From assembly GCA_013519935.1 (NCBI GenBank), contig JACDUA010000004.1, forward strand, positions 1-64,000: 64,000 nt of DNA, in the 5' to 3' direction. This stretch comes from Ectothiorhodospiraceae bacterium WFHF3C12 (lineage in GTDB: Bacteria; Pseudomonadota; Gammaproteobacteria; Nitrococcales; Nitrococcaceae). This document shows, piece after piece, positions 1 through 64,000 of the stretch. Both the position numbers and the translations under genes were made by a program. How positions within the stretch are numbered: position 1 is the stretch's first letter; each line of letters opens with the position of its first letter. Under the pieces are notes generated by a model. It made no database searches. It saw only the letters and a program-made list of their open reading frames with translations, and was not told the DNA's origin.

Positions 1-656
1 GCACGGTGTTCCGCGAGCCCCTGAACCAGATCCAGAACCCGCACGCGGAGCTCGGTCATGGCTTGCACCGCCTCCCGGCTAGATCGAGCGGCACGGGCCG
101 CGGAAATCAGTCCGGCCACCAGCAAGCCGCCGAGCAGTATGCCGCCCGCGAGCAGCCCCAGGGCCGGATGGAACAATGCCAGTCCGCCGGTCAGCGTCAG
201 CACCGCGACGACCGCCACGAGCGGCGGCAGCAGCCCCCGCAGGTAGAGCTCGTCCAGGGCGTCGATATCGGCGGTCAGCCGGTTGAGCACTTCCGCCGAA
301 CGCAACCGCCCCAGGGTGGCGGCGTCCAGCCGCGTCAGCCCGGCGTAGACGTTCCGGCGGAGCAGGGAAAGTAGCCGCAGCACCGTGTCGTGATTGTAAA
401 GACGCTCGAAGTAGCGGGAGACGGTCCGCGCCAGGGCAAAGAATCGGATGCCGGCCCCCGGCACGTAGATATCGAACGCCACCGCCGCGCCGGCGCCCAG
501 CAGCACCGCGGTCACCGCCGTGGCCGTGATGAACCAGCCCGAGAGCGCCAGCAGCCCCACGGCGGCGGCGGTGGTGGCGAACATCAGGGCCGCCCCCAGC
601 AGCAACCGCCGCCAGTAGCGGCCCATGATCCGCAGATAGGGCTTCAGCGCCGTCAT
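1..656 (-). CDS. cydC: CydC, ABC exporter half (partial, cut by window edge)
   Basis: This is the N-terminal part of the CydC half of the heterodimeric CydDC exporter, an inner-membrane ABC protein that moves cysteine/glutathione (or haem-linked) reductant to the periplasm and is needed to assemble cytochrome bd. About 218 codons are present, starting MTALKPYLRIMGRYWRR and running through the first membrane-spanning helices; the ATPase half lies outside the window. Its ATG overlaps the stop of cydD (ATGA), so the two are translationally coupled. The family call rests on position after cydABD and on the type-1 exporter transmembrane pattern (SGWFITATAV, GIRFFALARTVSRYFERL). Confidence 0.88.
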   Translation of the reverse strand, partial: MTALKPYLRIMGRYWRRLLLGAALMFATTAAAVGLLALSGWFITATAVTAVLLGAGAAVAFDIYVPGAGIRFFALARTVSRYFERLYNHDTVLRLLSLLRRNVYAGLTRLDAATLGRLRSAEVLNRLTADIDALDELYLRGLLPPLVAVVAVLTLTGGLALFHPALGLLAGGILLGGLLVAGLISAARAARSSREAVQAMTELRVRVLDLVQGLAEHR

Positions 657-2314
657 GCCCCCATCTCCCGTGGCGAGGGGCCACCCAGATCGACGACCCG
701 GTCCGCCATCGCCAGCACGCTGGCGTGGTGGGAGGCGATGAGCAGGCTCCGCCCGGAACCGGCCAGGTTGAGCAGCGCATGCAGCACCACCGCCTCCGAC
801 TGCGTGTCCAGTCCGGTGGTGGGTTCGTCGAGCAACACCAGCGGCGCGTCGCTGAGAAACACCCGGGCCAAAGCCACGCGCTGGGCCTGCCCGCCGGACA
901 GGCCATGACCCCGCTCGCCGATGACGGTATCCAGCCCCTGCGGTAACAGTCGGGCGAAACCGGCGACCGCGGCGTCGGCGGCGGCCGCCTCCACGGCGGC
1001 GTCATCCGCCTCCGGACGGCCGAGGCGGATGTTCTCGCGGATGCTCTCCTGCGTGATGAACGGTTGCTGTCCGACCCAGGCAACGGCCCCCGGGCCGCGC
1101 TGCACGGCCCCGCCGGCGAGCCCCTGAAAACCGGCCACCGCCCGCAGCAGCGAGCTCTTGCCACTGCCTGAGGGTCCCGCGAGCACGACGACTTCTCCGG
1201 CGCCGACCTCCAGAGAGACCGGCCCCAGGATCACGCCGCGCCCGGGATAGGCCAGCTCCAACCCATCGACCGCGACCGTCCCGGGCACCCCGTCCTCGGC
1301 CACCGAAGCCAGCGGTGACGGCGATTCCAGGGCAAGCACGTCATTGAGCTGTGCGGCGGCACCCAGCGCCGCCGCGCGGTCGTGATAGTGCTGGGCCAGG
1401 CTGCGCAGCGGCTGGAAGAATTCGGGGGCAAGCAGGAGTATGAACAGGCCACTGAACAGGGTGAGCTCGTCGGCGGGGCCGAAGGCGATGTAGCCGAGCA
1501 GGCCAAAGCCGATGTAGATGGCCACCACCGCGATGGCCACGGAGGCGAAGAACTCCAGAACGGCCGAGGAGAGGAAAGCCACGCGCAGCGTCGCCATGGC
1601 ACGCTGCCGGTAACCCTCCGCAGCGGCCTCAACCTCATCGACACTGTGAGGCGCATAGCCGAATAGCTGCAGGGTGGACAAACCCCGCACACGATCGAGG
1701 AAATGACCGGCCAGCCGCGTCATGGACTCGAAATGGCGCTGCTGCAGCCGTTCCGCGCCCATGCCCACCAGCGCCATGAACAACGGAATCAGCGGCGCGC
1801 TCAGCAGCAGGAATATCGCAGCCAGCCAGTCCAGCGTCGCAACCGTAGCCAGGATGGCGACCGGCACCGCGACGGTCAGCCAGAGCTGAGGCAGGTAGCG
1901 GGCGAAATACCCTTCCAGGGCCTCCACCTGCTCCACCGCGCGGCTGGCAAGCCCCGCGCTGTGAAGATGGTGGATCGCCTGGGGCCCGAGCCGGGCGAGG
2001 TGGTCGACCACTTCGGCGCGCACCCGCTGCCGGACCCGCAGCCCCGCCTCGGTGGCACACCGCAGCTGTCCCCACCGCACCAGGGCACGCAACGTCACGG
2101 TCGCGGCGAGCACCGCGACCAGGGCGGCCAATGCCGTCGGCGCCAGGCCGTCGATGACGACCCGCTGTACCAGAGCAGCAATCAGCCCCGCCTGCACGAT
2201 CACCAGCACGCCGTGCAGCGTGCCCCCGGCCGCCGCGCCGATGATCCAGCGCCGGGCGTATCGGCTCCAGCGCTGCAGCAGCCGCCGGGGCGTCAGCTCG
2301 GGGGTCTCGGCCAC
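653..2314 (-). CDS. cydD: CydD, ABC exporter half (permease-ATPase)
   Basis: A 553-residue permease-ATPase fusion of the CydD type and partner of CydC. The N-terminal half carries about six membrane helices. The C-terminal half has a Walker A (AGPSGSGKSS), the signature LSGGQAQRVALAR and a Walker B ending LVLLDEPTTGLD, all intact. It starts at a GTG, since no in-frame ATG fits better, and length matches the family. It lies 61 bp downstream of cydB and overlaps cydC by 4 bp, giving the order cydA-cydB-cydD-cydC. Co-transcription with the oxidase makes the assembly role clear; the transported substrate is inferred from the E. coli proteins. Confidence 0.92.
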   Translation of the reverse strand: MAETPELTPRRLLQRWSRYARRWIIGAAAGGTLHGVLVIVQAGLIAALVQRVVIDGLAPTALAALVAVLAATVTLRALVRWGQLRCATEAGLRVRQRVRAEVVDHLARLGPQAIHHLHSAGLASRAVEQVEALEGYFARYLPQLWLTVAVPVAILATVATLDWLAAIFLLLSAPLIPLFMALVGMGAERLQQRHFESMTRLAGHFLDRVRGLSTLQLFGYAPHSVDEVEAAAEGYRQRAMATLRVAFLSSAVLEFFASVAIAVVAIYIGFGLLGYIAFGPADELTLFSGLFILLLAPEFFQPLRSLAQHYHDRAAALGAAAQLNDVLALESPSPLASVAEDGVPGTVAVDGLELAYPGRGVILGPVSLEVGAGEVVVLAGPSGSGKSSLLRAVAGFQGLAGGAVQRGPGAVAWVGQQPFITQESIRENIRLGRPEADDAAVEAAAADAAVAGFARLLPQGLDTVIGERGHGLSGGQAQRVALARVFLSDAPLVLLDEPTTGLDTQSEAVVLHALLNLAGSGRSLLIASHHASVLAMADRVVDLGGPSPREMGA

Positions 2315-2375
2315 GCCCTAGCCCCTTCCGGCCGCCGCATCCCTGCGACGCGGCCTTCCCGGGTCGACGCGCGGA

Positions 2376-3377
2376 TCAGTGATAACCCTCACCGGGCCTC
2401 ACCTTTCCGCGGAAGACCCAGTAGGTCCAGGCGGTATAGGCCAGCACGATGGGGATGACGAACAACACCCCCAGCAGCAGGAACAGCTGCGAGCCCGGTG
2501 CCGAGGCCGCGTCCCAGATGGTGTGATCCGGCGGCACGACATAGGGCCATTTGCTTACCAGCAGGCCCAGGTAGGCGAACACGAACACGCCCATGGTCGC
2601 CACGAAAGGGATGCCCTCCTGCCGGCGGCGCACGCCCTGCCAGATCAACCAGGCGCAGACCAGCGCCATCGCCGGCAGCACCCAGAGCAGGCGGATGTTG
2701 CCGAACCAGCGCTCCCGTACGTAATCATCCACCAGCGGCGTCCAGATGCTGATGATCGCGAACACGGCCAGGACCGCCAGCAGCAGGGGCGTGGTCAGGC
2801 GGTAGGCCCAGGCCTGCAGCTCGCCTTCGGTCTTCATGATCAGCCACGTGGTGCCCAGCAGGGCGTAGCCCGCCAGCAGTCCCAGGCCGGTGATGACCGT
2901 GAACGGGGTCAGCCAGTCCAGGGGACCGCCGACGTACACCATGCCCTGGGTCTCGAAGCCCTCGATGTAGGCCCCCACCACCGCGCCCTGGGCGAAGGCC
3001 GCAATCGTGGAGCCGCCGGCGAATGCCCAGTTCCACAGGTAGCGGGAACGGTTGGCTTTGAAGCGGAACTCGAAGGCCACGCCCCGGAAGATCAGCCCGG
3101 CCAGGAGCAGGAACACCCCGATGTAGAGTGCGGGCAGGAACACCGAGTAAACCAGGGGGAAAGCCCCGAGCAGGCCGGCGCCGCCGAGGACGAGCCAGGT
3201 CTCGTTGCCGTCCCATACCGGCGCCACCGTATTCATCATGACGTCGCGGGAGGACTCGTCCGGGGCGAAGGGAAAGAGAATGCCCACACCCAGGTCGAAA
3301 CCGTCCATGAGCACGTACATCACGATGCCGAAGGCGATGATGACGGCCCAGATCACTGTCAGGTCGATTTGCTCCAT
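2376..3377 (-). CDS. cydB: Cytochrome bd-type quinol oxidase subunit II (CIO-type)
   Basis: A 333-residue polytopic membrane subunit of cytochrome bd, starting MEQIDLTVIWAVIIAFGIVM and rich in hydrophobic helices. WDGNETWLV near residue 55 is the conserved CydB segment. The length is nearer to CioB (about 335) than to E. coli CydB (379). An in-frame start 11 codons upstream exists, but the ATG chosen has a GAGGTGA ribosome site in the end of cydA and begins with the family N-terminus. The gap to cydA is only 4 bp. With CydA it reduces O2 using quinol without pumping protons. No cydX-like small gene was found in the 61 bp after it. Confidence 0.93.
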   Translation of the reverse strand: MEQIDLTVIWAVIIAFGIVMYVLMDGFDLGVGILFPFAPDESSRDVMMNTVAPVWDGNETWLVLGGAGLLGAFPLVYSVFLPALYIGVFLLLAGLIFRGVAFEFRFKANRSRYLWNWAFAGGSTIAAFAQGAVVGAYIEGFETQGMVYVGGPLDWLTPFTVITGLGLLAGYALLGTTWLIMKTEGELQAWAYRLTTPLLLAVLAVFAIISIWTPLVDDYVRERWFGNIRLLWVLPAMALVCAWLIWQGVRRRQEGIPFVATMGVFVFAYLGLLVSKWPYVVPPDHTIWDAASAPGSQLFLLLGVLFVIPIVLAYTAWTYWVFRGKVRPGEGYH

Positions 3378-3381
3378 GGTG

Positions 3382-4785
3382 TCACCTCGCGGATTCGGCG
3401 GTCTCGTCAAACGGCGTATGGGCTGCGGAGAACGGCCGCTTCGGGCGTCCGCCCGACGGCTCCGCGGCGGTTTCCTCGCTCATGCCCGCCTGGATGATGC
3501 GGGTCAGGTAGTACATGCCGGCGGTGAAAACGACGGCATAGACCAGTACGTAGCCAATCAGCGTGAACAGCGCCATGCCTCCGCTCAGCGAGGGCGTCAG
3601 CCCTTCGGCCTGGCTCATGACGCCGTAGACCACCCACGGTGCGCGTCCGACCTCGGTGACGAACCAGCCCGCCAGGACCGCGACGAACGGCGCGATGGTC
3701 ATCAGCCGCAGCCCCTGGAGGAATCCCCGCGCGTCATAGAGGCGGCCACGCAGGCGCAGCCACAGTCCGTAGAAGGCGAAGCCGATCATCAACAGTCCCA
3801 GCCCCACCATGACCCGGAATGACCAGAACACGATGCCCACCGGCGGCTGCTCTTCGCGGGGAACCTCGGCCACGCCCGGCACCTCGCCATCCCACTCGTG
3901 GGTGAGGATGAAGCTCGCCAGCTTCGGGACGCCAACCTCCCAGTGATTCTCCTGGGCGTCCTGGTCCGGCCAGGCGAACAGCAACAGCGGCACGCCGGAT
4001 GCCCGTTCCCAGTTACCCTCCATGGCGGCCACCTTGGTGGGCTGATGCTCCAGGGTATTCAGGCCGTGCATGTCACCGATGAACAGTTGCGCCGGCGACA
4101 GGAACAGCAGCAGCCAGAGCGTCATCGACAGCGCCCGCCGGTTTGCCGCCACGTCCCGGCCCCGGATCAGGTAGTAGGCGCTTACGCCGGCGACCACGAA
4201 ACCACCGGTGAGGAACGACGCCAGCCCCATGTGCAGGAAGCGGTAGATGAACGAGGGATTGAATATGGCCTCGCCCCAGTCCGTGACCCGGAACATACCG
4301 TTCTGCAGCTCCACGCCGGCGGGCGTCTGCATCCAGCTGTTGGCGGAGAGTATCCAGAACGAGGAGATGAAAGTGCCGACGGCCACCATCACCGCCGCGA
4401 AGAAATGGACTCCCCGGGGCACCTTGTCACGGCCGAACAGCAGCACACCGAGGAAGGCCGCCTCCAGGAAGAAGGCCGTCACCACCTCGTAGCTCAGCAC
4501 GGGGCCGAGGAAGTTCGCCGAGGCCTGGGCGAAGTTGCTCCAGTTCGTGCCGAACTGGAACGACATGACGATGCCGGAGACCACGCCCATGCCGAACACC
4601 ACGGCAAAGACGCTGATCCAGAACCGGGAGAGCTTCTCCCAGACGGGGTCGCCGGTTTTCAGGGAAAGCCCCTCGAGCACGGCGATATAGGACGCCAGAC
4701 CGATGGTGAAAACCGGGAATATGGCGTGGAAGGAAACGACGAACGCGAACTGGATTCGCGAGAGCAGTAACGGATCGAGTTCCAT
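3382..4785 (-). CDS. cydA: Cytochrome bd-type quinol oxidase subunit I, short Q-loop (CIO-type)
   Basis: A 467-residue catalytic subunit of cytochrome bd. Residues equivalent to the haem ligands and quinol site are visible: His20 (b595 ligand), His185 and Met326 (b558 ligands), Glu100 and Glu108, and Lys251/Glu256 in the Q-loop (QPTKVAAMEG). The stretch between Lys251 and Met326 is about 67 residues shorter than in E. coli CydA, so it belongs to the short-Q-loop, cyanide-insensitive (CioA) class. The usual GRQPW reads GRAPW (380-384). The ATG chosen is preceded by GGAGGCAGACC; a longer open frame upstream has no homology. It is the first gene of cydABDC. Such oxidases support respiration under low O2, sulfide, cyanide or nitrosative stress. 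Confidence 0.95.
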   Translation of the reverse strand: MELDPLLLSRIQFAFVVSFHAIFPVFTIGLASYIAVLEGLSLKTGDPVWEKLSRFWISVFAVVFGMGVVSGIVMSFQFGTNWSNFAQASANFLGPVLSYEVVTAFFLEAAFLGVLLFGRDKVPRGVHFFAAVMVAVGTFISSFWILSANSWMQTPAGVELQNGMFRVTDWGEAIFNPSFIYRFLHMGLASFLTGGFVVAGVSAYYLIRGRDVAANRRALSMTLWLLLFLSPAQLFIGDMHGLNTLEHQPTKVAAMEGNWERASGVPLLLFAWPDQDAQENHWEVGVPKLASFILTHEWDGEVPGVAEVPREEQPPVGIVFWSFRVMVGLGLLMIGFAFYGLWLRLRGRLYDARGFLQGLRLMTIAPFVAVLAGWFVTEVGRAPWVVYGVMSQAEGLTPSLSGGMALFTLIGYVLVYAVVFTAGMYYLTRIIQAGMSEETAAEPSGGRPKRPFSAAHTPFDETAESAR

Positions 4786-4844
4786 GGTCTGCCTCCGGTT
4801 GAGCCAGGACTGAGGCGTTCCATCGCCGGATGCGGCACCGCACC

Positions 4845-4872
4845 ATGATACCCCCACGGGTATCATTTGCAA
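4845..4872 (-). promoter_or_regulatory. Predicted cydABDC promoter with palindromic operator
   Basis: A perfect inverted repeat, TGATACCC (4846-4853) and GGGTATCA (4858-4865) around a 4-nt centre, lies 61-80 bp upstream of cydA. On the minus strand it sits between a -35-like TTGCAA (4867-4872) and a -10-like TATCAT (4845-4850), 16 bp apart, overlapping the -10. A GC tract flanked by AT ends resembles operators of the CsoR/FrmR/CstR repressor family. The palindrome is direct observation; the promoter and regulator family are inference. No such repressor gene is in the window. Confidence 0.5.
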
Positions 4873-5051
4873 CCTTGGCGAGCTCGTTGTCCGGGGGCAG
4901 ACAAGACGATCGTCTATTGGGATCACGGGCGACGGTAAAAGTTCCGCGCTGCAGCAACCCACCACGGTCACTTCGCCGCAACGCCGGCGCCACATTTCCG
5001 ACATATCGGCGCGTTACGGTCCCGCTCTACGCCGACCGCTGGAGGGACCAC

Positions 5052-5681
5052 ATGACCGGCCACACCAGCCAACGCCGGGTGCTATGGACCGCGCTGATCC
5101 TGAACGGCCTGGGTTTCGCCGTGGAGTTCGGCGTCGGCAATCGTGTCGGCTCCGCGGCACTGCTGGGCGACTCGGCGGACATGCTCGGCGATGCCCTCAC
5201 CTACCTGCTGACGCTGGCGACGCTGACGGCCACTGCGCTCACCCGCACCTGCACCGTAATCGCCAAGGCCGCGCTGCAGCTCGGCTTCGCCGGCCTTCTC
5301 ACCGCCTTGCTCTGGACGCGTCTCCAGCAGCCCGTACCCCCCGGGGCAGTGGCCATCGGCGGGACGGCCCTGTTCGCACTTGCCATCAATGCGGCCTGCG
5401 CCCTGCTGCTGGCCTCGCGACGGAACACCGACCTCAACATGCGCTCCGTGTGGCTGTGCACGCGCAACGACCTGGTGGCGAACGTGTGCATGATCTTTGC
5501 CGCGCTGCTCGTCGCCTACACGGGCAGCAGGTGGCCGGACCTGCTCCTGGGCGGCGCAGTGGTCGCGCTGTTCACGGTCACGTCCCTGCGGCTGCTCGCC
5601 GCCAGCATCCGGCAATGGCCGCGGCGTCTCGCCGCCCGGGATTCACACTCGCCGCGGCGCCTGCCCCAGACCGCCGGTTGA
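5052..5681 (+). CDS. Short CDF-like cation efflux protein
   Basis: A 209-residue membrane protein with about six hydrophobic segments, resembling the membrane domain of cation diffusion facilitators but lacking the cytoplasmic C-terminal metal-sensing domain. TM2 carries GDSADMLGDAL (an Asp-x3-Asp pair) and TM5 carries RNDLVANV (Asp-x3-Asn), where CDF proteins bind Zn, Co or Fe. The substrate cannot be read from sequence. The start has a GGAGGGACCAC ribosome site; the open frame extends further upstream without homology. It is divergent from cydA and converges with the MFS gene 10 bp away. Confidence 0.75.
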   Translation: MTGHTSQRRVLWTALILNGLGFAVEFGVGNRVGSAALLGDSADMLGDALTYLLTLATLTATALTRTCTVIAKAALQLGFAGLLTALLWTRLQQPVPPGAVAIGGTALFALAINAACALLLASRRNTDLNMRSVWLCTRNDLVANVCMIFAALLVAYTGSRWPDLLLGGAVVALFTVTSLRLLAASIRQWPRRLAARDSHSPRRLPQTAG

Positions 5682-5691
5682 ACGGAGCCGA

Positions 5692-6855
5692 TCAGCGCGT
5701 CCGCGGCCGGAACCCGCCCGTCAGCGCGACGGTCACGAGCGCCAGTGCCAGCAGTGGCGCGAAGCCTACTGTTGCCGATCCCGTCAGGTCCTCCAGCCAC
5801 CCGGCCAGAACGGGCGCCACGAACACGATGCAATACCCTATACAAAGCGCCCCCGCGGCGAATCCCGCCACGCGCTCGACCGGCACCAGCCAGGCGGGCA
5901 TCGCCAGCGCCAACGTCAGGGTGGCGCTGGTACAGAACCCGAGCAGCCCGGCAGCGGCCCCGATCCACGGTCCCGGCAACCAGGTCATTCCCAGCGCCCC
6001 CAGACTGGCCCCGCAGAGGACCAGCACCAGCGGCCAGCGGCGACCGAGCAGCCGGTCGGCGAAAACGACCAGGACCAGCGACGAGAGCAGCTGTGTCCCA
6101 TTGAGCGCCGCCAGGGAGGCGTCCAGCATCGCGCTCCGGCCGGTGTCCTGAAGAATGGTCGACACGAAGACATTGCCCGTGAAGTACAGGCTCCCGGCGC
6201 TGCCGAGCAGCAACGCGGTCTTCCAGACGAGGGGCTCGCGCCAGAGCACCGCCTCCGCCCTCGTCGCGGACTGGGCCGGGGTATCGCCGCGCCTTTCACG
6301 GCCCAGCAGCGCAACGCCGAGCGCGATCAACGGCACCGGCAATACCCACACCGTGAAGGCCAGGCGCCAGGCCTCGCCGAGAAACCAGCTGATCAGCCAA
6401 CCGGTGCCCCCGGCGGCAATCAGCTCCCCGGTGAGCAGACCGTTCGTGTAGATCGCCGTGGCGCGGCCGATCCGTTGCGGCAACGCGGCCCGCGCGAATC
6501 GCGGCATCGCCGTCTGCAGCAGGGCCACACCCGCCCCCATGACGACCGTTGCCAGGAGGAACAGCGCGAACCCGCCAGGCACGCTCCGCGCGGCGCTACC
6601 CAGCGCGACGACCGTGAGCCCGGCAAGCAAGGTGACCAGGACGCCCATGCGCCCGACCAGCCAGCCGCCCGCCAGGGCGCCGAGCCCGATCAGCAGGGCC
6701 GGCAGGCTGGTGGCCAGGGCCACCTCCCCGGTGGAGAATCCGAGCAGGTTCTCCAGGCGGGGCGCCAGCGGCGGCACGATCAGGATGGTCAGGCGCAGGT
6801 AGATGCCCAGGCTCCAGAGCAGCGCATAGCGAACGATCACATGCGTGCCGGTCAA
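5692..6855 (-). CDS. MFS transporter, CynX/NimT-like
   Basis: A 387-residue major facilitator with about 12 helices. The loop GGWLVGRMGVLV after TM2 fits the MFS A-motif, and the overall look resembles the CynX/NimT group (cyanate and nitroimidazole permeases), so substrate is unknown. The likely start is a TTG with GAGGAA seven bases upstream; a GTG five codons later is the alternative. It is monocistronic and faces the CDF-like gene end to end. Confidence 0.75.
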   Translation of the reverse strand: MTGTHVIVRYALLWSLGIYLRLTILIVPPLAPRLENLLGFSTGEVALATSLPALLIGLGALAGGWLVGRMGVLVTLLAGLTVVALGSAARSVPGGFALFLLATVVMGAGVALLQTAMPRFARAALPQRIGRATAIYTNGLLTGELIAAGGTGWLISWFLGEAWRLAFTVWVLPVPLIALGVALLGRERRGDTPAQSATRAEAVLWREPLVWKTALLLGSAGSLYFTGNVFVSTILQDTGRSAMLDASLAALNGTQLLSSLVLVVFADRLLGRRWPLVLVLCGASLGALGMTWLPGPWIGAAAGLLGFCTSATLTLALAMPAWLVPVERVAGFAAGALCIGYCIVFVAPVLAGWLEDLTGSATVGFAPLLALALVTVALTGGFRPRTR

Positions 6856-6955
6856 GACGGATTCCTCTGAACACGACCAGGGCCCTGTGCCGTCCCGGAC
6901 ACGGGCACAAGGAACGGACGGCCCGGGCGCGCAACGGCGCGCGGGCGGATCATGG

Positions 6956-7429
6956 CTAAATCGCGGATTCGGTGCGACCCGAGGCCGGCACCACGTGGAC
7001 CGGAATCGCCGCGTGACGTAGCAGCGCCTCGCTCGTACTACCCAGCGCGATGCGCTTCAACAGCCCCTTGGAGTGGGTGCCCACCACGATCATGCGCGCG
7101 TCGACGCGCTCGGCCTCGGCGAGGATCGTTTCGACGGTGGCACCCTGCACGAGCAACGCCTTGCACTCCACGCCGCGCCCCCGCAGCCGTTCGGCGAGCC
7201 GCTGCAGCGCCTGGTGCTCGGTCCGCAGATGCCTCGCGGTCTGTTCCCGCAGGGCGGAGGGATCGTGCTCGTAGCCGACAAAGTCCGGTTCCGGGGCGGC
7301 GACATGAAGGAGCGTCAGGCCGCCGCCGAGCCGGCCGGCAAGCCAGACGGACTCCGCGAGCACCGCCTCGTCGATGGCGCTCAGGTCGATGGCCGTGAGG
7401 ATGCCCAGTTCGCTTTCTTCTTCTCGCAT
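6956..7429 (-). CDS. Universal stress protein (UspA family)
   Basis: A single-domain Usp of 157 residues: ILTAIDLSAIDEAVLAES at the N-terminus and VVGTHSKGLLKRIALGST near the C-terminus, the nucleotide-binding loop of the family. The usual G-2x-G-9x-G(S/T) reads GTHS...LGS, so the second glycine is replaced by serine and ATP binding is uncertain. The ATG used has AGGAA upstream; a longer form adds 12 residues of no family similarity. It lies 14 bp behind pirin and is probably co-transcribed with it. Confidence 0.85.
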   Translation of the reverse strand: MREEESELGILTAIDLSAIDEAVLAESVWLAGRLGGGLTLLHVAAPEPDFVGYEHDPSALREQTARHLRTEHQALQRLAERLRGRGVECKALLVQGATVETILAEAERVDARMIVVGTHSKGLLKRIALGSTSEALLRHAAIPVHVVPASGRTESAI

Positions 7430-7443
7430 TGCCAGTTCCTGTC

Positions 7444-8355
7444 TCAGTCCGGAAGCGGGATCCACTCGTCATCGCCGGGTACCGCGGCGAAACGCCCTTC
7501 TCGCCAGTCGGCCTTGGCCTGCTCGATGCGTTCGCGACTGCTGGAGACGAAGTTCCACCAGATGAAACGCGGCGCGTCCAACGGCTCTCCGCCGAGCAAC
7601 ATGAACCGTGTCTCCGCCAGGGCGTCAAGTCGCACCGACACACCCTCGCGGAAGACCAGCAACTGCCCGGCGTCGAACCGTTCGCCGGCGATCTCCACGG
7701 TACCCGCCACGAGGTAGGCCCCGCGCTCCGGGTAGTCGGGCTCGATCTGAAGGCTGGCACCCGCCTTCATGCGGCAATCCGCATAGAGCAGATCCTGCCC
7801 GGTATCCAGGGGCGAGCGGGCTCCGAAAGCGCCACCCGCCACGAGCCGCAGACGGTTGCCCTCGCCGTCGATCTCGGGCAGCGCCTCGACACCCAGGTGC
7901 CGGAACGCGGGGCCGCACTCCTCCTCGCGCAACGGCAGCGCCACCCAGGCCTGAATCCCCGCCAGCGACTGCTCCCGGGCACGGGCGGGTTCGGGCGACC
8001 GTTCGGAGTGCACGACGCCACGCCCGGCGGTCATCCAGTTCACCTCACCCGGACGGATGGGCTGCACCGTGCCCAGGCTGTCCCGATGCAGCATCTCGCC
8101 CTCGAACAGATAGGTGATCGTGGACAGACCGATATGCGGATGCGGCCGCACGTCCAGTCCCTCGCCGGCCGGCAGGCGCGCCGGCCCCATCTGGTCGAAG
8201 AACACGAACGGGCCCACGGCACGCCGCCGCGCCGAAGGCAGCACACGGCTGACCTTGAAGCCTCCGATATCGCGGGGCTTGGGCACCACCACGAGCTCCA
8301 GGGCGTCGCAGGCAGTCTGCCCCGCGCGTGGTTCGGTCGCTTCCATCCAGCTCAT
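7444..8355 (-). CDS. Pirin family protein
   Basis: A 303-residue bicupin. The metal site of pirins is intact: RPHPHIGLST (two His) and GRGVVHSERS (His and Glu). Bacterial pirins bind Fe or Ni and some cleave quercetin; others act as redox-linked regulators, so the role here is open. The start has GGAGG seven bases upstream. It is first of a probable two-gene unit with the Usp gene. Confidence 0.88.
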   Translation of the reverse strand: MSWMEATEPRAGQTACDALELVVVPKPRDIGGFKVSRVLPSARRRAVGPFVFFDQMGPARLPAGEGLDVRPHPHIGLSTITYLFEGEMLHRDSLGTVQPIRPGEVNWMTAGRGVVHSERSPEPARAREQSLAGIQAWVALPLREEECGPAFRHLGVEALPEIDGEGNRLRLVAGGAFGARSPLDTGQDLLYADCRMKAGASLQIEPDYPERGAYLVAGTVEIAGERFDAGQLLVFREGVSVRLDALAETRFMLLGGEPLDAPRFIWWNFVSSSRERIEQAKADWREGRFAAVPGDDEWIPLPD

Positions 8356-8604
8356 CGCGCTGCCTCCATCCGGTTTAAAACAGGCCGGTCGCCTCCATTA
8401 TGGAACCGCTAAAGGCGTTCGGCATGCCCGTGAACGCGCGGACGGGAAAAGCGGTTTCATTGCGAAACTCCCTGCGAAGACCTGAAGATACGCTCGCCCG
8501 GGCTCTGGATGCCAGTGTCCAGTGGCGAGGCAATGGTCGCATTCGGCCGCGTTGGCGGGCAGAATCCCGGGCACTGACGCACCTGATGAAGATGGTTACC
8601 AGCG

Positions 8605-10176
8605 ATGAACGACAGCGCCGAGAGGCGGGTTAGAAACCTACAGCTCAATGGCGAGCGCGCCCTGTTACGGGGCAGCCGGCGTGGACTCGAGAAGGAGAGC
8701 CTGCGGGTCACCCGGGACGGCAAGATCGCCCTGACGCCCCATCCCGAGGCGCTGGGCTCCGCGCTGTGCCATCCCTGGATCACCACCGACTATTCCGAGG
8801 CGCTGCTGGAGTTCGTCACGCCGCCTTACACGGAGACCGACCAGCTGCTCGGCTTCCTCGACGAGCTGCATCGCTACACCTACGCGAACATCGGCGACGA
8901 GCTACTCTGGGCCACCAGCATGCCCTGCATCGTCGGCGGCGAGCAGGGCATACCCATCGCCGAGTACGGCGATTCCAACGTCGGCCGGATGAAGCACATC
9001 TACCGGCGCGGGCTTGACTGGCGCTACGGCCGCACGATGCAGGCGATTTCCGGCATCCATTTCAATTACTCCTTCAGCGACGAGTTCCTGGCCGCGACCC
9101 GGGCCGCCGAGGGCGACGAGCGCAGCGAGAAGGCTCACCGCTCGGATCTGTACTTCCGGCTGATCCGCAACTTCCAGCGATTCGGCTGGCTCGTGCCTTA
9201 CCTCTTCGGCGCCTCTCCGGCGATCTGCAAGTCCTTCACCGGCGGCGAGAACCTGCATTTCAGGGAGTTCGGCCGGCACACCTTCTATGAGCCCTATGGC
9301 ACGTCGCTGCGCATGAGCGACATCGGCTACAAGAACAAGGCCCAGGCCGGGCTCACGGTCTCCTACAACGACGTCGACGCCTACATCGACAGTCTCAAGC
9401 GCGCCATATCCACGCCCGACCCGGAGTACGCGCGCATCGGCACGGAGGTGGACGGCTTCTGGCGGCAACTCAACGCCAACGTCCTGCAGATCGAGAACGA
9501 GTACTACAGCTTCTCGCGGCCCAAGGCCGTGGCGCGTTCGGGCGAGAAACCCACCACCGCCCTGCGCCGCGCCGGCGTGGAGTACGTGGAAATCCGCGCC
9601 CTGGACCTGAACCCCTTCGAGCCCCTGGGCACCTCGGTGCGGCAGCTGGAGTTCATGGAGACGTTGCTGCTGTTCTGTCTGCTGCGCGATAGCCCGCCCA
9701 TCGACGCCCGGGAACAGGGCCGGATCAACTGCAACCAGGGCCTGGTCGCCCGCCAGGGCCGGGAACCGGGGCTGGAGCTCTACCGGGGCGACGGCCGGCG
9801 CGTCACCCTGCGGAGCTGGGCCAGGGAGCTGTTCGACGCGATGGCCGGACCGGCGGAACTGCTGGACGAGATCCACGACGAGGGCCGCTACACGGAGGCG
9901 CTACGTCAGCTCCGCGAGCGCATCGAGGACCCCGCACTGACGCCCTCGGCCCAGGTGCTGGAAGAAATGGACCGGCACGGCGAAGAGTTTGTGCAGTTCG
10001 CCATGCGCATTTCCGAGGAGCACGAGCAGTACTTCAAGGCCGCCCCCCTGCCCGAGCAGACGCGGCAGCGGTTCGATGCCGAGGCCCGGACCTCACTGGA
10101 GGAGCAGCGCCGCATCGAGGCCGGCGACGACCTGCCCTTCGAGGAATACCTGCGGCGCTACTTCGCCCAGCCGTGA
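8605..10176 (+). CDS. gshA: Glutamate-cysteine ligase, class I
   Basis: This catalyses the first step of glutathione synthesis, ATP-dependent gamma-glutamylcysteine formation in the cytoplasm. The 523 residues match the length of E. coli GshA (518). Recognisable blocks are RGLEKESLRV near residue 28, TTDYSEALLEFVTP near 60, the MKHIYRRGLDWRYG segment, and YVEIRALDLNPFEPLG near 330. No gshB neighbour is present in the window. The 250 bp upstream (8356-8604) holds no gene. Confidence 0.95.
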   Translation: MNDSAERRVRNLQLNGERALLRGSRRGLEKESLRVTRDGKIALTPHPEALGSALCHPWITTDYSEALLEFVTPPYTETDQLLGFLDELHRYTYANIGDELLWATSMPCIVGGEQGIPIAEYGDSNVGRMKHIYRRGLDWRYGRTMQAISGIHFNYSFSDEFLAATRAAEGDERSEKAHRSDLYFRLIRNFQRFGWLVPYLFGASPAICKSFTGGENLHFREFGRHTFYEPYGTSLRMSDIGYKNKAQAGLTVSYNDVDAYIDSLKRAISTPDPEYARIGTEVDGFWRQLNANVLQIENEYYSFSRPKAVARSGEKPTTALRRAGVEYVEIRALDLNPFEPLGTSVRQLEFMETLLLFCLLRDSPPIDAREQGRINCNQGLVARQGREPGLELYRGDGRRVTLRSWARELFDAMAGPAELLDEIHDEGRYTEALRQLRERIEDPALTPSAQVLEEMDRHGEEFVQFAMRISEEHEQYFKAAPLPEQTRQRFDAEARTSLEEQRRIEAGDDLPFEEYLRRYFAQP

Positions 10177-10179
10177 ACC

Positions 10180-10200
10180 CGGCCCGCCCGGGGCGGGCCG
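10180..10200. terminator. Hairpin between convergent gshA and MBL gene
   Basis: CGGCCCGCC and GGCGGGCCG form a perfect 9-bp stem around a 3-nt loop just after the gshA stop and just beyond the stop of the facing gene. There is no T tract, so it may be a bidirectional, imperfect terminator. Confidence 0.5.
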
Positions 10201-10206
10201 GCCCGG

Positions 10207-11094
10207 TCAGGCGTTGCGGGTGAAGCCCTGCTCGTAGTTGACCGGTACCTTGATATAGCTGACGCCGTTGTCTTCCGCCGGCGGCATCTCCCCGCCACGC
10301 ATGTTCACCTGCACGGACGGAATGATCAGCCGGGGCAGATCCAGTGTCCGGTCACGGCCGTCACGCACCTCGACGAACTCATCCTCGGTGGTTTCGTCGC
10401 GGACGTGGATGTTGTTCCGCCGCTGCTCGCCGACGGTGGTCTCGCAGCGGTACTCGCGGCCGCCGGGCCGGTAATCGTGCAGGACGAACATCCGTGTTTC
10501 CTCCGGCAGCTCATAGAGACGCTTGATGGAGCGGTAGAGGATCCGGGCGCTACCGCCGGGGAAGTCGCAGCGGGCGGTACCGCCATCCGGCATGAACAGC
10601 GAGTCGCCGACGAATACGGCGTCACCGATGTGATAGCTGAGGCTATCCGAGGTATGCCCGGGCGTCGGAATGGCACGGGCCTCGATACCGCCGACCCGGA
10701 AGGTCTCGAAATCCTCGAACAGGTGCTGGAACTGGGAGCCGTCGGCGAGAAAGCCACGGTCGACGTTGTAGACCGACTTGAAGTGCTCCTGGACCTGCCG
10801 GATGCCCTGGCCGATGGCCAGTGTGCCGCCCAGTTGCCGATGGATATAGCCGCCGCCGGCCAGATGGTCCGCGTGGGCATGGGTTTCGAGCACCCACTGC
10901 ACCGTCAGCCCCTGGGAGCGGACGAACTCGATGATCCGGTCCGCGGACTGGGTGCCGGTGCGTCCGGCGTGCTCCTCGTAGTCCAGCACGGCATCGATCA
11001 CCGCCGCCTGGAGGCTGTCCGGGTCCCATACGACGTAGGAGAAAGTGGACGTGGGCTCGTGGATGAAGCTCTGCACGACCGGTGTCTGGCTCAT
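10207..11094 (-). CDS. MBL-fold hydrolase, persulfide-dioxygenase-like (ETHE1/Blh group)
   Basis: A 295-residue metallo-beta-lactamase-fold protein with THAHADHLAG (His72, His74, Asp76, His77), PTPGHTSDS and VFVGDSLF. These fit the ETHE1/Blh group, which oxidises glutathione persulfide to sulfite with one Fe. The ATG has a strong GGAGGTGA site; a longer open frame upstream runs across the promoter and is rejected. It faces gshA, so glutathione supply and persulfide use lie side by side. A glyoxalase II-like hydrolase is the alternative. The upstream dyad suggests repression (see 11122-11153). Confidence 0.8.
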   Translation of the reverse strand: MSQTPVVQSFIHEPTSTFSYVVWDPDSLQAAVIDAVLDYEEHAGRTGTQSADRIIEFVRSQGLTVQWVLETHAHADHLAGGGYIHRQLGGTLAIGQGIRQVQEHFKSVYNVDRGFLADGSQFQHLFEDFETFRVGGIEARAIPTPGHTSDSLSYHIGDAVFVGDSLFMPDGGTARCDFPGGSARILYRSIKRLYELPEETRMFVLHDYRPGGREYRCETTVGEQRRNNIHVRDETTEDEFVEVRDGRDRTLDLPRLIIPSVQVNMRGGEMPPAEDNGVSYIKVPVNYEQGFTRNA

Positions 11095-11121
11095 GGTCAC
11101 CTCCGCGGGAAGTACATCTAT

Positions 11122-11153
11122 TTCATTATATGCATATGAACGAATAAAATGAA
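11122..11153 (-). promoter_or_regulatory. Predicted promoter with dyad over the -10 box
   Basis: On the minus strand a perfect TATAAT (11125-11130) lies 17 bp from TTCATT (11148-11153). A dyad TTCAT-N9-ATGAA (11122-11140), with an internal ATATGCATAT palindrome, covers the -10 box. ArsR-family sulfur sensors (BigR, SqrR) bind AT-rich dyads of this kind in front of Blh-type genes; assignment to them is inference. Confidence 0.5.
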
Positions 11154-11296
11154 CTTCAACGGCCCGTGACGCCGGCGGCCTGGAAATGTGCGCCACGTCC
11201 GGATCGATCGGGACGCTTCGTCCAGACTGTGCGGGACTCGAGCGCTGGCGCAGCAAGGACGAATGCGCCGACTGATGCCGGAAACATGCCCCTTTG

Positions 11297-13921
11297 ATGA
11301 CATCGTTCCGCCGTCTTCACATCCTGGTTTTTGGGGGCCTGCTGGCTGGCCTGTTGTCGGGCATCCCCTCCGCCGGCGCCGACGACCGCGACCCGCTGGT
11401 CGTCGTTCAGGACCGTGCCTGGGCACCCATGGCGTTCGCCGATGACCAGGGCAATCCGCAAGGCATGCTGGTTGATCTGTGGCGCGCGGTCGGCGAGAAG
11501 CTCGACCGGCCGGTGCGCTTCGAGCTCGTCAACTGGCAGCGGACCCTCGAGCTGACCCGTGACAGCGACGACCGGGTCCACGGCGGGCTATTCCTGTCCG
11601 AGGAACGCGACGCCTACCTCGATTACGCCAACGAGCTTGTTCCCCTTCGCACCGCCCTGTTCATCGCCGCCGAGGCCGGCACGGCCGGGCTGCTGGAGGC
11701 GTCGGACCTGACCGGCACCGAGGTGGGCGTGACCGCCGGCGGTTACGAGGCCACGTTCCTCCGGCAGAATCACCCCGACATCACCCTGAAACCCTACCCG
11801 AACAACGAAGCGCTCATCCGCGCCGCGACGCGCGGTGAAATCCGCGCCTTCGCGGCGGACTACCCGGTGGGGATGTACTACCTCGACCGCCACACGACGC
11901 CGGACCGTTTCCGGGTGCTGGAGGTGCTCTACGCCCAGCCACTCCGGGCCGCGGTGGCCGAAGACAACGACGCCCTCATGGCGGAGATCAATCGCGGGCT
12001 GTCCCTGCTCACGCCCGCGGAGAAGAGCCGGATCACCCAGAAATGGCTGCGCACCGAGCGCGTCGAGACCATCCCGTCCTGGCTGATACCGGTAATGAGC
12101 CTCGGTGCCGGCCTCACGGTGCTGGCCTGGCTGCTGCTGCATAACCGATTACTGCGCCACCAGGTTCTGAGTCAGACCCGCGACCTGGCGGAGCGTGAGC
12201 GACGGCTGACCCTGCTGACCGACAACATCACCGACGTGGTCTGGGCCGTGGGGCCCGATCGCCGATACACCTATGTCAGCCCGTCCATCGAACGACTCAC
12301 GGGCTCCCGTCCCGAGGAGATCGTCGGTAACCGGATGGGCGGCACCATCACTCCGGATTCCGTGGACCTGCTCACCGAACACATAAGGCGCGCCCGCGAT
12401 CAGGTAAGTCGCGGCGAGGCCCGGGGGCACGTGGACTTCACGGTTGAGGCACAGATGCTGCGAACCGACGCCCAGCCGCTGTGGACCGAGGTCGCAGCCA
12501 GGGTGTTCTTCGACGACGCGGCGCGTTTCACCGGCATGCAGGGCGTGACCCGGGAGATTACCGAGCGCCGGCGTTCCCGGGAGACCATCGAGCAGCTCGC
12601 CTACTACGACGCCCTCACGGGCCTGCCCAACCGCCGGCTGCTCCTCGAACGACTGGGGCAGGCCCGCAACGAATGCCTCCGCGGGGGCGAGCACGGCGTG
12701 CTGCTGTTCCTGGATCTGGACAACTTCAAGACCCTCAACGACACCGAGGGCCACTACATCGGCGACGCGCTGCTGCAACACGTCGCGGACCGGCTCTCCG
12801 GGTCCGTTCGCGATGACGACACCGTCGCCCGGCTGGGCGGCGACGAGTTCGTGGTGGTCCTGGGCAACATGGGCGCCACCCAGGACGCGGCCCGCCGCAA
12901 TGCCGAGCGCGTGGGCACTGCAATGCTGGCCAAGCTCAGTCAGCCCTACACGCTCAGCGGCCGCCAGGTTCACACCAGCGCCAGCATCGGCGCGGCGATA
13001 TTCGGCCGCAACGGTGAGAGCGTGGAGAACATCCTCAAACAGGCCGACATGGCCATGTACGAGGCGAAGGTCGCCGGCCGGGGCACGTTCTGTTTCTACG
13101 AGCCCAGCATGCAGGCCGCCGTGGATGCCCGGGCCCGCCTGGAGCGGGATCTGCGCGAGGCCATCCAGCTGGCCCAGTTCACCCTTTACTACCAGCCCCA
13201 GGTGGATGGCGAAGGCCGGGTCACGGGCGCAGAGGCCTTGCTGCGCTGGCTGCACCCGGAACGCGGCATGGTCTCGCCGGCGGAATTCATCGGCCTGGCC
13301 GAGGAGACCAACCTCATCGCACCACTGGGCCAGTGGGTCCTGGAGACCGCCTGTCGGCAGCTGGCGAGCTGGGCAGAGGCGAGCGCGACGGCCGGACTGT
13401 CGCTGTCGGTGAACGTCAGCGCGCGGCAGTTCGAACACCCCGGCTTCGTGGACGAGGTCTGCCAGGCCCTGGAGCGCAGCGGTGCCGACCCCGGGCAGCT
13501 CAAGCTGGAGCTTACCGAGAGCTCGATCCTCCGGGACGTCGACGCCGCCATCACGAAAATGGCCCGGTTGCGCGAGCTCGGCGTCGGCTTCGCCCTGGAC
13601 GACTTCGGCACCGGGTATTCCTCGCTGTCCTATCTCAAGCGCCTGCCGCTGGACCAGCTCAAGATCGACAAATCGTTCGTACACCATGTGCTGACCGACG
13701 AGGACGACGCGGCCATTGCGCAAACGGTCATCGCCCTGGGCCGGATGCTGAATCTGCCCGTGATCGCGGAGGGCGTGGAAACGCGCGAGCAGCAGCGATT
13801 CCTCTGCGAGCACGGCTGCCATGCCTTTCAGGGCTTTCTCTTCGGCCGCCCCCAGCCGCCGGAGGCCTTCGAGGCCGCGCTGCGCGGCAACGCCTCCGCG
13901 TCGGGGCGCGAAACGGCCTGA
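11297..13921 (+). CDS. Periplasmic solute-binding / PAS / GGDEF / EAL signalling protein
   Basis: A bifunctional cyclic-di-GMP protein of about 874 residues. Order: signal segment, a type 3 solute-binding domain (about 30-250, starting DPLVVVQDRAWAPMAF), one membrane helix near 260 (LGAGLTVLAWLLL), PAS (about 300-420), GGDEF with intact RLGGDEFV near 515, and EAL with AEALLRWLHP near 643 and DDFGTGYSSL. Both catalytic motifs look intact, so both synthesis and hydrolysis are possible. It probably senses an amino acid or similar ligand in the periplasm. The start is uncertain: ATG here, or a TTG one codon earlier; no clear ribosome site is seen. Confidence 0.9.
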   Translation: MTSFRRLHILVFGGLLAGLLSGIPSAGADDRDPLVVVQDRAWAPMAFADDQGNPQGMLVDLWRAVGEKLDRPVRFELVNWQRTLELTRDSDDRVHGGLFLSEERDAYLDYANELVPLRTALFIAAEAGTAGLLEASDLTGTEVGVTAGGYEATFLRQNHPDITLKPYPNNEALIRAATRGEIRAFAADYPVGMYYLDRHTTPDRFRVLEVLYAQPLRAAVAEDNDALMAEINRGLSLLTPAEKSRITQKWLRTERVETIPSWLIPVMSLGAGLTVLAWLLLHNRLLRHQVLSQTRDLAERERRLTLLTDNITDVVWAVGPDRRYTYVSPSIERLTGSRPEEIVGNRMGGTITPDSVDLLTEHIRRARDQVSRGEARGHVDFTVEAQMLRTDAQPLWTEVAARVFFDDAARFTGMQGVTREITERRRSRETIEQLAYYDALTGLPNRRLLLERLGQARNECLRGGEHGVLLFLDLDNFKTLNDTEGHYIGDALLQHVADRLSGSVRDDDTVARLGGDEFVVVLGNMGATQDAARRNAERVGTAMLAKLSQPYTLSGRQVHTSASIGAAIFGRNGESVENILKQADMAMYEAKVAGRGTFCFYEPSMQAAVDARARLERDLREAIQLAQFTLYYQPQVDGEGRVTGAEALLRWLHPERGMVSPAEFIGLAEETNLIAPLGQWVLETACRQLASWAEASATAGLSLSVNVSARQFEHPGFVDEVCQALERSGADPGQLKLELTESSILRDVDAAITKMARLRELGVGFALDDFGTGYSSLSYLKRLPLDQLKIDKSFVHHVLTDEDDAAIAQTVIALGRMLNLPVIAEGVETREQQRFLCEHGCHAFQGFLFGRPQPPEAFEAALRGNASASGRETA

Positions 13922-14038
13922 GCCGCCCCGGCAGGCCTTCACACCCGGGACGACGGCGTCCCGCGTTATCCAGTTTCCCGGAAGGTCCCCAGGCGCCGTA
14001 TCATGCGCGCCATACTCGTCTTCGCCCGGGAAAAGCCC

Positions 14039-16186
14039 ATGTCTACCGGCAACCTCACCCTGTTCCTCACCGCCGCCGGCGGACTGGAGCCGTTGCTCGC
14101 CGCCGAGGCCACGGCCCTGGGCCTGGCGGGGGTCACCGAAGCCCGCGGCGGCGTGCATGCCCGCGCGACACTCGATCAGGCCTACCGGGCATGCCTTTGG
14201 TCGCGTTTTGCCAGCCGCGTGCTGCTGGTGCTGGACCGCGCCCCGGTGGATACCCAGGACGAGCTCTACGCCTGGTTGCGCGGGCTGCCCTGGGAAGACC
14301 ACTTCGGCGCGGGGGCCACGCTGGCGGTGGACTGCAACGGTTCCGGCGCCGGTATAGACAACACCCAGTACGGCGCCCGGCGGGTCAAGGACGCTGTGGT
14401 GGACCGGTTCCGGGAGCGTTTCGGCACCCGGCCCAGCGTTTCCACGCAACGCCCGGACGTCAGGCTCAATTGCCATCTCACCGGCCTGGGTGCCGAAATC
14501 CGCCTGGATCTCTCCGGAGAGCCCCTCCACCGCCGGGGCTATCGCCGCCGCCAGGGCGGCGCGCCGCTGAAGGAGACCCTGGCCGCCGCCATGCTGGCAC
14601 GGGCGGGCTGGCCGGAGGCTTTCGAAGGGCCCGGCGCCCTGGTCGACCCCATGTGCGGTTCCGGCACGCTGCTCGTCGAGGCCGGCTGGATGGCCGGCGA
14701 CCACGCCCCTGGCCTGCTTCGCGACTACTTCGGCTTCCTCGGCTGGCGGGGGCATGACGCGGCCATCTGGGACGGGCTTCGGGCCGAAGCGGCCGAGCGC
14801 CGGGCCGCCGGCGCCAAGCGGCTGTCGAAACTGGTCGGCTTCGATCAGGACGGCGACGCCGTCGCCGCGGCCCAGGCCAACGTGGAAGCCGCGGGTCTGT
14901 CCGGGGCCGTGCACATCGAACGCCGCCCCCTGAGTCGCGCCGAACCGCCGGCCTCCGCGACCGGCGGGCTGGTGGCCACCAATCCTCCCTATGGCGAACG
15001 TCTCGGCGATAGCGGCCAATTGCGCATCCTCTACGGCCAGCTCGGGCACCGACTGCGCCGCCACTTTCCCGGCTGGCGGGCCGTGGTCCTGGCGGGCAGC
15101 GACGACCAACTCGGGGAGATCGGTCTGCGCGCCGACCGCCGATATACGCTGTACAACGGCGCCCTGCGCTGTCGTCTGGGCCTGTTCTCCATCAACCCGG
15201 ACGCCGACCGCGCGCCCTTGCCCGCCCGGGACCTGACGAACCGCCTGGGCAAGAATCTCAAACACCTGCGCCGCTGGGCCCGCCGCGAGGACGTGTGCTG
15301 CTTCCGGGTCTATGACGCCGATTTGCCCGAGTACGCCCTGGCCATCGACCTCTACGAGGGCGAGGAAGAGACCGGCTTGCACGTGCAGGAGTACGAAGCC
15401 CCCCGCAGCGTCGACGCCGGGAAGGCCGCCCGCCGGCTTCACGACGCTCTGCTGGTCATCCCGGATGCCCTGGGCGTGGCCCCGGAAGCCATGCGGCTCA
15501 AGACCCGGCACCGCCAGACCGGCGGGAGGCAGTACCAGCGCCAGGGCGAGACCGGCCGCGCCTTCATCGTGCGGGAGGGCGACGCGCGTCTCTGGGTCAA
15601 CCTGGACGATTACCTGGATACCGGTTTGTTCCTTGACCACCGTCCGATCCGCCGTTGGCTTCACGACAACGCCGACGGCATGAGCGTGCTGAACCTGTTC
15701 GGCTACACGGGCGCGGCAACGGTACAGGCCGCGCTGGGCGGTGCGCGCTCCACACTCACCGTTGATCTGTCGAAGCGCTACCTGGACTGGGCGGAGCGCA
15801 ATCTCCGGCTCAACCGTATCCCGCTGCAACAGCATCGCCTGGAGCGCGCGGACTGTCTGAAGTGGCTGGCCGAGCAGTCCCGTGGCCGCCCCGCGAACCG
15901 GTTCGATCTGATATTCCTGGACCCACCGACCTTCTCCACGTCCAAGGGCATGACGGGAACCCTGGACACCCAGCGCGATCACCCGACATTGATCCGGCAG
16001 GCGATGGCGTTGCTCGCGCCCGGTGGCACGCTGATATTCTCGACGAACGCCCGCCGTTTCCGGCTGGATGAAGCCATCAGCGACGCCTTCCGGGTCGAGG
16101 ACGTGACCGCCTGGAGCATCCCGGAGGATTTCCGTCGCAACCAGCGTATCCATCGCTGCTTCATGGTCACCCACCCCGGGGCCTGA
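14039..16186 (+). CDS. rlmL: 23S rRNA m2G2445 / m7G2069 methyltransferase, fused RlmKL
   Basis: Two methyltransferases in one chain of 715 residues, as in E. coli RlmKL. The N-terminal THUMP plus RlmL domain has ATNPPYGERLG near residue 315 (N2-G2445). The C-terminal RlmK domain has VLNLFGYTGAATVQAALGG and FLDPPTFSTSKGM near 627 (m7G2069). The start chosen matches the family N-terminus (LTLFLTAAGGLEPLLAAE); an ATG 12 codons upstream is possible. It stands alone between the c-di-GMP gene and the esterase. A 1363-residue frame on the opposite strand is a GC-driven shadow. Confidence 0.95.
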   Translation: MSTGNLTLFLTAAGGLEPLLAAEATALGLAGVTEARGGVHARATLDQAYRACLWSRFASRVLLVLDRAPVDTQDELYAWLRGLPWEDHFGAGATLAVDCNGSGAGIDNTQYGARRVKDAVVDRFRERFGTRPSVSTQRPDVRLNCHLTGLGAEIRLDLSGEPLHRRGYRRRQGGAPLKETLAAAMLARAGWPEAFEGPGALVDPMCGSGTLLVEAGWMAGDHAPGLLRDYFGFLGWRGHDAAIWDGLRAEAAERRAAGAKRLSKLVGFDQDGDAVAAAQANVEAAGLSGAVHIERRPLSRAEPPASATGGLVATNPPYGERLGDSGQLRILYGQLGHRLRRHFPGWRAVVLAGSDDQLGEIGLRADRRYTLYNGALRCRLGLFSINPDADRAPLPARDLTNRLGKNLKHLRRWARREDVCCFRVYDADLPEYALAIDLYEGEEETGLHVQEYEAPRSVDAGKAARRLHDALLVIPDALGVAPEAMRLKTRHRQTGGRQYQRQGETGRAFIVREGDARLWVNLDDYLDTGLFLDHRPIRRWLHDNADGMSVLNLFGYTGAATVQAALGGARSTLTVDLSKRYLDWAERNLRLNRIPLQQHRLERADCLKWLAEQSRGRPANRFDLIFLDPPTFSTSKGMTGTLDTQRDHPTLIRQAMALLAPGGTLIFSTNARRFRLDEAISDAFRVEDVTAWSIPEDFRRNQRIHRCFMVTHPGA

Positions 16187-16361
16187 CCGCGGCAGGCCCG
16201 CGGCGCGCCTTCGCGGGTCATGTTGCGGCGCATCTTGCAACCGGCACGGTGACTGCTAGCCTTGAGCGAATAATGACTAACGATTCATTTTTCATGTAAC
16301 CGGACCGACGGATTCAGCCGCGTCCGGGTCAGCCTCCGCAGCGGGCTCACTCCTTCCAATC

Positions 16362-16412
16362 CCGGCACCGGAAAGTGCCGGTACACGGACCGCCGGCGTC
16401 ACACGGCCGGCG
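16362..16412 (+). other. Two tandem hairpins in the esterase 5' leader
   Basis: The 270 bp before the esterase gene hold no gene but two consecutive perfect 7-bp stems: CCGGCAC/GTGCCGG (16362-16381) and CGCCGGC/GCCGGCG (16391-16412), ending about 45 bp before the start codon. They could be a terminator for rlmL, an mRNA leader structure, or chance in GC-rich DNA. Confidence 0.35.
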
Positions 16413-16456
16413 AACGACATGCGGCAGCAGTGCCACGCATGTCAGGAGGAGCAATC

Positions 16457-17950
16457 ATGAAACGCACAGGGATCAATCAGCACGACCGGCATAGCCGCCC
16501 CCGCTCATCCCGCCTCGCCCGGACCCTGCTCGCCGCGGCGGCCGCCCTGCTCACATCGACCGCCCTGCTGGCTGCCAATCCCGGCTGGGACCAGGAAACC
16601 ATCGCCGGCATGAACGTTCTGGTCTACACGCCAGACTCGGCGCCGGCGCTCGGGGACGGCCGGGCGCTCATGCTGACGCTGCATGGCTGCAGCCAGAGCG
16701 CCGACGACCTCGCCAGTGCCGGGGGCTGGGAGGATACCGCCGAGGAATACGGCATGGTGGTCGCGGCCCCGGACGCCCCCAATGGCGGCGTGCTCATCGG
16801 CTGCTGGGATTACTACGGCAGCAACCACACGCGCGGCAACCGCCACAACGACAATCTGCTGGGACTGGTGGACGAGCTGCTCGGCCGTCAGGCGCTGAAC
16901 ATCGACCCCGACCAGGTCTATATCTCCGGGCTGTCCTCCGGCGGCGGCCAGGTCATGGTCATGACCTGCCTGGCCCCGGACGTCTTCGCCGGCGGCGGCA
17001 ACAACGCCGGCCCCACCATCGGCACGGGCTCCGGTGACATCGGCTACGTGGCCACCAGTCAGTCGGCGGCGGTGAGCACGTGCACGAACCTCGCCGGCAG
17101 CCATGCGGACGCCTTCGATACCCAGATCGCCTCCATGATCTACGGCGACGGCGACTACACGGTGGCCCAGGGCTACAACGAGCTCAACGCCGATGTGAAG
17201 GCCGAGATCTACGGCGCTGGCTCGGAATCGGCGGTGGACATGGCCGCCCTGCCCGGCAACAGCACCGGCGGCAGCGGCCGCATCATCGCCGATGCCCAGG
17301 GACCGCGGGTCTCGGTGATAAAGAACGCCGGCATGGGCCACGAATGGCCGTCCGGGGACGGCACCGGCGGCAACTACATCGCCGGCAGCAGCGTCGACTA
17401 CCCCGCCTATCTCACCGCCTTCCTGTTCGCCAACAACCGGCGGGTGGACGGCGGTGACGATGGCGGCGGCGGAACCGGGCCCAGCGTGGACATAACGGCG
17501 CCCGTTGACGGTGCCACCGTGAGCGGTTCGGTCACCATCGAGGCAAGCGCCAACGACGACCAGGGCGTCACCGGCGTCGAGTTCTACGTCGACGACGGGC
17601 TCCTCGGCAGCGATGACACCGAACCTTACAGCCTGTCCTGGGACACGACCGCCATCGGCGACGGTGATCACGCCCTCAAGGCCGTGGCGCTGGACGCGGA
17701 CGGCAACACGGGCGTCGACGACGACACCACGGTGACCGTCGACAACGGCAGCGGGGGCGGCGCCGAGGATTGCTGGACCGCGACCAACGCCGACCACTAC
17801 GCCGCCGGACGCGCCAACCAGCTCGGCACGCCGCCTTACGAAAACTACAACGCCGTCGGTTCCTACCAGTGGCTGGGCTACGCCGATGACGTCACCTCCC
17901 TGGAGGAGACCAGCCCGGGCTACTACGTGGAGGTTGGCGGCTGCAACTGA
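16457..17950 (+). CDS. Secreted PHB-depolymerase-family esterase with Ig-like domain
   Basis: An exported esterase of 497 residues. The signal peptide ends near LLTSTALLA. The catalytic alpha/beta-hydrolase domain has the oxyanion segment LHGCSQSADD, the lipase box GLSSGG (nucleophile Ser), YGDGDYTV (likely Asp) and GMGHEWPSG (likely His). A Gly/Asp linker near 335-345 leads to a bacterial Ig-like domain (SVDITAPVDGATVSG onwards) and a Cys-containing tail. Targets of the family are polyhydroxyalkanoates or feruloyl/acetyl esters of polysaccharides; which one is unclear. The start has AGGAGGA upstream. The mature protein is strongly acidic, suggesting a salty habitat. Confidence 0.88.
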   Translation: MKRTGINQHDRHSRPRSSRLARTLLAAAAALLTSTALLAANPGWDQETIAGMNVLVYTPDSAPALGDGRALMLTLHGCSQSADDLASAGGWEDTAEEYGMVVAAPDAPNGGVLIGCWDYYGSNHTRGNRHNDNLLGLVDELLGRQALNIDPDQVYISGLSSGGGQVMVMTCLAPDVFAGGGNNAGPTIGTGSGDIGYVATSQSAAVSTCTNLAGSHADAFDTQIASMIYGDGDYTVAQGYNELNADVKAEIYGAGSESAVDMAALPGNSTGGSGRIIADAQGPRVSVIKNAGMGHEWPSGDGTGGNYIAGSSVDYPAYLTAFLFANNRRVDGGDDGGGGTGPSVDITAPVDGATVSGSVTIEASANDDQGVTGVEFYVDDGLLGSDDTEPYSLSWDTTAIGDGDHALKAVALDADGNTGVDDDTTVTVDNGSGGGAEDCWTATNADHYAAGRANQLGTPPYENYNAVGSYQWLGYADDVTSLEETSPGYYVEVGGCN

Positions 17951-17955
17951 GCTAC

Positions 17956-17982
17956 CGGGTGGGCGCCGCGGGCGCCCACCCG
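17956..17982 (+). terminator. Strong hairpin after the esterase gene
   Basis: CGGGTGGGCGCC and GGCGCCCACCCG form a perfect 12-bp stem with a 3-nt loop, five bases after the stop. No U tract follows, but position and strength suit transcript end or stabilisation. Confidence 0.65.
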
Positions 17983-18033
17983 AATTCCGGACCGGGCATG
18001 CCCCCGGGCTTCAGGGCAACCGCCGGGCACCCG

Positions 18034-18735
18034 CTAGATCCGCGTCGCCAGGCCGATGGTGGCCCAGCTCAGATCCCCGCCGCCGGAGCGTTCCACGTCG
18101 GCCAGCGCCCAGCTTCGGGCCACGGAGCCCACCAGGCGCCAGCGCCCGCCCAGGCGCACCGAAGCCTCCAGCGACGCCTCGCGGTGGTTGGCGCCGTCGA
18201 AGCTCTCGCTGGCATAGCCGTAGTCGAAGCCCTGCAGAAGGACGCTCGTAAGCGCCAGGCGATCGTTGAACAGTCCCACCGTTGCCTTGACGGCAACCGT
18301 CGCGAAACCGCCCTCGGTCGCGGTGGAATAGGTGTAGTCCACGGTACCCGCCAGACCGTCCATCACGCTCAGGGTCGCGCCAGCGCTCAGCTCATTGTCG
18401 TTGCGCTGGTCGGCGGGAAAATCCAGGCGCGCGTAACGTCCCCACAGGCGCACCGGGCCCATATCGAATCCGCGCTCGACGAACAGATTGAGCTCCTGAT
18501 AATCCTCCGCGAGCCCGGCACCGAACCAGCCCCCGCCCCGCCACTGGCCCCAGGCCAGCACGCCCTCGACGGCAAGCAACCCGCCGTCCTCCAGGTTGTC
18601 GCGGCCCTCGCTCACGTAACGGTCATGCCACCGGGCGGTGACGTCCAGCGCCGCGGGTGTTGCCTGCTCCTGGGCGGTGGCGGTGGCGGTGGCGGTGGCG
18701 ATCAATATCGCAATGCATGTAAACAGGGCTCTCAC
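18034..18735 (-). CDS. Predicted outer-membrane beta-barrel protein, unknown function
   Basis: About 233 residues with a signal peptide (ALFTCIAILIATATATATAQ) and alternating amphipathic strands full of Gly, Tyr and Trp (GQWRGGGWFGAGL, VRLWGRYARLDFP), ending in the hydrophobic strand ATIGLATRI. This looks like a small porin-like barrel, but no named family is recognised. The GTG start used has GGGAG upstream and places the signal peptide at the N-terminus; the longer frame adds 33 non-signal residues. The signal peptide is coded by a hexanucleotide repeat (see 18673-18700). It converges with the esterase gene. Confidence 0.65.
   Translation of the reverse strand: MRALFTCIAILIATATATATAQEQATPAALDVTARWHDRYVSEGRDNLEDGGLLAVEGVLAWGQWRGGGWFGAGLAEDYQELNLFVERGFDMGPVRLWGRYARLDFPADQRNDNELSAGATLSVMDGLAGTVDYTYSTATEGGFATVAVKATVGLFNDRLALTSVLLQGFDYGYASESFDGANHREASLEASVRLGGRWRLVGSVARSWALADVERSGGGDLSWATIGLATRI
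18673..18700. repeat. GGCGGT hexanucleotide tract in a signal-peptide codon run
   Basis: Four full GGCGGT units plus a partial unit. On the minus strand it codes the Ala-Thr run of the barrel protein signal peptide. Unit gain or loss would change the signal length by two residues without a frameshift. Confidence 0.8.
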
Positions 18736-18892
18736 GCAGGCGGCTCCCGGCGCTCTGGAGGGTGACTTTCGGGCAGGGGTACATGCTGGCACGGGCCCGC
18801 TCTGCCCCGCCACTGTATATCGAGATACCCGCACCCGGGCGGGTCCCTCGCTACGCGATGCGGGCGTTGTTGCCGGCGAACCGTCGCCGGCA

Positions 18893-20635
18893 CTAACCTG
18901 AACCGGCAGTCTCCCGGCGCCGTGCCAGCCAGCGCCAGAGCCAGCCGTCGGGTCGCTGCTCGCCGGTCATGACGTACCGGAAGGCGTCCATGTTGTTGAC
19001 CGTCCAGGCAATGGGCCGCAGGGCGCCGGCACTGCTGCACAGGAGCAAGGTGTCACCGGGGGCCAGGGGTGTGTCCGGAGGCGGCAGAAACATCTGCTCG
19101 CCCTCGCGCTCGATCATCAGCACTTCGGCGGCCAGGCTCTCGCGGCGGTTGGCCGGATCCAGCAGCAGGTCGCCAACAGTCACGCTGTGCCCAGTAAGCA
19201 GGGCGTCCGCCACAGCGGGCGCGTCCCGCCAGCCGAGGGTCAGGGCCCGCACCCGCGGCGTATCGCGCCCCATACGCGCCTGCCAGTTCGCGAGCAGCTC
19301 CCCGACATAGTCATCGTCATAGTCACGTATACCGCGCAGAAACTGGGGCAGCATGGGCGTGGTGAGCTGGCGCATCATGCGCAGCGCGATGATGCCGCTG
19401 GGCTCCATGATCATGTCCAGGTCGGCGGCCTCGAAGATGTAGCGATTCGAGCGGTCGCTCTGCCGGGCCACCATGAACAGCTCCGGCCGCAGCTGCCGCG
19501 CGGTGATGATTATGGACAGGTTGTCCACGTCGTCGTCGGTGCCGGCGATGACGCCCACGGTCTCCTCCAAGTCGATGCCGGCCCGGCGCAGCGTCTCCGC
19601 CTCGGTCCCTTTGCCCTCGACCTGGGGCTGGTCGGCGCTCATCCATGGCGGCAGCTCCTCGGCGACCAGCACCATGTCCGTGCCCATCTCCCTGAGGCGG
19701 CGATGCAGCATCTTGCCGAGCCGGCCCGGCGCGCAGATGATCCATCGCCCGGGCGGCGGCAGACGATCGCTGGTCAGGGGGATCTCCGGGCGGGGGCTCA
19801 TCCACTCGTAGAGCCGGTGCACGTACGGCGACTGAATGGCCATGACGAAACCGCCCGCGAACGTATCGAAGGCGTTGACGATATGGTCGGTGCCGAAGGA
19901 GGCCATGTTGGCCTGGACTTCCCCGGAACCCGCCCGTGCGATCACCGGCAGGCGGGGATTGAGCAGCTTGGCCGTGATGGCGATCTGCAGATTGGCGTGA
20001 TCGTCGTCCGTTACCGCCAGCACGGAGGCGCACCGCGGGTGTGTCAGGCCCGCGGCGAGCAGGTTGTCCGCCAGGCTGGCGTCGCCGCAGAAGGCGGGCA
20101 CGTATGAGCGCAGATCCTCCATGCCGAGCTCGTACGTATGCCCCTCCACCTGATCGATCACCACCGCCCGGGCGCCAAGCGCGGTGACCTCCTGCACCAG
20201 CTGCGCCCCGGTGTCGCCGTATCCGCAGACCAGGTGGAAGGGCTCGGCAAGTTTGCGGACCTGGCGGCGGAAACGGTTCCAGGTCACGACCCGCTGGAAT
20301 ACCGGGTCGCGGATGAGGCCGATTATCGAACCGATCGCGGTGAACCAGGCAATGACCAGCACGTACAGGCTGAAGGTCGCCCAGAGCCGCTGCGCCTCGG
20401 TGAAGGCGTTGGGTATCTCGCCGAAACCGATGGTCGTCGCCGTGTAGCTGGCGAAGTAGAAGGCGTGGAGGAAATCCATGCGGTGAGGTTCACCGCTCGC
20501 CGTTTCCCCGGGAATCAGCACGAAACCCAGCACGGAGATGGAATAGGCGACGATCAGGGTGATCAGCGGCGGCCGCATACGCCGCAGGACCATCGGTATG
20601 ACGCTGTGCCGGGGTAGCTGCAGCAGCTCTTCCAT
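18893..20635 (-). CDS. Potassium channel protein with two RCK (TrkA-N) domains
   Basis: A 580-residue K+ channel subunit. The pore unit has two membrane helices around the filter TTIGFGE (67-73). Two Rossmann-type RCK domains follow, marked by VCGYGDTGAQLVQ and ICAPGRLGKMLHRRL, with TrkA-C-like ends. A gating ligand such as NAD(H) or a nucleotide is likely. GFG in the filter supports K+ selectivity. Its start overlaps the stop of the upstream small membrane gene by one base, so they form a two-gene operon. Confidence 0.88.
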   Translation of the reverse strand: MEELLQLPRHSVIPMVLRRMRPPLITLIVAYSISVLGFVLIPGETASGEPHRMDFLHAFYFASYTATTIGFGEIPNAFTEAQRLWATFSLYVLVIAWFTAIGSIIGLIRDPVFQRVVTWNRFRRQVRKLAEPFHLVCGYGDTGAQLVQEVTALGARAVVIDQVEGHTYELGMEDLRSYVPAFCGDASLADNLLAAGLTHPRCASVLAVTDDDHANLQIAITAKLLNPRLPVIARAGSGEVQANMASFGTDHIVNAFDTFAGGFVMAIQSPYVHRLYEWMSPRPEIPLTSDRLPPPGRWIICAPGRLGKMLHRRLREMGTDMVLVAEELPPWMSADQPQVEGKGTEAETLRRAGIDLEETVGVIAGTDDDVDNLSIIITARQLRPELFMVARQSDRSNRYIFEAADLDMIMEPSGIIALRMMRQLTTPMLPQFLRGIRDYDDDYVGELLANWQARMGRDTPRVRALTLGWRDAPAVADALLTGHSVTVGDLLLDPANRRESLAAEVLMIEREGEQMFLPPPDTPLAPGDTLLLCSSAGALRPIAWTVNNMDAFRYVMTGEQRPDGWLWRWLARRRETAGSG

Positions 20636-21018
20636 CAGCGATGCATACCCACGGTCTCCACGATGAGAATCGTCACCGAAGCGAGATTCGCCAGCAATGC
20701 GCCGCCGGAGAGCGAGACGATGCTGGCCATAACCGCGGAGTTCAGCCCGACGTCAGTCATCTGGGTGGCTATGCCCCACACCAGGGCGGCGGCGATGAGC
20801 TGCAGGTCGGCCACCAGGCTGGCGGCCAGCAGCACGGCGCCGATCTGGGTTCTCTCCCCGAATTTGAGAACGGTGGCGATGAGGCTCACCACCAGGGCCG
20901 CGTAGAGCTCGTAGACGTTGTGGTGGTCCGGGTTGTCGAAGTCGCCGAGGAAGAAACCGAAATTGAGCGTCAGCGCAAGCAGGATGAAGAACCCGAAAAC
21001 CACCTTCTCCAAATTCAT
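20635..21018 (-). CDS. Small four-helix membrane protein (DUF6394-like)
   Basis: A 127-residue integral membrane protein (MNLEKVVFGFFILLALTLNFG; YELYAALVVSLIATVLKFG) with about four helices. It resembles DUF6394 proteins found beside K+ channel genes in gammaproteobacteria. Function is unknown; coupling to the channel gene (one-base overlap) suggests an accessory subunit. The start is the ATG of the conserved N-terminus, 11 codons inside the longest frame. Confidence 0.78.
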   Translation of the reverse strand: MNLEKVVFGFFILLALTLNFGFFLGDFDNPDHHNVYELYAALVVSLIATVLKFGERTQIGAVLLAASLVADLQLIAAALVWGIATQMTDVGLNSAVMASIVSLSGGALLANLASVTILIVETVGMHR

Positions 21019-21648
21019 TCGCTCGTGCCCCTCCGTCAAGGAATCCATCACCGGATCCGAAAAGCGACGGGCGCGGCAGCGCCGCCGCGCCCGTACGGCC
21101 GTGCTGCCAGTGTAGGACCTGAGGCCACTTACCAGAAGGGTGGGGGTAGGTTACCAGGCGGGCGCCGTGGCCCGGGCCGGCGCCGAAACCGGGCGACGGA
21201 ATCCCGGGGGACTCCGGCAGCCCCGCCTTGCCAGGCCGGAGCCGACGCCCCGGAACGCGGCGATCGCTGAACACGACTGTCTGGACCGGCGACGCTCCCG
21301 AAAGGGCAACCTCGACCGCCGGGGCCGTGCCTGTTTCTTGCGGCACGAGTTTCCGCAAGGAACCGATTTTCGGGGTTTTTTAGCAGACCCGTTCAAGCAT
21401 ATCCCCTGGACACAGCTGTCGGCTTGACAAGCACCAACCCCCCTGACTAGTTTTCGACAATGTGGCTTTTCGGAAAGACTCCTTTCCGCAATGCCCCATA
21501 CCCCAGAGGCGGCAGAAGGTACCAAGAATGCCGGCAGGCCAGTCCCTGATTGGGACTGTTCAAACCGCCCCTGGGCGTCGGAGCACGACTCGATCACTTC
21601 AGTCTGTGACACCCTGAAGACAAGTCGGATGTAATGGAGGAGATGACC
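21019..21648. other. Intergenic region with a sigma70-like promoter
   Basis: About 630 bp between divergent genes with no convincing gene. TTGACA at 21424-21429 is followed after 18 bp by TAGTTT (21448-21453), a plausible promoter for the rightward choice-of-anchor gene with a leader near 190 nt. A weak CCGA/TCGG hairpin and T run lies near 21362-21380. A minus-strand frame of 153 codons here is Arg/Ser-rich and unlike a protein. Confidence 0.4.
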
Positions 21649-23880
21649 ATGAGTTCCAAGGACTCAACCCGGAACCCGGGCCGCCTGCGTTCCGCGATCG
21701 CGGCGGCGGCTCTGTTCGGCGTTGCCGGCACGGCCTCGGCCGAACCGGTATCGCTGACGCTCGACTACACCTGCCCCTTTCCGTTGATCGGCGAACAGAC
21801 GATCACCGCCGAGATCAACACTGACATCGCGGCCGAGGTCACGGCACCGTCGGAGCTCGGACCCTTCGATATCGAGGCGACCACCACGGTGCCGGCCGCG
21901 GCGGTGGAAGGTCTTTCGCTGGTGGGCGCGACCACCATCGAGGGCACGGCCACCAACGAATCGACCGTTGTGACGCCGGCCCGCGAGATCCCGCAGACGG
22001 TCAACCTGACCATTCCGCAGAGCGGCTTTCCCGACGAGCCGCAGGCGTTCACGGTGCCGGCCTCCGGCTCGACTTCGGTGGTCAGCATTGAAGCCCAGGA
22101 CGTCGGCGACGGCCAGGTTACCGTCGGCGGGCTGACCCTGGACATGACCGCCCGGCTTCCCGACGGCAGCATTGCGCCCGCCCCCGTCGGCGAATTCACG
22201 GCGGAATGCACCCAGGTGGCCGGCCAGGACAACGTCCTGCAGTCGTTCACCGTATCCGCCGAGCCGCAGGATCCCGACATTGCCGTCGACCCGGCCAGCA
22301 TCAGCTTTCCGGACGTAACCACCGGCGATACTTCGAGTACCCGGACGGTCACCGTATCCAACGAGGGCGATGGTGCGTTGACGGTCAGCGGGGCCAGCCT
22401 GGCCGGCTCGAACCCCGGCGCCTTCAGCATCGTCAACAACGGCTGCGGCGAAGTGGCCGTTGGCAATAGCTGCGCCATCGACCTGACGTTCAGCCCGCCG
22501 ATGGCCCAGGACTACAGCGCCGAGCTGCAGATTGCCTCCAACGACCCCGACGAGGCGACCAAGACGGTCAGCCTGACGGGCACCGGCACCATCGAGCAGT
22601 TCGCCGAGATCACCGTCACGCCCGAGAGCGTGGATTTCGGCGGCGTGCAGATGGGCAACAGTGCCGAGCAGACCGTGACGGTCACCAACGAGGGCAACAT
22701 CGGCCTGGGCATCAACGGCGTCTCGCTGAGCGGCGCAACCGACGCCTTCACCCAGACCAGCGACTGCGGCAGCAGCGTGGCCGCCGGCGCCAGTTGCACG
22801 GTCACGGTCACCTACATGCCGACGGCACAAGGCGATCAGAACGCCACGCTGAGCATCGCTTCCACGGACGAGGACGAGCCGACCGTGGACGTGGCGCTGA
22901 GCGGTTCCGGTGAAATGGCGCCGACCGGCGAGCTCCACGTCTCCCCCGACACCGTGGAGTTCGGCAGCGTCACCGTGGGTGAGAACGCCACCCAGGACGT
23001 GACCGTATCCAATACCGGCGACGCCGGCTTCAACGTCACGGCCGTCAACCTCGGCGGCGCCAACGTCGGCGACTTCACCATCATCGGCAACGACTGCGGC
23101 ACCGTGGCGGGCAGCGGCAGCTGCACGGTCTCCGTTCAGTTCACGCCGAGTACCGAGGGTGCCCGCAGCGCCAGCCTGACCGTCGAGACCGATCTTGGCG
23201 AGAACGCCTCGGAGACGATCGAGCTCACCGGAACCGGCGGTGAAACCGGCGGTGGCGGCACCATCGAGACCGCCTTCGATCTGAGCGGCGAGACCTTCAT
23301 CAAGGCCGCCGACAGCAGCCTGCCGCTGAGCGGCACCATCGACGCGGTGCTGGAGCTTGCCAGCGGCACGTTCACCGCCGACCTGGACCTCGATCCCACC
23401 AGCGGGTCCTTCAAGGCCTTCGGCTTCGTGAACGCCAAGGCTAAGGTCGCCTTCGAGCCGGTCGGTGAGACCACGGGCACGCTCAACAACGGCAACCTGA
23501 GCGCCGAGTCCCAGCTGTACGTGAAGGTACCCAAGGTCACGGCCAAGCTGTTCTTCTTCCGCGTGCCGATCGGCGGCGGACCCGACTGCCGCACGATGGA
23601 CCCGGTGAACCTCAGCCTGGCGACGCCCGAGGGTGAGTCCTTCGCCCCGCGCTCCGGCGGTCCGGTCACCGGTACCTACAGCGTACCGGCACTGGAGAAC
23701 TGCGGTCCGCTCACCGGTCTGCTGAACCAGTTCCTGGCCGGTCCGGGCAACACCATCGATCTCACGCTCACCGGGCAGTCCGGCTCCGGGAACGATTCGG
23801 ACGGCGACTCTGGTGACAGCGGCCAGGACGAGGGTGAGAAGGACGGCAAGAAGAAGCGCTTCAGCTGGTGGCGCCGGTAA
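21649..23880 (+). CDS. Secreted multi-domain protein with DUF6801-like and three choice-of-anchor D repeats
   Basis: A 743-residue exported protein. A signal peptide (end near GTASAEP) is followed by a DUF6801-like domain (about 32-205) and three Ig-like choice-of-anchor D repeats of about 100 residues (about 210-312, 320-420, 427-530), each with a paired-Cys loop. After a Gly linker comes a C-terminal beta domain with two or more Cys (DCRTMDP, ENCGPLTG), of a kind common in actinobacterial secreted proteins. The tail is Asp/Ser/Gly-rich then KKKRFSWWRR, with no membrane helix or known sorting signal. Binding or surface function is likely. The start has GGAGGAGAT upstream. A strong terminator follows. 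Confidence 0.75.
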   Translation: MSSKDSTRNPGRLRSAIAAAALFGVAGTASAEPVSLTLDYTCPFPLIGEQTITAEINTDIAAEVTAPSELGPFDIEATTTVPAAAVEGLSLVGATTIEGTATNESTVVTPAREIPQTVNLTIPQSGFPDEPQAFTVPASGSTSVVSIEAQDVGDGQVTVGGLTLDMTARLPDGSIAPAPVGEFTAECTQVAGQDNVLQSFTVSAEPQDPDIAVDPASISFPDVTTGDTSSTRTVTVSNEGDGALTVSGASLAGSNPGAFSIVNNGCGEVAVGNSCAIDLTFSPPMAQDYSAELQIASNDPDEATKTVSLTGTGTIEQFAEITVTPESVDFGGVQMGNSAEQTVTVTNEGNIGLGINGVSLSGATDAFTQTSDCGSSVAAGASCTVTVTYMPTAQGDQNATLSIASTDEDEPTVDVALSGSGEMAPTGELHVSPDTVEFGSVTVGENATQDVTVSNTGDAGFNVTAVNLGGANVGDFTIIGNDCGTVAGSGSCTVSVQFTPSTEGARSASLTVETDLGENASETIELTGTGGETGGGGTIETAFDLSGETFIKAADSSLPLSGTIDAVLELASGTFTADLDLDPTSGSFKAFGFVNAKAKVAFEPVGETTGTLNNGNLSAESQLYVKVPKVTAKLFFFRVPIGGGPDCRTMDPVNLSLATPEGESFAPRSGGPVTGTYSVPALENCGPLTGLLNQFLAGPGNTIDLTLTGQSGSGNDSDGDSGDSGQDEGEKDGKKKRFSWWRR

Positions 23881-23930
23881 GCACCCCGTGCTCCTGAGCT
23901 GAAACTGCCGCAAGGCAGCGATCCCTGCGC

Positions 23931-23958
23931 AGAAGCCCCGCCCCTGGCGGGGCTTCTT
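23931..23958. terminator. Intrinsic terminator
   Basis: AGAAGCCCCGCC and GGCGGGGCTTCT pair in a perfect 12-bp stem with a 3-nt loop, 50 bp after the preceding stop, followed by a short T-rich run. The A-rich left side makes it work on the other strand as well. Confidence 0.85.
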
Positions 23959-24142
23959 CTGTCCGGCGCTCCGGCCGGGCCGACCTGCCGACGGCGGCGA
24001 TTCCCGCTAACATGCCGCCCCTGGGAAGGTGGCCGACGGGGCGTTGCATTACCAGCCCCGTCGTCAAACGCGCATTCAGCCGGGGAAACCGCTGCACGAA
24101 AGCCATCCACGAGGACAACCTGAACTGGACGAAGCTCGGCAT

Positions 24143-24508
24143 GTGATCACGTTCATGATGGCCCTGTTCGCGGTGTTCTCCTTCCTCCGGCAACGTCAGC
24201 CCTCCCCGGCCAACCTTGCCATCAGCGCCATGGCCATCGTCTTCGGGCTTGTCATCAACTACGTCTTCGCCACCAGGATCCGCAGCGGGCTCGCCTACAT
24301 GGATTCGCACAAGAGTCGCCTGCGCGAGTACGAGGCGAAGCTGCGACTGCTCAATCCCCTGCTGGGCGGTATCGTGGACACGGCGGACGATCGCATCGCC
24401 GGTCAGTCGGCGACCGCGAGGTTGATGCGCTGGATTCCGCTGCTGAGCTACGTGGTCTGGACGGTCTGCTCGGCGATACTGCTTCTGAAGCTCGGTGGGC
24501 GGGTCTGA
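24143..24508 (+). CDS. Small membrane protein, unknown
   Basis: About 121 residues with two N-terminal helices (MMALFAVFSFL, LAISAMAIVFGLVINYVFA), a charged middle segment (HKSRLREYEAKLRLL) and a C-terminal helix (LLSYVVWTVCSAILLL). No family recognised. The GTG start is a best guess because it begins just before the first helix; an alternative GTG lies 38 codons upstream with a hydrophilic, unlikely leader. It converges with the SpoIIAA-like gene. Confidence 0.5.
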   Translation: MITFMMALFAVFSFLRQRQPSPANLAISAMAIVFGLVINYVFATRIRSGLAYMDSHKSRLREYEAKLRLLNPLLGGIVDTADDRIAGQSATARLMRWIPLLSYVVWTVCSAILLLKLGGRV

Positions 24509-24529
24509 GGAGCGGCTGCCCGAGTGCCG

Positions 24530-24928
24530 CTAGCGCCGGGCATCGTCGCGCAGCCAATCCATGGCCTCGTCCTCGTTGTAGAAGACCCGCATGTTATAGC
24601 CGGCGTTCTGGCAGGTCGTCTCCACGAACTCGTGGCTGCGGTCCCACGGGTCCGCCAGGATGGCCGCCCTGACGCAGCGCCGCAGGCCCATGGCCGCCAT
24701 GTCGACGTGGGCGTAGTTGTAGTTCTGGGCCGGACGGGAGACATTCGGCGCGCCCCGGGCGTCGGTCAGGAAACGGTCCGCGCCACTCTCCGCGGCGAGG
24801 CGGTCCATGTCCTGCGCGAACGCCACGGCGAGCTCCACCGTCACGGGCTGAAGAACCCGGCAGATGACCAACCGGCCATCCTCGGACAGGGACAGGCTAT
24901 ATCCGCTGGTTTCCGTAAGCGACTCCAT
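24530..24928 (-). CDS. SpoIIAA/STAS-like protein of unknown function
   Basis: A 132-residue soluble protein. Hydrophobic strand-helix alternation and the terminal YNEDEAMDWLRDDA resemble small SpoIIAA-like (STAS fold) proteins, usually about 120-140 residues. No phosphorylation or ligand site can be named. It stands alone between convergent and co-directional genes. Confidence 0.55.
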   Translation of the reverse strand: MESLTETSGYSLSLSEDGRLVICRVLQPVTVELAVAFAQDMDRLAAESGADRFLTDARGAPNVSRPAQNYNYAHVDMAAMGLRRCVRAAILADPWDRSHEFVETTCQNAGYNMRVFYNEDEAMDWLRDDARR

Positions 24929-24995
24929 ATGAACCTTTATCGGCGGCGCTTGAAGGTTCTTGATCGTTCAAGACGCCGGGGAGATCCAGAATACA

Positions 24996-26654
24996 TCATC
25001 GGGCCTGTCCAGCCACGGCCCTGCCCGCGACGCGCCCCGAGAACAGGCAGCCGCCCAGGAACGTCCCTTCCAGCGAACGATAGCCGTGCATGCCGCCACC
25101 GCCGAAACCCGAGACCTCGCCCGCGGCGTACAGGCCCGGCAGGGGCTCGCCGTCGGCACGCAGCACACGCCCCTGAAGGTCGGTCTGGAGTCCACCCAGG
25201 GTCTTGCGGGTGAGAATGTTCAGGCGTACCGCGATGAGCGGCCCCGCCTTGGGATCCAGCAGCTTGTGGGGCGGCACCACGCGCATGAGCTTGTCGCCCA
25301 GGAAGTTCCTGGCGTCACGCATGGCGGAGAGCTGGATGTCCTTGGTGAACTTGTTGTCCAGCTCCCGGTCGCGTCCCCGCACTTCGGCTTCCACGCGCTG
25401 GGCGTCCAGGGCCCCGTCGCCCGCCAGGGCCTGCATGTCGCTGATCAGCGCATCCAGGGAATCGCGCACGATGAAGTCCACGCCGTGTTCCTTGAACGCC
25501 TCCACCGGACCAGGCGCGCCCTTGCCCAGGCGTTTGAGCAGCAGGCGGATGTCCCGGCCCGTGAGATCCGGGTTCTGCTCCGAGCCGGACAGCGCGAACT
25601 CCTTCTCGATGATCTTCTGCGTGAGCACGAACCAGGTGTAGTCGTAGCCCGTGGTCATGATGTGACTGAGGGTCCCCAGGGTGTCGAAGCCGGGGAACAG
25701 CGGCACCGGCAGACGATTGCCGCGGGCGTCGAGCCACAACGACGACGGCCCCGGGAGGATGCGTATGCCGTGGTGGCTCCAGATGGGATCCCAGTTCTGG
25801 ATACCTTCCACGTAATGCCACATCCGGTCACGGTTGATGATGCTGCCGCCGGCCGCCTCGGTGATGCCCAGCATGCGTCCGTCCACGTGGTCCGGCACAC
25901 CCGAGAGCAGCCGCTTCGGCGGCTCCCCGAGCCGATCCCTTGGCCAGTTCCGCCGAACCAGGTCGAAGTTGCCGCCGATGCCGCCGCTGGTGACGATCAC
26001 GGCGCCGGCCTCGCACTCGAAGGGCTCGACCTCGTTGCGCGAGCTGGGCGCGCCCCGCTCGGCATCGGTGGCCTCCAGGATCTGGCCGCGCACCCCGCTA
26101 ACCGCGCCGTTGGCGAGGATCAGCTCGTCGACCCGATGACGACAACACAGCTCCACGCGGCCCTGGCCCGCCGCCTGGCGAACCCGTTCCGCGAAGGGCT
26201 CCACCAGGCCGGGGCCCGTGCCCCAGGTGATGTGAAAGCGCGGCACGGAGTTCCCGGGCCCGTTGGCGCCGTAGCCGCCCCGTTCCGCCCAACCGACGAT
26301 GGGGAAGAACTTGACGCCCTTCTTCCGCAGCCAGTCCCGCTTCTCGGTGGCGGCGAAATCGACGTAGGCCTCCGCCCAGCGCATGGGCCAGTAATCCTCG
26401 TCCCGGTCGAAACCGGCCGTGCCCAGCCAGTCCTGCCAGGCGAGCTCATGGGAATCGCGGATGCGCATCCGCCGTTGCTCCGGCGAATCCACGAAGAAAA
26501 GCCCGCCGAACGACCAGAACGCCTGCCCCCCCAGGCTCTGCTCACCCTCCTGGTCGATCAGGATGACCCGGCGGCCGGCATCCGCCAGCTCGCAGGCGGC
26601 CACCAACCCCGCCAGGCCGGCACCCACGACTATCGCGTCCGCCTTCTCGGCCAT
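24996..26654 (-). CDS. FAD-binding dehydrogenase (FAD_binding_2 family)
   Basis: A flavoprotein of 552 residues. The N-terminus has the dinucleotide fold ADAIVVGAGLAGLVAACELA, an acidic residue at the end of strand 2 (VILIDQEG), and late FAD motifs (LYAAGEVSGFGGGGMHG). It belongs to the ketosteroid-dehydrogenase/fumarate-reductase-like group often named only FAD-binding dehydrogenase; the substrate is unknown. The chosen ATG has GGGGGAGACGC before it; the longer frame reads into the preceding gene. It lies 19 bp behind the panE-like gene, so a two-gene operon is likely. Confidence 0.85.
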   Translation of the reverse strand: MAEKADAIVVGAGLAGLVAACELADAGRRVILIDQEGEQSLGGQAFWSFGGLFFVDSPEQRRMRIRDSHELAWQDWLGTAGFDRDEDYWPMRWAEAYVDFAATEKRDWLRKKGVKFFPIVGWAERGGYGANGPGNSVPRFHITWGTGPGLVEPFAERVRQAAGQGRVELCCRHRVDELILANGAVSGVRGQILEATDAERGAPSSRNEVEPFECEAGAVIVTSGGIGGNFDLVRRNWPRDRLGEPPKRLLSGVPDHVDGRMLGITEAAGGSIINRDRMWHYVEGIQNWDPIWSHHGIRILPGPSSLWLDARGNRLPVPLFPGFDTLGTLSHIMTTGYDYTWFVLTQKIIEKEFALSGSEQNPDLTGRDIRLLLKRLGKGAPGPVEAFKEHGVDFIVRDSLDALISDMQALAGDGALDAQRVEAEVRGRDRELDNKFTKDIQLSAMRDARNFLGDKLMRVVPPHKLLDPKAGPLIAVRLNILTRKTLGGLQTDLQGRVLRADGEPLPGLYAAGEVSGFGGGGMHGYRSLEGTFLGGCLFSGRVAGRAVAGQAR

Positions 26655-26673
26655 GCGTCTCCCCCGCTTGTTG

Positions 26674-27657
26674 CTACTGGACCTGCTCGGCAATGCCGGT
26701 ATCGGCGTCCTCCGCATCCCGTGCCTGCATGTCCTGCAGCAAACGGATGCTGCGATAGATCGTGTCCAGCCGCGGCACTTCGACACCCCGTTCCGCGGCG
26801 ATGCGCAGGACGTTGCCGAGTATCGCGTCCAGTTCCAGCGGGCGGCCGTTGAGGTAGTCCAGCGCCATGCTGTTGCGGTAGCCGGGGAAGGTCCGGGTGC
26901 GCTCGAGATAGCCGTCGATGAGCCCCTCGTCGAGCGGGTGCCCGTCGGCGGCGGCGACAGCGCAGATCTCGATCATCAGCGCCCGCAGGAGCTGGTCGGT
27001 ACTCTCGCTGCCGGTCATGGTGGCGGTATCCGCGCCGCCGCCGAGCACGGACAGCGGATTGAAGGCGGTATTCCACAGGCATTTCGCCCAGCGCGCCGTG
27101 ACCACGTCCTCGGAGACCTCGCCGGTCACGCCACCGGCGTCCAGCAACGCACCCAGGTGCCGGGCCCGTTCCCCGGCGCCGCTCGGGTAGTCGCCAAGCA
27201 CGAGCCGGCCGTAGTGGTTGTGCAGGATCTCGCCGGGACCCGTCCGGCTAACGCCGACCATGCCCAGCGCGCTGATGAGCGGATTGCCGGGGAAGGCCTC
27301 CGCCACCTCCCGCTCGATGCCGATGCCGTTCTCGATCAGCACGATGGCCGTCCGCGGCCCGACCGCCGGCGCAATCAGCGCGGCGCGATCGACACCGTCC
27401 AGCACCTTCACGCAGAGCAACAGGTAGTCCGGGGACCGCTCGACCTCGTCGACGCTGGCATGCACCTGGGCCGGACGGAAGGACAGGTCGCCGAGCGGGC
27501 GGCTCTTGATCCGGAAGCCACCCTCCCGCACGACACCCACGTCGGACCGGCAGACCACGGACACCTCCGCGCCGGCCCTGTGCAGGATGGCCCCGTAGAA
27601 ACTGCCGATGGCGCCGGCACCCACCACCAGCACCCGGGTCGGCTCGGTAGCGCCCAT
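26674..27657 (-). CDS. Ketopantoate-reductase-like (ApbA/PanE family) oxidoreductase
   Basis: A 327-residue NADP-linked reductase. RVLVVGAGAIGSFYGAIL is the nucleotide fold; KVLDGVD and ENGIGIERE match the ketopantoate reductase pattern, and the C-terminal helical domain includes ALDYLNGRPLELDAILG. It could make pantoate from ketopantoate for coenzyme A, but paralogs of this family reduce other oxo-acids, so no gene symbol is given. The start has GGAGGAGCGT upstream. It leads the FAD-dehydrogenase gene. Confidence 0.82.
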   Translation of the reverse strand: MGATEPTRVLVVGAGAIGSFYGAILHRAGAEVSVVCRSDVGVVREGGFRIKSRPLGDLSFRPAQVHASVDEVERSPDYLLLCVKVLDGVDRAALIAPAVGPRTAIVLIENGIGIEREVAEAFPGNPLISALGMVGVSRTGPGEILHNHYGRLVLGDYPSGAGERARHLGALLDAGGVTGEVSEDVVTARWAKCLWNTAFNPLSVLGGGADTATMTGSESTDQLLRALMIEICAVAAADGHPLDEGLIDGYLERTRTFPGYRNSMALDYLNGRPLELDAILGNVLRIAAERGVEVPRLDTIYRSIRLLQDMQARDAEDADTGIAEQVQ

Positions 27658-27771
27658 ACGCTCCTCCGTATCTCACGCGCCGGTCGGCCGGCGTCTGATT
27701 CACTGGGCACGAAACTACTACAGGGACGCCCTCCGCGCCATGCGCGCCCGGCTGATCCCGGACTTCGGCGT

Positions 27772-28407
27772 TCAGGCGTGGACACGCTGCCGGCGCATCC
27801 GGCCCCGGGCACCGCGCTGCAGCCGGTAACCCAGCAACACCATCAGGATGCCAGCGTAGAGCAACGGCCGGGAATAGTCTTCGGCCTTGATGAGCATGAA
27901 GAAGTGGAAGACGGCCAGAACGGCTATGGGATAGACGAGCCAGTGGAGCCGCTTCCAGCGTCGGCCCAGCCGCCGCATCCAGCCGTTGGTGGAAGTCACT
28001 GCCAAGGGGATGAGCAGTAACAGCGCCGCCGCGCCCACGAGTATGTAGGGGCGCTTGGCGACATCCTCCAGCACCAGGCCCAGACGGGCGCTCTGCTCGA
28101 AGACGAAATACGCCGTGAAGTGCAGCAGCACGTAGGTGAATGCGAACAGTCCCAGCATCCGTCGCAACCGCACCAGCCAGGCGGCGCCCGTGAGCTGGCG
28201 CAGCGGGGTCACGGCCAGCGTGATCAGCAGCAACCGCAGCGCCCATTCGCCGAACTGGCGGATCATGGACTCGATGGGATTGATGCCCAGCGAGCCGGCG
28301 AGCAGGCCCGCCACGATGAGCCCGGCGGGTAGGAGACAAAGCAGGAACACGGCCACCTTGACGCCCGCCAGCGCACGGGGCGGGAGCTGCGCCGGGAGAA
28401 CCGCCAT
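27772..28407 (-). CDS. msrQ: MsrQ, haem-binding membrane subunit of periplasmic methionine sulfoxide reductase
   Basis: A 211-residue membrane protein with about six helices that delivers electrons from quinones to MsrP. LGLFAFTYVLLHFTAYF and RRWKRLHWLVYPIAVLAVFHFFM contain the conserved haem-ligand histidines. Its ATG overlaps the msrP stop by one base. The reading frame stays open upstream through msrP in another frame; the short form is the real gene. It is typical in order and length for MsrPQ. Confidence 0.92.
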   Translation of the reverse strand: MAVLPAQLPPRALAGVKVAVFLLCLLPAGLIVAGLLAGSLGINPIESMIRQFGEWALRLLLITLAVTPLRQLTGAAWLVRLRRMLGLFAFTYVLLHFTAYFVFEQSARLGLVLEDVAKRPYILVGAAALLLLIPLAVTSTNGWMRRLGRRWKRLHWLVYPIAVLAVFHFFMLIKAEDYSRPLLYAGILMVLLGYRLQRGARGRMRRQRVHA

Positions 28408-29387
28408 CAGTAGTGCTTGCTCAGGTCCATGCCCCGGTACAGTGACGCCACCTGCTCGCCGTAGCCGTTGAACATCAGCGTGTCCCGCTTGAACAGCTCG
28501 CCAATGCGCCGCTCGCGGGCCTGGCTCCAGCGGGGATGGTCCACTTCGGGATTGACGTTGGCGTAGAAGCCGTACTCGTTGGGCGCCAGGTCGTTCCAGG
28601 TGGTGTTGGGCTGCGTCTCCTGGAAGTGAATGGAGACAATGGACTTGACGCTCTTGAAGCCGTACTTCCAGGGCACGACCAGGCGAATCGGCGCACCGTT
28701 CTGGGCCGGCATCTCCTTGCCGTAAAGCCCCACCGCCAGGAGCGAGAGCTCGTTCATGGCCTCGTCCATGCGCAGCCCTTCGGTGTAGGGCCAGTCGATG
28801 GTGGACAGGAAGCCAAAAATGCCGCCGCTGTCCTGTTTGGGCATCTGCTCCGGGTCCAGCAGCGTGGTGAGCTTGACGTACTTCGCCCGGGACGTCGGCT
28901 TGAACCGCTTGATGACGTCGGCGAGCGGAATGCCCACCCAGGGTATAACCATGGACCAGGCCTCCACGCAGCGCAGCCGGTAGATACGCTCTTCGAGCGC
29001 GTGGGGCTTGAGCAGGTCTTCCAGAGCGAAGCTGCCGGTCACTTCCGCTTCGCCGGTTATTTCCACGGACCAGGGTTCCGGCTTGAGGTATTTCGGCGCC
29101 AGCCGGGCCGGGTCCTCCTTGCCCGTGCCGTACTCGTAGAAATTGTTGTAGGAGGTGATCTCCTCGTAGGTATTCGGATCCTCGTCGGTGCTGAACCGGC
29201 TCTTCTCCAGCGGCCGCAGCGCATCGAGCTGCTGCTCGGCGCGGGCGGCGACCAGGCCGGGGAACAGACCGGCGCCGAGGGCGGCGACCGCACTGGTTTT
29301 CATGAAGTGCCGCCGGGCGCGATAAATACGCTCCTCGGTGACCTCCGACTCCCTGATCGCCCAGGGACGCGGTATACGGACGTGCAT
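28407..29387 (-). CDS. msrP: MsrP, periplasmic molybdopterin methionine sulfoxide reductase
   Basis: A Tat-exported molybdoenzyme of 326 residues which repairs oxidised methionines in the periplasm. A twin-arginine signal (RARRHFMKT) is near residue 23, and the Mo-binding Cys sits in [18 protein letters not shown] ends the protein. The start at MHVRIPRP has a GGAG upstream and fits the family; a start seven codons earlier lacks a ribosome site. It forms an operon with msrQ. Confidence 0.93.
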
Positions 29388-29531
29388 GCCTGGCTCCGAC
29401 TGCGCCATGTCGTGCCATCAATTTACGCCAGGGGCCGATGGGTGTGGAGTGGGGAAACTACGTATGCCGGTCACGGCCTCATGCCATGGGCTACACTGAC
29501 CGCCCAGCAACCCCTTCCAGGAGGTCCGTCA

Positions 29532-30080
29532 ATGACCCGCGCTCTTGTACTGATCGACATTCAGAACGACTACTTCACCGGCGGCGCCATGGAACTGGTG
29601 GGCATGGAACAGGCCGCGGAACGGGCAGCGACGCTGCTCAATGATTTTCGTGCCTCGGGCGAGCCGCTGTTCCATATTCAGCACTTTTCCGTACGCCCGG
29701 GGGCCGGTTTCTTCCTTCCGGATACGGAAGGCGTCGAGATCAACGCCGTGGTCAAACCCCGGGACGGAGAGCCGGTGGTCCGCAAGCATTTTCCCAACGC
29801 GTTTCGGGAGACGACGCTGCTGGAGGACCTCAAGGCATCGGGCGCCGACGAGCTGATCCTCTGCGGCGCCATGAGCCATATGTGCGTCGACTCCACGACC
29901 CGCGCCGCCTTCGACCTGGGGTTCCGTCCCACGGTGGTCTCCGACGCCTGCGCCACCCGGGATCTCGCCTTCAATGGCGAGACGGTGCCGGCCGCCTCCG
30001 TGCACGCCGCGTTCATGGCCGCGCTGGCGGTGCCGTTCGCCGCCGTGAAAACCATGGACGCCGTACGCGGGGAAGACTGA
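29532..30080 (+). CDS. Isochorismatase-like cysteine hydrolase
   Basis: A 182-residue isochorismatase-fold hydrolase: ALVLIDIQNDYF with the catalytic Asp, VRKHFPNAF with Lys, and GAMSHMCVDSTTRAAFDLGF with the nucleophilic Cys. Substrates range from isochorismate to nicotinamide and N-carbamoyl compounds, so only the class can be stated. The start has AGGAGGT six bases upstream. Confidence 0.88.
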   Translation: MTRALVLIDIQNDYFTGGAMELVGMEQAAERAATLLNDFRASGEPLFHIQHFSVRPGAGFFLPDTEGVEINAVVKPRDGEPVVRKHFPNAFRETTLLEDLKASGADELILCGAMSHMCVDSTTRAAFDLGFRPTVVSDACATRDLAFNGETVPAASVHAAFMAALAVPFAAVKTMDAVRGED

Positions 30081-30145
30081 ATCGGACCTTGAATCCGGCG
30101 TCGCACGCGTACGCCGGGGCTACAACAAAAGGGGGAGGAAAGACC

Positions 30146-31804
30146 ATGGCGGATCAACCGACGGGGTCCCACCGCCCGCGCCTGAAATTCTGGGGCTGGG
30201 GGCGGGAGACAGACGCGCTGACGGACGACGAGAACGCGCTGATCGACCAAACCCTGGGCATGCTGGCGCCTGGGGGCCTGGTCGAGACGCCGCCGCCTTC
30301 GGAGTCGGACTTTGACCTCCCCCGGCCGCGCCTGACGCCGCCGTCCGCACTGGCGGGGTTCTGTTCCAGCTCCACGTATGACCGGCTCACCCACACCTAC
30401 GGCAAGTCGTACGCGGACATCGCGCGCATGCTGCTTCGCCAGGTACCGGCGGCACCGGACCTGGTCGCCTTTCCGCGACAGGAACGGGACGTGGCCGACA
30501 TCCTGGCCTTCGCGGAGGAAGCCAATGCCGCCGTCATCCCCTTCGGCGCCGGCAGCAGTGTCTGCGGCGGGGTGGAGCCGGCCGTGGGCAGTGGCTACGC
30601 CGGCACCATTTCCCTGGACCTGCAGTACCTCAATCAGGTCCTGGAGCTGGACGAGACCAGCCGCGCGGCGCGAATCCAGGCCGGCATCCTCGGGCCGGAG
30701 CTGGAATCGGCCTTACGGCCCCACGGCCTGACACTGCGGCATTTCCCCCAGAGCTTCGAGTTCTCGACGCTGGGCGGCTGGATCGCCACCCGCTCGGGCG
30801 GGCATTACGCCTCGCTCTACACCCATATCGACGATTTCGTGGAGTCCACGCGCACCCTCACGCCCCGCGGCCCGATCGAAACCCGCCGGCTTCCCGGCTC
30901 CGGCGCCGGCCCTTCCCCCGACCGGCTGATGATCGGTTCCGAGGGCATCCTGGGCGTGATCACGGAAGCGTGGATGCGTCTCCAGCACCGGCCGCGCTGG
31001 CGGGGCACGGCCTCGGTGCGATTCAATGACGTCGACAGCGCCGCCGAGGCCGTGCGGGCCCTGTCCCAGTCCGGGCTGTTCCCGACCAACTGCCGTCTCC
31101 TGGACGCCGACGAGGTTCGCCTCAACCGCGTGGGCGACGGCCGCAGCCCCCAGGTGATCCTCGGCTTCGAGTCCGCCGACCATCCCGTGGACGCCTGGAT
31201 GCACCGCGCCCTGGAGCTCGCCGGCGACCACGGCGGCGCATACGACGCCGAGGCGGTGCAGCGCTCCCTGTCCGGCGAGGCGGAGGGCTCGCAGCGCAAG
31301 GGCGCCGCCGGCGCCTGGCGGAATGCCTTCATCCGCATGCCTTACTGGCGGGACCGCATGATCGCCGCCGGCGTCATCATGGACACCTTCGAGACCGCCG
31401 TGACCTGGGACCGTTTCCCCAGCTTCTACGCGACCGTCAAACGGGAGATGGCCGAGGCGATACAGCGGATTACCGGGCGCCATGCCCTGGTGTCTTGCCG
31501 TTTCACCCATGTCTACCCGGACGGCCCGGCGCCCTACTTCAGCTATGTCGTCCTGGGCAGCGACCGCGGCGATATAGCCAGCGCCCTGGACCAGTGGCGG
31601 GCGATCAAACAGGTCAGCAATGACCTCGTGGTCCGGGAAGGCGGCACGATCACCCATCACCACGCCGTCGGGCGGGACCACCGCAGCGGCTACGACATCC
31701 AGGCACCCGAGCTCTTCCGGCATTCCCTGGCGGCGGTGAAGCGGAGCCTGGATCCGCGGGGGTTGCTCAACCCGGGGGTGCTTGTCGACCCCCAGGCGCC
31801 CTAG
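30146..31804 (+). CDS. FAD-binding oxidase (FAD_binding_4, alkyl-DHAP-synthase-like)
   Basis: A 552-residue flavoprotein of the vanillyl-alcohol-oxidase/D-lactate-dehydrogenase type. The FAD domain includes NAAVIPFGAGSSVCGGVEP and SFEFSTLGGWIATRSGGHY, and IGSEGILGVITEAW; the C-terminal cap ends KRSLDPRGLLNPGVL. The Tyr/His pattern (CRFTHVYPDG, GGTITHHHAVGRDH) resembles alkyl-dihydroxyacetonephosphate synthase. Ether lipid synthesis is possible but unproven in this group. The start has GGGGGAGGAA upstream and lies 65 bp after the isochorismatase gene. Confidence 0.82.
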   Translation: MADQPTGSHRPRLKFWGWGRETDALTDDENALIDQTLGMLAPGGLVETPPPSESDFDLPRPRLTPPSALAGFCSSSTYDRLTHTYGKSYADIARMLLRQVPAAPDLVAFPRQERDVADILAFAEEANAAVIPFGAGSSVCGGVEPAVGSGYAGTISLDLQYLNQVLELDETSRAARIQAGILGPELESALRPHGLTLRHFPQSFEFSTLGGWIATRSGGHYASLYTHIDDFVESTRTLTPRGPIETRRLPGSGAGPSPDRLMIGSEGILGVITEAWMRLQHRPRWRGTASVRFNDVDSAAEAVRALSQSGLFPTNCRLLDADEVRLNRVGDGRSPQVILGFESADHPVDAWMHRALELAGDHGGAYDAEAVQRSLSGEAEGSQRKGAAGAWRNAFIRMPYWRDRMIAAGVIMDTFETAVTWDRFPSFYATVKREMAEAIQRITGRHALVSCRFTHVYPDGPAPYFSYVVLGSDRGDIASALDQWRAIKQVSNDLVVREGGTITHHHAVGRDHRSGYDIQAPELFRHSLAAVKRSLDPRGLLNPGVLVDPQAP

Positions 31805-31946
31805 TGGCGTCGAGCTGAGGGCGTATCCACGGATCGCGCGGGCCTTTCTCGCGGTCGCCCGGCACGCGCGCCACGGCGGGTGGGTTCGACGCGCAGGCGC
31901 TTTCCGCTATGCTACGCGGCCTTAACCTCCGCACGGCGTCAATGGC

Positions 31947-32930
31947 ATGAGCTACCAGGCGATACTCTGCGAGTTACTGGACGGTCCCGGGGCGCTGGCC
32001 CTGCGCCGTACCGAATCCCGGGCACTGGCGGACGGCGAGGTGCGCGTTGCGGTGAAAGCGGCCGGCGTGAATTTCCCGGATCTGCTGATGACGCGGGGCG
32101 GCTACCAGCTGCGCCTGGAGCCGCCCTTCACCCCGGGCATGGAGGTCAGCGGCACCGTGACCGAGGTCCACTCCCGGGCCGGCGGCTGGCAGCCGGGGGA
32201 TGCCGTTATCGCCACCATGCGATCGGGCGGCTATGCCGAGGAGGTCGTGGTCCCCGCCGAGTCACTGCTGGCACTGCCACCGGGGTTTTCCTTCGAGGAG
32301 GGCGCGGCCTTTCCCGTGGCCGCCCGCACGGCCTATCACTCGCTGGTGGACCGGGCCGGGCTCCGGTCCGGGGAGACCCTGCTGGTGCTGGGCGCTTCGG
32401 GCGGCGTGGGCCTCGCGGCCGTTGAGCTCGGCGCCGTGCTGGGGGCCCATGTCATCGCGGTCGGCTCGGATGACGAGAAACTGGCCGTGGCCGCCGCCAA
32501 GGGTGCCGAGGCCGTGGTCAATTACCGCACCGAGGCCTTCCGGGATACCGTCAAGGCGCTCACCGACCCGCACGGCGTGGACGTGGTCTATGACCCGGTG
32601 GGCGGCACGCTGTCGAAGGAATCGGCACGGCTCCTCGCCTGGGAGGGGCGATTGCTGATCATCGGCTTCGCCAGCGGCGAAATCCCCTCCTTCGCGGCCA
32701 ACCATGCGCTCATCAAGGGCTACAGCATCATGGGCGTGCGCGCCGGCGAGTCCGCCAGGCGTTTTCCGGAGCGCGCGCGGGCCGGCACGCAGCGCCTTCT
32801 GGAGCTGGCAGCCCAGGGACACCTGCGCCCTCACATCAGTCACAGTTTCCCGCTCGCGGAAGCGGCAGGCGCCCTTCGGACCCTGGAGACGCGGGCGGTC
32901 GTCGGCCGCTGCGTCCTGACCTGCGCGTAG
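31947..32930 (+). CDS. NADPH:quinone oxidoreductase (zinc-independent MDR family)
   Basis: A 327-residue medium-chain reductase without the zinc ligands of alcohol dehydrogenases. AAGVNFPDLLMTRGGYQ lies in the N-terminal domain and VLGASGGVGLAAVELGAVLG is the NADPH fold. Probably reduces quinones or enones. The neighbours run in the same direction but are separated by more than 140 bp on each side. Confidence 0.85.
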   Translation: MSYQAILCELLDGPGALALRRTESRALADGEVRVAVKAAGVNFPDLLMTRGGYQLRLEPPFTPGMEVSGTVTEVHSRAGGWQPGDAVIATMRSGGYAEEVVVPAESLLALPPGFSFEEGAAFPVAARTAYHSLVDRAGLRSGETLLVLGASGGVGLAAVELGAVLGAHVIAVGSDDEKLAVAAAKGAEAVVNYRTEAFRDTVKALTDPHGVDVVYDPVGGTLSKESARLLAWEGRLLIIGFASGEIPSFAANHALIKGYSIMGVRAGESARRFPERARAGTQRLLELAAQGHLRPHISHSFPLAEAAGALRTLETRAVVGRCVLTCA

Positions 32931-33111
32931 ACGGACCCGTCGGAACCAGCCCCGCGGCGAACCCGGACCGGCCTCGACCCCCCTGAAGCGCGCCGTACAT
33001 GGCGCTCTCCGCCCAGCCATTCCCCATTCGCCGCGCCGGCCGCGAACGCGGCACGGCGGCGCTGCCGGTACCCGCTTGGCACCGGCCGGGACGACCCGTA
33101 CCATCCTACGT

Positions 33112-33121
33112 ACACATGTGT
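33112..33121. promoter_or_regulatory. ACACATGTGT palindrome upstream of membrane protein gene
   Basis: A perfect 10-bp palindrome ends 17 bp before the start codon of the following gene. The surrounding 208 bp (32931-33138) has no gene. It could be an operator covering the ribosome site region, but a 10-bp palindrome may be chance. Confidence 0.25.
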
Positions 33122-33138
33122 CCATAAAACCAGGGATA

Positions 33139-34146
33139 ATGGGTGCCATGGAGGAGCGGAAACGTTCAATCGACTGCCGGTTTCTGCTGGGGTTGTACGC
33201 GGTCGTACCCCTGGCCGTCGGCCTGGCGCTGGTGGATCACGTGGCCCTCGGCGGTCACCTGAACACGCGCTACCTGCCCCGCGAACCGGCTCACTGGCCC
33301 TTCTGGACGGTCATTTTCGGCCTGCCTCATATCATCGCCAGCATGGTGACGATGGCGGACCGGGAGTACCTCGCGCACTACCGGGGGCGTCTGCTCTGGC
33401 CGCTGCTGATCTTCGCCGGCATCGCCGCCGCCGGGTTGATGGGCCCACAACCCCTGGGCCGGCAGCTGCTGTTCATCTTCATCGCCTTCTACACGATCTA
33501 CCACGTGCTCTCGCAGCAGCTCGGCCTGACCCTGGTAATGATGGGCATCCCGCCGTCCCAAGCCTTCAAGGCCTGGAAGTGGCTGTCGATCTTCACGGGC
33601 TTCGTGCTCTACACCATCGTTTACGGCCGGGAGGAACTCGGCAATTTCAGCGCCGGAGGCCTAACCCTTTACGAGGCGCTCGGCTTCATGGCGGCCATGC
33701 TCTCCGCCGCGCTCCTTGTTGCCGCCTACCGGGTCAGCACCGAGGCGCGCCACGCCATCGGGGTGTGGTACCTGTGGGGCAACGTCGCACTGATCCTGTC
33801 GGCATTCCTGGTGCTGGAGCTTGGCTACACGGTGTTCGTGATCCTCATGCCGCGGGTCATCCACGACCTGACGGCGTTCGCCGTCTATATCACCCACGAC
33901 GCCAACCGCAACCGCGACCGCCCCCGCAACCTGCTCTACCGGCTGACCCGGTTCACCAGGCTGCCGCCGGTGGTCGTGCTGCCGTTGTTGTCCGTCGGCA
34001 TTGCCTATGCCATGACGACCAATCGGGATCTGATGGCGGTGAATATCGCGGTGGTGGCGATCTCTTTCCTCCACTACTACATGGAAGGCTTCATCTGGCG
34101 CGGACCGACGCCGCACCGCTCGCAGATCGCCTTCGGCAGCCCCTAG
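33139..34146 (+). CDS. Polytopic membrane protein with conserved histidines, unknown function
   Basis: A membrane protein of about 335 residues with eight or more hydrophobic segments. Histidines sit near helix ends in GLPHIIAS, YTIYHVLSQQ, RVIHDLTAFAVYITHD and FLHYYMEGFIWRG. Such a spread of His in helices is seen in membrane diiron or haem enzymes, but no named family is recognised. The start is uncertain: this ATG follows AGGG closely, with another ATG three codons later. It is not in an operon. Confidence 0.6.
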   Translation: MGAMEERKRSIDCRFLLGLYAVVPLAVGLALVDHVALGGHLNTRYLPREPAHWPFWTVIFGLPHIIASMVTMADREYLAHYRGRLLWPLLIFAGIAAAGLMGPQPLGRQLLFIFIAFYTIYHVLSQQLGLTLVMMGIPPSQAFKAWKWLSIFTGFVLYTIVYGREELGNFSAGGLTLYEALGFMAAMLSAALLVAAYRVSTEARHAIGVWYLWGNVALILSAFLVLELGYTVFVILMPRVIHDLTAFAVYITHDANRNRDRPRNLLYRLTRFTRLPPVVVLPLLSVGIAYAMTTNRDLMAVNIAVVAISFLHYYMEGFIWRGPTPHRSQIAFGSP

Positions 34147-34200
34147 GGCGACTGGCCGCGATCATGGTGGGTTCCGCAAGCCCCCGACGGACAGGTGGGG

Positions 34201-34440
34201 TCAGGCGTAGTCGTCGATGATGGTGCCGATTCGCTGACGGCCGCCACTGGCACGGCTGGTCGGAGCAAGCGAGGTCGTGGCGCCGGCTGACCGTTGCGCC
34301 GATTCACGCTGCCCTTCCCGCCCTTCGAGGGCGCGATCCGGTCGCACGCGGGACGTCGGGGCCACGGGCGCCGTCTGCGCCACGTCCTCCCGCGGCGTCA
34401 GCCTGCGATTCGGCGGGATGGTGATGGGTGCGTTGAACAT
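34201..34440 (-). CDS. Small Arg/Pro-rich hypothetical protein
   Basis: A 79-codon frame, MFNAPITIPPNRRLTPRE at the start and GTIIDDYA at the end. It is hydrophilic and probably disordered, with a compact hydrophobic tail. Small proteins of this look occur in gammaproteobacteria, but no family can be named and it could be a chance frame in GC-rich DNA between two rightward genes. Confidence 0.35.
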   Translation of the reverse strand: MFNAPITIPPNRRLTPREDVAQTAPVAPTSRVRPDRALEGREGQRESAQRSAGATTSLAPTSRASGGRQRIGTIIDDYA

Positions 34441-34552
34441 GGCGGCTTGGCGTTCTCCCGCCCCCGAATGTGGTGCAAATCGGCGGGCAGCTGGTCCACA
34501 CTTCTTTTATGCCGCCAAAAGCCTGCAAACGCAACCGCTGGGGGTGCCGCCG

Positions 34553-35215
34553 ATGAAACCGGTGATCCTGTTCGACGTCAACGAGACGCTGCTCGACCTC
34601 GCCGCCCTGGACCCGGTGTTCGAGGCGGTTTTCGGGGACGCCGGGGCACGGCAGGCCTGGTTCGGCCAGGTGCTGCAGAGCGCGCTGGTGCTCACCGTCC
34701 TGGAGCGCTACGAGGACTTCAGCACCGTGGCCGGCCATGCGCTGACGCAGCTCGCGCAGCGCCGCGGTATCGAGCTCGGGGCGGACGACCGCGCCCGCGT
34801 GGCCGAGGGCATGAAGCGGCTGCCCTGTCATCCGGACGTTCCCGCTGCGTTACGGCGCCTCGCCGACGCCGGTTTCCGCATGGCGGCGCTGACCAACTCG
34901 CCCCCCGCGGTCGCCGACGCCCAATTGCGGCACGCGGGGCTTGCCGACTCCCTGGAGGCGATCCTCACGGTGGAAATCGCGGGGCGCCTCAAGCCCCATC
35001 AAAGCGTCTATACCAGCGCCGCCCGGGCCCTGGACGTTCCCATTGGCGATACGCTCATGGTGGCCGCTCACGGCTGGGACATCGCCGGGGCCATGAACGC
35101 CGGCTGCCGGGGTGCGTTTATCGCCCGGCCGGGGCAGGTTCCCGACACCCTGTTCCCGGCGCCGGATTACGTGGTTCAGGACCTGGGCGGCCTGGCCGAC
35201 CAGCTCATACGGTGA
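34553..35215 (+). CDS. Haloacid dehalogenase type II (HAD superfamily)
   Basis: A 220-residue HAD hydrolase. Motif I is FDVNETLLDL, where the nucleophile Asp is kept and the second Asp is Asn as in L-2-haloacid dehalogenases; motif II is ALTNSP; motif III Lys is in GRLKPHQSVY; motif IV is VAAHGWDIAGA. The 2-haloacid dehalogenase call fits these, but phosphatase activity cannot be excluded. The ATG follows a GGGGGT; a GTG three codons upstream is possible. Confidence 0.82.
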   Translation: MKPVILFDVNETLLDLAALDPVFEAVFGDAGARQAWFGQVLQSALVLTVLERYEDFSTVAGHALTQLAQRRGIELGADDRARVAEGMKRLPCHPDVPAALRRLADAGFRMAALTNSPPAVADAQLRHAGLADSLEAILTVEIAGRLKPHQSVYTSAARALDVPIGDTLMVAAHGWDIAGAMNAGCRGAFIARPGQVPDTLFPAPDYVVQDLGGLADQLIR

Positions 35216-35377
35216 TCCCATCGCCCTGCAGGGGAGAACCCGCACACCCGGAACAGCCCGTGACGCGGCACTGATCCGCTTCACTGCCGGAATGAACTGG
35301 CGTATCAGCGCTTCTGGACGAGGCCGTGGTCAGCCGGGTCGCGGTGACCTATCAGCGTCACGCATGGCAGCCGCAAA

Positions 35378-36139
35378 TCAGCGGCGGTGGCAGAAAAGGC
35401 GGATGTCGTCGTCGTCCACGGTATCGAAGGCGGCATATGCCAGCACGCCGAGGTACGTTCGCTCCTCGTCGACCGGGCAGCTCACCGTGGCAATCGTGTT
35501 CGCCGCGCCGTCGCGCAGCTCGAGCTCGATCTCGGCACGGTCCGGATCAACCCGCACATAGCCGCTATCGTCCCCGAACCCGAGCTGGGCCAGGTCCGTC
35601 ACGCCCCGTAGCACCAGCGACAGGGGCTGTATGGTCTCCGAAAGCGTGTTCACGAAGCGAATGCTCACCCGGTCCTCAGGCGGATCCTGATCCTCGTGGG
35701 GATAGACCAGGAAGCCGTAGCTCTCGGTGCGCCCGAGCGTGCCCGTGGCGAGCGCCACGTAGCGGGTGTCCTGGGCCAGCTCGAAGCTGCGGTTGGAGAC
35801 GAGGGTAAGCCCGTCCGCCGAGGCCCGGGTTTCGAAGGCCACGCGCTGGGTATTGCCATCCAGCTCCAGATCGGCCAGCGCCCCGGCGGAAGTCGTGGTG
35901 TAGCCGCGGCCGGTGAACAGCGCATCGCTCCGCGTGCCGGCGAAGAGATCGATTTCCACGGCCCCGGCGTCATCCCCGCCCGGGTCGGCCAGCTGATTGA
36001 GGAACTGTATCCGGGCCACGTCCGGCTGGGCGGCATAGCTCAGCAGGCAGTCGGACGCATAACCTTCGCCCTCGCAGTCGCAACCGGACAGGCTCAGCGC
36101 CAGGAGAGCCAGAAGCTGCCCGCGCAGCGCCCATTTCAT
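35378..36139 (-). CDS. DUF4397-like lipoprotein
   Basis: A 253-residue predicted lipoprotein. The signal peptide ends in the lipobox LSLSGCDC, giving an acylated Cys near residue 18. The mature part is acidic and beta-rich (RIQFLNQLADPGGDDAG; VSIRFVNTLSETIQPLSLVL) with repeated units like DUF4397. Likely anchored to the outer membrane, function unknown. The ATG has GGAAGGGTGCG upstream; the longer frame adds 29 non-signal residues. Confidence 0.7.
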   Translation of the reverse strand: MKWALRGQLLALLALSLSGCDCEGEGYASDCLLSYAAQPDVARIQFLNQLADPGGDDAGAVEIDLFAGTRSDALFTGRGYTTTSAGALADLELDGNTQRVAFETRASADGLTLVSNRSFELAQDTRYVALATGTLGRTESYGFLVYPHEDQDPPEDRVSIRFVNTLSETIQPLSLVLRGVTDLAQLGFGDDSGYVRVDPDRAEIELELRDGAANTIATVSCPVDEERTYLGVLAYAAFDTVDDDDIRLFCHRR

Positions 36140-36197
36140 CGCACCCTTCCACGCGCCGGCCGGCCGCCCCGGCACACGGTGTCGTTCCGGCACGTCC

Positions 36198-36467
36198 CTA
36201 GATGGAAAACATCGATTCAAGGTCATGCCGTGAATACGCCTTGAAGGCGAGCATCGTCTCCGTGTGCTCGATGCCGTCCACCTGGAGGAACTTGTCCGTC
36301 ACCAGCCGGGAGAGATCTTCGTTGGACCGCACCCGCGCAATGGCTACCAGATCGTAATTCCCGCTCACCGAGAAGACCTCGGAGATCTCGGGCATGGCGG
36401 CGAGGGCTTCGGCAGCCGCGTTGACCCGGTGCCGTTCGACGTTCAGCAATACGATTGACGTGACCAT
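36198..36467 (-). CDS. Stand-alone Lrp/AsnC ligand-binding (RAM) domain protein
   Basis: An 89-residue protein with only the ligand-binding domain of Lrp/AsnC regulators (MVTSIVLLNVERHRVN, SGNYDLVAIARVRSNEDLSRLV, IEHTETMLAFKAYSR). The DNA-binding helix-turn-helix is absent. Such SraA-like stand-alone domains bind amino acids and may modulate full-length regulators. The start is the ATG of the beta strand, with GGGA upstream; the longer frame is not homologous. Confidence 0.82.
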   Translation of the reverse strand: MVTSIVLLNVERHRVNAAAEALAAMPEISEVFSVSGNYDLVAIARVRSNEDLSRLVTDKFLQVDGIEHTETMLAFKAYSRHDLESMFSI

Positions 36468-36600
36468 TCCCAGATTCCCGCGCGTCGCGATAGAGACGGC
36501 GCCATTGTAATGGGCGCGTTCGCCTTTTGTCCCCGGCTTGCCGGGCCGCCATGAAAAACCCGGGCGGTCCCCAGCGCCCGAAACGAGAGGGAATCGGTTT

Positions 36601-37041
36601 CTAGAGCTGCTTGAGCCAGCCGTAGACGCCACCCAGCACGGCGCCGTAAGCCAGGTGGCCCAACAGCGTCATGAGGGGAACGGCGATACCAAAGCCCACA
36701 GCGAAGAAGCCGGACCCGGCGGCGGGGAAAATGGTGATCATGATTATGAGCCAGGCGACGGCACCGAAAATGATCCCCCGGCCCACCCAGCCGCCAACGG
36801 GGATGCGCCGCTCCACCAGCGCGAAGAGGCTACCCCATATGACGGTGCCGACCAGGAAATGCAGGGGCCAGCCGACGAGGAGGCTGTCGGCCGTGCCGAA
36901 GAGGCCGTGGGCGGTGAGATTCATGATCTCGACGGGATGGTACTCCGTCATGATGCCCGCCGAGAGGCGCATGAGCATCAGAAGGGAAATGACGACTGTG
37001 GCGATCAGCCCGGCAATAACACCGCGTCCCAGGTCGGCCAT
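36601..37041 (-). CDS. Four-helix membrane protein (DUF6789/YagU-like)
   Basis: A 146-residue inner-membrane protein (GVIAGLIATVVISLLMLMR, LVGWPLHFLVGTVIWGSLFAL, GAVAWLIIMITIFPAAG). It looks like the DUF6789/YagU group, whose function is not settled. The start has GAGGAGGCGTGTC upstream. The gene is separate from its neighbours by more than 70 bp on each side. Confidence 0.6.
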   Translation of the reverse strand: MADLGRGVIAGLIATVVISLLMLMRLSAGIMTEYHPVEIMNLTAHGLFGTADSLLVGWPLHFLVGTVIWGSLFALVERRIPVGGWVGRGIIFGAVAWLIIMITIFPAAGSGFFAVGFGIAVPLMTLLGHLAYGAVLGGVYGWLKQL

Positions 37042-37115
37042 GACACGCCTCCTCTGCAATGCGCGTTCCTCTGAGCATGGACGCGGTCCGGAAAGCCTGC
37101 AACCAGGGACCGCCG

Positions 37116-38579
37116 TCAGCCGTCGGAAGCGGCCTCTCGAAGCAGGTGCCTGTAGAAGGCCGTGGTCTGCGCCACGCTCTCCACGCTGATCCGCTCGTCG
37201 CGGCCGTGGATGGTCTCCAGACGCTCGGCATCGAGGCGCGTGGGTCGGAAGCGGTAAATGTCCCGGACAACGTCCCGGTAATGCCGGGAATCCGTGGTTG
37301 CCACCAGCAGCGAGGGCGCGACCACCGCTTCCGGGAACTGTCCGCGGACGACGCCGGCGATGTCGCGGAATCCCGGGGCGTCGACGCGCGCCACCGGCGG
37401 CGCCTCATAGCCTTCCCGCAGCTCGACCTTCACCCGGTCGTCGTCGATGACGGACCGGACATGGTCGAGCACCGCATCCGGCGTCGCGCCCGGCAACAAC
37501 CTGGCGTTGACCAGGGCGCGGGCCCGCGCCGGGAGAACGTTGTCCTTGACCCCGGCGCGCATGACGGTGGGGGCCAGGGTGGTGCGCACCATGGCGTTGC
37601 CCTGGGGCGAGCTGGTGAGCTGCGGGATCAAAAGGCCGGACAGCAGCCAGCGGTTGGCGACCGCCGTGCGCTGGACGAGCGGCATATGCGGGGCCGTATA
37701 GGCGAACAGCGCATCCACCGGCGGCGTTACCCGCGTCGGCATGGGGTTGCGCTCCAGGCGGTGCAGCGCCGAACCCAGAATGCCCACGGCCGTGTTTCGC
37801 GGCGGCATCGAGGAATGCCCGCCCTGGGCCTCGGCGGTCAGCGAGAACGTGACGTACCCCTTCTCGGCAATCTGCACCAGCGCCACGGGCGCCTCGACAC
37901 CGGGCATCATGCCCTCGGCGATAATCCCGCCCTCGTCGATCATCCAGGGGATGCGGACACCCCGATCCTCCAGCAGTGCCGCGATGCGCCGGGCGCCTTC
38001 CTGGCCGCCCACCTCCTCGTCGTGGCCGATGGCGATCATGACCGGCCGCGCCGGCTGAAAGCCCTGCGCAAGCAGGGTCTCGACCGCCTGGAGCAGCGCG
38101 ATCACGCCCACCTTGTCGTCGAGGGCACCCCGGCCCCAGACCGTCCCGTCCACGACGCGGCCCGCGAACGGCGGGTGCCGCCACTGCGCGGCGGTTCCCG
38201 GTTCCACCGGCACGACGTCGTAGTGGGCGGTCAACAGAAGGGGAGAACGGCCGGGCTCGGCGCCGGGCCAGGTGTAGAGCAGGCTCAGCTCATTCACGCG
38301 CTCCAGCCGCAGCGCCTCGTGCACCCGGGGAAACGCGTCGCCGAGAAAGCCCTGGAACGCCAGAAACGCCTCGCGGTCCATGCGCGAGCGGTCCGCGTGA
38401 GAGACGGTGCGGAAACGGATGGCCCGGGCCAGCAGATCGGCGGCCGCCCGATCCGCCGCCGTCACGGCATCGACAGGGGCCGGTTGGGGCTGCGCCTGGC
38501 CGTAGCGCAGCAAATTGACCGCCAGCACGGCAATGAGGCCGGCCAGCAGCAGGAGCGGGATGGCAAGCCATCGGCGCAT
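37116..38579 (-). CDS. M20 family metallopeptidase (carboxypeptidase S-like), membrane-anchored
   Basis: A 487-residue M20 peptidase with an N-terminal membrane anchor (LAIPLLLLAGLIAVLAVNLL). Zinc-binding segments are LLTAHYDVVPV (His119, catalytic Asp121), GRGALDDK (Asp near 154) and AIGHDEEVGG (Glu near 188-189). The lid domain contains AEAQGGHSSMPP. Length and motifs match carboxypeptidase S-type enzymes which remove C-terminal residues from peptides or N-acyl amino acids. Probably acts in the periplasm, held by its anchor. Confidence 0.88.
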   Translation of the reverse strand: MRRWLAIPLLLLAGLIAVLAVNLLRYGQAQPQPAPVDAVTAADRAAADLLARAIRFRTVSHADRSRMDREAFLAFQGFLGDAFPRVHEALRLERVNELSLLYTWPGAEPGRSPLLLTAHYDVVPVEPGTAAQWRHPPFAGRVVDGTVWGRGALDDKVGVIALLQAVETLLAQGFQPARPVMIAIGHDEEVGGQEGARRIAALLEDRGVRIPWMIDEGGIIAEGMMPGVEAPVALVQIAEKGYVTFSLTAEAQGGHSSMPPRNTAVGILGSALHRLERNPMPTRVTPPVDALFAYTAPHMPLVQRTAVANRWLLSGLLIPQLTSSPQGNAMVRTTLAPTVMRAGVKDNVLPARARALVNARLLPGATPDAVLDHVRSVIDDDRVKVELREGYEAPPVARVDAPGFRDIAGVVRGQFPEAVVAPSLLVATTDSRHYRDVVRDIYRFRPTRLDAERLETIHGRDERISVESVAQTTAFYRHLLREAASDG

Positions 38580-38716
38580 TCGTGCAGTCCCTTTGCCTTG
38601 CGGATAACCGAATACCCGCTGGATACGCCCTCACGGAGCACGCATCGAGACTGCCACAGATAAAGACCACGCGCGAACCACCGCGCCGCGCGTATGCAAT
38701 GCGAACGGCGATATTC

Positions 38717-38783
38717 GGTTCGCGGCCACGAGCCGCGCCTACGCCAGAGATTATCGGCGCGGGAGCGGCGACATCGCCGCGAA
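38717..38783. repeat. REP-like inverted pair (copy 1)
   Basis: GGTTCGCGGCCACGAGCCG (from 38717) faces GAGCGGCGACATCGCCGCG (to 38780), forming an inverted pair in a 300-bp gene-free stretch (38580-38875). It is related to the copies at 46557, 46743 and 47624. Confidence 0.7.
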
Positions 38784-38875
38784 CGACTCAGACAGGCGCG
38801 GTGCGTGGCTCCCGCCGGGGCGGTGCGCCCACGACCGCGTGAAGACGCCGGTGCTACGCCATTGGCAACGCCGGC

Positions 38876-39253
38876 TTAGTGCGCGCTGCGCTGACGGGCT
38901 TCGTCGATCCAGCCCTGCACCTTGGCGGCGGACAGCACTGGCTGGCTCTTCTTCAGCGTCGCGGTCAGGTCATCGGCATCGGCCGCGGCGAGCTCGCTGA
39001 AGGAAGAGACCCCCGCAGCGTTGAGCTTCTTCTCCATGGCCTCGCCGATTCCCTTGATGCTGGTGAGATCGTCCTGCGCGCTGGTCGCCTCGGCCGCGGG
39101 CGGCGGCTTCGGCACGCTGCTGTCTTCGGGCGAGGGCTGTGACCCCGGCTCCGGGCGCACCCGATCGGACACGACACTGTCGGTGCCCGCGTCGTTATGC
39201 GGCAGCCACCAGAACATCAGCCGCCACCACTGACGAAACATTTCCTGAAACAT
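38876..39253 (-). CDS. Helix-hairpin-helix domain protein
   Basis: A 125-residue protein with an N-terminal amphipathic/aromatic segment (MFQEMFRQWWRLMFWWL), a Pro/Ser-rich linker and a C-terminal helix-hairpin-helix (DDLTSIKGIGEAMEKKLNAAG then SFSELAAADADDL). This HhH type is frequent in proteins that contact DNA or other proteins and in ribosomal-protein-like tails. Function not known. Confidence 0.7.
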   Translation of the reverse strand: MFQEMFRQWWRLMFWWLPHNDAGTDSVVSDRVRPEPGSQPSPEDSSVPKPPPAAEATSAQDDLTSIKGIGEAMEKKLNAAGVSSFSELAAADADDLTATLKKSQPVLSAAKVQGWIDEARQRSAH

Positions 39254-39415
39254 AGCTCACTCCTGCGTGAGTGCCATCGAAAATCCGCTAGGACATGCCG
39301 GGTGGTTGTGCGCCCGTAATAGTAGACGCTTAAGCGGCGTCCCGCAGCCTCTATGTGGCATTGCAACACGAGGCCGGGCCGCACCGCCAGCCCCCCGGAC
39401 GGACGGCACTCGGAA

Positions 39416-39446
39416 CCGGGCCCGCGGCGGGATGCCGCGGGCCCGG
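39416..39446. terminator. Hairpin after methyltransferase gene
   Basis: CCGGGCCCGCGGC and GCCGCGGGCCCGG form a perfect 13-bp stem with a 5-nt loop, four bases past the stop of the leftward methyltransferase gene. No clear U tract on the minus strand. Confidence 0.6.
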
Positions 39447-39450
39447 GTTG

Positions 39451-40551
39451 TCAGGGACGCAGGATCCAGTAGTCGTTCTGCACGTCGTGCTCGAGCTGGC
39501 GGACTTCCACACGGCCGAATCCGGCACGGGCGAAGTAGGCATGCGCCCGCTCGCGGCCCCACATGGTGCCCAGTCCTTCCCCGCCCTGGGCCAGCGACAC
39601 CGTCATGCAGTGCATGGTGGACACCGCGTAGAGGAACGCGCCCATGGGATGTTCCCGATCCTCGTGATGGTGGCTGCTGCCATGGATGTCCTGGGCCAGG
39701 TAGACGCCGCCGGGCTTGAGACTGCGCCGTATGCCCTTGAGCAGCCCCAGGGGATTGGCCTGGTCGTGGATGGCGTCGAACGTCGTGACCAGGTCGAAGC
39801 GACCCGGGTCCGCGGTCCGGTCGAAATCGCCCAGGTCGCGCACTTCGAAGCGCACGTTGTCCAGCCCCGCCAGGCGCGCCTGCTCCGAGGCCCAGTCGAT
39901 GGCCTCACGGGAGAGGTCGTAGCCCAGGAACCGGCTTCTCGGGTAGCGCGCGGCCATGGCCATCAGCGCCTTGCCCCGGCCACAACCGGCGTCCAGCACG
40001 TCGATGCCCTGCTCCAGCCGCTTGGGGAGCCCGTCCACCAGCGGCAGGATGGCATCGAAGAGCACCGGCAGGACGGTCTGGCCACTGTCCTCGGCCATCA
40101 CCTCGTGGAACCGCGCAAAGCGCTCGTACGGCACGCCGCCGCCGCGGCGGAAGCACCCCAGCACGTCGTCCTCCACACCGCCCAGAAGCCCGATGAACTG
40201 GGCGTAGACGGCCAGGTTGGCCTCGCCATGGGCGGTAATGAGCGCGGCATGCTCCGGCGGCAAGCGGTAGGTCCCGCTTTCGGGGTCGATCTCCAGCACA
40301 CCGGCCACCGACATGGCGCCGAGCCACTCCCGGACGTAACGCTCGTTGCAGCCGCTCTCGGCGGCCAGGCTCGCGCTGTTGACGGCATGCCCATCGGCGA
40401 GGATGTTGAACAGCCCCAGACGGTGGCCCAGGGACATCATCAGCAGCATGCCCGCCTCGTTGAGCGCATTGACGATACGCCCCTCGAAGCCCTCCACGGC
40501 GCTGGGGTCCGCCGCCTCGATCGCCGTTTTTTCCTGTGTTGCTCCAGTCAT
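39451..40551 (-). CDS. Class I SAM-dependent methyltransferase with winged-helix N-terminus
   Basis: A 366-residue protein. Residues about 25-110 look like a winged-helix module (GLFNILADGHAVNSASLAAESGC...YVREWLGAM), followed by a Rossmann methyltransferase domain with motif I DVLDAGCGRGKAL and LVTTFDAIHD. The layout is that of O-methyltransferase-like proteins often found with regulators. The substrate is unknown. The ATG is preceded by GGAG; the longer frame is not homologous. It is divergent from the GlxA-type regulator, which may control it. Confidence 0.8.
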   Translation of the reverse strand: MTGATQEKTAIEAADPSAVEGFEGRIVNALNEAGMLLMMSLGHRLGLFNILADGHAVNSASLAAESGCNERYVREWLGAMSVAGVLEIDPESGTYRLPPEHAALITAHGEANLAVYAQFIGLLGGVEDDVLGCFRRGGGVPYERFARFHEVMAEDSGQTVLPVLFDAILPLVDGLPKRLEQGIDVLDAGCGRGKALMAMAARYPRSRFLGYDLSREAIDWASEQARLAGLDNVRFEVRDLGDFDRTADPGRFDLVTTFDAIHDQANPLGLLKGIRRSLKPGGVYLAQDIHGSSHHHEDREHPMGAFLYAVSTMHCMTVSLAQGGEGLGTMWGRERAHAYFARAGFGRVEVRQLEHDVQNDYWILRP

Positions 40552-40699
40552 TTCCGTTGCTCCATTGCTGTGGTCGCGCCGGCGCCTCGAACAGGAATCT
40601 GTCGCGGGCGCCACGGTTTCCTCAACCGCGACGGCAATGTTGGGCCTTTGCGCCGTAGGGCGTTAAAGTCGTTACGGACACAAGAGGGGCATTTCTGCC

Positions 40700-41716
40700 A
40701 TGTCCAGGGAAAGGTTACGCGTCGATCTGCTGGCGGTACCCGAGGTCAGCGCCTCGGTGCTTTACGGACTGCACGACATCTTCTCGTCCGCGGGCCGGGA
40801 CTGGCCCATGCTCATGGAAGGCCGGCCGGCCGCGCCGTTGTTCGACGTCCACGTCGTGGCGGCGAACCCGCGTCCCATGCAGGTCACCAACAACATCCAG
40901 CTGTTCCCGGACGGCGGCCTGGACGGGGATCCCGCGCTGGTCTGCGTGCCGGAGGTGGCCATTTCACCGGACACCCCGCTGCGGGGGCGCTTCCGCGAAG
41001 AAGTCGACTGGCTGCGGCGATGCCACGCCCGGGGCGCGATCCTGGCCACCGCCTGCTCCGGCGCGATGCTGCTGGCGGAGGCGGGGCTGCTGGAGGGACA
41101 CGACGCCACCACGCACTGGCTGTTCTGCGACGCGCTGTCGAGCTATCCCGGTGTGCGCGTGCGCCCGCGTCAGGCGCTGGTGAACACCGACGGCGGCCGC
41201 ATCGTCATGGCTGGCGGCGGTAGCTCCTGGCAGGATCTCGCGCTCTATCTGGTCGCCCGGCTGAGCAGCGTCGAGGAGGCCATGCATCTCGCGCGGCTGC
41301 ATCTCATCGACTGGCACGACGCCGGCCAGCAGCCCTTCGCCGCCCTGGCCCGCAACCGCCAGAGCGAGGACGCCATCATCGCCCGCTGCCAGACGTGGAT
41401 CGCCAGCCACTACGAGACCCAGTCGCCGGTAAGCGCCATGCTGGAGCTCTCGGGACTGACCGAGCGCAGCTTCCACCGCCGTTTCAAACAGGCCACCGGC
41501 ATGAGCCCCATGGAGTACGTGCACACCCTGCGCCTGGAGGAATCGAAGCAGATGCTGGAGGCCGGCGACACGCCCGTGGAGCAGATCGCCATGGAGGTGG
41601 GCTACGAGGACGCCAGCTTCTTCGGCCGGCTGTTCCGCCGCCGGGTGGGGCTGACTCCGGCCCAGTACCGCCGCCGTTTCGGCGGCCTGCGGGCCATGCT
41701 GGCGGCTCAGGGCTGA
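40700..41716 (+). CDS. GlxA-type transcriptional regulator (DJ-1/PfpI + AraC)
   Basis: A 338-residue regulator. The N-terminal DJ-1/PfpI-like domain has the Cys elbow ATACSGAMLLAEAG. The C-terminal AraC domain carries two helix-turn-helix units (LSGLTERSFHRRFKQATG and AMEVGYEDASFFGRLFRRRVG). It is divergent from the methyltransferase gene at 39451-40551, its likely target. Its last codons overlap the end of the convergent BTAD-hydrolase gene by 10 bp. Confidence 0.85.
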   Translation: MSRERLRVDLLAVPEVSASVLYGLHDIFSSAGRDWPMLMEGRPAAPLFDVHVVAANPRPMQVTNNIQLFPDGGLDGDPALVCVPEVAISPDTPLRGRFREEVDWLRRCHARGAILATACSGAMLLAEAGLLEGHDATTHWLFCDALSSYPGVRVRPRQALVNTDGGRIVMAGGGSSWQDLALYLVARLSSVEEAMHLARLHLIDWHDAGQQPFAALARNRQSEDAIIARCQTWIASHYETQSPVSAMLELSGLTERSFHRRFKQATGMSPMEYVHTLRLEESKQMLEAGDTPVEQIAMEVGYEDASFFGRLFRRRVGLTPAQYRRRFGGLRAMLAAQG

Positions 41717-43335
41717 AGTCGCGCCGCCGGGTGCGCCCGGCTGTCGAGGAAGGCGCCGAGCTCGTCGAGCACCGCGCCGGTATCGCCGCACCAGAACCAG
41801 TGGTCGTCGCCCTCGAGCTCCACCAGTCTCGCCCCCGGTATCCGCTCGGCCATGTAACGCCCGGCATCGATGCGCATCATCCGGTCGCCGCTACGGTGCA
41901 GCACCAGAGTCGGGCGCTCCACCCGCGGCAGCAGCTCGCGCACGTCGGTGTCCATGAACGCCTCCATGACCCGCTGCACGGTGCCGGGGCTTCCGCCCTG
42001 GCGCAGAACCGCCGTCCACCACTGCCTGAAGCGCGGATCGCCGGCGACGCTGGGCGCGAACTGCTCGAGCTGTGACGGCCCGCCCCATCCGGCCACCAGC
42101 TGCTCCACCCAGGCGAGGAACACCGGCTGCGGCATGGCCCAGGGCGCCGTGGTGTCGTGGCTCTCGCGCACCATCTTCGGCGTGGTGCCCCATAACACCA
42201 GGGCATCGACCCGCCTGGGATGCTCGGCCGCCAGCAGAACGCCGCTGGGACCGCCCTCGGACATGGCGAAGAGCACCGCACGGTCCACGCCGGCGGCGTC
42301 CATCACCGCCAGCACGTCGGCGGCCGTGTTCTCCAGCGTGGGGGCATAGCCCACCCGGTCCGACAGGCCCACGCTGCGGCGGTCGAACAGAACGACCCTG
42401 TATCGCGCGGCCAGCGTGCCGAGAAAGCCCGCCAGGCCCGGCTCCTCCCAAATCTGCTCGACATGGGATATGAACCCCGGCACCACCAGGACCGTCAATG
42501 GCCCCTCGCCGAAGACCTGGTAGGCGATGTGCAGATCGCCGTTGCGCACGTAACGCGTCTCGGGCACTGCCGGCCGGCGCGTCTGCGCCGGTACGCCCCC
42601 CGTGCGGATGGCGCGCTCCAGCGCCACCGTGGCCTGTTCCGGCTGGACGCCCAGCTCCCGCTCCAGCAGCCCGGCGCATTCCCGGAACTGGGCCAGGGCC
42701 TGCGCCGGCGCGCCGGCCGCCGCCTGGAGCCGCATCAGCCGGCGGTGACTCGCCTCGTCCAGGGGATCGGTATGGACCAGCCGCCGGGCCGTCGCCAGGG
42801 CCGCGTCCAGGTCGCCGTCGTCCGCTTCCAGGTCCGCGAGCCGCATCAGGGCGCGGCGATGGGACTGGCGCAGATCCTCGGTCTGCTGGTAATGCCAGTC
42901 GTCGAAAACCTCGCTGTCGGGCAGACCGAACCCGGCCAGCAAATCCCCGCCGTACAGTTCCACCGCCCGGGCCAGGGCCCGGCGCTGCCCCGGACCTGCC
43001 GGGGCCGTCAGCGCGGCCTCGAGCGTCTCGCGATAAGCCGTCACGTCAATCCGGAAGGTCAGCGATGGGTTCAGCGAAACGCGGTCGCGGTCCGCGGCGA
43101 CCAGGGGGATTGCCCCGACCCGGGGCAGACGGTGAATGAGCCGGCGCAGCCGCGTCCGGCCGGCCTCGCCCGGCGCGTCGGGCCACAGCAGCGCCACCAG
43201 GGTGTCACGACCGTGACTGCCCCCGCACAGCGCCAGATAGGCTAGCAGCGCCCAGCCCTTCTTCAGCCCCAGTGCCCGCGGCTCACCGTCCCATGACAGC
43301 TCAGGCGGTCCGAACAGCCGCAATTCCACTTGCAT
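41707..43335 (-). CDS. BTAD (SARP-type) regulator fused to alpha/beta hydrolase
   Basis: A 542-residue fusion. The N-terminal part is like a SARP winged helix (MQVELRLFGPPELSWDGE; DTLVALLWPDAPGEAGRTRLRRLIHRL) followed by a BTAD helical repeat region (about 95-245). The C-terminal half (270-535) is an alpha/beta hydrolase of the sort fused to adenylate cyclases (RNGDLHIAYQVFGEG, FAMSEGGPSG with the nucleophile Ser, LVLHRSGDRM, GDDHWFW with the His). The hydrolase may sense or process a small ligand. The start has AAGGAG upstream and is divergent from the acetyltransferase gene. Confidence 0.82.
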   Translation of the reverse strand: MQVELRLFGPPELSWDGEPRALGLKKGWALLAYLALCGGSHGRDTLVALLWPDAPGEAGRTRLRRLIHRLPRVGAIPLVAADRDRVSLNPSLTFRIDVTAYRETLEAALTAPAGPGQRRALARAVELYGGDLLAGFGLPDSEVFDDWHYQQTEDLRQSHRRALMRLADLEADDGDLDAALATARRLVHTDPLDEASHRRLMRLQAAAGAPAQALAQFRECAGLLERELGVQPEQATVALERAIRTGGVPAQTRRPAVPETRYVRNGDLHIAYQVFGEGPLTVLVVPGFISHVEQIWEEPGLAGFLGTLAARYRVVLFDRRSVGLSDRVGYAPTLENTAADVLAVMDAAGVDRAVLFAMSEGGPSGVLLAAEHPRRVDALVLWGTTPKMVRESHDTTAPWAMPQPVFLAWVEQLVAGWGGPSQLEQFAPSVAGDPRFRQWWTAVLRQGGSPGTVQRVMEAFMDTDVRELLPRVERPTLVLHRSGDRMMRIDAGRYMAERIPGARLVELEGDDHWFWCGDTGAVLDELGAFLDSRAHPAARLQP

Positions 43336-43468
43336 CGCAATCTCCTTTAAACGGGCCCGGGCATTGGGCACCGGCCCCGAGGGACGGTCAGGGGACGCTC
43401 CGTGAATAGATTAGCAGCCGGTCCACCAAAACGTGGCCATGAAGCCAACGACTCAGGGAGCAACCGGC

Positions 43469-44062
43469 ATGAACCAGCTGAACCGTGAATCCATTTCTCC
43501 ACCGCGGCGCGAAGACACCGCCGACACCGGACCGCCGCGGGAGGCGGTGATCCTGACCACCGGGGTCGCGGCGCTGATCCGCCGCGCCACGCCGGCGGAT
43601 CTCGCCGATCTGGAGACACTGCACGACAACCTGTCCCCGACCAGTATTCGCCACCGCTACCTGGCCGCGAAGCGCCCCAACGCGGAGGTGGCCGCCGCAC
43701 TGGCCATGCCGCGGGCCCGCGGCGACAACCGCCTGGTCGCCGTGGGAAGTCGCTGGCCGAAGCCCGTGGCGTTCGGCTACTACGTCGTCACGGAACCGGG
43801 CCGCTGCGGCCGCGCCGAGCTGGGCATGGTGGTCGCCGACCGCTTCCAGGGCATGGGGGTCGGCCGGGCCCTGTTCCGGGAGCTGGCCCTGGCCGCCCGC
43901 GAAGACGAGCTCGCCGTGCTGCAGCTCCAGGTCTCCGTGGACAACGCCGCCGCCATCGCCGCTTTCCGCGGCGCCGGAATACCGCACCGCGCACGCAGCA
44001 GCCGGGGTCTGGTGGACATGAGCTTCGACCTGACCCTCAGCGACCGGCTGCTGGACGATTGA
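43469..44062 (+). CDS. GNAT family N-acetyltransferase
   Basis: A 197-residue acetyltransferase: AALIRRATPADLADLETLHDNL, LGMVVADRFQGMGVGRALFRELA (acetyl-CoA loop) and VSVDNAAAIAAFRGAGI. The substrate is unknown. The start has AGGGAG upstream; an ATG ten codons earlier has no ribosome site. mddA starts 20 bp after its stop, so the two are probably one operon. Confidence 0.82.
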   Translation: MNQLNRESISPPRREDTADTGPPREAVILTTGVAALIRRATPADLADLETLHDNLSPTSIRHRYLAAKRPNAEVAAALAMPRARGDNRLVAVGSRWPKPVAFGYYVVTEPGRCGRAELGMVVADRFQGMGVGRALFRELALAAREDELAVLQLQVSVDNAAAIAAFRGAGIPHRARSSRGLVDMSFDLTLSDRLLDD

Positions 44063-44082
44063 GCACGAAGGAGCAATCAACC

Positions 44083-44862
44083 ATGAAACGCCAAGTTGTC
44101 TTCGCCTACGGCCTGCTGGCCTACGGGGTCTTCGCCGCGTGGGTCGTGCTGGCCATCGGGTTTCTCAGCGGCCTCTACGGCAAGACCGTGGACGCCGGAC
44201 CGGCGACGCCGGCCACCGCGGCCGTCCTGATCGATCTGGGCCTGCTGCTGGTCTTCGCCGGCCACCACAGCCTCGCCGCCCGCAGCGGTTTCAAGGCGTG
44301 GCTGGCACGGCATCTGCCGTCGGCCGCCGAGCGCAGCACCTACGTGCTCATCGCCAGCGTTCTGATGCTGGTCGTCATCTGGCAGTGGCGACCGCTGCCG
44401 CAACCGCTGTGGTCACTGGACTCCGCCTGGGCGGCCGGCATCGTCTACGGTCTCCACGGCCTGGGCTGGGTCATCGTTTTCGCCAGCACGTTCCAGATCA
44501 GCCACTGGCAGCTCTTCGGCCTGGAGCAGGTCTACCGCTACTGGCGGGCATTGCCGGCGGCCACCGACGGCTTCCACAGCCCCTGGCTGTACCGGCTGGT
44601 GCGCCACCCGATGATGACCGGACTGATCGTGGTGTTCTGGACCACGCCCACCATGACCCTGGGCCGGCTGCTGTTCGCCGGGGTCCTCACCGGCTACATC
44701 CTCGTCGCGACCCGCTGGGAGGAACGGGACCTGGAGCGGGAGCTGGGCGAGGCCTATCGCCGCTATCGCGCCCGGACACCCCGGCTGCTACCCGGCGTGC
44801 CGGTCAGCGGCAAGGAGGCGACGGAGCCGGACCGGTTCGACGCTGCAAGGCAGCGCCGGTGA
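44083..44862 (+). CDS. mddA: MddA-like methanethiol S-methyltransferase
   Basis: A 259-residue integral membrane protein with about six helices in the NnrU/isoprenylcysteine-methyltransferase-like superfamily. HHSLAARSGFKAWL, STFQISHWQLFGLEQV, LYRLVRHPMMTGLIV and RWEERDLERELGEAYRRY are the marks of MddA, which methylates methanethiol to dimethyl sulfide with SAM. The start has AAGGAG upstream; a start eight codons earlier overlaps the previous gene. It follows the acetyltransferase gene. Confidence 0.8.
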   Translation: MKRQVVFAYGLLAYGVFAAWVVLAIGFLSGLYGKTVDAGPATPATAAVLIDLGLLLVFAGHHSLAARSGFKAWLARHLPSAAERSTYVLIASVLMLVVIWQWRPLPQPLWSLDSAWAAGIVYGLHGLGWVIVFASTFQISHWQLFGLEQVYRYWRALPAATDGFHSPWLYRLVRHPMMTGLIVVFWTTPTMTLGRLLFAGVLTGYILVATRWEERDLERELGEAYRRYRARTPRLLPGVPVSGKEATEPDRFDAARQRR

Positions 44863-44868
44863 ACGCCC

Positions 44869-44898
44869 CGCCGGGCCGGCTCTCGGGCCGGCCCGGCG
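44869..44898. terminator. Hairpin between convergent genes
   Basis: CGCCGGGCCGGC and GCCGGCCCGGCG pair perfectly (12 bp, 6-nt loop) in the 36 bp between mddA and the facing acetyltransferase gene. Suits termination in both directions. Confidence 0.65.
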
Positions 44899-45426
44899 CT
44901 AGAGCTCACGGACCATTTGCATGCTGGTGATGTGCTGCTTTGGCGTCAGGGCGATGTGCCGTTCCCCCAGCGCCCGGAAGCCCAGAGCGGCATAGAACGC
45001 AACGGCGTTGAGACTGGCATAGCACTCGAACACCCGAATACCTTCGCCACGGGCCTGGGCCATGCAGGCCTCGAAGATGCGCCTGCCCACGCCGCGCCGG
45101 CCCCAGTCCGGACGGGTGGAGAAATGCCGGATATGGGCAAGCCCCGGCTCGACGGCACCGTCATCCGGGCGTTCCGCCGTCCAGCCCCCGCAGCCGATGA
45201 CCTCGCCGCCGCCCTCGGCCAGGTAGAACGAACCCGAACGGAGCAGGCGCTCGTTGGCCCGGGTCATGGCCGGCAGGGCGAGCTTCAGGACCTCCGCGGG
45301 ATAGGCCTCCGCCATGCTCACGGGATAAGAGGCCCGCAGCAGCGCGGTCACCGCCCCGGCATCGCCGGGACGCGCCAGGCGGACCCCGAAGGCGGCGCGC
45401 ACGGGCTCGTTCAAGGCGATCTCCAC
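44899..45426 (-). CDS. GNAT family N-acetyltransferase
   Basis: A 175-residue acetyltransferase: VRLARPGDAGAVTALLRASY, HFSTRPDWGRRGVGRRIFEACM (acetyl-CoA pyrophosphate loop) and ECYASLNAVAFYAALGF. It begins with a GTG and has only a weak ribosome site, so the start is uncertain. It is a monocistronic gene that faces mddA. Confidence 0.8.
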   Translation of the reverse strand: MEIALNEPVRAAFGVRLARPGDAGAVTALLRASYPVSMAEAYPAEVLKLALPAMTRANERLLRSGSFYLAEGGGEVIGCGGWTAERPDDGAVEPGLAHIRHFSTRPDWGRRGVGRRIFEACMAQARGEGIRVFECYASLNAVAFYAALGFRALGERHIALTPKQHITSMQMVREL

Positions 45427-45566
45427 GTCCGGGCGGCGCGTCCCGGGATCTATCGTTTACACTGTAGCGCTTGCGGCCGGCGGCCCGGGCCGCGGCGCAT
45501 CGACAATGGCCACGCCGGGTGGCGCCATTGCTTTCGGACAATGTACTGCAGAACGAAGGATCCCAC

Positions 45567-46544
45567 ATGAAGACGCGCATCACCGAGCTTTTCGGCATCG
45601 AACACCCCATCATCCAGGGCGGCATGCACTACGTGGGTTATGCCGAGCTGGCCTCCGCCGTCTCCAACGCCGGCGGCCTCGGCATCATCACGGGTCTCAC
45701 CCAGCCGACCCCGGAAGACCTCGCGAAGGAAATCGCCCGCTGTCACGAGATGACCGACAAGCCCTTCGGCGTGAACCTGACCTTCCTGCCCTCCTTCGTC
45801 GAGCCGCCCTACCCCGAGTACATACAGGCCATCGTCGAGGGCGGCGTGAAGATCGTGGAGACCGCCGGGCGCAGCCCGGAGAAGTACATGCCCGCGCTCC
45901 ACGAGGCCGGCATCAAGGTCATCCACAAGTGCACCTCGGTCCGGCACTCGCTGAAGGCCCAGAAGATCGGCTGCGACGCGGTCAGCGTGGACGGCTTCGA
46001 GTGCGGCGGGCATCCGGGCGAGGACGACATCCCCAACTTCATCCTCCTGCCCCGGGCCGCCGAGGAGCTGGACATCCCCTTCGTCGCCTCCGGCGGCATG
46101 GCCGATGCCCGCAGCCTGGTGGCGGCCCTGTCCATGGGCGCCGACGGCATGAACATGGGCACCCGCTTCATAGCCACCCGGGAGGCGCCGGTGCACGAGA
46201 ACGTCAAGCAGGCGCTGGTCGAGGCCACCGAGCTCGACACCCGGCTGGTCATGCGCCCGCTGCGCAACACCGAGCGCGTGCTGGACAACGCCGCCGTGGA
46301 GAAAATCCTGGAGATCGAGCGCGAGAAGGGCGCCGATGTCGGCATCGACGACATCCGCCATCTGGTGTCCGGCAGCGAGAACCGCAAGGTGCTGCAGGAA
46401 GGCCAGATGGACGCCGCCGCCTGGAGCTGCGGCATGGTCGCCGGCCTGATCCACGACGTGCCCACCTGCCAGGAGCTGGTCGACCGCATCATGGGCGACG
46501 CGGAGAAGATCATCCGCCAGCGCCTGGAAGGCATGCTGGGCTGA
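45567..46544 (+). CDS. NAD(P)H-dependent flavin oxidoreductase / nitronate monooxygenase family
   Basis: A 325-residue FMN enzyme with TIM-barrel fold: MKTRITELFGIEHPIIQGGM at the N-terminus, SNAGGLGIITG, FGVNLTFLPS, DGFECGGHPGEDD and VASGGMADARSLVAAL (FMN phosphate site). The group includes nitronate monooxygenases and NADH:quinone reductases of the PA1024 type; the two cannot be told apart here. The start follows GAAGGATCCCAC. Confidence 0.85.
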   Translation: MKTRITELFGIEHPIIQGGMHYVGYAELASAVSNAGGLGIITGLTQPTPEDLAKEIARCHEMTDKPFGVNLTFLPSFVEPPYPEYIQAIVEGGVKIVETAGRSPEKYMPALHEAGIKVIHKCTSVRHSLKAQKIGCDAVSVDGFECGGHPGEDDIPNFILLPRAAEELDIPFVASGGMADARSLVAALSMGADGMNMGTRFIATREAPVHENVKQALVEATELDTRLVMRPLRNTERVLDNAAVEKILEIEREKGADVGIDDIRHLVSGSENRKVLQEGQMDAAAWSCGMVAGLIHDVPTCQELVDRIMGDAEKIIRQRLEGMLG

Positions 46545-46556
46545 ACGGGCCAGAAT

Positions 46557-46623
46557 GTTCGCGGCCAGGGGCCGCTCCCACGGCGAGCACAATCGCACCC
46601 GCAGGAGCGGCGCGAGCCGCGAT
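46557..46623. repeat. REP-like inverted pair (copy 2)
   Basis: GTTCGCGGCCAGGGGCCGC (from 46557) and GGAGCGGCGCGAGCCGCGA (to 46622) make an inverted pair immediately after the flavin oxidoreductase gene. Same family as the copy at 46743. Confidence 0.75.
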
Positions 46624-46702
46624 CCGCTCGCCCGCCGGCACCCGGCCCATGTCCATGGCAACGCGCCTGCGGATACCGCGGACCGGCTTGCGGGCATGGA
46701 GC

Positions 46703-46726
46703 GTGGAATAGCGAAGCGTATTCCAC
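46703..46726. repeat. GTGGAATA/TATTCCAC palindromic repeat
   Basis: GTGGAATA and TATTCCAC form a perfect 8-bp inverted pair around GCGAAGCG. This is a known kind of dispersed palindrome in many proteobacteria, distinct from the REP pair 17 bp downstream. Confidence 0.6.
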
Positions 46727-46742
46727 CAAGAGCGGCTAAATC

Positions 46743-46811
46743 GTTCGCGGCCATGGGCCGCTCCCACGGCGACCATAACCGCACCCGTAGGAGCGGCCCC
46801 TGGCCGCGAAC
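46743..46811. repeat. REP-like inverted pair (copy 3, best preserved)
   Basis: A 22-nt arm beginning GTTCGCGGCCATGGGCC at 46743 is repeated inverted at 46790-46811 with one mismatch. It lies between the flavin oxidoreductase and crotonase genes and could form a long hairpin in RNA. Confidence 0.8.
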
Positions 46812-46834
46812 CGACCAAACCGGGAGGAACGCTC

Positions 46835-47617
46835 ATGGCCGAAAACCCCATCCTCACCGAAACCAGCGGCCCGGTCTTCACCATCACCCTCAACCGCCCG
46901 GACCGCCGCAACGCCGTGGATCGGCCGACGGCCGAGAGGCTTCGTGAGGCCTTCGAGCACTTCGAGCGGGACGAAGAACTCCGTGTCGCCGTGCTCTGCG
47001 GCGCCGGGGGCAACTTCTGCTCCGGGGCGGACCTCCAGGCCATGGGGGACCCGGCGCTGCGCAACGAGGTCGAGCCCGAAGGCACCGGCCCCGGCCCCAT
47101 GGGCCCGTCACGCATGGCCCTGTCCAAGCCGGTAATCGCGGCCGTCTCCGGCTACGCCGTGGCTGGCGGCCTGGAGCTGGCCCTGATGTGCGACATGCGG
47201 GTCGCCGAGAGCTCGGCGGTATTCGGCGTATTCTGCCGGCGCTGGGGCGTGCCCCTGATCGACGGCGGCACCGTGCGCCTGCCCCGCATTGTCGGCCACG
47301 GCCACGCCATGGATATGATCCTCACCGGCCGGCCCGTGGCCGCCGAAGAGGCGCAGCGGATGGGCCTGGCCAACCGGGTGGTCGAGGACGGCCACGCGCG
47401 GGCCGCCGCGGAAGAGCTTGCCCGCCAGATCGCCGGCTTCCCCCAGCAATGCATGCGCGCCGATCGCGCCTCCGCCATCCGCCAATGGGACCTGGACCTG
47501 GCCGAGGCCCTGCGGGCCGAGGGCGCCGGCGGCTACCCCATCGTGTTCGAGGAAGCCATCCAGGGCGCCGAGCGATTCGCCGGCGGCGCCGGGCGCCACG
47601 GCAAATTCGAGGAATAG
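46835..47617 (+). CDS. Enoyl-CoA hydratase/isomerase (crotonase family)
   Basis: A 260-residue crotonase: LNRPDRRNAVDRPTAE, GGNFCSGADLQAMGD (oxyanion hole and CoA site) and GYAVAGGLELALMCDMRVA. At the second catalytic Glu of classical enoyl-CoA hydratase the protein reads LIDGGT, so it may be an isomerase or other crotonase rather than a hydratase. The start follows GGGAGGAACGCTC. REP-like repeats flank it on both sides. Confidence 0.85.
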   Translation: MAENPILTETSGPVFTITLNRPDRRNAVDRPTAERLREAFEHFERDEELRVAVLCGAGGNFCSGADLQAMGDPALRNEVEPEGTGPGPMGPSRMALSKPVIAAVSGYAVAGGLELALMCDMRVAESSAVFGVFCRRWGVPLIDGGTVRLPRIVGHGHAMDMILTGRPVAAEEAQRMGLANRVVEDGHARAAAEELARQIAGFPQQCMRADRASAIRQWDLDLAEALRAEGAGGYPIVFEEAIQGAERFAGGAGRHGKFEE

Positions 47618-47623
47618 CGCGCG

Positions 47624-47743
47624 GTTCGCGGCCATGGGCCGCTCCCACACCAGGCCCAGGCGTCAAGGCAGCGGCGACCTCGCCCTCCTCGCGCAGGCCG
47701 CCCCGCCCCCACGCCACCTGTAGGAGCGCCGCAAGGCGCGATA
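47624..47743. repeat. REP-like arms (copy 4, spread pair)
   Basis: GTTCGCGGCCATGGGCCGC (from 47624) and, 75 bp on, TGTAGGAGCGCCGCAAGGCG (to about 47743). The two arms sit in the 160-bp gap between the convergent crotonase and MFS genes. Confidence 0.7.
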
Positions 47744-47776
47744 ACCCATCGCTGGCCGCGGGCACCCCGCCCACAT

Positions 47777-48940
47777 CTAAACCGCGGGCGCTGCCTCACG
47801 CGCCAGCAACCGGCGCATCGCCCACAGCCCGAGTATCGGCCCGGGCAACAACAGCCAGGCCACCTGGCTGCCCATGCCTGCCCAGTTCAGCGTGGCCACC
47901 TGAATCGAGATCACGGTCAGGAAGAACCCGATGCTGTTCTGAATGGCCAGGGCGCTGCCCACCAGCTCCGGCGGGCAGGTTCGGGCGGCCAGCGCCGAGA
48001 ACTGGGGCGAATCGGCGACAACGGCGGTGCCCCATACCAGCAACAGGGCGAACACCAGCCCGGCGCCGAGATCGTCCAGGAAAGGATAGGCCAGGCACAT
48101 GGCGCCAGAGACGGTCAGCGCGACCGCCGCCACCCGGGCGCTGCCGTAGCGCCGGCTGAGCTGGCCGCCCACCACGCAGCCGACCGCGCCGATGCCAATG
48201 ACGGCAAAAGACCAGCCCGACACGGCCGTGTCGCGCCCCGCCCCCAGCACCTGGGTCAGCAGCAGCGGCACCACGGTCCAGAACGCGTAGAGCTCCCACA
48301 TATGCCCGAAGTAACCGCTCACGGCGGCCCGAAACTCGGGCACCCGAAACGCCCGGAACACGCCGCCGAACCCGCCGGGGGCACGGCGCACGTTGGGCCC
48401 GTCGCCGAGCCGGTAGATGGCCGCCCCGGCAACCAGGGCCAGCACGGAGGAAGCCGAGACCACCCATTGCCAGGACCAGTCCTGGCCCAGCGCCCGAAGC
48501 AGGTGCGGCAACGCGGTGCCCAGGGTGAGCATGCCCACCAGCCAGCCCAGGGCCTGCCCGGCACGATCCGGCGCCCAGCCCACCACCATCTTCATGCCCA
48601 GGGGATAAATCCCCGCCAGCGCGAAACCGGTCAGGAAGCGGAATAGCAGCGCCACGGCCAGACCGTCGCTCACCCAGGCGAACGCCGCGTTGGCAATCGC
48701 CCCCATCACGGCGCAGACGGCGAAAATCCGGCTCGGCGGAAAACGGTCGGCCAGGCTGGTCACGGCGAACGTGAGCGTGCCCAGGATAAACCCGAGCTGC
48801 ACCGCGCTGGTCAGCACCCCGAGCTCCGAGGCCGTCAGGCCCCAGTCCCTTGCCAGGTCCAGGGCGGCGCTGTTGGCGCTGAACCACAGCGACGTCCCCA
48901 GAAGCTGCGCGATAACGATAACGACGACCGGTAAAGGCAT
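47777..48940 (-). CDS. MFS transporter
   Basis: A 387-residue major facilitator with about 12 helices ([31 protein letters not shown] is the loop motif). No substrate motif is recognised; the look is of CynX-like or sugar/drug efflux proteins. It begins with ATG preceded by AGGG; a GTG one codon earlier is possible. It converges with the crotonase gene. Confidence 0.8.
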
Positions 48941-49079
48941 CACGAACCCTGATCAGGCAACGGCCCGAGTCTATGCCAAATCGCGCGTGAGCCGAATGAT
49001 CGGCGGCCACCCATTTTGTCGCTTACCGCCAGAGAGACAGGACAACCGCACACGTCATTGGCAACACGAGAATCTGATT

Positions 49080-49547
49080 ATGCTCGGTTCGCGACCAGAA
49101 AGTGCCACTCCGTCGGGCCTCGGCGAGCAGCAGAGCGACGGCCCGCGCGCCTCGGGCAGGAACAGCCGATATGTCCAGCACGACGCCGAACCGTGCCCCA
49201 TCACCAACGAGGTGGCGATCCTTTTGGTACTGCTCACCACCGGCGGCGTTCTGGTCTTCCTGGTCCTGCTCGCGATGGCCTGGCTGGAAGGCCACCCGTC
49301 AGCGTTCAGCACCATCGGCCTCGGCACCGGGCCCATGCTCGGCGCCCTGGCCGTCGCCACCCTCAATGCCGCGCTCCGGCGCGGCGCAAGAAAGGCTTCG
49401 CGCCTCGACCCCGAGACGCGGGGCCGCCGCTACCGCGCCCTGGACTGGCTGGAGTGGACGACGATCGTTCTCTGCACCGGCCTCGTGGTTGCCGCGCTGA
49501 ACACAGCGTTGCCCGCGGCCAGCCGGATACTGAACGCGGGGCTCTAG
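49080..49547 (+). CDS. Small membrane protein, unknown
   Basis: A 155-codon gene candidate with a hydrophilic N-terminal 35-40 residues and three hydrophobic segments (AILLVLLTTGGVLVFLVLLAMAW, LGTGPMLGALAVATLNAAL, WTTIVLCTGLVVAALNTAL). Codon use is GC-rich like its neighbours. The start is unsure because the ribosome site is weak. No family recognised. Confidence 0.5.
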   Translation: MLGSRPESATPSGLGEQQSDGPRASGRNSRYVQHDAEPCPITNEVAILLVLLTTGGVLVFLVLLAMAWLEGHPSAFSTIGLGTGPMLGALAVATLNAALRRGARKASRLDPETRGRRYRALDWLEWTTIVLCTGLVVAALNTALPAASRILNAGL

Positions 49548-49826
49548 CTGGATACTGCAGGTAGGTGTCCAGTTCGACGGCAATCGGCCAGGCGCGGTGA
49601 TTCCGGACAACACATTGTTGGTATGTTAGACATCACGCCATTGTCGTCTGAGCGTGACCCAGCCTTTGCGGGATTGGCTCGCCCGCCGGCGGGCCACCGC
49701 GGCGTGTGGAACGTGACAGTGGTCACGACGGCGCCCGGGCGAGTGGAGCAAACTTCGTCTTGCGCCTTGCACCAGGGGGCGGTCCTTCGATCGCTGTTGG
49801 TCACGGCAGGAACAAGAGGGGCGCAT

Positions 49827-50795
49827 TTGCACAAGCACTCCAACGAACGTGGGTCCCCGATCTCGCCGAGCAAGGCGGAATCCGACGACGCCGTTTACAA
49901 GACATTGCTGGAATCGACCAAGGCCATCCCCTGGAAGATCGACTGGGCGACCTTGCGATTCGCGTATATCGGCCCTCAGATCGAACACCTGCTGGGGTGG
50001 GCGCCGGAAAGCTGGCAGACCATCGACGACTGGGCCGAACGCATGCACCCCGACGACCGGGACCGGGTTGTCGAGTACTGCGTATCCCAGTCCAGGTCCG
50101 GCGCGGATCACGAGGCGGACTACCGCGCGCTGACCCGCGACGGGACTTATGTCTGGATTCGCGACGTGGTCCATGTGGTGCGCGACGACGACGGCGAGGT
50201 CAACGCCCTGATCGGCTTCATGCTCGACATCAGCGAGCGCAAGCGCAATGAAGAAGAGGTCGCGCGGCTACAGAAGAAACTGGAAGAACTGTCCTTCCAG
50301 GATGGCCTGACCGGCGTTGCGAACCGGCGCATGGTGGATTCCTTCCTCGCCGCCGAGTGGGCCAAAGCCCTGGTGACGCAGGAGCCGTTGGCCGTCATCC
50401 TCGCGGATATCGACTACTTCAAGCAGTACAACGACCGCTACGGTCACCTCCAGGGAGACGAGTGCCTGAAGCGCGTCGCGCAGGCGCTGCGAGGGGCCAT
50501 CGGCCGCACACGAGATCTGGTCGGCCGCTTCGGCGGCGAAGAGTTTGTACTGGTGTTACCCAACACCGGGGAGGCCGCCGCCCACGCCATCGCCGAGCGC
50601 TGCCGTGCACTGGTCGCCGAACTTGAAATCCCCCACGACGGCGCAAAGGCCGGTTCATTCCTCACCGTCAGCGCCGGTACCGGCGCCGAGGTTCCGGACC
50701 GGGCGCATACGCTGACGGACTTCCTCAACCGGGTCGACGCCCGGCTCTACGAGGCAAAGCGGCGCGGCAGAGACTGCGTCGTCAGCGGCTCTTAA
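49827..50795 (+). CDS. PAS-GGDEF diguanylate cyclase
   Basis: A soluble cyclic-di-GMP synthase of about 322 residues. A PAS domain (about 25-140; WKIDWATLRFAYIGPQIEHLLGW) with a PAC end (IGFMLDISERKR) is followed by a coiled-coil linker and a GGDEF domain with RTRD (inhibitory I-site) five residues before RFGGEEFV, both intact. The TTG start has GAGGGG close upstream and begins just before the PAS domain; a frame 68 codons longer (ATG at 49623) reads into non-conserved sequence. No transmembrane helix. Confidence 0.8.
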   Translation: MHKHSNERGSPISPSKAESDDAVYKTLLESTKAIPWKIDWATLRFAYIGPQIEHLLGWAPESWQTIDDWAERMHPDDRDRVVEYCVSQSRSGADHEADYRALTRDGTYVWIRDVVHVVRDDDGEVNALIGFMLDISERKRNEEEVARLQKKLEELSFQDGLTGVANRRMVDSFLAAEWAKALVTQEPLAVILADIDYFKQYNDRYGHLQGDECLKRVAQALRGAIGRTRDLVGRFGGEEFVLVLPNTGEAAAHAIAERCRALVAELEIPHDGAKAGSFLTVSAGTGAEVPDRAHTLTDFLNRVDARLYEAKRRGRDCVVSGS

Positions 50796-50980
50796 GGATC
50801 GCGCGGCTCTCCCGAATGAAGCCCTTCCCGGGTCAAAGGCAAGCTAGTCAGTACGTGACTCGACTCCGGCGCGTGACTGGACGTCACACCAAGACGGTTG
50901 ATGTCTTGAGACGGCCAAGAGCGGACCATTACCGCAACGGCTATGCGCCCCAGACAAAGCGCCGCCAAGCTTGCGGCATA

Positions 50981-51766
50981 CTAAACGCCGTGTTCCGCCA
51001 GTTCCCCCCAGTTCTCCAAAAATAGGTTCCCGAACTCCACGATTGCTAAACCATCGGACAGCACCTGTGGGTGGAATAACACCGGCTTCGGTGGCTCTTC
51101 TTCATACGAGTGAAGAAATACAAACGACGGCCTCCCGATGTCACGCTGCTCCTCATGCACCGCTTCTAAAGCGTCCCAGTCCATCGCCCTTATTAGTCCA
51201 ATCTTATCTCTCTCCAGCTGCTTGTACCTCTCGCCTTCTTCCTTAGTAACTTCGGCCGGAGGTATATACAAAGGTATTCGGTGAGCCAAGGCGTCACGGT
51301 AAGACTTCAGGTAATCTTCATGCCAGCTGGCTATTGCGTTAGAAACTAGATATTCCTGAAGCGGCTTAGCGAGGTGTTTTCTTGTGCTTTCTCGAAAAAG
51401 ACCAACTCCATGTTTTCCGCCTACTGCCTTCAGTAAATCATGCCGAAGAACAAAAGACCAAGCCCAGTTGTCGAATATCCCATATAAATTAATGAAGTAG
51501 GCATGAAGATTAATTTGAACATCATAGAGTACATCCATTTGAAGAGGAGCATCTACGGTCGGAGGAAAGTGATCAAAAATATTTTCTACACATTTCTTCA
51601 AAATACTCAGCCTGCGAGCTGCACCGTGCAACAGGTGCTCCTTCAACTTAGCGTCTTCGAATTCTTGTTCTGCCACAACGGTCCTCTGCATCAAGTCCTG
51701 AAGACCCTGCGTTACCCTGCGAAACTCCTCCTCAAAGTAGGCGAGCTTCTCTTCTGAATAAGTCAT
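50981..51766 (-). CDS. HEPN-like hypothetical protein, accessory region
   Basis: A 261-residue helical, soluble protein coded in visibly more AT-rich sequence than the rest of the window. SYRDALAHRIPLY contains an R-x4-H, the pattern of HEPN nucleases, and the flanking helices are amphipathic. The HEPN assignment is tentative; RNase activity cannot be assumed. It starts the accessory region after the GGDEF gene and is divergent from a second HEPN-like gene 453 bp away. Confidence 0.6.
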   Translation of the reverse strand: MTYSEEKLAYFEEEFRRVTQGLQDLMQRTVVAEQEFEDAKLKEHLLHGAARRLSILKKCVENIFDHFPPTVDAPLQMDVLYDVQINLHAYFINLYGIFDNWAWSFVLRHDLLKAVGGKHGVGLFRESTRKHLAKPLQEYLVSNAIASWHEDYLKSYRDALAHRIPLYIPPAEVTKEEGERYKQLERDKIGLIRAMDWDALEAVHEEQRDIGRPSFVFLHSYEEEPPKPVLFHPQVLSDGLAIVEFGNLFLENWGELAEHGV

Positions 51767-52219
51767 TGGCGCCCTTTAGTAGACGGCAAGCAGCCACAGT
51801 ATACCGCGAAGTTGTGCCGCGAAAGTTAGCCCGTCTGCCTGAAACTTCAAGTGAGGCGCGCCTAGCGGCGCGTAACGCGAGGTTCGGGGGTAAGCCACGG
51901 ATTTTGCAGCCAGGGTTAGCTTTGGGTTATGCCTAGCCACGACAGACGCGCGGCGCCACCGCTTCTGGGGGCTCTCCACGGACGGTTGTGTGAAATGCGC
52001 ACGGGCGCGTGGCAGGGTGTTCAGGAACTGCCCGTCCATGCGAAGCTCGAAGGTACGGTGCGCCTGCTTAGGCACCAGTTGACAATAGTTTCTACTAGGA
52101 CGGCCACTACCTTACCGGGGATTTGTTGCTATTACGGACTGGTGGCAGTACGGAGAGAATATTGAGCCCTAGTGTAAGAGTGATGGCAGAATAATTTCAC
52201 TGCGACTGGACCTCATGTC
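51767..52219. other. Gene-free 453-bp region between two HEPN-like genes
   Basis: Divergent promoter space. TTGACA at 52079-52084 is a -35-like hexamer on the + strand without a matching -10. Near-palindromic GC stretches occur around 51853-51880. The frames present are short, unlike any protein, and probably not real. Confidence 0.4.
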
Positions 52220-53008
52220 ATGGCGATTCACATTGATCTGAATAGGCTACTGGATGTCGCATTGCGCGGTGTCCGGCGCGCATCCGTGTTCATGGGTCTT
52301 GGTGTTAACGCGGCGCTGGACCCGGCGTTCAAGTCCTACCAGTTGTCCAGTATTCCAGGCGTGCAAGTGGTGCCGGGCGACCTTCCTGAGGAGAAGGTGG
52401 ACCACTACAAGGAGGAGTTTCGCCTCTGGGTCGAGGCCGGGGGCCTAAGGGAATTAGCTGAGACATTCGCTGTCTACTTGGATGAAGTGTACCGTACCTG
52501 CCTGTTGGTCGATTCGGCTGGCCAAAAGCGAGCAATGAGAGACATCGAAAAGGCCCAGGCACGGTTCTCAAAAGAGGGATTACCGAACAAAGCTAACAAT
52601 CTAGCGCAGCAATTTGGTATTCGACTGCGCCATACCGAGAGCTTCGTAAGCCTCGGACAGGCCCGAAACTGCTTGGTTCATCGTCGCGGCATCGTCGGCG
52701 AACGCGACCTTCGCGAAGCGTCCCACCTGACCGTCAGGTGGTTAGGGCCCGACCTAATCCTCACACAATCTGATGGCGGCGAAGTGTCTCTGCGCGGCGA
52801 GAACCTGCCATTCCATGTTGAACAGGAAAGCATGCTAGGTATCAGGATGGTTGAGCGAGAACGCGCCTTTGGCATTGGAGAGAAAGTTTCGTTCTCCACC
52901 GGCGATCTCGCGGAGATTTGCTGGTTCTATGCTCGAGAGGCGCGCGACGTAATTGCAGGCGTCCAAACGTTCGCCCTGCAGCGAAACATCCCAACCAGAA
53001 GCGTTTAA
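52220..53008 (+). CDS. HEPN-like hypothetical protein with RNxxxH motif
   Basis: A 262-residue, mostly helical protein. QARNCLVHRRGIVGE holds RN-x3-H, the hallmark of HEPN RNases. The N-terminus (MAIHIDLNRLLDVALRGVRR) and C-terminus do not match a named family I can recognise. Codon use is less GC-rich than the core genes. It is divergent from the other HEPN-like gene. A role in RNA cleavage or as a toxin/defence protein is inference. Confidence 0.65.
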   Translation: MAIHIDLNRLLDVALRGVRRASVFMGLGVNAALDPAFKSYQLSSIPGVQVVPGDLPEEKVDHYKEEFRLWVEAGGLRELAETFAVYLDEVYRTCLLVDSAGQKRAMRDIEKAQARFSKEGLPNKANNLAQQFGIRLRHTESFVSLGQARNCLVHRRGIVGERDLREASHLTVRWLGPDLILTQSDGGEVSLRGENLPFHVEQESMLGIRMVERERAFGIGEKVSFSTGDLAEICWFYAREARDVIAGVQTFALQRNIPTRSV

Positions 53009-53206
53009 GGATACAGCAGACGCTACCGGGGCCTATCCTGATATTTCAACATCAGGTCCGACCGTCCACTCTGGGTCGAAACCAGAACTACCAATACCTG
53101 TGCTCCGGCGCACAATATCGCAGCGCTCGCCCAGCATCGACTCGACGGAAAAGCGCCAGAGCTCAAGGTTCGAACCAGTCGGTTGCAGGTCAGGCCGTGC
53201 GCCCGC

Positions 53207-53824
53207 TCACCCCGGACCATTTGAGCTGCTCGCCACGGCCAGACACGAGGCCCGGTTCCCGTGGTCGTCCAGAGCGGTCAATTCCTCCAGATCCAGGCCG
53301 GCGGCCTGGATCTGCGCTTTGAACTCGTCCTCATAGGTGACGCGTCCGAAATCGATGCTCGTCGCCCGCTTCAGCATGGGCTTGACGGCCTCCAGCCAGC
53401 GGCTGGGGCGTCTCTGGATGGTCTGCGTGAAGAACATGCGGCCGCTCGGTGTCAGGAGCGCGGCGCAATGCCGGAGCGCCCGTTCGGGCTCGGGCAGCAG
53501 CATGAAGCTTCCGGAGAAATACACCGCGTCATAGGGTCCGCCCTGGTGATCGTAGACCGACTCCAGGCGCACGTCCGCGCGCTCGGCCAGAGGGGAGTCG
53601 CGAAGCCTGCGCCGGGCGCGCTCGACGTAGTCGGCATCAATGTCGATGCCGACTATCTGCAAGCGCTTTTGCGCCACCAATGGCGCATTCGCCAGCAATG
53701 CGCCGGCGGTGCCAATACCAACATCCAGCAGCGCAGCCCCCTCGGGCACGCGGTCAAGTACTTCGGCGTACCACCTGGACGTGAGCCGGAGTAGCAGGCT
53801 GTCGTAAATCAGGCTTCGCATCAT
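53207..53824 (-). CDS. Class I SAM-dependent methyltransferase
   Basis: A 205-residue methyltransferase: LLDVGIGTAGALLA (motif I), VGIDIDADYVERARRRL (acidic residue) and YDAVYFSGSFMLLPEPERAL. Substrate unknown. It begins MM at two adjacent ATGs. It lies 160 bp downstream of the flavin monooxygenase gene in the same direction, so the pair may be an operon. Confidence 0.78.
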   Translation of the reverse strand: MMRSLIYDSLLLRLTSRWYAEVLDRVPEGAALLDVGIGTAGALLANAPLVAQKRLQIVGIDIDADYVERARRRLRDSPLAERADVRLESVYDHQGGPYDAVYFSGSFMLLPEPERALRHCAALLTPSGRMFFTQTIQRRPSRWLEAVKPMLKRATSIDFGRVTYEDEFKAQIQAAGLDLEELTALDDHGNRASCLAVASSSNGPG

Positions 53825-53890
53825 GGGCTCAGGGCTCGGATAAAATCGTCTCGAAGCGTTCCAGTAGCGCGGCCTACCTTGGCGTCGCTA

Positions 53891-53910
53891 GGGTCGGACC
53901 AACGCAACAG
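53891..53910. repeat. GGGTCGGACCAACGCAACAG motif (copy 1)
   Basis: A 20-bp sequence with the inverted core GGTCGGACC. It is shared with 55421-55464 and 55695-55726 and is linked here to the RAYT-like pseudogene region. Confidence 0.6.
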
Positions 53911-53984
53911 ACGATAGCGCAGGTCGCGGCCGGCGGTATTGGCGAAGTAAGCGAACACGGTAATGCCCACGAGGCGCAACGGCC

Positions 53985-55280
53985 TCAGGGCAACGGCATG
54001 GGCCGGTCCTTCGGATAGAACAGCGCGAGTCGCAGGTATTTCAGGTACCAGAGCCCGAATGGGTAGCTGCGTCTGTCCCGGCGGGCCAGGTGCTTGGCCA
54101 GGTCGAAGTGGTTGGTGAAGGCATTTTTAGGCGGAGCGTTGAAAACGGGCGGCCCGAGGATGTGCGACATGATCGATTTGGCGGCGTGCGCGTAGGCCCA
54201 GGGTGCCGACGTGATGCCTTCCAGAACCCCCGGCGCGAGCAGGAACAGGTTGGGAGCGTCCACGGACCGGAATACCGAGTAGCAGCGGCCGTTGAGTGCC
54301 GCCAGGCTGCCCGCGTTGTTCACGGGCTCGAGCCCCAGATAGTCGAGATCGTATCTGTAACCCGTGCCCCAGAGCAGCAGATCGGCCTCGAGGCGTTCGC
54401 CGCTCGCCAGTTGGACCGTATTGCCGCTCAGGCTTTGGACTTCGTCCCGGTAACGCGTTATCCCGGAGAAATTCCGGATCATGCCCGGGCGCCCGGGAAT
54501 GAGCTGGTCGTGCTGAACGTCGAAGTCGTGCCCGGGCAGGATATCCGTGAGGCCCGCCTTCTCGTATCTTGCATGCAGGTCCCGGTTCAGGATGCGATTC
54601 AACGTGCGCGTCGGCAGCCCCAGCATCTGGAATTTCGCCAGCAGGCGCATGTCGGTACCGAAATACTTCAACTTGCGGGTCGGGCGCATCCACTTGAGGG
54701 AACGGTGCACCCATGTAACCTCTTCGGCGCCATGCGCGAAGCAAAGGTCCAGGAGGTCATAGGCGGACGCACCGCCGCCCACTACCACGACGCGTCGGCC
54801 GGCAATCTCGGCGGGATCGCGCAGCTGCGAGGAATGGTATTCCGCGATGCGCGAGCCGTCGCGCTCCACGTCCGGGATCACGGGGCGGTTGTGCCCGCCG
54901 GTCGCGGCAATGAGGTAGGTGGACGTGTACTCCTCCGAGCCGGTGCTCACCCACCAGCCGTCGCTCGCCGGCCTCGCGGCCGTCACCCGGGCATTCAGGC
55001 GAATGTCGGGCGCGAGCCCGTAGCGATCCACCCAGGCGCGGATATTCTGGAGGATGCTGCGCTGATCCTCGCCCTGGATGGGTATATCGCCGAGCGTCCA
55101 GTCTTCCTTGCGGAACTGGATGTCCTGCCACTCGGGAAGATCGCGCCAGAGACCGCCGATGGAATCCCCGCCCTCCAGAAGGAGCGCACGCAGTCCGGCG
55201 TCCCTGGCGTATTTGAGGCTGATTACGCCTCCGATTCCGCCGCCAACGATTATTAGGTCGTAGTGTGTCCCTGTCGGCAT
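53985..55280 (-). CDS. Flavin-containing monooxygenase-like NAD(P)H/FAD oxidoreductase
   Basis: A 431-residue two-nucleotide-fold flavoprotein: DLIIVGGGIGGVISLKYARD (FAD) and RRVVVVGGGASAYDLLDLCF (NADPH), with IAATGGHNRPVIPDV between them. This is the layout of group B monooxygenases (FMO, N-hydroxylase or Baeyer-Villiger type), although the FATGY-type signature is only partly visible. The ATG at MPTGTHYD is chosen; a TTG nine codons upstream is less likely. Confidence 0.78.
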   Translation of the reverse strand: MPTGTHYDLIIVGGGIGGVISLKYARDAGLRALLLEGGDSIGGLWRDLPEWQDIQFRKEDWTLGDIPIQGEDQRSILQNIRAWVDRYGLAPDIRLNARVTAARPASDGWWVSTGSEEYTSTYLIAATGGHNRPVIPDVERDGSRIAEYHSSQLRDPAEIAGRRVVVVGGGASAYDLLDLCFAHGAEEVTWVHRSLKWMRPTRKLKYFGTDMRLLAKFQMLGLPTRTLNRILNRDLHARYEKAGLTDILPGHDFDVQHDQLIPGRPGMIRNFSGITRYRDEVQSLSGNTVQLASGERLEADLLLWGTGYRYDLDYLGLEPVNNAGSLAALNGRCYSVFRSVDAPNLFLLAPGVLEGITSAPWAYAHAAKSIMSHILGPPVFNAPPKNAFTNHFDLAKHLARRDRRSYPFGLWYLKYLRLALFYPKDRPMPLP

Positions 55281-55420
55281 ACGCGGGAGTGTAGTCGAGT
55301 CCTCCAACTCCGCAATGGAGAAGAACGCCGGGCATGCACAACGACTTATGCCGCCGCTGGCTGCCGGTCAACTCCCCCCACTGGCGTCACGTGCGCCAAA
55401 TGGCCGCTGCGCCAAAATGC

Positions 55421-55464
55421 GGGGTCGGACCAATGCGGAAAATGCGGGTCGGACCAACGCAACT
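55421..55464. repeat. GGGTCGGACCAA motif, two tandem copies (copies 2 and 3)
   Basis: GGGGTCGGACCAATGCGG at 55421 and GCGGGTCGGACCAACGCAAC at 55444 repeat the motif of 53891. They lie in a 1.1-kb stretch (55281-56401) with no intact gene. Confidence 0.6.
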
Positions 55465-55604
55465 CTCTGATGTGACAGCATAAACTGGCTCTAATTATGC
55501 TGTTAGGACCTCTTGGACGGCGCGTTGGGACGGGAAAACGACGTTCTAAGGATGTTCGGGGAAAAGGGCCACGGATTGACGGTCCATCTTTCCGCTTCGG
55601 GTCG

Positions 55605-55691
55605 TCCTTGACCCCTGGCCTGCGAGGCAGCCGTTGACTAGGCCTGCCGAACGAAGGGATGCGGGCGTCTGTGATGCTCCAGGGTGCCGGC
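55605..55691. repeat. 88-bp direct repeat, left copy
   Basis: Nearly the same as 57789-57876 (TCCTTGACCCCTGGCCTGCG at the start, GTGCCGGC at the end); a few substitutions and one indel separate the copies. The two copies lie 2.2 kb apart and bracket the cassette cluster and the transposase remnant. Confidence 0.75.
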
Positions 55692-55694
55692 TAC

Positions 55695-55726
55695 CAAAAT
55701 GCGGGGTCGGACCAACGCAACAGACT
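55695..55726. repeat. GCGGGGTCGGACCAACGC motif (copy 4)
   Basis: Runs on into CAACAGACTG. It starts within 5 bp of the end of the 88-bp repeat and stands downstream of the transposase remnant, as an end sequence of a RAYT-type element might. Confidence 0.55.
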
Positions 55727-55914
55727 GAAGGATAACGCGTTGCCCAGGATTCCCACCCCGATATCCGGCCTTAAAACCGCCATTTCGGGGGCGGAACCGC
55801 CGCCGCAAGAGCCACACGGTCTCCGCAGTCCGTATGCATCCCCCGTTCTCGCCCCTGCTCGCGGTGGCAGGCCCCGTCTGGCCCGTCTCTTCTGGTCACG
55901 TTCAACTGGTTCCG

Positions 55915-56130
55915 CGCTTAAGACTGCAACGTGGTCCAGCCAACCCGCTACGTGGTTGCAGCTCGGAAAGTCATTCAGCACACCCGGTCCGAATCCCCTC
56001 TGAGCTTCGAACCTCCAACGGCGAGCTTGCGCGCGAACTTCAGCAGGAACTGCTGCCGATGGCAGCGGCGGGTAATGTGCCAGAAAGACCCCACCTGAAA
56101 GACGGAGTTGGTCCCGGGACACCGTTCCAT
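55915..56130 (-). pseudogene. Decayed RAYT/IS200-like transposase
   Basis: Two reading frames together resemble the N-terminal part of a REP-associated tyrosine transposase. Frame one reads MERCPGTNSVFQVGSFWHIT then RRCHRQQFLLKFARK; after a frameshift near 56030 the other frame reads RRWRFEAQRGFGPGVLN and SCNHVAGWLDH, where intact proteins have a hydrophobic strand and the SNHIHLL motif. No full-length frame follows. The limits are approximate. The transposase identity is by remembered family likeness. Confidence 0.5.
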
Positions 56131-56262
56131 CCTTAGAGCGTGATTTTGACGCTTGGAATCGGCCTTCCAAGCCGCCTCAGCACCTTCCAGACGACACCTT
56201 GCTCTTTCCACTCGGCTAGTTGAGCAGGTGCGACCCGGGACTACCCGCGCCCCGACAACGCT

Positions 56263-56334
56263 GCCCAACGATGAAGCCCAGCTGCCGCCCGACCGCGCAG
56301 CGGTTGGCAGCTGGAGCACATGGTCATGCGCCGT
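56263..56334 (-). repeat. attC-like site (4th, partly decayed)
   Basis: On the minus strand the site ends with GTTGGGC (R', 56263-56269). The inner arms CTCCAGCTGCC and GGCAGCTGGGC are paired around a GC-rich loop. The outer 5' box RYYYAAC is not clear, and the sequence from 56317 resembles the same box only weakly. Core is shared with 57205-57276. Confidence 0.5.
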
Positions 56335-56401
56335 ACGTGTCTCCATGATCCAATCCCTCCCCAACGCTCCATGCAGGCGAAGGCCCAGCGGCATCCGCAC
56401 A

Positions 56402-56716
56402 TCAGGTTCCCACGAGAGCGATGTGCCTCAGTACACCCATGCTCGCTATGGCCCATATGGAGAATATGAGGGCTAGCAAGGTCTTTAAGACACTAGACTT
56501 CATGTCGAGATCTCGCAGGCAAGTCGTACATAGTCTGTTGTTCACGCGCACAACAGGGTCCGCCACTACGGTCCGAAGTTCGTCTTTTGCCCGAACCTCT
56601 CCACAGCGTGTGCACCTGCCAGAGTGATACCGGTAATTCCAGCGCAATACCCTGTATACGCCGTACGGGAGAAGAACCAACCACGGTAGTAAGATCAGCC
56701 TTTCATCCAAAGGCAT
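56402..56716 (-). CDS. Cassette gene: membrane protein with zinc-ribbon-like CxxC pairs
   Basis: A 104-residue protein with an N-terminal helix (LILLPWLVLLPYGVYRVL), a central CTRCGEVRAKDE ... CTTCLRDLD (two CxxC pairs about 30 apart, a zinc-ribbon-like fold) and a C-terminal helix (LLALIFSIWAIASMGVL). It lies between two attC-like sites, read in the direction expected for a cassette. No family recognised. Confidence 0.65.
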   Translation of the reverse strand: MPLDERLILLPWLVLLPYGVYRVLRWNYRYHSGRCTRCGEVRAKDELRTVVADPVVRVNNRLCTTCLRDLDMKSSVLKTLLALIFSIWAIASMGVLRHIALVGT

Positions 56717-56726
56717 ACATCAGCCC

Positions 56727-56785
56727 GCATAACGCTCGAATGCCGCGCCGCCAAGTGGCGTCGGCTTGAATGAATTATTTGGGGC
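56727..56785 (-). repeat. attC recombination site (best preserved)
   Basis: On the minus strand the 59-bp site reads AATTCATTCAAGCCGACGCC then CTT, then GCGGCGCGGC, and ends in GAGC-GTTATGC. It closely matches the attC sites of class 1 integron aadA cassettes (AATTC-TTCAAGCCGACGCCGCTTCGCGGCGCGGC). The 5' R'' box is altered (CCCAAAT instead of a YYYAAC). The palindrome GCCGACGCC/GGCGGCGCGGC forms the stem. Confidence 0.8.
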
Positions 56786-56814
56786 GCGCGTTCTGCACCA
56801 TTTCTATGCTGCCC

Positions 56815-57156
56815 TCAGGACTGCGGGTCGAACCCGAAGACGCGCAGCTCTTGGTGACAACGACAGGCCTTCGCGATGCGCACCGCCCACGCGACGGCCT
56901 CCTCGCGTGAGGGTATTTCAAGCACAGTGAAGCCGCCGTTAAGCGGGGGCGCCCATGGGTAGCCGCCCTCGGCGACCGACCCGTCGGCCGAGACGAGCAC
57001 GGGCGGCACGTCTTCGTCGATGCCACCGCCGAAGACGTAGACGCCGGCGGCTTTCGCCTCCTCGATTACGGCGTGCGCGTCGCGATCCACCGCCTCCCAC
57101 TCGCCTTCCGGCACGACCATCGCAGCACTGGGGAAGGAGATCAGATACTTAGCCAT
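56815..57156 (-). CDS. Cassette gene: YCII-related protein
   Basis: A 113-residue YCII-like protein (MAKYLISFPSAAMVVPEGEW, VYVFGGGIDEDVPPVLVS, GGFTVLEIPSREEAVAWAVR). Many family members are small ferredoxin-like alpha/beta proteins of unknown activity. It begins after GAAGGGAATAACTCT and ends 30 bp before the attC at 56727-56785, with the previous attC ending just upstream at 57205, so it is a complete cassette. Confidence 0.8.
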   Translation of the reverse strand: MAKYLISFPSAAMVVPEGEWEAVDRDAHAVIEEAKAAGVYVFGGGIDEDVPPVLVSADGSVAEGGYPWAPPLNGGFTVLEIPSREEAVAWAVRIAKACRCHQELRVFGFDPQS

Positions 57157-57204
57157 AGAGTTATTCCCTTCAGCGATTGATGTCGCTCGTGGAGCGAGTG
57201 TGCG

Positions 57205-57276
57205 GCCTAACGGTGAAGCTCAACTGCCGCCGGACCGCGCAGCAGTTGGGCGGTCAGATGAAGCGCATTGTTGGGT
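57205..57276 (-). repeat. attC-like site
   Basis: On the minus strand the 72-bp site begins ACCCAAC (57270-57276), has inner arms GCCCAACTGC and GCAGTTGAGC (one mismatch) and ends GTTAGGC (57205-57211). It begins 7 bp after the stop of the cassette gene at 57284, which is the expected layout of a gene cassette. Confidence 0.7.
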
Positions 57277-57283
57277 CGGGGTG

Positions 57284-57529
57284 TTACGAGCGCAGAAGGC
57301 CGCGGACCCCTACGACGCACAGACACAGCCCTGCGAAAAAAGCGGCGCCGTTCATTACTACCGCGGGCAATCCGCTCGCCTCCACGCCGTATTTTGACGA
57401 GCTATACTCGGCGCTGGCCCCGAACACCATTTGCAGCAGTTCAAAACCCGAGAACCCGAATAGGATGAAACCGACAACGGCGAATAGCACGTAACCAGAT
57501 CGGCCGGGTTCCTCTTCATGCTCAGTCAT
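57284..57529 (-). CDS. Cassette gene: small membrane protein
   Basis: An 81-residue protein (MTEHEEEPGRSGYVLFAVVG then FILFGFSGFELLQMVFG; a second helix AAFFAGLCLCVVGVRGLL) with two membrane helices. No family recognised. A start four codons upstream (TTG) exists but the ATG is preferred. It is flanked by attC-like sites, so it is the first cassette of the cluster in reading order. Confidence 0.65.
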   Translation of the reverse strand: MTEHEEEPGRSGYVLFAVVGFILFGFSGFELLQMVFGASAEYSSSKYGVEASGLPAVVMNGAAFFAGLCLCVVGVRGLLRS

Positions 57530-57550
57530 GCTTCCACCCAACAGGTATTA

Positions 57551-57586
57551 GACGGAAATATTCCGTGTCATAACACGGAAACCTTC
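57551..57586 (-). promoter_or_regulatory. Long hairpin in cassette leader
   Basis: TTCCGTGT (57561-57568) and ACACGGAA (57573-57580) form a perfect 8-bp stem with a 4-nt loop, extended by CGGAA/TTCCG beyond two 3-nt bulges. It lies 20-50 bp before the first cassette gene. It may be a transcription or translation control, or the arm of a further attC. Confidence 0.4.
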
Positions 57587-57610
57587 CGCATAATGCTTAT
57601 CACCGCGGTT

Positions 57611-57721
57611 GCCTTAACGGGTCAAGCGCTCGCCGGATAGTTCCATAGCACGACCTCGGCGATCTGCTACCCCGGAGGCCAATGGAACTGCGTCATATCC
57701 GGAAACCCATGAGTGTTATGC
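57611..57721 (-). repeat. attC-like site (long, outermost)
   Basis: On the minus strand it begins GCATAAC (57715-57721) and ends GTTAAGGC (57611-57618). Inside, CCGGATAGTTCCAT (57633-57646) pairs with ATGGAAC (57682-57688) and TATCCGG (57696-57702), which are separated by a 7-nt bulge. A VCR-like long attC is a fair match; the R' box is imperfect. Confidence 0.5.
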
Positions 57722-57788
57722 GGATTAAGAGTCATGGCGTCAGTTCTAACGCTTCAGCGGCAGCGGCACGACTGGCCGCAATGGCTCA

Positions 57789-57876
57789 TCCTTGACCCCT
57801 GGCCTGCGAGGCAGCCGTTGACTCAGGCCTGCCGAACGAGGGGATGCGGGCGTCTGTAATGCTCCAAATTGCCGGC
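57789..57876. repeat. 88-bp direct repeat, right copy
   Basis: Copy of 55605-55691, same orientation. The 450 bp between the outermost attC-like site and the crotonase gene at 58034 hold no gene apart from this repeat. Confidence 0.75.
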
Positions 57877-58033
57877 AAAGCCGATGTCAAACGTGAAGAC
57901 GCAACCCTTCCACACTCCCCTTCCACCTGGTCTCCTGCTCCCGGTTCGTCGGACGTCCTTACTGGACCGTAGTCGACGTACTCACCAACCGTAAGAGTAG
58001 CGAAATGGTTTCCTGTTCATCTCCGTCCTGTCC

Positions 58034-58870
58034 TCAGGTCTCGTGCAACATCCGCTGGACCGCGGCACGATGCGCTCCGGTAGTGAAGCAAATGGGCTCG
58101 GCGAACTCTTCCATGACGATGGCCTGCTCCCAGCTCATGTCGGCCACCTTGCGCATCTGCGTCTTGGCCATGGCGGTGACGTTCTCCGGCAGCTGGCAGA
58201 CCTTATCCGCCCAGGCGGCGGCTTCGTCCAGCAGCTGATCGTGGCGCACGGTTCGGTTAACCAGACCCAGCCGGAGAGCCTCAGCCGCCGACACCCGCTC
58301 GCCGGAGATGAACAGCTCCATGGCCTTGTGGTAGCCCAGCGTCCGGGTCAGGTGCCAGTTGCAGCCAACCTCCGGCGCCAGGCCGATCTTTCCGAAGGCC
58401 ATGACCAGCTCGGCGCGCTCCGAGGCCAGCAGGTAGTCGCAGGCGAAGGCGAAGGACAGGCCCACGCCGGCCGCAGGCCCGTTGATGGCGGCGATGACAT
58501 GGGTGTCGGACTGGCTGAGCGACCGTGCAATGCCCCCGAACTGGTAGCGGATCCAGCGCCAGATGGTGGCCGCACCGTCCTCATCGCTCCGCGCGAACTC
58601 GTCTGCCCGGGCGATGAGCTCCATGTCGCCGCCGGCGCAGAAGGCCGGGTCGGTGCCGGTGAGGATAATCACACGGACATCGAGATCAGCAATCAGCTCG
58701 CGCAGTGTCTCGTGTAGCTGATAACAGAGTACCGGCGTCAGGGAGTTGTAGCGCGCCGGGTTATTGAGGGTAACGGTGGCCACTGCGCCGTCGCGGTGGA
58801 CGTCGACGTAGCGTCGCGTCTCCGACCTACATTCCTCGATCAGGTTTCGGTATTGGGCTGTGTTATCCAT
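58034..58870 (-). CDS. Enoyl-CoA hydratase/isomerase (crotonase family)
   Basis: A 278-residue crotonase: LNNPARYNSLTP, DPAFCAGGDMELIARADEF (CoA loop) and GPAAGVGLSFAFACDYLLAS, with FGKIGLAPEVGCNW at the second catalytic position (Glu present in APEVG). Fatty acid or aromatic breakdown is likely; substrate unknown. The ATG has GGAGGAG upstream; the longer frame is not homologous. The TetR-like remnant upstream may once have controlled it. Confidence 0.85.
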   Translation of the reverse strand: MDNTAQYRNLIEECRSETRRYVDVHRDGAVATVTLNNPARYNSLTPVLCYQLHETLRELIADLDVRVIILTGTDPAFCAGGDMELIARADEFARSDEDGAATIWRWIRYQFGGIARSLSQSDTHVIAAINGPAAGVGLSFAFACDYLLASERAELVMAFGKIGLAPEVGCNWHLTRTLGYHKAMELFISGERVSAAEALRLGLVNRTVRHDQLLDEAAAWADKVCQLPENVTAMAKTQMRKVADMSWEQAIVMEEFAEPICFTTGAHRAAVQRMLHET

Positions 58871-59017
58871 GAAGATCGCTCCTCCGCCGTCGCGTCGATA
58901 TCGCAACTGCCCCGCCAGGGCAACCGTCCGTAGGCAAGCGGGCCTCACGACACGCTAGTCGACCAGGCCATGGCTTTCAATAAGCAATGAAAACGGTTTC
59001 ATTATATTCATGACCTA

Positions 59018-59251
59018 TTGACGCACACCCGGGATGCGGGCGCAGACGCGCGGGCCCATTCTCGGGACTGCACTGGCCCTCGTCGCCCCGGGGTGGGTAG
59101 GTCGCCGGCGGACATACCCGCCGTGGCGGCGGACGCGGAAGTCTCCACTGGGCTTATCCACCGCTACTTCGGTTCCAAGGCAGCACTGTTCGACGCCGTA
59201 CCTGGTGCCACACGGTCGGTTCAAACGGTCCAAGATGATCTACGCGACTGA
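59018..59251 (+). pseudogene. TetR-family regulator remnant
   Basis: A 77-codon frame whose C-terminal half reads EVSTGLIHRYFGSKAALFDA, the recognition helix region of TetR repressors. The N-terminal helix-turn-helix start is degraded (no clear leading helix) and the ligand-binding domain is missing: the frame ends at 59251 with no continuation. It lies divergent from the crotonase gene. Confidence 0.55.
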
Positions 59252-59405
59252 CCGCTTCGGTTCGACATTTGCCCCCAATCCACGATGGGCTTCGCGCACC
59301 GTACCTTCGCCTTCCTTTCATAAGCCGAGGCCACGAACCGGAGTCGGCGCAGAGTCGTATCACCCGGGGCCGGAATCACCGCCGCGGGACGCGACTGGAG
59401 GACAA

Positions 59406-59816
59406 TCATTCATGCCCCAGTTGAGCGAGGCCTGCCTTGTTGTCCCACTCCACCCATGCTTCAACAATCCGTCCTTCCTCAATGCGGTAGATGGCGATGT
59501 AGTCCGCGACCATCTTCCTGTTGCTCGGCGGGAAAGGGCCCAGCGGGCCGGACTGCGTACCAATGAAGCGGTGGCGCGCCGCGACCTTGTCGTCCTCGGC
59601 GATGAGGTCAAGCAAGTCCTCTTTACCGTCGGGAAAGGCCGTTGTCTCGGACTCGAGGAACCCGATCAGGTCATCCAGGCTTCTGACACCCGGCTCCCCG
59701 GCCGCGTAGCTGTGACGGACAAAGCCCGGCGAGACGATGGTGCGAAGGTCGGTCCACGCCGAGGCATTGATGGCCTCGACGAAGGCTCGGACCAGCTCCT
59801 TGTTGGTGTCGCTCAC
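59406..59816 (-). CDS. SnoaL/NTF2-like protein
   Basis: A 136-residue NTF2-fold protein: KELVRAFVEAINASAWTDL, DLIAEDDKVAARHRFIGTQ and YIAIYRIEEGRIVEAWVEWD. SnoaL-like polyketide cyclases, isomerases and binding proteins share this fold, so activity is open. The GTG start has GGAGG upstream; the longer frame adds 14 residues. It lies 54 bp downstream of the TolB-N/TPR gene in the same direction, so co-transcription is possible. Confidence 0.72.
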   Translation of the reverse strand: MSDTNKELVRAFVEAINASAWTDLRTIVSPGFVRHSYAAGEPGVRSLDDLIGFLESETTAFPDGKEDLLDLIAEDDKVAARHRFIGTQSGPLGPFPPSNRKMVADYIAIYRIEEGRIVEAWVEWDNKAGLAQLGHE

Positions 59817-59870
59817 GCCTGACCTCCAGGTCCGCGGCCGTTCCAGCTGGCGATGCACGACACCGCCGAA

Positions 59871-61715
59871 TCATTGCCCTGCACGATGGGTGATTCGCCA
59901 CTTGATCTCCCGCTCCGGCACGTAGCTGCAGAACAGGCCCGTCCTCACCGAATTGGACAGGTGCCTGCCCAGGGCCGGGTGTACCTTTCCAACACGGCGG
60001 ATCGCATGACGGATGCGCCATGTCACCGACGATCGTGCGCGCTCGGCGAGGTCCCCCATGCGACGCCGCCGGCCACCGATGCCGAGCGCCCTGGAAAGCC
60101 CTTCAACCAGCCGGTCGAGCTCGGTGCGCAGCGTTTCCGCATGACCGACGTCGTTCATGTCCTCCGCCTCGGCCAGTTCTTCCTGAAGCTCCCGAATCCG
60201 GAGCTTGAGCGCCTGGCGGCCCCGCTCGTCGAGCACGGCTTCTCCGGCATCGTCGTCTTCACGCCCTGCCAGGTCGAGGCAATGGAACTCCTCGCCCGGC
60301 CTCGCCAGCAACCGGACCAGGTCGTGCAGGCCTTTCAGGTCCGGCAGGGCTGAGCGTACGCCTTCGAAATCGACCCACCAGCCGGCCCCCTCGCGGGACA
60401 GGGCCGCCTCGGAAGCTGCACCCGCGCCTGCTCGCGGAGCCGCCGGCCTGTGCAGTACGCTTCCTCCTAGCAGCCGACACCCCTCGGCAACGAGGGCAAT
60501 ATCCTCCTCGCGGCGAAACGGGTTGTAGGCGACAAGCCATTCGAATGCCTCGCCCGGCTCGGGCTCGCGGCCGTGCGTAATACGCCGGCGGAACTCGGTA
60601 TCGAACAACGTGAGGAAACGCCGTGCCTTGTCCCATTGGCCGAGATGAGCGCAGGCCATGGCGGAGAAGGCGGGTATGTCGATGATCATCACGCCCGCGG
60701 CGCGCTCGGCGGTCTTCAGCGCTTGCTCGAAGTCGCCCATGACGAACGGCGGGAAGGCCGCGTAAGCATAGTAGTAGTTGGGATGGTAGGGATTGAGCCG
60801 CGTGGCCTTCTCCGCGTGGGCCAGCGCGGCCTCGGGGCGACCGAGATAGACTTCCGCCGGGACGAGCTGGATCAGCAACTCGGCGTCATTCGGGGCGAGC
60901 GCGACGGCCCGGTCGATATACCACGACGCACGGGCGAATTCCCGGCGATAGAGCAGGATGCGGCCGACAACAAGATGCAGCCAGGGGTTGCGGTCGTCGA
61001 TCGCCAGTGCCCTGTGCGCGTAGTCGTAAGCCCGCCGGCCTATCTCCTCGAACTCCCCCCAGAAGTCGCAGCTCCACTCGTTGAACCAGGACAATGCGAT
61101 GCCGCCCAGGGCGGCGGAGGATTGGGGGTCGCGATCCAGGATCTGCTCGAACAGTTCGCGTGCCTGCTCGTCGGACTGGCGCGTGCCGTACTTCAGCAGG
61201 GCGATTCCCCGCGCGACGATCTCGAAATCCGCCAGCGTCTCAGGCGTGCGGATGCGGCTTCGCCGCAGCACGTCGCCAAAGACCTGTGCCGAGAACGTGG
61301 CGGCGAGGCGGGCGGTGACCTCGTCGATTACGCCGAGGGGATCGTCCGAGTCGATCTCCAGGTTCTCGTGCCAGACCGGGGTCGCATCCGACGCGGCCAC
61401 GAGGGTCACCGCGGCTCTCAATACCGTGCCCAGCGCCGCCAGCCGCCCCGTGAGAACGTAGTCCGCACCAAGCCGGGCCGCCGCCTCGTTTTCGGGTAGG
61501 TCACCCACCGCCGCCGCTGACTGCGCGGCGATCACCTCGATCCCTCCAAAGCGGGTCAGTTCGCCGATCAGGGCCTCGCCAACCAGGATTGAAAGCGCCG
61601 CATTGTCGCGCAGCGCCACGTCGCCGCGGAAAGGCAGGATGGCCACGACCGGCGCCGCCCGGGAGGCTCCATGGCTCGCGCTCACTGTCCCGTGCCTCAC
61701 ATCGTGAGTGTTCAC
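59871..61715 (-). CDS. TolB-N/TPR protein with conserved C-terminal module
   Basis: A 614-residue protein. N-terminal VVAILPFRGDVAL then ALIGELTRFGGIEVIAAQSA is a TolB-N-like (CadC/adenylate-cyclase-associated) domain, followed by TPR repeats (about 180-420; ARELFEQILDRDPQSSAALG, YDYAHRALAIDDRNPWLHLV). The C-terminus has ALPDLKGLHDLVRLLARPGE and a charged helical module ending HPALGRHLSNSVRTGLFCSY. The usual DNA-binding or cyclase head is missing. The GTG start has AGGAAGG upstream; a second GTG lies 10 codons later. The tail recurs in the partial gene at 63595-64000. Confidence 0.72.
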   Translation of the reverse strand: MNTHDVRHGTVSASHGASRAAPVVAILPFRGDVALRDNAALSILVGEALIGELTRFGGIEVIAAQSAAAVGDLPENEAAARLGADYVLTGRLAALGTVLRAAVTLVAASDATPVWHENLEIDSDDPLGVIDEVTARLAATFSAQVFGDVLRRSRIRTPETLADFEIVARGIALLKYGTRQSDEQARELFEQILDRDPQSSAALGGIALSWFNEWSCDFWGEFEEIGRRAYDYAHRALAIDDRNPWLHLVVGRILLYRREFARASWYIDRAVALAPNDAELLIQLVPAEVYLGRPEAALAHAEKATRLNPYHPNYYYAYAAFPPFVMGDFEQALKTAERAAGVMIIDIPAFSAMACAHLGQWDKARRFLTLFDTEFRRRITHGREPEPGEAFEWLVAYNPFRREEDIALVAEGCRLLGGSVLHRPAAPRAGAGAASEAALSREGAGWWVDFEGVRSALPDLKGLHDLVRLLARPGEEFHCLDLAGREDDDAGEAVLDERGRQALKLRIRELQEELAEAEDMNDVGHAETLRTELDRLVEGLSRALGIGGRRRRMGDLAERARSSVTWRIRHAIRRVGKVHPALGRHLSNSVRTGLFCSYVPEREIKWRITHRAGQ

Positions 61716-61820
61716 CTCACGCCTTCCTGGGTGAACGGCGGCTGAAGGCACCACACTCAAGCATAGTCCACGGCGTCTGGCGCCTCCAGCCGGTATCTCA
61801 AGCCCAAGGAGGACGATGAA

Positions 61821-62765
61821 ATGGCGAAGTACCGGCACCACCTGCCCCAGCTCGACGGCGGCCTGTTCGTGACCGACGGGGGCATCGAGACCACCCTTAT
61901 CTTTCATGATGGCCAGGACCTGCCCCACTTCGCGGCCTTCCATCTGCTGAAGGACGAGACCGGCACGGAACTGCTGCGCGACTACTTCCGCCGCCACGCG
62001 CGGGTTGCCCGGGCAAATGGCACCGGCTTCATCTTTGAGAGCGCCACGTGGCGGTCGAGTCCGGACTGGGGCGCGAGGCTCGGCTATTCGGCCGAGGAGC
62101 TGGACGCGGCGAACCGCAAGGCGATCGCCATGCTCCTGGACCTTCGCGCTGAATTCGAGTCAGCCGACATGCCCTGCGTCGTCAGCGGCTGCATTGGTCC
62201 AAGGGGCGACGGCTACGACCCCGGCCAGGTGATGACCGTCGATGACGCGCAGGCCTATCACGCGGCTCAGGCGCGGAGCTTCGCCGAGGCGGGCGCTGAC
62301 ATGATCACCTCGATCACCACGACCAACGTCCCCGAGGCGATCGGCATCGCCCGGGCGGCGCAAGCCGAGGGCATGCCCGTGGTCATCTCCTTCACCGTCG
62401 AGACCGACGGCCGCCTGCCGACCGGCCAGACGCTGGCCGAGGCAATCGGGCTCGTGGACGAAGCCACCGGCAACGGGCCGGCCTACTACATGGTCAACTG
62501 CGCCCATCCGAGCCACTTCGAGAACGTGCTCAATGGCGAGCCGTGGATGGAGCGCCTGCGCGGGCTGCGCTGTAACGCCTCGAAGAAGAGTCACGCCGAA
62601 CTGGACGAAGCCGACGAGCTGGATGCCGGGAACCCGGTGGAGCTCGGTGCCGATTACGCGGCCCTGCGGCAGCGCTTCCCGCGGATCAACGTGGTTGGCG
62701 GATGCTGCGGCACCGATCACCGGCATATCCACGAAATCTGCGTGGCCTGCAAGAGCGCCGCGTAA
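61821..62765 (+). CDS. Homocysteine S-methyltransferase
   Basis: A 314-residue TIM-barrel zinc enzyme of the MmuM/betaine-homocysteine methyltransferase type. TDGGIETTLIFHDG at the N-terminus, MVNCAHPSHF (first Cys near 228) and VVGGCCGTDHRHI (two Cys near 294) are the zinc ligands. It makes methionine from homocysteine with a methyl donor such as S-methylmethionine. The start has AAGGAGGACGATGAA upstream. It is divergent from the TolB-N/TPR gene. Confidence 0.88.
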   Translation: MAKYRHHLPQLDGGLFVTDGGIETTLIFHDGQDLPHFAAFHLLKDETGTELLRDYFRRHARVARANGTGFIFESATWRSSPDWGARLGYSAEELDAANRKAIAMLLDLRAEFESADMPCVVSGCIGPRGDGYDPGQVMTVDDAQAYHAAQARSFAEAGADMITSITTTNVPEAIGIARAAQAEGMPVVISFTVETDGRLPTGQTLAEAIGLVDEATGNGPAYYMVNCAHPSHFENVLNGEPWMERLRGLRCNASKKSHAELDEADELDAGNPVELGADYAALRQRFPRINVVGGCCGTDHRHIHEICVACKSAA

Positions 62766-62950
62766 TGACGCTATCGCCGGGCGGGTCCCGGCCATTGGAG
62801 TCCCGGCGGCAGCGTGTTCGGGTCGGAGGGCGGCGGGCCGTCGCCCTCCCCGACCCGTTGATCCGCGGCCATACCTGGCACGTCGGTCGCCCGGTCGGCG
62901 CCGTCGCAAGCGCGGCAGGAGGGGCCACCATCAGCACTGGAGGTGCAGCA

Positions 62951-63637
62951 ATGTTGTGCGTTTACGGGCCGGCTGGCTCACATTTCAACATCCGCTGGGC
63001 GCGGCACGCGGATGCGATTGATATCGCGCGGTTGTTCCTGATGTCGTCCGACGGGCTCGCCGCCTACATCTGGGGCGCGCACGCCCAGGGCGGGCAGTCG
63101 CTTGAAGAGCTCGGCGCGGCGCGCTATGCCCGCGAAGGCGTGGCCTTCTCCTATCAGAACTGCCTGCTCGCCAGCCGTGAACAGGAGGTTCTGGGCATGC
63201 TCCATGCCTTTCGGATGCCGACGCGCAATCCGGAGGAGATCGAGCCTGACCCCGTCCTGCGTCCCTATGCCGAGCTCGAGGATGCCGGCTCGCTGTATAT
63301 CTCGGGTCTGGCCGTGTATCAGCGACACCGCCGCACGGGGGTCGGCGGGGCCCTTCTTGACTGCGCCGAGGCCCTCGCGATCCAGCGCGGGCTGCCGCGC
63401 CTCTCACTCATCTGCTTCGAGCGAAACGCCTACGCGCGTGCCTTCTACGCCCGCAGGGGATTCGACGTGTTGGACCGGCGTCCGGTTACGCCGCATCCGG
63501 CGCTGCACTACAGCGACGGCGATGCGCTGCTCATGGTACGCCCCGTGGATGCTTCGGACGCGGCGACGAGGAGCGGGCTATCCAGCTATATCCGTCACGT
63601 TTCCCACTCGATGGGAACACGCGGGTCGGGCTCATAG
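62951..63637 (+). CDS. GNAT family N-acetyltransferase
   Basis: A 228-residue acetyltransferase: FNIRWARHADAIDIARLFLM, LAVYQRHRRTGVGGALLDCA (acetyl-CoA loop) and ERNAYARAFYARRGFDVLD. The substrate is not known. The ATG is preceded by GGAGGTG; the longer frame overlaps the previous gene. It overlaps the convergent partial gene by 43 bp. Confidence 0.82.
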   Translation: MLCVYGPAGSHFNIRWARHADAIDIARLFLMSSDGLAAYIWGAHAQGGQSLEELGAARYAREGVAFSYQNCLLASREQEVLGMLHAFRMPTRNPEEIEPDPVLRPYAELEDAGSLYISGLAVYQRHRRTGVGGALLDCAEALAIQRGLPRLSLICFERNAYARAFYARRGFDVLDRRPVTPHPALHYSDGDALLMVRPVDASDAATRSGLSSYIRHVSHSMGTRGSGS

Positions 63638-64000
63638 GCGAAGTAGGCGCCGGTGCGAACCGTCCGGCCGAGGTGCTCGGCGAGCTGCGGATGATGTTGG
63701 GCGATCCGGTCGAGGGCATAGCGCAGGGAGCGGGTTGCGCTGGTGCGCGCCCGCTCGACGCCGCCGCCGATGGTGCGGGCCCGACCGTTCAAGCCGACCC
63801 CGCGGCGCAGCTCCTCCACCAGGAACTCGCGATCTGTCCGGGCCAACGAGGCACGTTCGAAATCGTTGTTCGCCTCGGCCTCCGCGATGTCCTCCTCGAC
63901 CTCGGCCAGCCGCTCGCGGTAGGCCTCGCGCGCCCTGGAATCGAACACCTCCAACCCGCGTTCCGCCCCGAGGTGCAGCGACTCCGACGCACTGCCGGTG
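63595..64000 (-). CDS. C-terminal part of a second protein with the TolB-N/TPR tail module (partial)
   Basis: The frame is open to the window edge, so the N-terminus lies outside. The visible 134 codons match the end of the 59871-61715 protein: a charged helical stretch (RAREAYRERLAEVEEDIAEA) and then HPQLAEHLGRTVRTGAYFAY. Likeness of the tail modules is strong; the upstream domain is not visible. Confidence 0.72.
   Translation of the reverse strand, partial: TGSASESLHLGAERGLEVFDSRAREAYRERLAEVEEDIAEAEANNDFERASLARTDREFLVEELRRGVGLNGRARTIGGGVERARTSATRSLRYALDRIAQHHPQLAEHLGRTVRTGAYFAYEPDPRVPIEWET

Follow-up and report, generated by a model that had tools for sequence, protein, structure and literature searches.

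What controls the cytochrome bd operon at the start of the window (the whole stretch of 64,000 nucleotides of Ectothiorhodospiraceae bacterium WFHF3C12 analyzed here), and which signal would such a control convey? An earlier note had pointed to a palindrome in the promoter of cydABDC and had offered copper, sulfur species or aldehydes as the effectors of a CsoR/CstR/FrmR-type repressor acting there. We consider it probable that this palindrome is the operator of a CsoR-family repressor encoded on contig C135 of the same genome, placing cydABDC under a control that resembles that of the sulfane-sulfur sensors.

The palindrome and the cyd promoter

All genes of the operon lie on the minus strand. 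The first, cydA (3382..4785; PF01654, E = 2.4e-162), specifies a cytochrome bd subunit I of 467 amino acids including the start methionine, and the second, cydB (2376..3377; PF02322, E = 8e-99), subunit II. These are followed by a cydD-like ABC transporter gene of uncertain start (653..2314; PF00664 and PF00005) and by a cydC-like open frame truncated by the contig start (1..656), both of which owe their names to position. The CydA protein is CioA-like: in the Q-loop alignment 65 residues are missing relative to the long-loop CydA of loci L145 and L152, which bears out the short Q-loop claimed earlier and places the protein with the CioAB type, whose CydA is without the C-terminal Q-loop insert. 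A gene of the cation-efflux (CDF) family (5052..5681, plus strand; PF01545, E = 3.5e-11) is divergent to cydA and lies 188 bp from the operator core; common control of the two genes via the predicted operator is possible.

The predicted operator (4845..4866, with no strand assigned) has the form ATGATACCC-CCAC-GGGTATCAT, the plus-strand letters being ATGATACCCCCACGGGTATCAT, and its core, ATACCC-N4-GGGTAT, occupies 4848-4863; the prediction draws on the sequence and on motif enrichment both genome-wide and cross-genome. The palindrome is present as claimed; around a center of 4 bp (CCAC) its arms span 9 bp each, one more than described. The chance of such an inverted repeat within a 269-bp segment is P = 0.023, and the window holds 27 arm-9 inverted repeats, overlapping ones included, versus a mean of 6.4 in simulations. 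The bare palindrome is only mildly unusual; it is its sequence that makes it special. Scanning the window for further copies with up to two mismatches returned none besides the cyd one.

A consensus scan finds a single sigma-70-like match between 4400 and 5300, where 0.2 are expected in shuffles. This predicted promoter, on the minus strand, consists of a -35 hexamer TTGCAA (4872-4867), 16 bp, and a -10 hexamer TATCAT (4850-4845), with 9 of 12 positions matching the consensus, and the cydA start at 4785 is 59 bases downstream of the predicted operator and promoter. The cydA transcript would be expected to begin near 4838. Since there is no other match, the right arm of the palindrome would itself be the -10 hexamer, in keeping with the earlier placement of the palindrome between a -35-like and a -10-like box and overlapping the latter.

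The element ATACCCCCACGGGTAT combines a TAC/GTA inverted repeat with a G/C tract (C5, where at least four are called for) and covers the predicted -10, all of which are features of the CsoR-family "type 2" operators that lie over promoter elements. The cyd site also matches exactly the 16-bp ATACC-n6-GGTAT form of the ScCsoR-type sulfane-sulfur operator, and it departs from the copper CsoR box (spacer 5, TAC-X9-GTA) in having a spacer of 4. In the 4.6-Mb genome the core pattern occurs in four exact copies, the cyd site included, versus none for a reversed-pattern control; allowing up to one mismatch raises this to 12 sites (4 exact and 8 with one mismatch) versus 2 in the control. With up to two mismatches the counts, 101 versus 45, were too noisy and were dropped as evidence.

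A persulfide-dioxygenase-type gene (Blh/ETHE1-like; 10207..11094, minus strand), 6 kb from cyd, matches NF040641 under its cut-off (E = 3.1e-110), and the site scan, with up to three mismatches, revealed no site upstream of it. The gene at 8605-10176 on the plus strand reads like a glutamate-cysteine ligase; with the dioxygenase gene it lies 4-6 kb from cyd, and the two converge on a GC-rich hairpin at 10179-10201.

Other sites in the genome and the candidate regulator

For each of the 12 sites with up to one mismatch in the window's own genome (G000) we inspected the neighborhood, using gene calls from a simple codon-usage script with approximate starts. Nine are intergenic and no more than 161 bp from a called start; the three inside genes look like chance. 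Besides the site before cydA, two lie in the gap that separates an SQR-like gene from a SLAC1 channel gene, and one each at the genes for a 1-Cys peroxiredoxin, a second SQR-like protein, a SulP transporter, an OsmC protein and the CsoR-family protein of C135. Both SQR-like genes score under NCBIfam's SQR cut-off. The ninth, an exact copy at position 7046 of L022 (C81:90000-104000), is flanked by an MFS gene and by a small uncharacterized gene that reads MGGGMDERG... and weakly matches DUF4175, with no clear sulfur link at either neighbor. On contig C124, a sulfur island (L018, C124:12000-30014; 9294-12644) brings together SQR-like, SLAC1 and 1-Cys peroxiredoxin genes with three copies of the operator within 2 kb.

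As a control we took nine genomes of the same order that have no csoR ortholog. Allowing up to one mismatch, these contain 36 sites, of which 20 were inspected: 15 are inside genes and 5 outside, and 2 of the latter lie upstream of a called gene at a distance of up to 250 bp. The difference in upstream location (9 of 12 versus 2 of 20) gives a one-sided Fisher P of 3e-4, or 7e-4 when the cyd site is left out. Position and neighbors were used because the counts with up to one mismatch barely separate csoR-positive from csoR-negative genomes: the nine negative ones have 1-8 such sites each, and the positive G004 and G024 have 1 and 3.

The SulP gene of G000 is divided between two contig ends, each half matching a different portion of a single SulP protein. 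In G023 the order is intact (purC - site - csoR - SulP - site - photolyase), and G040/G063 keep this order as far as a gene of similar size. Hence, the SulP and CsoR contig ends of G000 are probably one chromosomal locus with two operators.

The earlier note had called for a genome-wide search for the motif and for a CsoR-family gene carrying it upstream, and had held that its reading would fall if the motif stood at this site only in a genome devoid of CsoR-family genes. The outcome is the opposite in both respects: the motif recurs at further sulfur-related promoters, and the genome has two CsoR-family genes (PF02583), one of which, on C135, has a one-mismatch copy 46 bp upstream. The product of this gene (C135, from 23243; 98 amino acids) belongs to the DUF156 family, with 76.5 bits versus a cut-off of 22.8. 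Its first sensor cysteine, C43, occupies the position of C31 in CstR and C37 in ScCsoR, and is kept in the query and in 79 of 80 relatives. The second cysteine, Cys67, is at +24. In CstR it is at +29, as it is in the S. pneumoniae chain, and from this difference we take the C135 regulator, by its sequence, to be a CstR-like variant and not a CstR. Both cysteines are present in 74 of the 80 relatives, a figure biased upwards, since the +24 cysteine was itself part of one of the two search patterns. On a regular helix +24 faces differently from +29, so CstR-like bridging is not to be assumed; by analogy with ScCsoR, persulfidation of C43 is the simpler guess.

Five relatives have an arginine at +24 and a cysteine at +30, counted by eye. 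They come from Bipolaricaulota, Acetothermia and an unclassified bacterium (L072, L078, L083, L107 and L118), and an exact operator occurs at three of them, L078, L083 and L107. A second csoR copy in G030 (L043, G030:C11) lacks a convincing in-frame start, and seven consecutive A directly precede its conserved part, which may reflect a frameshift or a sequencing error.

The motif and csoR across genomes

For comparison with relatives, we kept the best 80 of 286 candidate csoR loci (1.03 Mb in total). Matches of at least 59% identity were treated as orthologs; a protein search of 40 relatives also gave many other CsoR members at 27-39%. In these best 80 loci the motif occurs at spacer 4 in 13 exact copies and 41 copies with up to one mismatch. 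Exact matches at spacers 0-3 and 5-9 are absent, spacer 10 gives one, and scrambling the arms leaves none. In 20 of the best 80 loci, the region -400..+100 of csoR contains a site with up to one mismatch, versus 0-2 for nine control patterns; the remaining 60 have no such site directly upstream of csoR. At least 42 of the 80, a lower bound because many contigs are short, have a PDO, YeeE/YedE, SQR, SulP, OsmC or SLAC1 gene within 6 kb, going by phmmer labels. The motif itself is seen at SQR, PDO, SulP, YeeE/YedE and soxC genes, which, judged by the motif alone, are targets of the CstR kind, and its linkage with the csoR clade spans loci from Gamma- and Betaproteobacteria, Acidobacteriota and Bipolaricaulota.

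The motif also tends to occur in the same genomes as csoR. An initial test among relatives (motif in 5 of 6 versus 6 of 34; P = 0.004) includes G000, where the idea arose, and genomes picked partly for the motif at their loci were excluded from the co-occurrence evidence. Even drawing from the class gave a sample of 185 genomes, of which nine are csoR carriers by a profile match with E up to 1e-15. An exact site is present in seven of the nine and in 23 of the 176 genomes with no such match (one-sided P = 4e-5; 2e-4 when G000 is left out); the two carriers with no exact site are G181 and G214. The five site-bearing carriers other than G000 and G024 contribute six exact sites, none of them inside a called gene, and four of the six stand before sulfur genes: divergent SQR/PDO in two genomes, PDO-SulP, and soxC. 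By comparison, when 11 of the 25 exact sites in the csoR-negative class genomes were inspected, 10 were inside genes and none of the 11 was in front of a labeled sulfur gene. Taken together, the operator, its predicted regulon and its tie to this CsoR clade are supported by sequence. In G165, a genome with a member of the csoR clade, an exact operator (L232, 8631) lies 138 bp before a gene for a soxC-type sulfite dehydrogenase that scores above the TIGR04555 cut-off.

Is cyd itself a conserved target? Seven csoR-positive genomes have a cydA of the MELDP/MEFDP type; G040 and G063 share contig sequence and were counted once. The cydA promoters of G023 and of G040/G063 each carry AAACCC..GGGTATAAT, a site with one mismatch within diverged flanks, and in both a TATAAT -10 lies where the right arm lies. 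G004 arrives at cyd by another route: its cydAB genes follow a Crp-like gene of the same strand, and the one-mismatch site, 53 bp ahead of that Crp-like gene, diverges to a YgaP-TM gene. In this region (L202, 1120-3499), a YgaP-TM, DsrE-like and rhodanese-like set (the latter two named by sequence reading) diverges from the Crp-like-cydAB genes. With up to two mismatches, no site was found at cydA of the csoR-positive G024, G027 and G030, so cyd is not a core target. Going by these sites, it is a recurrent, non-universal member of the predicted regulon, in two other species and, by way of the Crp-like gene, in a third genome.

Alternatives, proposed mechanism and known systems

The same arms could be read as a box for copper or another metal, a Cu(I)-responsive repressor letting cyd be induced when a copper-free oxidase is needed (under copper, or with no usable heme-copper oxidase). 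Copper CsoR operators do share the ATACCC..GGGTAT arms and overlap -10 elements, cytochrome bd has no copper in it, and the gene divergent to cydA is one for cation efflux. Yet the boxes for copper have a 5-bp spacer, at which the best 80 csoR loci gave no exact match versus the 13 for N4, and the targets of the motif are sulfur genes. The C135 regulator has alanine at +25 and aspartate at +29, and hence not the C-H-C copper ligands, while the other CsoR gene of the genome (C84) adjoins copA and specifies Cys-His-His at the ligand positions, as read by eye. The DNA before copA holds CCCCACCCCGGGTGGGG, a CCCCACC..GGTGGGG element, and no ATACCC-type site was found in the copA upstream region; given the adjacency to copA and this different element, the C84 protein is likely a copper sensor. 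The copper effector offered earlier was rejected on the spacer of 4 instead of 5, the missing ligands and the distinct copA-linked CsoR, and we regard a metal box at cyd as very unlikely. The aldehyde proposal fails on scores: the C135 protein reaches 41.9 versus a cut-off of 133 for the FrmR equivalog of NCBIfam (RcnR, 39.5 versus 138), and the formaldehyde/FrmR reading was discarded.

A different, unlinked transcription factor might bind the motif, with csoR being just one of its targets, and two of the nine carriers in the class sample, those with no exact site, would fit this. The tie of the motif to the csoR clade over loci from four bacterial groups speaks against it, as do arms and spacing that suit a CsoR-family operator; we think such a factor unlikely. 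That the palindrome has no regulatory role, being a product of chance or else a hairpin or terminator-like element, strikes us as highly improbable. As single-stranded DNA it does fold stably (-10.2 kcal/mol, z -5.1), and the GC-rich window is enriched in inverted repeats, but no T run follows it, no terminator was found, and it would not be transcribed if the predicted promoter is correct. Single arm changes elsewhere break the pairing and keep the motif (AAACCC..GGGTAT in G023), and the regulon and cross-genome evidence also tell against chance. The hairpin or terminator was rejected on the lack of a T run and the non-conserved pairing. Among the three effectors offered earlier, sulfur species fit best, and the earlier proposal has good support as regards sulfur, though not as regards copper.

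For the CsoR-family operator that we favor, we infer binding, repression, effector and cysteine chemistry as follows. The DUF156 repressor from C135 would cover the -10 element and so close the cydABDC promoter; from what is known of the family, the reduced protein would bind the operator and block RNA polymerase. It may act in the manner of CstR and of the S. coelicolor CsoR, both of them sulfane-sulfur sensors: sulfide oxidation would raise persulfide or polysulfide, Cys43 (with Cys67) would be modified, and the repressor would let go. The short-Q-loop cytochrome bd could then be made together with the SQR-like enzymes, the SLAC1 channel, the peroxiredoxin, OsmC, SulP and more repressor. In this way, a sulfide-tolerant quinol oxidase would be at hand while SQR is loading the quinone pool and the heme-copper oxidases are poisoned. 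We further lean, by a modest degree, toward the idea that these regulators form a separate clade of CsoR sensors, with C-x23-C instead of C-x28-C, common in Gamma- and Betaproteobacteria, having a different thiol chemistry for persulfide, a dispersed regulon and a terminal oxidase as a direct target. If so, one repressor couples sulfide oxidation to the choice of respiratory oxidase and provides a direct mechanism for sulfide-induced cytochrome bd.

Sulfide is known to induce cytochrome bd in E. coli, M. tuberculosis and A. baumannii (PMC7315123). As late as 2022, a paper described the mechanism as unknown and then went on to propose YgaV (PMC9774250). The window suggests a direct mechanism that can be read in the DNA, namely an oxidase operator common to SQR-like and other sulfur genes. 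In our search of mostly open-access literature, no description turned up of direct action by a CsoR-family protein on a cyd promoter. The spacer of 4 versus 5 is a cheap rule for separating sulfur from copper CsoR boxes, and the comparison names a sensor clade with a distinct cysteine geometry.

The fold of YgaV is of the ArsR type. This E. coli protein of the SqrR/BigR family is, like the candidate here, a persulfide-responsive repressor, the loss of which raises cydAB transcripts, but it belongs to an unrelated protein family and has a site of the ATTC-N8-GAAT type (PMC9774250). The Thermus thermophilus TTHA1953 is a CsoR-like regulator with a scattered sulfur regulon; it differs in its operator, TACNNTACNNNNGTANNGTA, in its C39 and C68 being 29 apart, and in its Sox targets (PMC10318464). 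The copper CsoR proteins of Streptomyces lividans and B. liaoningense, from the same family, have ATACCC/GGGTAT arms and an operator over the -10, but with a spacer of 5, C-H-C ligands and copper efflux targets (PMC3902906, PMC5057107). S. aureus CstR and B. licheniformis YrkD are CsoR-like persulfide repressors set over sulfide-oxidation genes, with no cyd target reported in the accessible text (PMC5480029, PMC9918477); in S. aureus, CstR appears to have a single operon under its direct control (PMC5480029). Streptomyces coelicolor ScCsoR (SCO0620) controls PDO, a rhodanese, a sulfite transporter and its own gene; it is a repressor of PDO and of itself, and persulfidation of Cys37 brings about its release, with Cys66 needed as well (PMC7533328). 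This DUF156 repressor has a 16-bp operator, ATACC-n6-GGTAT, of a geometry identical to that of the cyd site, whereas its Cys37 and Cys66 are 29 apart as against 24 in the C135 CsoR, its targets are in one locus with cyd not among them, and it comes from another phylum (PMC7533328). CsoR proteins that sense persulfide, and the induction of cytochrome bd by sulfide, are thus already known; what would be new is the same type of switch in a clade with a shifted cysteine, with a wider regulon that takes in a respiratory oxidase.
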